Shown one piece after another: positions 1 to 25,777 of a DNA stretch of 25,777 nucleotides (within the stretch, counting starts at the first letter, position 1; every line of letters starts with the position of its first letter). The position numbers and the translations under genes are program-made. The stretch is from a virus. The notes beneath the pieces are model-generated. The model saw nothing but the letters and a program-made list of their open reading frames with translations, did not search any database and was not told the origin of the DNA. The stretch is from positions 1 to 25,777 of IMG/VR virus record IMGVR_UViG_3300012919_000033. One strand, 5' to 3'.

Positions 1-1
1 A

Positions 2-1006
2 AGTCCTTTACGTAAAATTGATAACAGTCATTGGATCAAACGTGTCAAAAGAAAAGACAGATATAATTTTGAACATGATACCGTTGCGATTAGATTTCCG
101 TTTAACAAGAAAGTTATCAAGTACATAGAAGAATTAAAAAACAACAACGATAAAGAATATGCTTATGACAAACACACACATTATTTTCCTTATAAAGAAA
201 AGTACATTTGGAAATTAGTTAACATAGCAAACAAATTTGAAAATAAATTTGAAATAGATGAAGCAGTATTAAACGTTTATGATGTCCTAAAATCATTTAA
301 TCAAAACCCACAAGATTACATTCCAGGCATATACAATTTTAATTTTAAACATTTGCCTGAAAAAGCACAGGACATTTGTTTGTTAGAATTAGGACAACCA
401 AACTATCAAAACTTGTATCAATATTATGATAGAAAAGATTACTATGGATTAGTACACTTTGATGAAACAGCATTATCAAAAAGCAGAAAAAATCTTACTA
501 CATTAACAAATAAAGTTTTGAATCGTGAAGGAAATTTAATTTGTGTTAATTCAAAAACTTGGCAAGTATCGCAAGTGCTTGAGATGGTTGATGAGTTGAA
601 AAGATATCCTTTGTTAATTCTTTTGGATCAGAACAAGTGTTACGAGGAATTGAGTTTGCTTAATTCACTGTTTACAAATTACGTTCCAAGGAATGAAATG
701 TCCGTTATGTTTAGAATGGACACAAAGAAGGGTAATAACGCAATACAATTTAACCGTTATGTCACTACCTGGGGCTTAAATAATAGTGTTGACAAAAACA
801 CAAGAATAGTGTATATTAGTAATAATAAAGTTCCTAAACCATTATTGAAAAAAGGTTTTAGGCCAAAAGGCATTTTCCAAATAGGCAGTAAGAAAACACC
901 ACACACTATTAATGATTACGTCCACGGACATGATTTTATAATACAATATGATCAAGACGTGAGTCCACATTATGGGTATGGATATTATAAAGCAGATATG
1001 ATATGA
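2..1006 (+). CDS. C-terminal part of an unrecognised phage protein (5' end outside window)
   Basis: The frame is open from base 2 to the stop at 1004-1006, so a TTG at 353 is not needed as a start and the gene continues upstream of the window. About 334 residues are visible. The first 80 or so contain an RFPFNKKVIKYIEEL segment followed by a YDKHTHYFPY segment. This loosely recalls the HARP-like module that accompanies some SNF2-type annealing helicases; that is a weak resemblance and an inference. The rest is a mixed alpha/beta sequence with no motif I recognise. It overlaps the uvsW start by four bases (ATGA), so the two are translationally coupled and may work together. Confidence 0.75.
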   Translation, partial: SPLRKIDNSHWIKRVKRKDRYNFEHDTVAIRFPFNKKVIKYIEELKNNNDKEYAYDKHTHYFPYKEKYIWKLVNIANKFENKFEIDEAVLNVYDVLKSFNQNPQDYIPGIYNFNFKHLPEKAQDICLLELGQPNYQNLYQYYDRKDYYGLVHFDETALSKSRKNLTTLTNKVLNREGNLICVNSKTWQVSQVLEMVDELKRYPLLILLDQNKCYEELSLLNSLFTNYVPRNEMSVMFRMDTKKGNNAIQFNRYVTTWGLNNSVDKNTRIVYISNNKVPKPLLKKGFRPKGIFQIGSKKTPHTINDYVHGHDFIIQYDQDVSPHYGYGYYKADMI

Positions 1007-2460
1007 TAAGTTGTAGAATAGTAATACAAGATGAAGTTAACGTCAAGGTAGAAAATTTACCTGTAGAATATAGACGTAAAATTGCAAACAAGCTAAAGTT
1101 CCAGGTGCCTTATGCACGTTATCTTCCACAATATAAACTAGGGAGATGGGATGGAAATATATCTTTTTTCGGAATTGGTGGTAGTGGTTATGTTAATCAT
1201 ATGGATGTCATTGTAAACACACTTGTTGATGCAGGAGTAGAGATTGCAGAAATCAAAGACAACAGAGTTAAACATGACCTTACTTTTAACACCATAGACG
1301 AAAACTATTGGCAAGGCAAGACTTGGCCTAAAGGACACCCTGCAGAGGGTGAGCCAATAGTGTTAAGAGATTATCAAGTAGAAGTAGTAAACAAGTTTAT
1401 ACAAAATCCTCAATGCTTACAAGAGGTTGCCACAGGAGCAGGTAAAACAATCATCACTGCAACACTATCGCACTTATGCGAGAAGTTGGGTAGGACAGTG
1501 GTAATTGTTCCTAACAAATCATTAGTAACACAGACAGAAGAAGATTATGTAAACTGTGGATTAGATGTTGGCGTGTACTTTGGAGATAGAAAAGAACTAG
1601 GTAAGACACACACAATTTGTACTTGGCAAAGTTTGAATATTTTAGATAAGAAAACAAAAGATGGTGAAGCAGTATTAACATTAGCAGAATTTTTAGATGG
1701 TGTAGAAACAATTATTATTGATGAAGTACACCAAGCAAAAGCAGAAGTATTAAAAAAGTTATTGACACAAAATTTAAAAAATGCTCCAATACGTTGGGGA
1801 TTAACAGGTACTATACCAAAAGAACAGTTTGAATTTCAAAGCATATTAGCAAGTATAGGTCCAGTTATAAATCAAATTAGTGCTAAAGAATTGCAAGACA
1901 AAGATGTGTTGAGCAAGTGTCATGTTAATATTGTGCAACTGCTTGATACAACTGTTTACAATTCTTATCAAGAAGAATTGAAGTATCTTGTTACAAATAA
2001 AGATAGAATAAAATACTTGGCAAAGATGTGTCATGGCATCAAGGATAGTGGCAACACACTTATACTTGTTGACAGGATTAGTGCAGGAGAGCAACTACAA
2101 GAAGCAATACCAGATTCAGTTTTTATCAAAGGAGATGTCAAACTCAAAGACCGTAAAGAACAGTATGATGAAATCAAAGAATCAACAAATAAAGTTCTCA
2201 TAGCTACATATGGAGTAGCGGCTGTTGGCATTAACATTCCACGTATTTTTAATTTAGTTTTAATTGAACCTGGCAAATCATTTGTTAGGGTAATTCAATC
2301 AATAGGCAGAGGTATTAGGAAGGCAGAAGACAAGGACTTTGTGCAAATATGGGATTTGACATCAAGTTGTAAGTATGCAAAAAGGCATTTAACACAAAGG
2401 AAAAAATTCTATAGAGAAGCAGAGTATCCTTTTACAATGGAGAAAATTGATTGGTCATGA
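1003..2460 (+). CDS. uvsW: UvsW-like superfamily 2 DNA/RNA helicase
   Basis: This 485-residue protein has the SF2 helicase motifs in order: an N-terminal UvsW-type substrate-binding module (about 1-115, with LPQYKLGRWDG near 41-51), a Q-like LRDYQ at 121, Walker A ATGAGKT at 143-149, DEVH at 240-243, TGT at 268-270, and a second RecA domain ending in IGRGIRK. In T4, UvsW unwinds branched DNA and R-loops and drives the switch from origin-dependent to recombination-dependent replication. Length and motif order match the family. The start overlaps the preceding stop (ATGA), and the next gene begins inside this gene's stop codon region. Confidence 0.95.
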   Translation: MISCRIVIQDEVNVKVENLPVEYRRKIANKLKFQVPYARYLPQYKLGRWDGNISFFGIGGSGYVNHMDVIVNTLVDAGVEIAEIKDNRVKHDLTFNTIDENYWQGKTWPKGHPAEGEPIVLRDYQVEVVNKFIQNPQCLQEVATGAGKTIITATLSHLCEKLGRTVVIVPNKSLVTQTEEDYVNCGLDVGVYFGDRKELGKTHTICTWQSLNILDKKTKDGEAVLTLAEFLDGVETIIIDEVHQAKAEVLKKLLTQNLKNAPIRWGLTGTIPKEQFEFQSILASIGPVINQISAKELQDKDVLSKCHVNIVQLLDTTVYNSYQEELKYLVTNKDRIKYLAKMCHGIKDSGNTLILVDRISAGEQLQEAIPDSVFIKGDVKLKDRKEQYDEIKESTNKVLIATYGVAAVGINIPRIFNLVLIEPGKSFVRVIQSIGRGIRKAEDKDFVQIWDLTSSCKYAKRHLTQRKKFYREAEYPFTMEKIDWS

Positions 2461-2678
2461 AAAAATTTACAGTCGATATAAAAGTCGGTGACGAGATTTT
2501 AGTAGGACGTTTTAGGAACGTGACTACGAAAATAAAAAGCATAGAGGTTGATGAAAAAGGTCAACCAGTCTTAGTAACAAGTAAAGGACGTAAAAACTTA
2601 TTCAGTTGCAGGATTAATAAACTAGATCCAGATACAGGTAAACTTACTCCTAATGAAATAATGAAAAAGAGAAAATAA
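2457..2678 (+). CDS. Small basic phage protein, unknown function
   Basis: This 73-residue ORF starts at an ATG (2457) that overlaps the uvsW stop as ATGA, a better choice than the upstream in-frame TTG at 2451. The first half (VGDEILVGRFRN, then a beta-rich stretch ending in TSKGRKNLFSCRI) looks like a small SH3/KOW-like beta barrel; the tail is lysine-rich. I know no function. Tight coupling to uvsW and the basic charge make a nucleic-acid or helicase accessory role plausible, but that is inference. Confidence 0.8.
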   Translation: MKKFTVDIKVGDEILVGRFRNVTTKIKSIEVDEKGQPVLVTSKGRKNLFSCRINKLDPDTGKLTPNEIMKKRK

Positions 2679-3184
2679 TGAGAATATTAACATTAGATAA
2701 CAAAACGTTTCATCTGAATAACTTGCCATCTGAACTTAAAGATGATGTGAGATTCAGTGTGCTGGATAACAGTAATCCAAAAGAGCCTGACTTCTTTTTT
2801 ATTCCTTTGATATTTTTAGAAAGTTTTAATTCACCAGCAATGGTTATAGAAATAAACGGACATGAAATAACTATGCCTATTGATTGGCATCTAGCAGTAG
2901 GAGATAGTGAAGGAGCAGGAGACATAGAAGTACTTCCGTTAACTAGTTTAAATGACAGAGGCTTTGAAGCATTCCTGTACAATCCATTGACAGGTTATAC
3001 AATGCAATGGGGTAATGTAAAAATAACAAACTTCTACAATGACATGAAATGGTATTTTCCTAAAACAAAAAATGGACAACTTATTGGCACACCAATCACT
3101 GACGGACCTAATCCTTTGTGTGCATGGTTCATCAAGGATATTAGTAGACAAAGCGAAACAATAGATTATGGATTACTCATCTGA
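2678..3184 (+). CDS. Conserved-looking phage protein, unknown function
   Basis: The 168-residue product starts at an ATG sharing one base with the previous stop (TAATG). It is acidic and beta-rich, without signal peptide or membrane segment. Visible marks are a PIDWHLAVGDSEGAGDIEVLPL segment split by Gly residues near 68-88, a YNPLTGYTMQWG stretch, and a C-terminal PNPLCAWFIKD. No catalytic motif is apparent. It sits in the uvsW operon and overlaps the next start by 17 bases. Confidence 0.8.
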   Translation: MRILTLDNKTFHLNNLPSELKDDVRFSVLDNSNPKEPDFFFIPLIFLESFNSPAMVIEINGHEITMPIDWHLAVGDSEGAGDIEVLPLTSLNDRGFEAFLYNPLTGYTMQWGNVKITNFYNDMKWYFPKTKNGQLIGTPITDGPNPLCAWFIKDISRQSETIDYGLLI

Positions 3185-3899
3185 TAAAATTGTATTAAAT
3201 TTTTATACAAATCAACAATACGTTTTAGATCAATGTAAGCCTCAACTTGCAAAGAAATGGATACCTGAATGGTGGAAAAAATTACCTGCAAGTAGAACAG
3301 AAACAGACTTACACACAGAAGGATCTCCTGTGCCAGTAAGTAGCATGAAACAATGTCCTGCTATAAATGAAATACTTAAACAAGGAGTAATTATTCCTAG
3401 CTGGTGTGAACTTCATTTAGAGTGTGGACCAAATGGCCAACTAAATCAAAGAGTGTTTCCAGAACACACAGCATTACTGCCACACGATGAACAAGATTGG
3501 AACTTTCACAAGCCAGGATATGCACACGTCAAAGTAGGAAGTCCTTGGTTGTTGAAAGAAGAAACTGGTGTGCAATTTATGTGGATAAAACCAGAATGGC
3601 ATCATAAAGATCCATTAGCCTATTGGGGTGTGCCAGGAATAATTGAATACAAATATCAACACGCACTATTAAACAATATAATGATACCATTCAATTCAAG
3701 GGTAAAAATTAACACTGGAGATCCTTGGTTGCAAATCATTCCATTGAGTGATAAACCAATTGAGATCAAATGCCACCTTGTTAGTGCAGAAGAAATGTCA
3801 AGGTTAAATACTACTAATATTTCTAGTGTAGGATCTTATGCAAAGTCTATCCACAATAGAAAAAGACAAGAAGAAAGAGACAAACATGAAGACAATTAG
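3168..3899 (+). CDS. Trp-rich phage protein, paralogue of the 8860-9597 product
   Basis: This 243-residue protein has an N-terminal FYTN, then IPEWWKKLPAS near 32-42, a QCPAINEIL...IIPSW block, a central SPWLL block and a QIIPL block near the C-terminus. The same blocks in the same order occur in the 245-residue product at 8860-9597 (FFTN, WPEWFKK, SCPGILDVL, IIPLW, NPWYI, QVIPF), so the two are paralogues. There is no signal peptide or membrane segment. The conserved aromatic and Pro pattern suggests an enzyme or binding fold, but I cannot name it. The C-terminus is a charged helix that overlaps the next gene. Confidence 0.82.
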   Translation: MDYSSDKIVLNFYTNQQYVLDQCKPQLAKKWIPEWWKKLPASRTETDLHTEGSPVPVSSMKQCPAINEILKQGVIIPSWCELHLECGPNGQLNQRVFPEHTALLPHDEQDWNFHKPGYAHVKVGSPWLLKEETGVQFMWIKPEWHHKDPLAYWGVPGIIEYKYQHALLNNIMIPFNSRVKINTGDPWLQIIPLSDKPIEIKCHLVSAEEMSRLNTTNISSVGSYAKSIHNRKRQEERDKHEDN

Positions 3900-4449
3900 T
3901 GAAGAATATGTAATTCAGCTAGAACAATTACATGATCAAAAAGCATCATTTGGTGATGCTAAAGGACTTAAACCAATTGCAAAATGGATAGATGAACACA
4001 AACCTACAAGTGTATTTGACTATGGTTGTGGTAAAGGTGGTGTAATTCAAGCAGTAAAAGAAAACTATCCAGACATTAGAGCTGTTGGTTGGGATCCAGG
4101 ACATCCAAGTTTTAAAGAAAGACAACCAGGACCTTTTGATATGTTAATAAGCACAGACGTATTAGAACACATTGAACCTGTTTTTTTAGACAATGTTTTG
4201 AAAGACATTAACGAAACATTCTCTAAGATTGCATTTTTAATTATAGCAACTAGTCCTGCTAAAAAGTTTTTACCAGATGGAAGAAATGCACATTTAATTG
4301 TTGAGACTCCTGGATGGTGGAAAGATAAAATAGAAAAAAATATGCCTGGCGTAAAATTTTTACACAGTGAATTTGTAGAAAAAACAAGAACAGATAAAAA
4401 AGGAAAAGTGCAACCTAATAACAAATATATCGTTGTGCTTGGTAAGTAA
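3886..4449 (+). CDS. Class I SAM-dependent methyltransferase
   Basis: The 187-residue product shows the Rossmann-type motif I as VFDYGCGKGG near 37-46, an acidic residue ending the second strand in AVGWDPGHP, and the motif IV/post region DMLISTDVLEH. These mark a class I methyltransferase of the type 11/12 kind; the substrate is not predictable. I chose the ATG at 3886, preceded by purine-rich AAGAAAGAGA, over an in-frame ATG at 3838 lying deep in the upstream gene. It is coupled to the DoxX-like gene by TAATG and precedes a second methyltransferase-like gene by one gene. Confidence 0.85.
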   Translation: MKTISEEYVIQLEQLHDQKASFGDAKGLKPIAKWIDEHKPTSVFDYGCGKGGVIQAVKENYPDIRAVGWDPGHPSFKERQPGPFDMLISTDVLEHIEPVFLDNVLKDINETFSKIAFLIIATSPAKKFLPDGRNAHLIVETPGWWKDKIEKNMPGVKFLHSEFVEKTRTDKKGKVQPNNKYIVVLGK

Positions 4450-4862
4450 TGGAAAAACTAGAAGGTTATCTAAAAAAAATTCCTGAATTCAAAGGAGCAA
4501 ATTGGTTAATCAGAACTCCTTTAGCAATAGTTTTCATATTACAAGGATTACAAAAACTACCATTAAATATTGAGGACGCAGAAGCATTTGGCTTGCCAAT
4601 GACCGTTTGGTTTTTTGTAGCATGGGGTGAATTGTTTGCAGGCATATTATTATTTGTGGGCGGATTGACTATTGCTTTACGTCCTGGCGTAGGTGATGTG
4701 CTTACACGTTTTTCAGGAATAGTAATATGCGGAATAATGACAGGAGTAATACTTATTAGCGAGCCTGAAAGTATAATGTATGTGATACTGTATGAACACT
4801 TTCATTTAATGTTATACTGCGGAGGATTGTTCTTTGCATTGAGAGGGAATAGAGTAAAATGA
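4449..4862 (+). CDS. DoxX-like four-helix membrane protein
   Basis: The 137-residue protein has four hydrophobic segments, roughly at 21-37, 50-71, 86-105 and 108-130. Family-like features are the FILQGLQKLP turn after the first helix and the AWGELFAGILLFVGG segment in the second. The length is normal for DoxX/DoxD-type proteins, which are membrane proteins linked to respiration or thiosulfate-quinone chemistry in bacteria; the phage role is unknown. It lies between two methyltransferase-like genes with one-to-four-base overlaps on both sides, so it is co-translated with them. Confidence 0.8.
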   Translation: MEKLEGYLKKIPEFKGANWLIRTPLAIVFILQGLQKLPLNIEDAEAFGLPMTVWFFVAWGELFAGILLFVGGLTIALRPGVGDVLTRFSGIVICGIMTGVILISEPESIMYVILYEHFHLMLYCGGLFFALRGNRVK

Positions 4863-5581
4863 GTTTTACAAATTTAATTACAACTGCCATTGATAGTGTT
4901 GTTGATGACATACTAAACAAGCCTAGTCCAACAGTCTGCGAACTAGGTAATCAAAGATTAAAAAATAACAAATCAAGATCAAAACTGTATCAAAGATTAG
5001 GTATACACAAAACTCCTACATCAACAAAAGAATTTTTTCTAAATTTAGGTTTTACAAAATATCTTGCAATAGATGTCAACACAGACATGGACGCAGTTGC
5101 AATGGACCTTAACACTGACATCAGTAAGCAATATAACTGGACTGAAAAATTTGATTTAGTAACAAACAATGGTACTGGTGAACACGTTTTTAATCAATAT
5201 ACAGTATACAAAAACACACACGATTTAACAAAGGTAGGTGGATATATGATCCACGTACTTCCTTTTTACCGTTGGGTTGATCATGGTTTCTTTAACACAC
5301 AACCTAACTTGTATCCTTGTTTAGCATTACAAAACAATTATGATCTAAAAGGCTTGTGGATAGGTACAAGTAACGGTGACCGCTTGGAGAAATGTGCAGT
5401 GGAAAAATTGCGTAGATACAAAGGTTATAGAAATGATTTTCAACTTGATAGTTGGGAACGTGACCCTATGGTTTGTGCTATCATACAGAAAAAAGTTGAT
5501 GCACCATTTGAGATTCCACAACAACATTTGTACAGTGGCGAAAATATTACAAGCGATGAGATCGGAAAGAAGTACAAATGA
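4859..5581 (+). CDS. Putative SAM-dependent methyltransferase
   Basis: This 240-residue protein has a degenerate Rossmann pattern: TVCELGNQ near 25-32 as motif I, YLAIDVN near 69-75 as the second strand with its acidic end, AMDLNTDIS, and FDLVTNNGTGEH as the motif IV region. The GxG loop is less classic than in the 3886-4449 product, so function is inferred from the overall pattern. The C-terminal half carries a HVLPFYRWVDHGF segment that may form a substrate pocket. Start and stop overlap the neighbours by four bases each. Confidence 0.72.
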   Translation: MSFTNLITTAIDSVVDDILNKPSPTVCELGNQRLKNNKSRSKLYQRLGIHKTPTSTKEFFLNLGFTKYLAIDVNTDMDAVAMDLNTDISKQYNWTEKFDLVTNNGTGEHVFNQYTVYKNTHDLTKVGGYMIHVLPFYRWVDHGFFNTQPNLYPCLALQNNYDLKGLWIGTSNGDRLEKCAVEKLRRYKGYRNDFQLDSWERDPMVCAIIQKKVDAPFEIPQQHLYSGENITSDEIGKKYK

Positions 5582-6345
5582 ACCTAAGTGTATTACAAAA
5601 TTTTAATCCTGACCTGCATTTAAAGACAGATCCATTTCCTTACATACACATACCTGAAGTTTTACCATGGGACTTGTATGAAAGATTAGAAGCAGAATAT
5701 CCTGAACAACATATCACAAAGATGCAAGAAGGCGGCTTTGGTACTGCAAGATATTGCCAACATGAGTTTGATTACAACCATGTCACTCCTTTGTGGAGAG
5801 ACTTTGCCGCATATCATTCTAGCAAACAATACAAAGATGAGGTGGTAAGAGCATTTAGAAAACCAATGACTGACTTATATCCTAAAGGTAGATTTGCAGA
5901 AGACTTATACACAAAATATATAAGATCAGATGTAAGCCCAAGAAGAAATCCAGTAGGTGCAACAGTAAGAATGGAAATGCAATTTGTTGTAAACGCAAAG
6001 GATCACATACAGATTAGAACACCGCACGTTGATCAATCAAAAGAATTATTTGCTTGTTTGTTTTATTTTAAGAATCCACAAGATACCAAAGAAGATGGTG
6101 GACTTAACATTTATAGAAACACAGCAGGCAAACAATGGCGTAGAGTAACTGGCAGAGAAGCAGTAGCAGAAGACATTGAAGTTGTAGATCATATTCCTTA
6201 TAAGAGAAATACTATGGCTTGTTTTTTAAATTCTGTGAATAGTTTACATGGAGTTACGCCACGTGAAAATCCAACACACCACAGACGATATGTAAACATA
6301 GACGGTCACGTTGTGGAAAAGTTATTTAAGTTTATCGATACGTGA
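5578..6345 (+). CDS. 2OG-Fe(II) oxygenase
   Basis: The 255-residue product carries the iron-binding facial triad of 2-oxoglutarate oxygenases: H150-x-D152 in TPHVDQ and H224 in SLHGVTP, with R229 or R236/R237 placed to bind 2-oxoglutarate. The N-terminal DPFPYIHIPEVLP phrase is also typical of this class in marine phages. The substrate (protein, nucleic acid or small molecule) cannot be told. It follows the methyltransferase-like gene by ATGA overlap and overlaps the next ORF. A second, different 2OG oxygenase lies at 12712-13371. Confidence 0.88.
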   Translation: MNLSVLQNFNPDLHLKTDPFPYIHIPEVLPWDLYERLEAEYPEQHITKMQEGGFGTARYCQHEFDYNHVTPLWRDFAAYHSSKQYKDEVVRAFRKPMTDLYPKGRFAEDLYTKYIRSDVSPRRNPVGATVRMEMQFVVNAKDHIQIRTPHVDQSKELFACLFYFKNPQDTKEDGGLNIYRNTAGKQWRRVTGREAVAEDIEVVDHIPYKRNTMACFLNSVNSLHGVTPRENPTHHRRYVNIDGHVVEKLFKFIDT

Positions 6346-6569
6346 TAGATAGACAGGAGATTACAGACCGCATGGTTGAAACATTAGCAAGAACTAACAA
6401 GGATAGAAAAATGACACGAAAAGTAGACACATATGAATATGAAGCATTAGCAGATTGTATTAGATCAGATCAAGTTCCTGCACAAGACATAGCAGAATTT
6501 TTCACTGACAAAGCATTCTACAAATGGTATTCAAAAAAGTATTTCGGAGATAAAGATGAAAGCAGGTAA
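6342..6569 (+). CDS. Small helical phage protein, unknown
   Basis: The ORF encodes 75 residues from a GTG at 6342 that overlaps the previous stop. An ATG at 6372 has an AGGAGA 11 bases upstream and would give 65 residues; it may be the true start. The sequence is charged and helical, with a C-terminal AEFFTDKAFYKWYSKKYFG segment. I recognise no family. It is part of the run of overlapping genes and overlaps the cupin gene by 14 bases. Confidence 0.7.
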   Translation: MIDRQEITDRMVETLARTNKDRKMTRKVDTYEYEALADCIRSDQVPAQDIAEFFTDKAFYKWYSKKYFGDKDESR

Positions 6570-6909
6570 GATATGGGGACAGACAGAACTCATTCATGCT
6601 AATGGAGTTCTTGAGTTTCATAGAATAGAATTTAAGAAAGGTTTCAAGTGTTCAGAACACGAACACAAATTCAAATGGAATGGCTTCTTTGTTGAGTCTG
6701 GCAAGATGATTGTTAGAGTTTGGCAAGATGATCAGGAAGGTTTGGTTGATGAAACAATTCTTGAAGCAGGTGACTTTACGCAAGTCAAACCTGGCAAGGT
6801 GCACCAATTTGAAGGTTTAGAAGATGGAGTTGCTTTTGAATTGTACTGGGCTGAATTCAATCATGACGACATTGTCAGACGCACAGTTGGCACAAAAGTT
6901 TCAAAATAA
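6556..6909 (+). CDS. Cupin-domain protein
   Basis: The 117-residue protein reads as a single cupin barrel. Histidines in SEHEHKFKWNGFF give the HxH-type metal site of cupin motif 1, followed by a VESGKMIV turn, and motif 2 is around EAGDFTQVKPGKVHQFEGL with another His. Such small cupins bind a metal or sugar-phosphate and may be isomerases, dioxygenases or sensors; the phage role is unknown. A GGAG six bases or so upstream supports the ATG at 6556. The gene ends the overlapping run; a 25-base gap follows. Confidence 0.82.
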   Translation: MKAGKIWGQTELIHANGVLEFHRIEFKKGFKCSEHEHKFKWNGFFVESGKMIVRVWQDDQEGLVDETILEAGDFTQVKPGKVHQFEGLEDGVAFELYWAEFNHDDIVRRTVGTKVSK

Positions 6910-6934
6910 TAATAACTTAACATAGGGAAATACT

Positions 6935-7195
6935 ATGCCCAAAAAAAACGGACCTTTAATTTATGAATCACCAGATGGGGGAGATACTGTGTATGCCAAA
7001 TACAGAGACAACAACAAAATACCAAGATGGCTCGTTGAGTCCAATAAGCAACCAGATATTTTTGAATTCCAAGATTTTGAAGACTGCAAGGCTTATGCAG
7101 AAGACTATCCGATACTCAAGAAACAACTTGACAGATTAAAGACAATATGGTATACTATAAAAGATGAAGCCGAAAAGAAAACTGCCGCTGAATGA
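6935..7195 (+). CDS. Small phage protein, unknown
   Basis: The 86-residue product opens with MPKKNGPLIYESPDGGDTVY and ends in a charged coiled-coil-like helix (KKQLDRLKTIWYTIKDEAEKK). No enzyme motif is visible. It starts after a short intergenic stretch with AGGGA about eight bases upstream. Its 3' end carries a sigma70-type promoter (7128-7156) for the next gene, which overlaps it by 32 bases. Confidence 0.75.
   Translation: MPKKNGPLIYESPDGGDTVYAKYRDNNKIPRWLVESNKQPDIFEFQDFEDCKAYAEDYPILKKQLDRLKTIWYTIKDEAEKKTAAE
7128..7156 (+). promoter_or_regulatory. Sigma70-type promoter inside a coding region
   Basis: TTGACA at 7128-7133 and TATACT at 7151-7156 are separated by exactly 17 bases. The ATG of the next gene begins at 7164, seven bases after the -10, which is where transcription should start, so the mRNA would be leaderless or nearly so. 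Confidence 0.65.
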
Positions 7196-7631
7196 AATAT
7201 TTATGGCCATGGACATGGACGCAAAAGGCGCCTTTGATGAATGGTCAGATGAAGAACGAAAAGAACTTAACTTTTGGTTATTGAATCGATATGCTAGTTC
7301 GGTAGCTGGATCAAGAGATGCAAAAGAATGGGCAGTGGTTTCTACAAATGAATACTACAACAAAAATTGGAACATACTAGGAACTAGACATCCTAAACTA
7401 CAATGGCAGTTGCTATGTGCAACGCACAACGCATCACGCAAATCAAGACAACACGTTTGGCAAGGTTTGAAACAAAAAGGTGGTGATGTCAAAGTAGTTA
7501 AATGGTTAAAAGAAATGTTTCCTAACATGAAAGAAGATGAGGTAAATTTACTTGCTACAATATCTACAAAACAAGAACTTAAACAGTACGCAGAAGACCA
7601 CGGGCTGGATAAAAAAGATGTCAAGCTCTAA
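7164..7631 (+). CDS. Possible clamp-loader small subunit (gp62-like) or unknown
   Basis: The 155-residue helical protein has an FWLLNRYASS block near 37-46, a NEYYNKNW block, then KLQWQLLCAT followed by basic helices and a short KQELKQYAEDHGL tail. The order (NRYxS, N-E, KLQ, basic W-containing helix) recalls the small clamp-loader subunit gp62 of T4-like marine phages, but similarity by eye is weak and no gp44 or gp45 gene is in view. It has its own sigma70-type promoter and no clear Shine-Dalgarno. It overlaps the zinc-finger gene by 14 bases. Confidence 0.7.
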   Translation: MKPKRKLPLNEIFMAMDMDAKGAFDEWSDEERKELNFWLLNRYASSVAGSRDAKEWAVVSTNEYYNKNWNILGTRHPKLQWQLLCATHNASRKSRQHVWQGLKQKGGDVKVVKWLKEMFPNMKEDEVNLLATISTKQELKQYAEDHGLDKKDVKL

Positions 7632-8304
7632 GCCATTTGTTTGTCCTTACTGTGGTGCAAGTTTTACAAGAGAAAAGACTCTTGCAGTTCATATGTGTGA
7701 AAAGAAACGTAGACACTTTCAGAAAGATGAGAAACGTGTGCAGATAGGCTTCTTAACTTTCAATAGATTTTACAAGCTATGTCAAAAGGCAAAAGAAGAT
7801 AAAACATATGAACAGTTTTGTGACAGTCCTTATTACAATGCTTTTGTAAAGTTTGGTTCATTTGTAAACAATGTGCGTCCACTGTATCCAGAAAAATATG
7901 TAGACTATGTTGTTACAAGCGGAGTAAAATTGGATCAATGGTGTAAGGAAGAACTATATGAGAAATATGCACTTGAATTAATATTGAAAGAAAGTGTTGA
8001 AACTGCACTAGAACGTAGTGTAAAAACAATGATGGATTGGGGTGAGGACAAAGAAGCACGTTGGCAAGATTATTTTAATTATGCAAGTTTAAACAGAGCA
8101 ACACAAGACATCAAGGATGGAAAAATAAGTCCTTGGTTAATTTTAAATTGTAAAACAGGAAAAGATATGCTTGGAAAATTTAATGATGAACAACTACAAA
8201 TTGTATATCATGTAATGAATCCACAGCACTGGGCTTTGCGTTTCAAACGTCATGTTGCTGACGTAGAGCTAGTAAAAGAAATAGTGAAAGAAGCAGGACT
8301 CTAA
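7618..8304 (+). CDS. Phage protein with N-terminal C2H2-like zinc finger
   Basis: I start this 228-residue protein at the ATG at 7618, just upstream of its zinc finger; a further-upstream in-frame TTG lies well inside the preceding gene. Residues about 8-29 hold CPYCGASF, then HMC and a later H, giving a C2H2/C2HC zinc-binding finger, followed by a basic linker. The rest is helical (YEQFCDSPYYNAFVKFG, KLDQWCKEELYEKYAL) with no motif I can name. It abuts the miniature DnaE gene through TAATG, so the two are probably made together; a DNA-binding partner role for that protein is inference. Confidence 0.82.
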   Translation: MSSSKPFVCPYCGASFTREKTLAVHMCEKKRRHFQKDEKRVQIGFLTFNRFYKLCQKAKEDKTYEQFCDSPYYNAFVKFGSFVNNVRPLYPEKYVDYVVTSGVKLDQWCKEELYEKYALELILKESVETALERSVKTMMDWGEDKEARWQDYFNYASLNRATQDIKDGKISPWLILNCKTGKDMLGKFNDEQLQIVYHVMNPQHWALRFKRHVADVELVKEIVKEAGL

Positions 8305-8873
8305 TGCCAGATATAGATATAGACTTTGCTGACAGAGACATAATACTTGATAAAATTAATCATCGAGTAGCAAGGTTAAACAAAGATAAAAAACACAACA
8401 CTGGTGTCTATGTAACTGAGATTCCACATAACCCTGTGGATAATATGTCTACTCTTGATTATGAAGAGGCAGATGATAGAGGATATTTTAAATTAGACTT
8501 TTTGAATGTAAGTTTATATAAAGATATCACAAGCGAAGAACAACTCAACAGACTTTTACATAAGGAGCCATTATGGGATCTACTTACTCACAAAGAATTC
8601 AGCGACAAATTATTTCACGTAGGAGAACACAGTTCACTCCTACAAAAGTTGAAGCCGACAACGATAGAACAACTAGCGGCAACACTGGCGATAATAAGAC
8701 CAGCGAAGAGACATCTTATAGACAGGTCATGGCCAGACATAATGAAAGAGGTGTGGGTAAAACCAAGTGATGGTTCATACTACTTTAAGAAGGCACACGC
8801 AGTTGCTTATGCTCATGCCATAGTTGTACAAATGAATTTAATATGCGAAAATTTAAAAAATGAAAACAACTAA
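8304..8873 (+). CDS. Miniature DnaE-like (family C polymerase alpha) protein
   Basis: This 189-residue protein begins with PDIDIDFADR, the DnaE active-site strand, placing D5 and D7 at the positions of the two adjacent catalytic aspartates of E. coli alpha (D401, D403). D65 in YFKLDFL matches the third (D555). Later IIRPAKRH parallels the DnaE RPGP region and FKKAHAVAYAHA parallels FNKSHSAAYAL of the fingers. PHP, thumb, OB and tau-binding parts are absent; usual DnaE length is over 1,000 residues. All three acidic residues are kept, arguing against simple decay. It is coupled to the zinc-finger gene. Confidence 0.8.
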   Translation: MPDIDIDFADRDIILDKINHRVARLNKDKKHNTGVYVTEIPHNPVDNMSTLDYEEADDRGYFKLDFLNVSLYKDITSEEQLNRLLHKEPLWDLLTHKEFSDKLFHVGEHSSLLQKLKPTTIEQLAATLAIIRPAKRHLIDRSWPDIMKEVWVKPSDGSYYFKKAHAVAYAHAIVVQMNLICENLKNENN

Positions 8874-9597
8874 GGTAACATTCTTTACAAACTTTGAAGA
8901 ACTTAAAATAAGTTTGCCACCAGTGCCAGCAAGTAAATTTTGGCCTGAATGGTTTAAGAAACAGAAGACTCCAGAGATAGCACCTACACAAGAATCAATA
9001 GACAGAGGTGGACCAAAGACAGTAAAAAGTTGTCCAGGTATACTTGACGTGCTTAACATGGGATATATCATTCCTTTGTGGAGCGATTACAAAGTAGTAC
9101 GTGTTCCTGAAACACCAGAACAACCGCAAGGTATAAGATGGAGAATGCCAGGAGGACAACAAAGTTTGTTTGGTGCAAGTACACATCCAATGGAACAGAT
9201 ATCTGCATATCCATTTGGTCCTAACACATTCAAAGGAAGTTTTAAATTTATGAATCCTTGGTATATAAAAACTCCTCCAGGATATAGTTGTTATGTGATT
9301 GCACCTTACTATAACAAACATGATAATTTAGAAATTATGAATGGAGTCATTGATACTGACTTATATCATGAAGCACACATCAATAGTTTCTTTACTGCAC
9401 CAATGGGTGAAGAGATAACATTTGAATATGGTATGCCTATATGCCAAGTTATTCCATTCAAGCGAGAAGATTACGAAATGGAAGTTGAGGTAGGTGACCA
9501 TAGAAGCATGAAGAATAAAGTCACACAATTTATTCACAACAGTTTATTCAAGGCACAACATTACAGAGAAAAATTAAGTCCAAAACGATATAGATGA
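8860..9597 (+). CDS. Trp-rich phage protein, paralogue of the 3168-3899 product
   Basis: The 245-residue product repeats the block order of the 3168-3899 protein: FFTN, WPEWFKK, SCPGILDVL, IIPLW, NPWYI and QVIPF. It lacks that protein's charged tail but ends in a basic segment. No signal peptide, membrane helix or known catalytic motif is visible. It overlaps the miniature DnaE gene by 14 bases and the sufE-like gene by four. Function unknown; duplication within one phage suggests related substrates or a two-part complex, which is inference. Confidence 0.82.
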   Translation: MKTTKVTFFTNFEELKISLPPVPASKFWPEWFKKQKTPEIAPTQESIDRGGPKTVKSCPGILDVLNMGYIIPLWSDYKVVRVPETPEQPQGIRWRMPGGQQSLFGASTHPMEQISAYPFGPNTFKGSFKFMNPWYIKTPPGYSCYVIAPYYNKHDNLEIMNGVIDTDLYHEAHINSFFTAPMGEEITFEYGMPICQVIPFKREDYEMEVEVGDHRSMKNKVTQFIHNSLFKAQHYREKLSPKRYR

Positions 9598-9998
9598 TAC
9601 TAGACAAAATTAAAGCACGTGGTGAAGAGATGGCTCCTTTAGAAGGGCATGACAGACTTCAATATCTGATTGACATAGCAAGAGAAGTTCCGCCATTAGA
9701 TGACAAAGATAAGATAGATGAAAATAAAATTAGAGGTTGTGCTAGTAACTTATGGGTGGTAGGACACATGAACAAAGACGGCACCATGTCATACAAACAT
9801 GATGCAGATGCTTGGATTACAAAAGGTACTGCAAAAGTTTTGGTTGACTTACTCAATGGTGAACACAGAAGTGAAATTGCACATCTCACATTAGAAAGTT
9901 TCGAAGGATTGGGTATAAGAAACTTACTTACTATGCAAAGGCAAGTTGGCTTTGGTAGTCTAGTAGAAAGAATGATAACAATAGCAAAAACTATATGA
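9594..9998 (+). CDS. sufE: SufE-like sulfur acceptor protein
   Basis: The 134-residue protein matches SufE in length and layout: helical N-terminus, YLIDIAREVPPL near 24-35, then IRGCASNLWV with C49 at the position of the persulfide-accepting cysteine, and a C-terminal GLGIRNLL...RQVGFGSLVERM segment. SufE takes sulfur from a cysteine desulfurase (SufS) and passes it to the Fe-S scaffold. No desulfurase is in the window, so it would have to use the host's. An IscU-type scaffold is encoded at 20741-21124, apparently in a late operon. Confidence 0.92.
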   Translation: MILDKIKARGEEMAPLEGHDRLQYLIDIAREVPPLDDKDKIDENKIRGCASNLWVVGHMNKDGTMSYKHDADAWITKGTAKVLVDLLNGEHRSEIAHLTLESFEGLGIRNLLTMQRQVGFGSLVERMITIAKTI

Positions 9999-10144
9999 CA
10001 GCATCATTTGGTATAGGAATGTTTTTCTTTGGTGTTACTGTAACTGTAATAGGATTTTTTATTGCTTACATAGTTGCTTCAAAACATCATAAAGCTGAAG
10101 AAGAAGCTAAAAAAGAAAAAGAAGGTCCTCTTACTTTTTTATAA
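9995..10144 (+). CDS. 49-residue single-pass membrane protein
   Basis: The ORF starts at an ATG overlapping the sufE stop (ATGA). Residues about 5-28 form one strongly hydrophobic helix (GIGMFFFGVTVTVIGFFIAY part), followed by a tail of alternating Lys and Glu. It would sit in the inner membrane with a charged cytoplasmic tail. It overlaps the convergent leftward gene by 14 bases. Function unknown. Confidence 0.7.
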   Translation: MTASFGIGMFFFGVTVTVIGFFIAYIVASKHHKAEEEAKKEKEGPLTFL

Positions 10145-10508
10145 AAGGTTTCCGTACAAGTTGTACACTCTTTCTTTTCACACGTTTGATTGCAAGATTG
10201 CCTATGTTGACCACAGGGCCGGCAGTAACCTTAACATCTTTACTATTCATTGTAATTAGGCAATGCCTAAATTGTGCAAATTCTCTAGGTAAAAAAATTG
10301 CTATGGGTATAGTCCGATTGCTTTCGTGCCACCATACTTCGCCCATCTCAACAAAGTGTTTCTTTTCTTCATCACTTCTTAGCAAAGTATAAACGTACAT
10401 ACTTGTAACATTGTTGTCCTGGTTATTAATGATACCCACGTATTCATTGCCACCGTACTGCACAATGCTTAGATAAGGGAAGTTTTTTTCAATATCTTTT
10501 AATAACAT
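10131..10508 (-). CDS. Conserved-looking phage protein, leftward
   Basis: From the ATG at 10508 the product is 125 residues: FPYLSIVQYGGNEYVGIINN near 9-28, a central EMGEVWWHESNRTIPIAIFL region, and a basic C-terminus. The frame is open further upstream to 10595, but that part overlaps the divergent gene and reads as non-conserved. It is the only leftward gene in the first 20 kb. A GCTAAATA box (10553-10546 on the minus strand) is its likely late promoter, giving a leader of about 32 bases. Function unknown. Confidence 0.75.
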   Translation of the reverse strand: MLLKDIEKNFPYLSIVQYGGNEYVGIINNQDNNVTSMYVYTLLRSDEEKKHFVEMGEVWWHESNRTIPIAIFLPREFAQFRHCLITMNSKDVKVTAGPVVNIGNLAIKRVKRKSVQLVRKPFIKK

Positions 10509-10514
10509 TTTCTC

Positions 10515-10522
10515 GATAAATA
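10515..10522 (+). promoter_or_regulatory. T4-type late promoter box, leaderless context
   Basis: GATAAATA differs from the T4 late consensus TATAAATA at one base. In T4 the box covers -13 to -6, which puts +1 at base 10528, the A of an ATG. The mRNA of the virion-type gene would therefore have no leader. Confidence 0.65.
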
Positions 10523-10527
10523 TGTGT

Positions 10528-11313
10528 ATGCAACTAACATATCGATATTTAGCAACCAATAAGTCAGTATTGATAGCAGATCTGACTAACAACATAACGG
10601 AGTATAGACCAGTGTACGCAAGAAATATGACAGTCTACAGAGGTATTGACAATGTGCTTACCTTTGAGATTAAAAATCCAGACCAGAAGCCTGTGAGTAT
10701 TTTAAATACTTACAAGCCTTATTTTGTAATGTTTGACGAAAACAATACACAAATCATTGAACGTGAAGGCACAATCAAAGAAACATCAACGCCTTCTTTT
10801 AAAGGACAGTTTACTGTAACAGTTACAGAGAATGACCTTCTCAGCTTGAAGTCACAGTTCGCCGCCTACAATGTATACTTGGTTGCTACATCTGATAGTG
10901 CAAAAACACTGACCTATGCTAACACACATTATAACGCAAAAGGAACTATTGAGATCAAGGGCGATGCTTTTCCAGGACCTACTGATACATATTCAATTAA
11001 AACATTTACTGAAACAGGAGTCAACACTGATATCTTTACAAGTGAAACAATAAGTGGACAACCTGCAATAAATGGAAATGAAGCACTACATACTGCGGCC
11101 ATTTATAGCACAGACTTTGTAGGTGAAGTTTTTATTGAAGGAACATTAGATAATACTGTAACTGGATCAACCAAATTTGGTGACATAGCAAAAGTAAATC
11201 TAACCAATACCACACAACCAAACTATATAAATTTTAATGGTGTGTTCAATCATTTGAGAGTTAGATACGTAAAAACTTCCGGAACAATTGATAAGGTTTT
11301 AGTAAGAAACTAG
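10528..11313 (+). CDS. Putative virion structural protein
   Basis: The 261-residue product is beta-rich with a repeated-domain feel: VYARNMTVYRGIDNVLTFEIKN-type start (near 30-50), a central GTIKETSTPSFKGQF strand region, then a C-terminal half with ALHTAAIY, EVFIEGTLD and HLRVRY strands ending in IDKVLVRN. This is the layout of tail or baseplate-associated proteins of T4-like marine phages; exact role unknown. I take the ATG at 10528, which coincides with the predicted transcription start of the late box; an in-frame ATG at 10522 lies inside the promoter and would not be transcribed. Confidence 0.75.
   Translation: MQLTYRYLATNKSVLIADLTNNITEYRPVYARNMTVYRGIDNVLTFEIKNPDQKPVSILNTYKPYFVMFDENNTQIIEREGTIKETSTPSFKGQFTVTVTENDLLSLKSQFAAYNVYLVATSDSAKTLTYANTHYNAKGTIEIKGDAFPGPTDTYSIKTFTETGVNTDIFTSETISGQPAINGNEALHTAAIYSTDFVGEVFIEGTLDNTVTGSTKFGDIAKVNLTNTTQPNYINFNGVFNHLRVRYVKTSGTIDKVLVRN
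10546..10553 (-). promoter_or_regulatory. T4-type late promoter box, divergent
   Basis: GCTAAATA on the minus strand predicts +1 at 10540, upstream of the leftward gene at 10508. Together with 10515-10522 it forms face-to-face overlapping late promoters: each transcript crosses the other's box. It lies inside the first codons of the rightward gene. Confidence 0.5.
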
Positions 11314-11342
11314 TTGACTTTTCTTTAAGACTATACTATAAT
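11314..11342 (+). promoter_or_regulatory. Consensus sigma70 promoter for primase, leaderless context
   Basis: TTGACT at 11314-11319 and TATAAT at 11337-11342 have an exact 17-base spacer. The primase ATG is at 11349, six bases after the -10, so the transcript should start on or next to the start codon. No Shine-Dalgarno can fit. Confidence 0.85.
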
Positions 11343-11348
11343 TATATT

Positions 11349-12356
11349 ATGAGTAGTTTAGTCTTTGATACATTAATCGCACATCTTCCCGCAAAACGGA
11401 AAACGACTCCGAGTGGTTGGACCAGTTTCAATGCTCCATGTTGTCCACATAATGGAACTACTCAAGACACAAGACAACGTGGCGGTTTGATTACCAATCC
11501 AAGTGGTGGTGTTTCTTATCACTGCTTCAACTGTGGCTTCAAAGCAAGTTGGAATGAGGGTCGAAAACTTTCCTCAAAGATGAAACGGTTACTTCAATGG
11601 CTAGGCGCCTCAGATGATACAATTACTAAATTGGCCCTAGCAGTTCTACAGTACAATGAAACAAAAGGATTAACACAAGACATTGTGTCCTTGCCAGAGT
11701 TTAAAACTGTAGAACTGCCAGAAGGTGCAAGACCAATCAACAACTGGGATGACTGGCAGGCACTAGAGCCAACTGGTATTGATGAAAACTTATTTAAGGT
11801 TGCAGAATATATGAAGAAAAGGCAACTCAATATTGATGACTACAACTTTCATTGGACACCTAAGCTAGGCTATCGTGATAGACTGATCGTGCCTTTTTAC
11901 TACAAAGGTGATGTTGTAGGTTGGACTGCTAGAAAAGTTACAGATGGTAATCCAAAATATTTAAGCGAACAACAACCTGGATACGTTTTTAATTTTGATG
12001 CACAAAATTACAATAGAATATTTACTATTGTTGTTGAAGGTCCTTTTGATGCACTTGGTGTAGATGGTGTTGCGTTGCTAGGAAGTGAAGTCAAAGATCA
12101 ACAAGCACTACTGATCAAATCATTAAATAAAAAAGTAATTCTAGTTCCAGATAGAGATGAGAATGGTCAAAAATTACTTGAACAAGCTATTGAACTAGGT
12201 TGGTCAGTTAGTATGCCTGATTGGGAAGATGAAGTAAAAGATGTCAATGATGCTGTTATGAAGTATGGCAGAATGTATACTTTACACACAATAGTATCTT
12301 CCACAGAAGACAGCGAATTAAAAATTAAATTAAGGAGCAAACAATGGTTTGGTTAA
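11349..12356 (+). CDS. 61: DNA primase, T4 gene 61 type
   Basis: The 335-residue protein has an N-terminal zinc-binding module (C31/C32, H34, C59, C62 in APCCPHNG and YHCFNCGF) and a TOPRIM core with IVVEGPFDALGVDG (E230) and ILVPDRDENG (D268, D270). It makes RNA primers for lagging-strand synthesis and would act with the gene 41-type helicase encoded at 15412-16845. Length and domain order fit phage gp61. It is read from its own consensus promoter and overlaps the following 40-residue gene by 13 bases. Confidence 0.94.
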   Translation: MSSLVFDTLIAHLPAKRKTTPSGWTSFNAPCCPHNGTTQDTRQRGGLITNPSGGVSYHCFNCGFKASWNEGRKLSSKMKRLLQWLGASDDTITKLALAVLQYNETKGLTQDIVSLPEFKTVELPEGARPINNWDDWQALEPTGIDENLFKVAEYMKKRQLNIDDYNFHWTPKLGYRDRLIVPFYYKGDVVGWTARKVTDGNPKYLSEQQPGYVFNFDAQNYNRIFTIVVEGPFDALGVDGVALLGSEVKDQQALLIKSLNKKVILVPDRDENGQKLLEQAIELGWSVSMPDWEDEVKDVNDAVMKYGRMYTLHTIVSSTEDSELKIKLRSKQWFG

Positions 12357-12466
12357 AGAAACTATACAAAAGGATCGTTGGCTTTTTTGAAAATTGGAAA
12401 GAACGTAGAAAGTTCAAAAAGAGAATCAAAGAGTTACAAAAGAAAGATCCTTTCATATACAAATAG
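12344..12466 (+). CDS. 40-residue basic phage protein
   Basis: The ORF begins at an ATG behind AAGGAG with six bases of spacing, one of the clearest ribosome binding sites here. The peptide is highly basic and helical (KERRKFKKRIKELQKK) and ends in DPFIYK. Such a short lysine/arginine-rich product could bind nucleic acid or a replication protein; that is inference. It lies between primase and another small gene. Confidence 0.72.
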   Translation: MVWLKKLYKRIVGFFENWKERRKFKKRIKELQKKDPFIYK

Positions 12467-12476
12467 AAAGAACGTT

Positions 12477-12710
12477 ATGATTAAAAACGATAGAACTGAA
12501 GAAGCATACAGAATAATAGAAAGCAAAGTTAACGAAATGTTGACAGACAAAGCTGGTTATGATCCTTTAGAAATAGCAGGAGTAATGTGTGCCCAGGCAA
12601 TAAGAATATACAAGTCTTGTTTAACACCACAAGACTATGATGACATAATGGAGGCAATATTTGTTTCCAGATTAAACATTGAACAAATGAAAGGTCCGAC
12701 GAAACATTAA
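12477..12710 (+). CDS. Small helical phage protein, unknown
   Basis: From the ATG at 12477 the product is 77 residues. A longer reading from a TTG at 12378 would run through the 40-residue gene and is unlikely. The sequence is all helix, with EAYRIIESKVNEML, DPLEIAGVMCAQAIRIY and LTPQDYDDIMEAI. No motif is recognised. It ends one base before the next gene. Confidence 0.75.
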   Translation: MIKNDRTEEAYRIIESKVNEMLTDKAGYDPLEIAGVMCAQAIRIYKSCLTPQDYDDIMEAIFVSRLNIEQMKGPTKH

Positions 12711-12711
12711 T

Positions 12712-13371
12712 ATGGAATATAAGATTATTAGACCCTATGGGCCTACAATATATCACGGTAGGTTGACAGAAGATGAGATAACATACTTACAAGGTGTTGC
12801 CAAAGATACACAAACAGCAAGGAATAATGTTGGATATGATTTAGCAGGTAACATCAAAGACCAATTAGGTATTGTTGTCAAAGACCTAGACAGGTTTAAT
12901 TATATTATTACTCCACACATAAAAAATTATGTAAAGTATGAAGACGAAAGAGTGAGAAGTCATTTTATAAAAGACGTAGGCAATGACAATGACTATGATC
13001 ATATGCAATTTACTTTAGGTACTGGGCCGTGGATAAATTTCCAAACTGCAAATGAATTTAATCCAATGCACAGTCACGCAGGTATGATAAGTTCAGTTGT
13101 GTACATTGACGTACCAGAACAAATTGCACAAGAAGAATATACAAAGGACACTAACATGAATTGTCCTGGACAGATAGAATTCATGTATGGACCAGACGTA
13201 GTAGGCTCTAATGGAACGCACAAAATTGTTCCTAAGACAGGAGACTTTCTATTGTTCCATGCAGGTTTAAAACACACGGTATATCCATTCAAATCAGAGG
13301 TAACTCGTATAAGCATGAGTTTCAATGTTATGGGTGTATCATACGGGAAAGGAGGCAAACATAATGACTGA
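12712..13371 (+). CDS. 2OG-Fe(II) oxygenase (phage type with N-P-M-H-S-H motif)
   Basis: The 219-residue product carries FNPMHSHAG (H120, H122) followed by SSVVYIDVP, then GDFLLFHAGLKHTVYP (H188) and RISMSFNV (R199). This is the layout of the putative 2OG-Fe(II) oxygenases common in T4-like marine phages (Pfam 2OG-FeII_Oxy_5 type). The substrate is unknown. It is only distantly related, if at all, to the oxygenase at 5578-6345, whose triad is HxD...H. The gene overlaps the DUF2061-like gene by eight bases, with the latter's AGGAGG inside it. Confidence 0.88.
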   Translation: MEYKIIRPYGPTIYHGRLTEDEITYLQGVAKDTQTARNNVGYDLAGNIKDQLGIVVKDLDRFNYIITPHIKNYVKYEDERVRSHFIKDVGNDNDYDHMQFTLGTGPWINFQTANEFNPMHSHAGMISSVVYIDVPEQIAQEEYTKDTNMNCPGQIEFMYGPDVVGSNGTHKIVPKTGDFLLFHAGLKHTVYPFKSEVTRISMSFNVMGVSYGKGGKHND

Positions 13372-13600
13372 ATTCACCCAAGGAATGCACAACGCATTTA
13401 AAAAAATATTAAGTGGTTCTAGTCTGATGTTGGCATTGATTTACACGGCAGGTCACATAGTTATTGCTATGTCTGTGGTTACAGTATTGACTGGTGCAAG
13501 TTTATGGGAGGCAGGTGCAGTAGCACTTGTTGAACCTTCAATCAATGGCGTATGGTTTTACATACTACACACTGGCTGGAAAAAAATGAAAGGAATATAA
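13364..13600 (+). CDS. DUF2061-like small membrane protein
   Basis: The ATG at 13364 has AGGAGG with nine bases or so spacing and is preferred over an upstream in-frame start at 13325. The 78-residue product has two hydrophobic helices (about 19-43 and 48-68) and ends with WFYILHTGWKKMKG, the YxxHTxWKK-like tail typical of DUF2061 membrane proteins. The family's function is not known. It lies directly before clpP, whose ribosome binding site (AAAGGA) is in this gene's last codons. Confidence 0.78.
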   Translation: MTEFTQGMHNAFKKILSGSSLMLALIYTAGHIVIAMSVVTVLTGASLWEAGAVALVEPSINGVWFYILHTGWKKMKGI

Positions 13601-14194
13601 ATGAGTAACTTAATACCAATGGTAGTCGAATCTACCAATAGAGGAGAAAGAGCCTATGACATTTACAGTCGCCTATTGAAAGATAGAATTGTGATGTTGA
13701 ATGGTCCTGTTGAAGATCATAGTGCAAACATAGTTGTTGCACAGATGCTTTTCTTAGAAAGTGAGAATCCAGAAAAGGATATTAATTTTTACATTAATAG
13801 TCCTGGAGGAATAATTACAAGTGGCATGAGCATTTATGATACAATGCAATATGTCAAGTGTGATATAAGAACCATAGTGCTAGGACAGGCTTGTTCTATG
13901 GGTTCATTCCTTGCTCAAGCAGGAGCACCAGGCAAACGTATACTTCTACCTAATGCAAGAACAATGATCCATCAACCAAGTGGTGGAGCAAAAGGTATGG
14001 CAAGTGATATTGAAATACGTTACAAAGAAATACAGTATCTAAAAGAAAAACTTACAGAGCTGTACGTGAAACACAATACAGCAGGTAAGACTTATGACGA
14101 CTTCATGAAAGACATGGATCGTGATTATTTCTTAAGTGCTGAAGAAACAATAGCATACGGTCTTGCAGATAAGATCGAGGAGAAACGTAAGTAA
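13601..14194 (+). CDS. clpP: ClpP-like serine protease
   Basis: The 197-residue protein matches ClpP in length and landmarks: [18 protein letters not shown] near 66-83, the nucleophile S99 in [10 protein letters not shown]124 in MIHQPSGG, and D175 in [10 protein letters not shown]. ClpP degrades proteins handed over by ClpX or ClpA; no such ATPase is in the window, so it would use the host's or work without one. The elbow reads ACSMGS rather than the usual AASMGA. Roles proposed for phage ClpP include host takeover and virion maturation; none can be read here. Confidence 0.94.
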
Positions 14195-15192
14195 TGTTGA
14201 TTTGGGGAATTGTTGGAAACAGTCATGATGCCAGTGTGGCAATCTTTAATAAGAACACATATGACACTTTAGAATGTCTATGGGCAGGATTGTCTAAAGA
14301 CTTCAGTGGCATAGAACATGATCCACATTTAAATGATAAAATGTTGGAACACATATTTGAAAAAGAATGTTTTAACAATCCCGACAAAATTGTTTGGTAC
14401 GAAAAACCTTTCTTGAAAACTTTAAGACAATTCAAAGCAGGTCAAGGTTGGCTTGGAAAGGAAAATAATATAAAACAGTATCTAAGCAAATGGAATCTAA
14501 CTGCTCCTATAAGTTATGTACAACATCATAGGTCACACGCCGCATATGGTTTTTACACTAGTGGACTTGACAACGCAACCATCATGTGTTTGGATTCAAT
14601 AGGAGAGTTTGAAACATTTACAATATGGGAAGGCAAAGGTGCAAAACTGAAGCAAGTGTTCTCCGGAAAGTATCCACATAGTGTTGGATTGTTTTATAGT
14701 GCAATGACACAAAGACTAGGACTACAGGCAAACAGAGATGAATACAAGGTTGGTGCCATGGGGTCAGAAATTGCAAGTTCAGAAAACTTAGAACTTATAA
14801 CTGACATGGTAGAAACATTTATTGAACCTCCTTTGAATGGATCCAAGCCTGGTGTTAAATTCAAACACAACTTACACAAAGGTTGCAATTGGTACAAGCC
14901 TGAACTTACCACAGAACACGACATGAAGAGATTGGCAGATGCTACTCAATATGTTTTTGAAATGATAGTCCAAAGTAATAGCAAATGGTGTCGTAATAAC
15001 CTGTCAAGTCGGAACTTAATATTGACAGGAGGTTGTGCATTAAATAATGATGCAGTGAGAAAAATACGTAAAGATTGGAACTACATATATGTACCAAAGA
15101 ATCCTGGTGACCCAGGAAGTTGTATTGGTGCAGTTTTGGCATTGGAAAGCAAACATATTGACTTTGACCAACAAGTGTGGTATAATAAGTAA
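14194..15192 (+). CDS. Carbamoyltransferase, N-terminal (Kae1-like) domain only
   Basis: The 332-residue protein resembles the N-terminal domain of the NodU/CmcH/TobZ carbamoyltransferases: GIVGNSHDASVAIF at 5-18, the HHRSHAAYGF metal-binding motif at 111-120, MCLDSIGEFET near 131-141, and LTGGCALNND in the nucleotide-binding C-terminal part. The YrdC-like C-terminal domain that makes carbamoyl-adenylate in full-length (about 550-600 residue) members is missing. It may need a partner, or do a different transfer. A consensus sigma70 promoter for the next gene is embedded in its last codons. Confidence 0.88.
   Translation: MLIWGIVGNSHDASVAIFNKNTYDTLECLWAGLSKDFSGIEHDPHLNDKMLEHIFEKECFNNPDKIVWYEKPFLKTLRQFKAGQGWLGKENNIKQYLSKWNLTAPISYVQHHRSHAAYGFYTSGLDNATIMCLDSIGEFETFTIWEGKGAKLKQVFSGKYPHSVGLFYSAMTQRLGLQANRDEYKVGAMGSEIASSENLELITDMVETFIEPPLNGSKPGVKFKHNLHKGCNWYKPELTTEHDMKRLADATQYVFEMIVQSNSKWCRNNLSSRNLILTGGCALNNDAVRKIRKDWNYIYVPKNPGDPGSCIGAVLALESKHIDFDQQVWYNK
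15158..15186 (+). promoter_or_regulatory. Consensus sigma70 promoter inside the carbamoyltransferase 3' end
   Basis: TTGACT at 15158-15163 and TATAAT at 15181-15186 with an exact 17-base spacer. The ATG of the next gene lies five bases after the -10 (15192), so the transcript would begin at or within the start codon. It could supply the downstream gene 41 helicase. Confidence 0.7.
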
Positions 15193-15428
15193 TGTTTGAG
15201 ATGTGGTTGATTATGTGTTTAATGGTGTCTGATGGAAACATGGGAATGAAACAAGAATGCACAGAATATAAAGAGAAGCCATATGTGTTGTATAGGACTG
15301 AAGAACGATGTATGTCAGAAACACAGAAAAAATTAGCAATAACAATGAGAGGTATGTCTAACTTAGGTGCTGACTATAAAAGTTTGAAAGCTGGTTGTAA
15401 AAAGGTAAATGATGAAACAAAACACTGA
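15192..15428 (+). CDS. Small cysteine-containing phage protein with hydrophobic N-terminus
   Basis: The 78-residue product starts with a Met-rich hydrophobic stretch (MFEMWLIMCLMV) that could be a short signal or anchor, followed by a hydrophilic part with three cysteines (QECTEYKE, ERCMSE, KAGCKK). If exported, these may form a disulfide. No family recognised. It overlaps the gene 41 helicase start by 17 bases, so it is likely translated with it. Confidence 0.62.
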   Translation: MFEMWLIMCLMVSDGNMGMKQECTEYKEKPYVLYRTEERCMSETQKKLAITMRGMSNLGADYKSLKAGCKKVNDETKH

Positions 15429-16845
15429 TTACGGATTTGAAATACAGAAAACGTATTTGGAAATTATGTTGAGCGATGCACAAACTTTTGTGCGTTGTCA
15501 AGCAATATTTGATCCTGAAAGTTTTGATAGAAGACTCAAACCAACAGCAGAATTTATTAAGAACTTTGTTGCAGAACACAACACACTTCCTACAGAACAA
15601 ATAGTAAACAGTAATTGTCCACAAGTAAAACTAGCTATTCCAACAGGACTTAATGAACAACATTATGATTGGTTGTTGAGTGACTTTGAAACTTTTAGTA
15701 GACACAAAGCATTAGAACGTGCAATACTTGAAAGTGCTGACTTGCTAGAAAAAGGCGAGTATGGTCCAGTTGAATCTAAGATCAAAGACGCAGTACAAAT
15801 AGGATTACAAAAAGATTTAGGTATTGATTACTTTGATGATCCTAAAGGCAGACTTTCTGCATTGAAAGACAACAATGGCCAAGTAAGCACAGGTTGGGAG
15901 AGCTTGGATAAGAAACTGTTTGGAGGATTCAACAAAGGTGAACTTAATATTTTTGCAGGTGGTAGTGGTGCAGGTAAAAGTTTATTCCTAGCAAACTTAG
16001 GTGTCAATTGGGCATTGAATGGCATGAACGTTGTGTATCTAACATTTGAATTGAGTGAAAATTTAGTTGCAATGAGATTAGATAGTATGATGACTGATGT
16101 TCCAAGCAGAGAAATATTTAGAGATTTAGATGGCGTAGAGATGAAAGTAAAACTGGTTGGTAAGAAGTCTGGTGCTTTCCAGATTAAGTATATGCCAAGT
16201 GGTAAGAATGCAAATGATATAAGAAGTTTCATTAAGGAATATGAAATCAAAACTGGTAAGAAGATTGATGTGATACTAGTTGATTATTTAGATTTGATGA
16301 TGCCATTGAGTAGAAAAGTAAGTCCAAGTGATTTGTTTGTTAAAGATAAATTTGTATCTGAAGAACTTAGAAACTTGGCAATGGAACTACAAATTATATT
16401 TGTAACTGCATCGCAGTTGAATAGAGCAAGTGTTGAAGAAATAGAATTTGATCATTCGCATATTGCAGGTGGTTTGAGTAAGATACAAACTGCTGATAAC
16501 GTGATTGGTATCTTTACAAGTAGGGCTATGCGTGAACGTGGTAGATATCAAATACAACTTATGAAGACTAGAAGTTCTAGTGGTGTTGGTGCAAAGATAG
16601 ATTTAGAATTTGATATAGACAGTTTGCGTATCAGAGATCTTGCAGAAGATGATGAATACAAAGAATTTGATAAACGTAAATCAACTATATTTGATAACTT
16701 GAAAAGGACAAGTGTAACAACTGATAAGGAACCTGATACTCCAAAGGAACCTAATCAAGGTGATAATGTTAAGCCAATCAAGGCAGAAACAGACAGCACA
16801 AAACTAAGATCGTTTTTACAAAACTTAAATTCAGAGGAGGAGTAA
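15412..16845 (+). CDS. 41: Replicative DNA helicase, T4 gene 41 / DnaB type
   Basis: Two adjacent ATGs (15409, 15412) are possible; AAGG gives better spacing to the second. The roughly 477-residue protein has an N-terminal helical domain, a RecA core with Walker A GGSGAGKS (about 183-190), the Walker B strand VILVDYLDLM, and TASQLNRASVEE as the glutamine-containing sensor. It is the hexameric helicase that opens the fork and works with the gene 61 primase. The C-terminal 60 residues are charged and Pro-containing, as expected of a flexible tail for a loader or primase contact. Confidence 0.94.
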   Translation: MKQNTDYGFEIQKTYLEIMLSDAQTFVRCQAIFDPESFDRRLKPTAEFIKNFVAEHNTLPTEQIVNSNCPQVKLAIPTGLNEQHYDWLLSDFETFSRHKALERAILESADLLEKGEYGPVESKIKDAVQIGLQKDLGIDYFDDPKGRLSALKDNNGQVSTGWESLDKKLFGGFNKGELNIFAGGSGAGKSLFLANLGVNWALNGMNVVYLTFELSENLVAMRLDSMMTDVPSREIFRDLDGVEMKVKLVGKKSGAFQIKYMPSGKNANDIRSFIKEYEIKTGKKIDVILVDYLDLMMPLSRKVSPSDLFVKDKFVSEELRNLAMELQIIFVTASQLNRASVEEIEFDHSHIAGGLSKIQTADNVIGIFTSRAMRERGRYQIQLMKTRSSSGVGAKIDLEFDIDSLRIRDLAEDDEYKEFDKRKSTIFDNLKRTSVTTDKEPDTPKEPNQGDNVKPIKAETDSTKLRSFLQNLNSEEE

Positions 16846-17022
16846 TTGTGGGAAGTGTGGTGCAAAGCACTAGGGAGTAAAGCATATCAAGACAATGATA
16901 AAGCGGACAAAGTTGCAATTATTCGAACTTGCTGGGTAGTATTACATATCGTAACTTGCCTAGCAATTATTACTAATGCAATCGCAAATCATGGATGGGG
17001 GTTAATAATATTATGGCAATAG
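16846..17022 (+). CDS. 58-residue membrane protein with TTG start
   Basis: AGGAGGAG ends inside the helicase stop region and lies five bases before a TTG at 16846; no ATG is near, so TTG is the likely start. The peptide begins LWEVWCKALGSKAYQ and carries one hydrophobic helix (CWVVLHIVTCLAIITNAIA) at about 33-51. It is unknown but has coding character. It overlaps the next small gene by ten bases. Confidence 0.68.
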   Translation: MWEVWCKALGSKAYQDNDKADKVAIIRTCWVVLHIVTCLAIITNAIANHGWGLIILWQ

Positions 17023-17162
17023 ATTTATTTTTATTATGTATAGGAACTATTATATTAGGTGCAATATATCATCTTGCATACACAAAGTATAAAGACAATG
17101 AATGGCGTAAGAACAATCCAGACGAGTACCAATGGATGGACAAAAAGGATCCTAAGGAATGA
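17013..17162 (+). CDS. 49-residue single-pass membrane protein
   Basis: The product starts MAIDLFLLCIGTIILGAIYH, a single hydrophobic helix, followed by a hydrophilic tail (YTKYKDNEWRKNNPDEYQW). The ATG lies behind a G-rich run. It overlaps the SGNH-like gene as ATGA. Function unknown; the arrangement of two small membrane proteins in tandem hints at a holin- or spanin-like or membrane-associated role, which is speculative. Confidence 0.65.
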   Translation: MAIDLFLLCIGTIILGAIYHLAYTKYKDNEWRKNNPDEYQWMDKKDPKE

Positions 17163-17950
17163 GAACATTATACATCTTTGGAGATTCATTTACAGTAGAC
17201 TACAAAACTGATTGGACCTGGACTAGACAGTTAGCTGACAAGTTAAGGGTTGATGCTATGATGAATAACAGTATCATTGGTTGTAGCAACGAATGGATCA
17301 TGCACAAGGTTAAAGAAGTGCGTCACAAGATTACACAAGATGATATAGTTGTGGTTGTATTAACAAGTCCTTATAGGTATTGGTTCTTTGAAGACAAGCC
17401 TGAATTAAGCAATTATAGGATAGCAAACTGGGATAACTTCGCCTCAGACAATGAAAAAGGTCATGTTGATGCAGTAATGGGTTATGTAAATTACTTGCAA
17501 AGAGACGAACTAGACTCATTTAGAGTTGAGCAACAGGTGGCTTGGATAAAAGAATTAAAACGTAATATAGGATTTACACTACTGCTAATACCAGGATTCA
17601 CTGTGGACATAGACTACACAGACATCATAAAAGTAATGGGCGACATGACCGGAAGTGTAAGCAACGCAGAATTTGTAACAGAAAAAGATGACGAACAATG
17701 GTACAGTGATGGCATTGATACTAGATACAATCACATGATTAAAAGCAATCACGAGATAATGGCAGACAAATGTACCAACAGCATTGTGACAGGTAGCACA
17801 CTTGACCTTACAATCGGATTTAATAGGCACATACTAAAAGGTAATGAAAGACTTACTGCTACTGATCACATAGGTCAACAACTTGTAGATACAAGTAACA
17901 AGTTATACAAGGACCAGCCTAAAGGCCTGAAACATTGGCTCAAAGGCTAA
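17159..17950 (+). CDS. SGNH/GDSL-hydrolase-like protein
   Basis: The 263-residue protein opens with TLYIFGDSFT, the GDS block I of SGNH hydrolases, followed by NNSIIGCSNEW (block II-like G and N) and a C-terminal TATDHIGQQ that could supply the Asp-His pair. Block III is not clear. SGNH enzymes hydrolyse esters, including acetylated sugars; phage versions can act on host surface polymers. A second SGNH-like protein is encoded leftward at 24660-25361. The TAA stop is part of a GCTAAATA late-promoter-like box. Confidence 0.75.
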   Translation: MRTLYIFGDSFTVDYKTDWTWTRQLADKLRVDAMMNNSIIGCSNEWIMHKVKEVRHKITQDDIVVVVLTSPYRYWFFEDKPELSNYRIANWDNFASDNEKGHVDAVMGYVNYLQRDELDSFRVEQQVAWIKELKRNIGFTLLLIPGFTVDIDYTDIIKVMGDMTGSVSNAEFVTEKDDEQWYSDGIDTRYNHMIKSNHEIMADKCTNSIVTGSTLDLTIGFNRHILKGNERLTATDHIGQQLVDTSNKLYKDQPKGLKHWLKG

Positions 17951-17953
17951 ATA
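17946..17953 (+). promoter_or_regulatory. Possible late promoter box over a stop codon
   Basis: GCTAAATA contains the SGNH-like gene's stop TAA. The predicted +1 is 17959, only 11 bases before a terminator hairpin, so it would give a RNA of about 40 bases unless readthrough occurs. It may be a chance match. Confidence 0.3.
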
Positions 17954-17969
17954 GTTAGGCAGAAGAACA

Positions 17970-18000
17970 CAGTCAAGTTTATTTGACTGAAATTTTTTTT
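17970..18000 (+). terminator. Rho-independent terminator
   Basis: A perfect 7-bp stem (CAGTCAA / TTGACTG, loop of six) at 17970-17989 is followed by AAA and eight Ts. It ends the gene 41 to SGNH operon and separates it from the synthetase-like/tRNA unit. Confidence 0.85.
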
Positions 18001-18028
18001 GACCTTAAAACAGCAAAGGAAAAAATAA

Positions 18029-18859
18029 ATGACGCAACTAATATCCCCCACAAAGTTTACACACGCAGTTGGCCTTCTTAGGTCATTTTTTTTGGATAAA
18101 GGATTTGAAGAAGTCCATACACAAAATAGATTAAGCATACTAGCCGCTTGTGAAGATCCGTTCAACGTAGCAACATACAATTACGCAGGCCAGGTATGGC
18201 CCTTACCCCAAACAGGCCAGATGTGGCTTGAACACGAATTATTAAGTAGCCCCTCTTCGAAGGGGTTTTTTTGTGTCTCCACATCCTATAGACAGGAACC
18301 AAATGCAATACCAGGAAGGCATGATATCATCTTTCCAATGTTTGAATTTGAGATGCCTGGTGATATAGATGACCTTAAGAAGATGGAGTATGAATTATGT
18401 GAACACTTGGGCTTTAAAAAGCCTACTGAAAAAACTTATGCTGAATGGCAAAAGCATTATGGTCATGCTGAAGACTATGAAATGACTGCGGAAGAAGAAA
18501 CCAAGATGCACGAAGAGTTTGGTACAACCATGATAACAGACTTCCCTGAAATGACATCACCTTTTTGGAACATGAGCAGAAATGATGATGGCAAAACTGC
18601 AAAGAAGATAGATGTTATACTAGGTGGTATGGAAACAATAGGAAGTGCGGAACGTTCATGCGATGTAGAAATGATGCGTGATACATTCCATAGCATAACA
18701 GACGGAGAATACAGTAAGCTACTTTATAAACTATTCAGTCAGGAACGTGTTGAAGCAGAGCTAGAAAAGTTTCTAGAGTTTGACTTCTTTCCGAGAGTTG
18801 GTGGCGGAATAGGTATGACACGTATGATTGCGGCCCTAGATAAACACTGGAAAGATTAG
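18029..18859 (+). CDS. Class IIb aminoacyl-tRNA synthetase-like catalytic domain (Asn/Asp type)
   Basis: The 276-residue protein has class II synthetase motifs: motif 1 region LRSFFLDKGFEEVHTQ near 17-32, motif 2 FCVSTSYRQEP...RHDIIFPMFEFE near 81-108, an ETIGSAERS block near 199-207, and motif 3 GGGIGMTRMIAAL near 259-271. These fit the AsnRS/AspRS/LysRS core. The OB-fold anticodon-binding domain is absent (AsnRS is usually about 430-470 residues). It may charge the tRNA six bases downstream, or be an AspRS-derived asparagine synthetase as known in archaea. AAGGA with eight-base spacing supports the ATG. A hairpin with seven Ts lies inside the gene. Confidence 0.85.
   Translation: MTQLISPTKFTHAVGLLRSFFLDKGFEEVHTQNRLSILAACEDPFNVATYNYAGQVWPLPQTGQMWLEHELLSSPSSKGFFCVSTSYRQEPNAIPGRHDIIFPMFEFEMPGDIDDLKKMEYELCEHLGFKKPTEKTYAEWQKHYGHAEDYEMTAEEETKMHEEFGTTMITDFPEMTSPFWNMSRNDDGKTAKKIDVILGGMETIGSAERSCDVEMMRDTFHSITDGEYSKLLYKLFSQERVEAELEKFLEFDFFPRVGGGIGMTRMIAALDKHWKD
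18250..18272 (+). terminator. Terminator-like hairpin inside the synthetase-like gene
   Basis: CCCCT / AGGGG with a six-base loop (CTTCGA) is followed by seven Ts, within codons for PSSKGFF. It has the form of a weak intrinsic terminator and could cap expression of the 3' part of the gene and the tRNA, or mark an older gene junction. Confidence 0.5.
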
Positions 18860-18865
18860 TATTAC

Positions 18866-18966
18866 TCTGGGGTGGTGGAATAGGTAGACACGTACGACTG
18901 TTAATCGTATGGTAGATGTACTGCAATATATTTACCGTGTAGGTTCGAGTCCTACCCCCAGAGCCA
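18866..18966 (+). tRNA. trnN: tRNA with GUU (Asn) anticodon on a class II body, CCA encoded
   Basis: Folding by eye gives an acceptor stem TCTGGGG (18866-18872) with CCCCAGA (18956-18962), discriminator G18963 and encoded CCA. The D stem has 3 bp (GTG/CAC) with an AATAGGTAGA loop; the anticodon arm is TACGA-CTGTTAA-TCGTA with GTT at 18900-18902; the T arm is GTAGG-TTCGAGT-CCTAC. GUU plus G73 are the asparagine identity elements of E. coli. The 29-base variable region (18910-18938) forms a 7-bp arm (GGTAGAT/ATTTACC), and with the Leu/Ser-like D arm this is a class II body, whereas tRNA-Asn is normally class I with a five-base variable loop. Confidence 0.88.
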
Positions 18967-19017
18967 ATCTTGTTATCCAAAATGTGCCAGTTTTTATAAT
19001 TCAACAAAACACAATAT

Positions 19018-19025
19018 AATAAATA
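19018..19025 (+). promoter_or_regulatory. Late-type promoter box upstream of the DnaE-like gene
   Basis: AATAAATA predicts +1 at 19031 and a 33-base leader with AGGGAG five bases before the ATG at 19064. A TATAAT at 18995-19000 with a poor -35 (TTGTTA, 19-base spacer) is an alternative. Confidence 0.45.
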
Positions 19026-19063
19026 TACACATAATAGGCTCAAGGCATATACAGGGAGTAATA

Positions 19064-20707
19064 ATGCAAACTGATGTTGATAACATACAAAGGCTGTTGG
19101 ATAGATTTAAAAGGCCCATACCGACCAAAGAAATATATCAAACACGTCTCGCTGAAGAATTTGAATTAATTCTAAACCAAAGATTTACAGATTACTTTTT
19201 ACAAATATGTGATATCATTGATCTCACAGATGACCTAACACACATGACACGTGGGTCAGCTGGATCAAGTTTGATATGTTACCTGCTTGGTATAACAGAT
19301 GTTGATCCAATCAAATGGAATATACCAGTAGCACGTTTTATGAATCCATTACGTGATGACTTACCAGATGTTGACATAGACTTTGAACATTGGCGTCAAG
19401 GTGATGTCATGCAACGCATATTTAAAAAGTGGCCAGGCAAATCTGCAAGACTTTCCAACTATGTAACTTTCAAAGAAAAAAGTGCAAGACGTGAAGCGGC
19501 AAAACGTTTAGGTGTTACAGGAAACTTACCACGTAACTTTAAGTATGAAAACTTAGGCATTGATGTTAAAGAAGCAAAACGCATTGAAAGAAAACTGTTA
19601 GGCAAGAAGAGAGCAATATCAAAACATTGTGGAGGCATCGTTATGTTTACTAGGCAATTACCTAAATCATTAATATCACAAGACAATCAAATATTATTAG
19701 ACAAATATGAGATTGAAGACTTAGAACATTTAAAAGTTGACATATTAGCAAACAGAGGTTTGAGTCAACTGCTAGAAATAGATTCAATTACAAAACTAGA
19801 ACACTATCCAGAGACAGATGAAAAGACAAGTGCGTTGTTGTGCAGAGGCGATGTGTTAGGAGTAACACAAGGTGAGTCGCCAGCCATGCGAAGATTGTTT
19901 AGAGCTATACAACCAAAGTCAGTTTATGACTGTGTGTTTGCTACTGCAATGATACGTCCTGTTGCAATGAGTGGCAGGCAAAAGGCCGCTATGTTCCAAG
20001 ACTGGTCAAAGGAAACTGTGCAAGACTCTGTGGTGTTTGAAGATGATGCCATAGATATCATATCAGACTTTATAGGAGTTGATATGTATGAAGCAGATAT
20101 GTATCGCAGAGCATTTGCAAAAAAGAATGATGAAAAGATATTAGAGTTTGTTGAGAAGCTAGGTAATCACCCTAAGAAAAAAGAAGCCATGGCGGCACTA
20201 CAAGAACTATCTGGATTTGGTTTGTGTAGAGCCCATGCAGTGAACTTGGGTAGACTTATTTGGGCATTGGCATATCAGAAAGCACACAACCCAGAAGAGT
20301 TTTGGAGAGCTAACTTAAAGCATTGTCAAGGATCATATAGAAGTTGGGTATACCAAGCAGAAGCACACAGACAAGGCATAGAAACAAAACCAGGTTGGTG
20401 GCAAAATGGTTTTATCAAGAATTGCTTTGTAGAACACAAATGGTTGGATCATGTAGAGTTTGCAGGAGTGATTGCCAACGGTAGAGTTTTCAAAGGTAAA
20501 AATGGTAAGTATGTAACGTTTGTTACTTTAGGAATAGACTACGGACAATACATAGATGTAACTATACAAAAACCATTTGGATATAGAGATGGTGATGTGG
20601 TTCATGGACGTGGTATAGTGCGTACCCAAAATCACAGTGAATACATACAATCAACTGATGTCAAACTACACAATCTTCAAGAATGGCGCCATTCGAAACG
20701 AAGATAA
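19064..20707 (+). CDS. DnaE-like (family C) DNA polymerase alpha subunit without PHP domain
   Basis: The 547-residue protein covers the DnaE palm, fingers and OB parts: TRGSAGSS at 62-69, LPDVDIDFEHW at 100-110 with D104 and D106 as catalytic aspartates, KHCGGIVMF at 187-195, LKVDILANRG with D226 as the third aspartate, a TAMIRPVAMSGR region, FGLCRAHAVNLGRLIW in the fingers, and a C-terminal OB-like fold (EFAGVIANGRV...). The N-terminal PHP domain and tau-binding tail are absent; E. coli alpha is 1,160 residues. It could be a replicative or repair polymerase. A second, much shorter DnaE-like protein is at 8304-8873. Confidence 0.88.
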   Translation: MQTDVDNIQRLLDRFKRPIPTKEIYQTRLAEEFELILNQRFTDYFLQICDIIDLTDDLTHMTRGSAGSSLICYLLGITDVDPIKWNIPVARFMNPLRDDLPDVDIDFEHWRQGDVMQRIFKKWPGKSARLSNYVTFKEKSARREAAKRLGVTGNLPRNFKYENLGIDVKEAKRIERKLLGKKRAISKHCGGIVMFTRQLPKSLISQDNQILLDKYEIEDLEHLKVDILANRGLSQLLEIDSITKLEHYPETDEKTSALLCRGDVLGVTQGESPAMRRLFRAIQPKSVYDCVFATAMIRPVAMSGRQKAAMFQDWSKETVQDSVVFEDDAIDIISDFIGVDMYEADMYRRAFAKKNDEKILEFVEKLGNHPKKKEAMAALQELSGFGLCRAHAVNLGRLIWALAYQKAHNPEEFWRANLKHCQGSYRSWVYQAEAHRQGIETKPGWWQNGFIKNCFVEHKWLDHVEFAGVIANGRVFKGKNGKYVTFVTLGIDYGQYIDVTIQKPFGYRDGDVVHGRGIVRTQNHSEYIQSTDVKLHNLQEWRHSKRR

Positions 20708-20730
20708 AGATACTGTTCGAACAGCGTCTC

Positions 20731-20758
20731 GAACACGGTATCAAACCGTGTTCTTTTT
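20731..20758 (+). terminator. Rho-independent terminator for the DnaE-like gene
   Basis: A perfect 9-bp stem GAACACGGT / ACCGTGTTC with a five-base loop, followed by TTTTT. The stop codon of the convergent iscU gene lies in the loop, so the last iscU codons double as terminator stem. A 12-bp perfect palindrome CTGTTCGAACAG (20713-20724) lies just upstream. Confidence 0.85.
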
Positions 20759-21124
20759 AACGTAATCTGCAATAGCGGCCTTAATGGCATCTTCTGCCAA
20801 AACAGAACAATGAATCTTTACGGGTGGAAGAGCCAACTCTGTTGCGATTTCTGTATTCTTAATTTTCCCAGCTTCGCCCAATGTTTTGCCTTTAACCCAC
20901 TCAGTAACAAGAGAGCTAGAAGCAATAGCAGAGCCACAGCCGAACGTCTTGAACTTGGCGTCATGTATACAACCTTTCTCGTTAACTTTTATTTGTAGTT
21001 TCATTACATCTCCACAGGCAGGTGCACCAACCAGTCCAGTGCCAACGGAGTTGTCTTCTTTATCCATCGAACCAACGTTCCTAGGATTTTCATAGTGATC
21101 TAACAGCTCTTTTGAATAAGCCAT
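20741..21124 (-). CDS. iscU: IscU/NifU-type Fe-S cluster scaffold
   Basis: The 127-residue protein matches IscU closely: PACGDV with C37 and D39, FGCGSAIASSS with C63, and PPVKIHCSVLAEDAI with H105 and C106. These are the cluster ligands at the same numbers as in bacterial IscU. It assembles [2Fe-2S]/[4Fe-4S] clusters with sulfur from a desulfurase; its LPPVK motif is the contact for HscA-type chaperones. GGAG lies shortly before the ATG. It is last in a leftward, apparently late operon. No desulfurase is in the window, but a SufE-like sulfur carrier is at 9594-9998. Confidence 0.95.
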   Translation of the reverse strand: MAYSKELLDHYENPRNVGSMDKEDNSVGTGLVGAPACGDVMKLQIKVNEKGCIHDAKFKTFGCGSAIASSSLVTEWVKGKTLGEAGKIKNTEIATELALPPVKIHCSVLAEDAIKAAIADYVKKNTV

Positions 21125-21150
21125 TTATTTCTCCAGTGTTAAGGTTAATA

Positions 21151-21483
21151 TTAATCTGCGTCTTTTCGCATCTGCTTTACAGTCTCACGCCAATTGAAAT
21201 CTGGGTGTGGCCTGTATTGAATTTGAATACTGCCCATACAAGTATCATCTCTACCAGTAGTAATAACTTCATTTGTTTTTCCAGGACCTACATATATGCA
21301 CACAAGGTTCTCTCCTATCCAACCCATGAACACTCTACGTGCTGTTACAAGGTTAGGCTTTTCCCTTTCACCCCTGCGTATCTGTTGTTCCCACGTATAT
21401 CCTTTTTTCTCACCGTAGGTCTTCGCACCAGCCAATACATCAGTTGTAACCAATAGAGCAATAACCATAAGTGCATTTATCAT
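21151..21483 (-). CDS. Small secreted phage protein, unknown
   Basis: The 110-residue product begins with a signal-peptide-like stretch (MINALMVIALLVTTDVLAGA), probably cleaved near residue 18-20. The mature part is beta-rich with two cysteines (NLVCIYVGPG and DTCMGSIQIQY), perhaps disulfide-bonded in the periplasm. No family recognised. It starts inside the stop of the upstream gene (ATATGATAA) and precedes iscU. Confidence 0.72.
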   Translation of the reverse strand: MINALMVIALLVTTDVLAGAKTYGEKKGYTWEQQIRRGEREKPNLVTARRVFMGWIGENLVCIYVGPGKTNEVITTGRDDTCMGSIQIQYRPHPDFNWRETVKQMRKDAD

Positions 21484-21962
21484 ATAAACCCTCTAAAGTC
21501 TAATGCAAACCACATCAAGCCTATAACAAATCCAAGGACTATGAGAATTGCAAATCCTATCTGCATGGCTTCAATCAAGTCTCTTCTCATTTGTGCTTGT
21601 TTATATACTTCCTTCTCACGCCTATCTCGAATCTTCCTACGCATCTCTTTGAGTTCATCCCAGGTGCCATAACCATAACGGAAGTTAAGTAATGCTTGTA
21701 ATTCTTTTTCTTGTTCTATGATTTTCTTTTCGTGCATTAATAAATTTAATGCTTCTTCCTCAACTGAACCTGCATTAAATAATTTTTTGAACAACGGAGG
21801 CTTCTTTTGCATCTGCTGTCCCTTACGAAAATCTGATATAGCGGTGTACCACTTGCCCATTTGCCCGACTGTGTTTTCAAAGTCTTGGCCGGCTTGGACA
21901 AACTTCTTGACTGTGTTGAATGCCGTAGTTGCGGCCGCGATGGCCGTGAATGGATCTACTAT
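21480..21962 (-). CDS. Coiled-coil plus C-terminal membrane-helix protein, apparent AUA start
   Basis: The frame has an in-frame TAG at 21974-21972 and then no ATG, GTG or TTG until an ATG at 21860. Yet the intervening codons (VDPFTAIAAATTAFNTVKKF...) read as real protein, and AGGAG at 21973-21969 lies exactly six bases before an ATA at 21962-21960. I therefore take ATA as start (160 residues); the conservative alternative is 21480-21860. The middle is a charged coiled coil (KKIIEQEKELQALL, EMRRKIRDRREKEVYKQ), and about residues 136-155 are a hydrophobic helix. A late box (21993-22000) lies upstream. It is probably a virion or late membrane protein. Confidence 0.75.
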   Translation of the reverse strand: MVDPFTAIAAATTAFNTVKKFVQAGQDFENTVGQMGKWYTAISDFRKGQQMQKKPPLFKKLFNAGSVEEEALNLLMHEKKIIEQEKELQALLNFRYGYGTWDELKEMRRKIRDRREKEVYKQAQMRRDLIEAMQIGFAILIVLGFVIGLMWFALDFRGFI

Positions 21963-21992
21963 TGCCCTCTCCTAACTTGTTTCCGACAATAG

Positions 21993-22000
21993 TATTTATT
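21993..22000 (-). promoter_or_regulatory. T4-type late promoter box
   Basis: AATAAATA on the minus strand predicts +1 at 21987 and a leader of 25 bases holding the AGGAG of the AUA-start gene. It overlaps the last codons of the upstream lipobox gene. Confidence 0.65.
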
Positions 22001-22325
22001 TGATTTCGTCAAATTCTTTATTGAGTTCGTCCTGTGTTGCTTCACTGTCTTTTCTTAATTGTTTACATTCAGGTGAGTTTGGTGCAAACATACAACCTAA
22101 CATATTTCCAATAGCACCAAGTTCTTGTTTTCTTTCTTCTGAAATGATATTAGTTTTCTTAACAGTTGTGCAACCGGATAATAGTAGTGTGATGATTATA
22201 CCTATGAATAAACCTTTAGCAAATGAAATCCACAATGAACTGTATTGACTGATACCCAATAGCTTACGCATTCTATCTGTGTGGGCTTTGTGCCACTGTA
22301 TTAGTTTTGTATATGTGTTTTTCAT
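21996..22325 (-). CDS. Putative lipobox membrane protein
   Basis: From the ATG at 22325 the product is 109 residues. A basic, helical N-terminus of about 35 residues is followed by a hydrophobic helix ending in ITLLLSGC, which fits a lipobox, with the Cys near residue 52. That is farther from the N-terminus than in classic lipoproteins, so it may be a plain membrane anchor. The exported tail is acidic with two more cysteines (MLGCMF, PECKQ). The ATG coincides with the +1 of an ATTAAATA late box. Confidence 0.72.
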   Translation of the reverse strand: MKNTYTKLIQWHKAHTDRMRKLLGISQYSSLWISFAKGLFIGIIITLLLSGCTTVKKTNIISEERKQELGAIGNMLGCMFAPNSPECKQLRKDSEATQDELNKEFDEIK

Positions 22326-22330
22326 ATAGA

Positions 22331-22338
22331 TATTTAAT
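22331..22338 (-). promoter_or_regulatory. T4-type late promoter box, leaderless context
   Basis: ATTAAATA on the minus strand, then five bases (TCTAT), then ATG. The T4 rule puts +1 on the A of that ATG (22325). Confidence 0.65.
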
Positions 22339-22822
22339 TGGTTTATTTTTATCATATTATACACGGTTAACTTGCATAAGTCAATTTGTTAGATTGCCAA
22401 TACAAGAGCGAAGCGACCGCCCCGCGGTAAAGCCATTTAGAGCAATCGGTAGCGAAATTTTTTCCAAGAGCAAAGCGACAAGCGGTAGCAAAAAAAGTAG
22501 CGAGGTTTTTGGCTCTATAAGCCGAGTGTAAAGTTTGTAAATCTATACCTTCGTTTTGTAAATTTTTGGCACACCATACATAACAAAATGATGTTCTGTA
22601 CGAGCTTCTACCTTTTTATACCCCTATGCGACAGACTCCTTAAACAATGGTTTTTACCGTCTAAATGGCTCTTATTTGCAGTTTAAGTACTTTGACACTA
22701 TCACAGTACTAAAACGTGCTACAAAGACGTCTATGTGCGTTTAAGACGCCTTTATATTGGCTTTGTACGTGTGTAAACTCCGTTGCACACATTCCATAAC
22801 ACGCCCAGGCCAACTTTAGTAT
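22339..22822 (+). other. Non-coding region with short repeats and inverted repeats
   Basis: No convincing gene lies here on either strand. It separates leftward and rightward late-type operons. CAAGAGCRAAGCGAC occurs at 22403-22417 and 22465-22479 (14 of 15 bases equal), each followed by a CGGTAGC word (22447 and 22483). ACCGC-CCC-GCGGT near 22416-22428 is a GC-rich hairpin in AT-rich DNA. Further right are AGTACT inverted repeats (22686-22691, 22705-22710) and a stem AAAGACGTCT / AGACGCCTTT (22723-22732, 22744-22753, one mismatch). It could hold a non-coding RNA, an origin or regulatory sites. Confidence 0.6.
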
Positions 22823-22830
22823 AATAAATA
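22823..22830 (+). promoter_or_regulatory. T4-type late promoter box, near-leaderless context
   Basis: AATAAATA predicts +1 at 22836, two bases before the ATG at 22838. There is no room for a Shine-Dalgarno. Confidence 0.65.
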
Positions 22831-22837
22831 CTATGCA

Positions 22838-23044
22838 ATGGAAAACGAACCCAAAGATATGCTCACTCACATACGTGAACAGGAAGAGATATTGAACATC
22901 AGTCTGCAACAAAGCAGAAGTGCCAAAAAAGAAAGATTGGCACGTGAACAACAATCAGCCATGCAACAACAACAGGGCATGACTCCCGAGCAACACGCAG
23001 AATGGATCAGACAACAGAAGTTGCCCATTCACAATCAAGAATAA
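22838..23044 (+). CDS. Small Gln-rich hydrophilic phage protein
   Basis: The 68-residue product is charged and Gln-rich with helical character (THIREQEEILNISLQQSRSA, then AREQQSAMQQQQG, then TPEQHAEWIRQQKLP). It has no cysteines, signal or membrane segment. It looks like a small virion or scaffold-type protein, but I recognise no family. It is read from a late box placed directly before its start. Confidence 0.68.
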   Translation: MENEPKDMLTHIREQEEILNISLQQSRSAKKERLAREQQSAMQQQQGMTPEQHAEWIRQQKLPIHNQE

Positions 23045-23107
23045 TCACACAACACACAGATATATAGCAGTGAAGAGTTTCAATCTCGCACTAACGAAAG
23101 GATTCAC

Positions 23108-23539
23108 ATGAAACATTTTTTAATTGCTGTGGCTGTGTTGTTTGCCACATCAGGATCAGTGTCAGCGGCTGATATGACTATTGATATGCTGAACAAACGT
23201 GACGATGGTGCTAAAATGGTTTACAGCGTCGACGTTGCCAAGATTGATGTGGGTGACACCATCACATGGTTGCCAACAACCAAAGGACACAATGTTGAAT
23301 TCATTGCTGGTCCAGATGGTTGGACGTTGCCAAAGAAATCAAAATTCAACAAGGAGGTGTCCATCACTTTTGAAGTGCCAGGCATATACTTGTATCAATG
23401 CACTCCGCACAAAGGCATGGGCATGATTGCACTTGTCGTGGTGGGTGGCGATGTATCCAATGCTGATGCAGTGGCCAAGACCCGTGTGCTGGGCAAATCC
23501 AAGAAGATCCTTCCCAAACTATTGGCTGACGCACAATAG
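23108..23539 (+). CDS. Pseudoazurin-like periplasmic blue copper protein
   Basis: The 143-residue protein has a signal peptide (MKHFLIAVAVLFATSGSVSA, cleavage after 20) and a cupredoxin fold with all four type 1 copper ligands: H61 in KGHNVE, C98 and H101 in QCTPHKG, and M106 in GMGM. The DMLNKRDDGAKMVY and VGDTITWLPTTKGHN phrases are characteristic of pseudoazurin rather than plastocyanin. Pseudoazurin carries electrons in the periplasm, for example to nitrite or nitrous oxide reductases. AAAGGA is upstream of the ATG; no clear late box is seen. GC appears higher than in the early genes. Confidence 0.93.
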   Translation: MKHFLIAVAVLFATSGSVSAADMTIDMLNKRDDGAKMVYSVDVAKIDVGDTITWLPTTKGHNVEFIAGPDGWTLPKKSKFNKEVSITFEVPGIYLYQCTPHKGMGMIALVVVGGDVSNADAVAKTRVLGKSKKILPKLLADAQ

Positions 23540-23560
23540 AAGCCACTTAAAACTATACTG

Positions 23561-23582
23561 GTGTGCAGAGTAATCTGCACAC
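23561..23582 (+). terminator. Hairpin after pseudoazurin gene
   Basis: GTGTGCAG / CTGCACAC, a perfect 8-bp stem with a six-base loop, 21 bases after the stop codon. Only a short T-poor tail follows, so it may be a weak terminator or an mRNA 3'-end stabiliser. Confidence 0.55.
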
Positions 23583-23589
23583 TTAACTT

Positions 23590-23597
23590 GCTAAATA
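23590..23597 (+). promoter_or_regulatory. T4-type late promoter box
   Basis: GCTAAATA predicts +1 at 23603, so the RNA would begin with the GGAG Shine-Dalgarno of the next gene (ATG at 23613). Confidence 0.6.
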
Positions 23598-23612
23598 CTT
23601 GTGGAGATTATT

Positions 23613-23816
23613 ATGTGGAATTGGATTAAGAAAAATGTTATTGGCATCAATGAGAAACCTCTGGTACTCAAGGATGAAGTCAAGAAACTATCCAAAGCCA
23701 AGCTGGAAAAGATGACCAAGGTGCAACTAGAAGCATATGGCCGCAAGTTTGGGTTTGAAGTTGACAGACGTGAAACCAAAGCAAAGATCATCAAGCAAGT
23801 AGCAAAACTCAAATAA
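23613..23816 (+). CDS. Small basic helical protein
   Basis: The 67-residue product begins MWNWIKKNVIGINEKP and continues as a Lys-rich helical domain. Its second half, KLEKMTKVQLEAYGRKFGFEVDRR followed by KAKIIKQVAKL, resembles a SAP- or LEM-like helix-extended-helix DNA-binding motif (LTKVxLxxxGrxxGxxvdrRxtKaxii), as an inference. GGAG with six-base spacing supports the ATG at 23613 over the GTG at 23601. Confidence 0.75.
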   Translation: MWNWIKKNVIGINEKPLVLKDEVKKLSKAKLEKMTKVQLEAYGRKFGFEVDRRETKAKIIKQVAKLK

Positions 23817-23844
23817 AATACCTGATAATTACACTCGGCTTGTA

Positions 23845-23852
23845 GATAAATA
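23845..23852 (+). promoter_or_regulatory. T4-type late promoter box
   Basis: GATAAATA predicts +1 at 23858 and a 33-base leader with a G-run before the ATG at 23891. Confidence 0.55.
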
Positions 23853-23890
23853 TCTGCGTTCGTGTCCATCACACGACTGGGGGCTTTTCA

Positions 23891-24037
23891 ATGGATCTTG
23901 AGGTATTAATTCAGCTATGGCCTATTGCTTTGGCATTCGTTTCACTGGTGATAGTTCTAGCCAAGATGTACAATAGGATTGACACACTGGAAGACAAGGT
24001 GCGTACACTATTTGATCTTTACAACAAAGATAGGTAA
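23891..24037 (+). CDS. 48-residue membrane-anchored protein
   Basis: The product has one N-terminal hydrophobic helix (about 8-25, WPIALAFVSLVIVLAKM) followed by a short coiled-coil-like tail (RIDTLEDKVRTLFDLYNK). The gene lies between late boxes; its stop codon TAA is part of the next box. It resembles small late membrane proteins of T4-like phages; a spanin- or tail-related role is possible but not shown. Confidence 0.72.
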   Translation: MDLEVLIQLWPIALAFVSLVIVLAKMYNRIDTLEDKVRTLFDLYNKDR

Positions 24038-24040
24038 ATA
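24033..24040 (+). promoter_or_regulatory. T4-type late promoter box over a stop codon
   Basis: GGTAAATA contains the TAA stop of the 48-residue gene. Predicted +1 is 24046, 11 bases before the ATG at 24057; no Shine-Dalgarno is seen in that short leader. Confidence 0.6.
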
Positions 24041-24056
24041 CTCATTAAAAACACAT

Positions 24057-24464
24057 ATGAGTAAACTAAACATAAGCGACTCAACAAACATATCGATGCC
24101 AGTAAGAAATATGCTGGCCATCATTGGTGCAGTTGCCATGGGTGTGTGGGCCTACTTTGGCATCACAGAACAACTCAACAAACACTCAACCACACTTGAA
24201 CTGATGCAGAAGGATCTATCCGAGAACACAGAATTCAGGATCAAGTACCCACGTGGTGAATTAGGACAATCCCAAAACGATCTTGAACAGTTCATGTTGA
24301 TAGAGGATCTGTACAAGTCAGTTGAAAAGATGGAAGGCATATTAGAAAACAACATGACCAACAAGGTCAACATTGACTTCCTCAAAGAACAGATGGAAAA
24401 GATATCTGCTGATGTTGAAAAGCTCAAAGACAAGCAACGTGAATTTGCAAACGGAGGTCACTGA
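24057..24464 (+). CDS. Putative virion-associated membrane/coiled-coil protein
   Basis: The 135-residue product has a hydrophobic helix at about 18-35 (MLAIIGAVAMGVWAYFGI) after a short polar N-terminus, then a long coiled coil (LNKHSTTLELMQKDL; EDLYKSVEKMEGILENN; KEQMEKISADVEKLKDKQRE). This is the layout of small structural or membrane proteins in late regions of T4-like marine phages. I start at 24057; the frame extends to 23979 but that part overlaps the upstream gene. It is coupled to the next gene (TGATG). Confidence 0.78.
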   Translation: MSKLNISDSTNISMPVRNMLAIIGAVAMGVWAYFGITEQLNKHSTTLELMQKDLSENTEFRIKYPRGELGQSQNDLEQFMLIEDLYKSVEKMEGILENNMTNKVNIDFLKEQMEKISADVEKLKDKQREFANGGH

Positions 24465-24673
24465 TGATTGAAACTGTGGTAGCACTATTGATGTTCGTGA
24501 ACAACGAGATCAAGGAACATAGAATACAGGATTCAATGGCTGTGTGTCTAAGAGGCAAACGTCATGCAGAAAGAACATATTCAGAATCAGTCAAATATCA
24601 ATGTGTCAAGTCCAAGGCAGAGGTTGAGATCTACATGGGCGAGAAATCAATCAAAGCACTTATACTTGATTAG
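24464..24673 (+). CDS. Small phage protein with hydrophobic N-terminus
   Basis: The 69-residue product starts IETVVALLMFVNNEIKEHR and has two cysteines (AVCLRGKRHAER and KYQCVKSKAEVE) that could pair if exported. GGAGG with six-base spacing gives a strong ribosome binding site for the ATG at 24464. The stop overlaps the end of the convergent SGNH-like gene by 14 bases. Function unknown. Confidence 0.75.
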   Translation: MIETVVALLMFVNNEIKEHRIQDSMAVCLRGKRHAERTYSESVKYQCVKSKAEVEIYMGEKSIKALILD

Positions 24674-25361
24674 TCCTACGTATCCAAGCAGTAAGGTTTT
24701 CTACCAAGGGTAGAAATTGAGTCCATCCTGGATGTGCATTGTCCGGAAATGCCTTGCTTTGGATCTGCATATCCATGATCGTATTGACCTTGTCCAACAT
24801 CTTGCGTTTGTATTTGTATTTGTTTCTGTTGCGTGGATACATATCAAGACTGCCATATGATCCCAGCAGATGGCTGGCATAGTAGTCCAGTTCACAATCC
24901 AACAGTTGAGCTCTCCAATCTTCAATGCTGAATGATGCTCCTATCACCTCAGCATGATCATCCTTGATGGGTGCTTGGCCACCTATGATGGCCCAATGTG
25001 GTTTGCCGTTGGCTTCACGGAAACTTTTGGTCATCTGTTGTTGTACATGGCTGATATGATCAACTGCATCTGTAACTGTCCATGTTGGCTTGTCTGGCAC
25101 ATTGTAATACTTGTTCCAATCACGCAATGGTTCAGTCCAAAACTGTATCACGTGTGTGGGTGCAGTTTCGCCCTTGTTGATGGCAGTCTTGAGTATGGTC
25201 AGTGCATAGTCGTTGCCTATGCCACCCCTGCACAGATTGATCACCTCACAATCAAATGTCTTGTGTAGTGTGCCTGATAATGATTCTGAAGGTTTGGCAC
25301 CTTGCATGGAGTAAGTGCCCCATTCATCACCCCAACTGTCACCCATGATCCAAATACGCAT
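24660..25361 (-). CDS. SGNH-hydrolase-like protein
   Basis: From the ATG at 25361 the product is 233 residues. It opens with IWIMGDSWGDEWG (GDS block I), has INLCRGGIGND (block II, G and N) and a C-terminal DNAHPGWTQF (block V, His). These fit SGNH hydrolases better than the 17159-17950 product. The frame is open further to 25466, but that overlaps another gene; the ATG at 25361 coincides with +1 of a late box. It may modify surface polysaccharide or be a virion-associated esterase; that is inference. Confidence 0.8.
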   Translation of the reverse strand: MRIWIMGDSWGDEWGTYSMQGAKPSESLSGTLHKTFDCEVINLCRGGIGNDYALTILKTAINKGETAPTHVIQFWTEPLRDWNKYYNVPDKPTWTVTDAVDHISHVQQQMTKSFREANGKPHWAIIGGQAPIKDDHAEVIGASFSIEDWRAQLLDCELDYYASHLLGSYGSLDMYPRNRNKYKYKRKMLDKVNTIMDMQIQSKAFPDNAHPGWTQFLPLVENLTAWIRRTNQV

Positions 25362-25366
25362 ACACG

Positions 25367-25374
25367 TATTTAAC
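25367..25374 (-). promoter_or_regulatory. T4-type late promoter box, leaderless context, over a stop codon
   Basis: GTTAAATA on the minus strand, five bases (CGTGT), then ATG at 25361, which is the predicted +1. The box includes the TAA stop of the upstream leftward gene. Confidence 0.7.
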
Positions 25375-25615
25375 GTCCAGTGACCAACCAATGTGTTAAA
25401 CGAGGAGGTAACCACTGCAACACCCATGCTCTGATGGTGTATATCTGCAACAGTTCCTTCATGCACAGTTCGTCAGTGTTCTTGTGCCACAGTCTCCATG
25501 ATGGCCATGCAAATGATGTGAACGTGACATCATATGAGTCTTCCTTGATGGTGTCTTGCAACACTCTCACTGAAAGGTATCGATATCTTTTATATTTGAT
25601 GGTTTTCTTTATCAC
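25370..25615 (-). CDS. Small conserved-looking phage protein with GTG start
   Basis: Two GTG codons are possible (25621 and 25615); GGAG at 25626-25623 has seven-base spacing to the second, which I choose (81 residues). The protein is basic and aromatic: KYKRYRYLSVRVLQDT, then TFTSFAWPSWRLW, and a C-terminal QWLPPRLTHWLVTGR. No family recognised. The base composition and clean Shine-Dalgarno support coding. Confidence 0.68.
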   Translation of the reverse strand: MIKKTIKYKRYRYLSVRVLQDTIKEDSYDVTFTSFAWPSWRLWHKNTDELCMKELLQIYTIRAWVLQWLPPRLTHWLVTGR

Positions 25616-25695
25616 AAACACACTCCGTTACAAAGTGCGTTGCTTCGGTTAAGCCTACTTCCGTCCCTATGTATATGCAGGGATCAACGTATAAT

Positions 25696-25703
25696 TATTT
25701 ACC
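25696..25703 (-). promoter_or_regulatory. Possible late promoter box
   Basis: GGTAAATA on the minus strand predicts +1 at 25690 and a leader of about 75 bases to the GTG at 25615. Confidence 0.4.
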
Positions 25704-25727
25704 ACAAGTTGTGTAAACCAAGGTGTA

Positions 25728-25748
25728 AAGGGCCAATAAGTGGCCCTT
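25728..25748 (-). terminator. Hairpin after a leftward gene at the window end
   Basis: AAGGGCCA / TGGCCCTT, a perfect 8-bp stem with a five-base loop. On the minus strand it is followed by TTTACACC, a weak T-tract. It lies just after the possible gene end at 25759. Confidence 0.5.
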
Positions 25749-25758
25749 GTGTATGACC

Positions 25759-25777
25759 TTACTTGTTGTCGTCCTTG
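25759..25777 (-). CDS. Possible last codons of a leftward gene cut by the window edge
   Basis: On the minus strand the window begins with codons reading KDDNK followed by TAA at 25761-25759, then the hairpin. Only five codons are visible, so this rests on the position before a terminator-like hairpin and the charged C-terminal composition. Confidence 0.25.

Follow-up and report, generated by a model that had tools for sequence, protein, structure and literature searches.

The locus and its two genes

The window analysed here is the whole of a 25,777-nucleotide stretch of viral DNA (IMG/VR record IMGVR_UViG_3300012919_000033, positions 1 to 25,777). Between positions 18029 and 18966 a gene for a synthetase-like protein is followed by a tRNA, and the following features were mapped in this region and just upstream of it:

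17970..17999, + strand: terminator-like hairpin between the preceding ORF and the gene, close to the latter (pattern match only)
18029..18859, + strand: 276-residue class IIb synthetase catalytic core (PHROG 29758) with an AsnRS-type pocket and no anticodon-binding domain (profiles, predicted structure, alignment)
18070..18093, + strand: terminator-like hairpin 1 with T8, inside the coding sequence
18248..18272, + strand: terminator-like hairpin 2 with a T run, inside the coding sequence
18866..18963, + strand: tRNA with a class II body and Asn identity elements (GUU, G73, U1-A72) (Rfam, covariance model, covariation)
18900..18902, + strand: anticodon GUU; position 37 (18903) is A in this copy
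18910..18938, + strand: variable region of the tRNA, 29 nt; its base stem covaries among relatives
18964-18966, + strand: encoded CCA after the tRNA

The protein matches PF00152 with an E-value of 4.9e-18, the match covering the catalytic core alone, and PHROG 29758 (8.6e-129), which is annotated as unknown function. An AlphaFold2 model reached a mean pLDDT of 94.6 and is closest to the solved cores of human and Pyrococcus AsnRS and yeast AspRS. Profile searches among solved relatives likewise ranked eukaryotic and archaeal AsnRS on top (7e-13), with archaeal asparagine synthetase weaker (1e-4). The N-terminal OB-fold anticodon-binding domain is absent, and the Asn/Asp-type core without such a domain that an earlier note had described from the DNA is thereby confirmed. 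The protein shares with AsnRS the catalytic core, motifs 2 and 3 and the side-chain pocket, but differs in lacking the anticodon-binding domain, in having GxGx[TNQ]R in place of GxGxER, in an identity of 17–20% and in scoring 31.8 bits with TIGR00457 (asnS), far below the cut-off of 342.6. Identification as an EF-P lysylation enzyme (EpmA) or as AsnA was dropped, the matches being far below cut-off or absent.

The ATP- and Asn-binding residues of AsnRS align with E42, Q64, E68, R88, E106, E202, R209 and R265, and the motifs TGQMWLE, FEFE and ETIGSAER align with its Asn-type pocket. Where AspRS has Lys, this family has Leu (TGQMWLE versus SPQLFKQ). Since the pocket residues are AsnRS-like and Leu replaces the AspRS Lys, the alignment favours Asn as the amino acid that the enzyme would use. 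Also conserved in the family is the Glu with which AsnRS contacts the alpha-amino group; this fits ordinary alpha-adenylation and counts against the role in pyrimidine synthesis considered below. With a net charge of about -18 the phage protein is very acidic, which is unusual for a tRNA binder; a basic patch was considered as an argument for tRNA binding and found no support, the phage protein being more acidic than its cellular relatives.

The tRNA begins exactly 6 nt after the stop codon. It is matched by RF00005 with 55.5 bits (E 1.2e-9), whereas ARAGORN at default settings did not detect it. A covariance model built from relatives scores it at 90 bits, with a training set that included a locus 100% identical to that of the window (L001). 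In a comparison of 29 diverse tRNA relatives, 23 base pairs are kept in 99.9% of cells, and 21 of the 23, among them the stem of the variable arm, show double (compensatory) changes; conservation and covariation together exclude chance as the source of the structure. The real tRNA proposed in the earlier note therefore stands, as do its Asn identity elements and long variable arm, with one correction: the D-arm (TGGTGGAATAGGTAGACACG) is tRNA-Leu-like. The acceptor stem reads UCUGGGG/CCCCAGA, G73 lies at 18963 and the anticodon loop CUGUUAA is canonical, with U33 and A37. Genuine tRNA-Leu would have A73 and a Leu anticodon, here replaced by G73 and GUU, and a tRNA-Asn would have a short class I variable region in place of the 29 nt found. 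Given the Leu-like D-arm, the molecule looks like a Leu-type scaffold bearing Asn identity elements. Near the end of the window a glutamine riboswitch (RF01739, 53.8 bits) was found at 25634-25691 on the minus strand.

Distribution of the protein and of its partner tRNA

Relatives were drawn from IMG/VR, the cultured cyanophages P-SSM2, P-SSM5 and P-SSM7, huge phages and cellular genomes. A GUU tRNA with a long variable region is present at 162 of the 179 phage-type loci, and eight others are cut by contig ends, which leaves about 171 loci with enough downstream sequence. The distance from stop codon to tRNA is 5–13 nt in nearly all phage loci. When viral contigs were searched with the tRNA alone, the protein was alongside in 79/79 cases: 77 contigs with the protein and two apparent orphan tRNAs that proved to be contig edges with the C-terminus of the protein visible upstream. 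Most marine T4-like phages with the gene thus carry a dedicated long-armed, Leu-like tRNA that keeps the Asn acceptance signals. The T4-GC 194 'tRNA ligase' and tRNA-Asn of P-SSM2, P-SSM5 and P-SSM7 belong here, being of the same family (66%) with the same long-armed tRNA directly after; these genes were annotated one by one, however, and no description of the synthetase-like gene and the tRNA as a pair was found in the open-licence literature.

Cellular homologs are chromosomal, 50–66% identical and have the active-site motifs in common. None has an adjacent tRNA, and in 24 cellular genomes with a homolog the best matches to the covariance model, which were the ones inspected, are Leu or Ser tRNAs. 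Two huge phages (735 kb and 484 kb) encode the protein without the partner tRNA; among the matches read, only Leu-type and other ordinary tRNAs were seen. A scan of viral contigs with the protein of the 484-kb phage gave no confirmed relatives. Even close relatives of the window (L025 and L026, the latter within a 187-kb record) have the protein without the tRNA. In the tree, tRNA-bearing phages are scattered in several places among tRNA-less cellular branches, which implies that the link between protein and tRNA was gained or lost more than once. The co-occurrence that the earlier note proposed to check therefore applies to phages (162 of about 171 loci); relatives in cells and also in huge phages commonly lack the tRNA. 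Its proposed placement by profiles and tree gave an AsnRS/AspRS-type core that lies under the cut-offs of both AsnRS and the archaeal asparagine synthetases (AS-AR), with AsnA far below or absent. The firmest clue is an asymmetry: no tRNA of this kind turned up without the enzyme, but the enzyme often occurs alone, so that to call the protein one partner of an obligate pair would be too simple.

Several further observations were made at these loci. Just after the protein or the tRNA, L025 and L031 have a common element, AATGAAAGTGAGTAAAAATATGG, within an inverted repeat, a possible structured RNA. At CPR loci (including L184, L189, L191, L197 and L198) a tRNA-Gln(TTG) often lies a few kb away. 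Translated with table 11, the homolog in a candidate division SR1 genome (L234) is interrupted by in-frame stop codons, which agrees with a lineage that reads TGA as Gly.

Among 104 distinct partner tRNAs the anticodon GUU and G73 are invariant (104/104 each) and U1-A72 is kept in 100/104, while other acceptor-stem pairs drift and the variable region ranges from 11 to 38 nt. Position 37 is a pyrimidine in 94/104 (U in 89, C in 5), the window tRNA belonging to the ten copies with A37, and position 33 is other than U in 8/104. Other tRNAs in the same loci have a purine at position 37 in 168/171 and a pyrimidine in 3/171. In bacteria, Asn identity lies in the anticodon and G73, and the amidotransferase signal is U1-A72 (review, PMC9976931). 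By these patterns the signals for Asn acceptance seem better protected than those for decoding, though not in every copy. In one relative, L174, the partner tRNA carries GUC as its anticodon, and its variable region spans about 79 nt; this tRNA lies at L174:4314-4461, about 500 nt downstream of the protein.

Pyrimidine gene context and intragenic hairpins

At about 20 cellular loci the homolog lies within pyrF/pyrE/pyrD clusters, often less than 100 nt away; it adjoins one of these genes in Bacteroidota, Pseudomonadota, Myxococcota, Midichloriaceae, Dependentiae and Pasteurella atlantica. We scored the enzymes of pyrimidine synthesis in 35 homolog-bearing genomes, most of them MAGs of unstated completeness: CarA was found in 2 (absent from 33), ATCase over cut-off in 4 (31 without) and dihydroorotase TIGR00857 at any score in 11, with TIGR00856 adding one weak case, whereas all three enzymes were found in 14/14 control genomes. 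DHODH is over cut-off in 22/35. On the P. atlantica chromosome DHODH is present, CarA and dihydroorotase gave no match, and the sole ATCase-like match is below cut-off. Alternative sources of carbamoyl phosphate exist (T. kodakarensis, PMC13260591), but as an explanation they would leave the missing ATCase unaccounted for. At CPR loci the homolog stands beside dus, serS and dnaX in conserved order, and once beside a GatA-like amidase, not beside pyr genes; the CPR part of the evidence is weaker, as these genomes often lack early pyrimidine steps or nucleotide synthesis anyway.

In phages, pyrD lies directly upstream of the enzyme gene in L010, L011, L178, L381, L384 and L385, with PF01180 over cut-off in all three phage pyrD genes tested, and a pyrE-like gene directly follows the tRNA in L010, L011 and L069. 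The link concerns a minority of phages, at least six contigs, and for most loci no pyr gene lies within 3 kb; phage pyr matches near and far from the enzyme gene number 8 and 6, a modest contrast. P-SSM7 has pyrE elsewhere in its genome, and the contig of the window has no pyr gene. Homologs of E. coli carA, carB, pyrB and pyrC were not found in the phage loci, and no description of a pyrimidine link of the gene family was found in the open-licence literature. The window also encodes a NodU-like carbamoyltransferase (PHROG 1601, 14194-15192), an enzyme that would use up carbamoyl phosphate.

The two hairpins within the coding sequence were compared with the number expected from synonymous codon resampling. 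Among distinct sequences similar to the window, hairpin 1 is present in 47/47 and hairpin 2 in 54/55 (expected 1.6 and 0.97), and among P-SSM7-like sequences in 64/65 and 31/68 (expected 3.05 and 1.5). The arms of both covary, and three control regions in phages have no such hairpins. The excess is smaller in cellular homologs (20/73 and 19/74). The hairpins are most simply read as elements of translation-coupled attenuation, which would suit a pyrimidine gene. By this means E. coli pyrBI couples its expression to the UTP supply.

Possible roles of the enzyme and its tRNA

The gene context points to an enzyme of metabolism that has a tRNA to itself, and not only to a translation pair. Our tentatively preferred interpretation, put forward from comparison of genes and genomes, is that the family may depend on Asn to catalyse an early step of pyrimidine synthesis, aided in phages by a tRNA of its own that accepts Asn. 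The enzyme would activate asparagine (or aspartate) with ATP and form one of the first pyrimidine intermediates; in the simplest case this would be dihydroorotate, made from Asn and CO2. It would thereby replace CarAB, PyrB and PyrC. The phage tRNA would act as Asn carrier or as charging substrate dedicated to the core enzyme, in most copies being poorly suited to decoding, and the two hairpins would be attenuators that tie expression to the UTP supply as in pyrBI. The atom balance (C4H8N2O3 + CO2 - H2O = C5H6N2O4) makes a one-enzyme route conceivable. We regard as unlikely, yet worth spelling out, the full scheme in which the AsnRS-derived core converts asparagine (in phages, carried on the dedicated Asn-tRNA), CO2 and ATP to dihydroorotate independently of carbamoyl phosphate, bypassing carbamoyl-phosphate synthetase, aspartate carbamoyltransferase and dihydroorotase. 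Such an enzyme would feed the same PyrD-PyrE-PyrF steps as the CarAB-PyrB-PyrC route, to whose enzymes it has no sequence relation. Metabolite synthesis that depends on a tRNA is known from glutamyl-tRNA reductase in the C5 tetrapyrrole pathway. There, too, an aminoacyl-tRNA serves as metabolic substrate, but fold and product are different, and tRNA use by the phage enzyme is only inferred. Against a role in pyrimidine synthesis stand the canonical loop of the window tRNA (U33, A37) and its contig without a pyr gene, the few phage pyr neighbours, the CPR context, the MAG-based counts and the acidic protein. Nor would this reading account for a pyrimidine enzyme that needs a tRNA, since the cellular homologs have none.

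The close and main rival, which we consider a serious if somewhat doubtful candidate, is a private AsnRS-tRNA pair, as raised in the earlier note. In our version the core would charge the adjacent tRNA without reading the anticodon, by recognition of the acceptor end and the long variable arm. The tRNA would decode AAU/AAC in phage genes and might in addition escape host nucleases or toxins directed at tRNA-Asn. The invariant GUU, the Asn-type pocket motifs, the tight adjacency of gene and tRNA and the canonical anticodon loop of the window copy all agree with this. What stood of the proposal is that protein and tRNA form one module, the tRNA never occurring without the protein and the pairing recurring in several phage branches. 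What weighs against it is that a close phage relative, huge phages and cells have the enzyme but not the tRNA, together with the pyr clusters, the GUC of L174, the strong acidity of the protein and the anticodon loops of the partner tRNAs, most of which have a pyrimidine at 37 and some a base other than U at 33. These odd bases beside a conserved GUU would also suit a tRNA acting as decoy or resistant substitute against a host defence directed at tRNA-Asn, kept charged by the enzyme; no defence or target was identified, and pyr context and enzymes without the tRNA would go unexplained, so that we consider this very improbable.

Less likely than either the pyrimidine enzyme or the private pair, and improbable on the sequence comparisons, is an archaeal AS-AR-type asparagine synthetase, which would form Asn from Asp, NH3 and ATP, the tRNA being a separate second aid to Asn use. 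It would share with AS-AR (PDB 3p8t, NF005053-NF005055) a stand-alone AsnRS-derived core of similar size, to which the weak profile match (1e-4) adds; AsnA is found in 0/30 genomes with a homolog, and most of these genomes have another way to Asn-tRNA. The phage protein, however, has no match to NF005053-NF005055 at E<=1e-3, and cellular homologs score 15–21 bits against cut-offs of 309–389 (best 21 versus 389). The gene context is different as well, clear AsnB-type synthetases occur in many homolog-bearing genomes, and the pyr clusters and the loss of carA and pyrB would be left unexplained. The AspRS-derived asparagine synthetase of the kind known in archaea, which the earlier note had offered as its alternative, thus lacks profile support.

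Ocean phages, the cultured P-SSM2 and P-SSM7 among them, commonly carry the family, which is therefore open to experiment. Even a private pair alone would offer a naturally occurring synthetase that lacks an anticodon-binding domain and is matched to a long-armed tRNA-Asn, of use in studies of tRNA recognition and for orthogonal pairs. If the role in early pyrimidine synthesis is true, the enzyme would represent a new way of making the pyrimidine ring, would explain why many genomes keep pyrD-pyrE-pyrF without the earlier steps, and would give a phage tRNA a role in metabolism.
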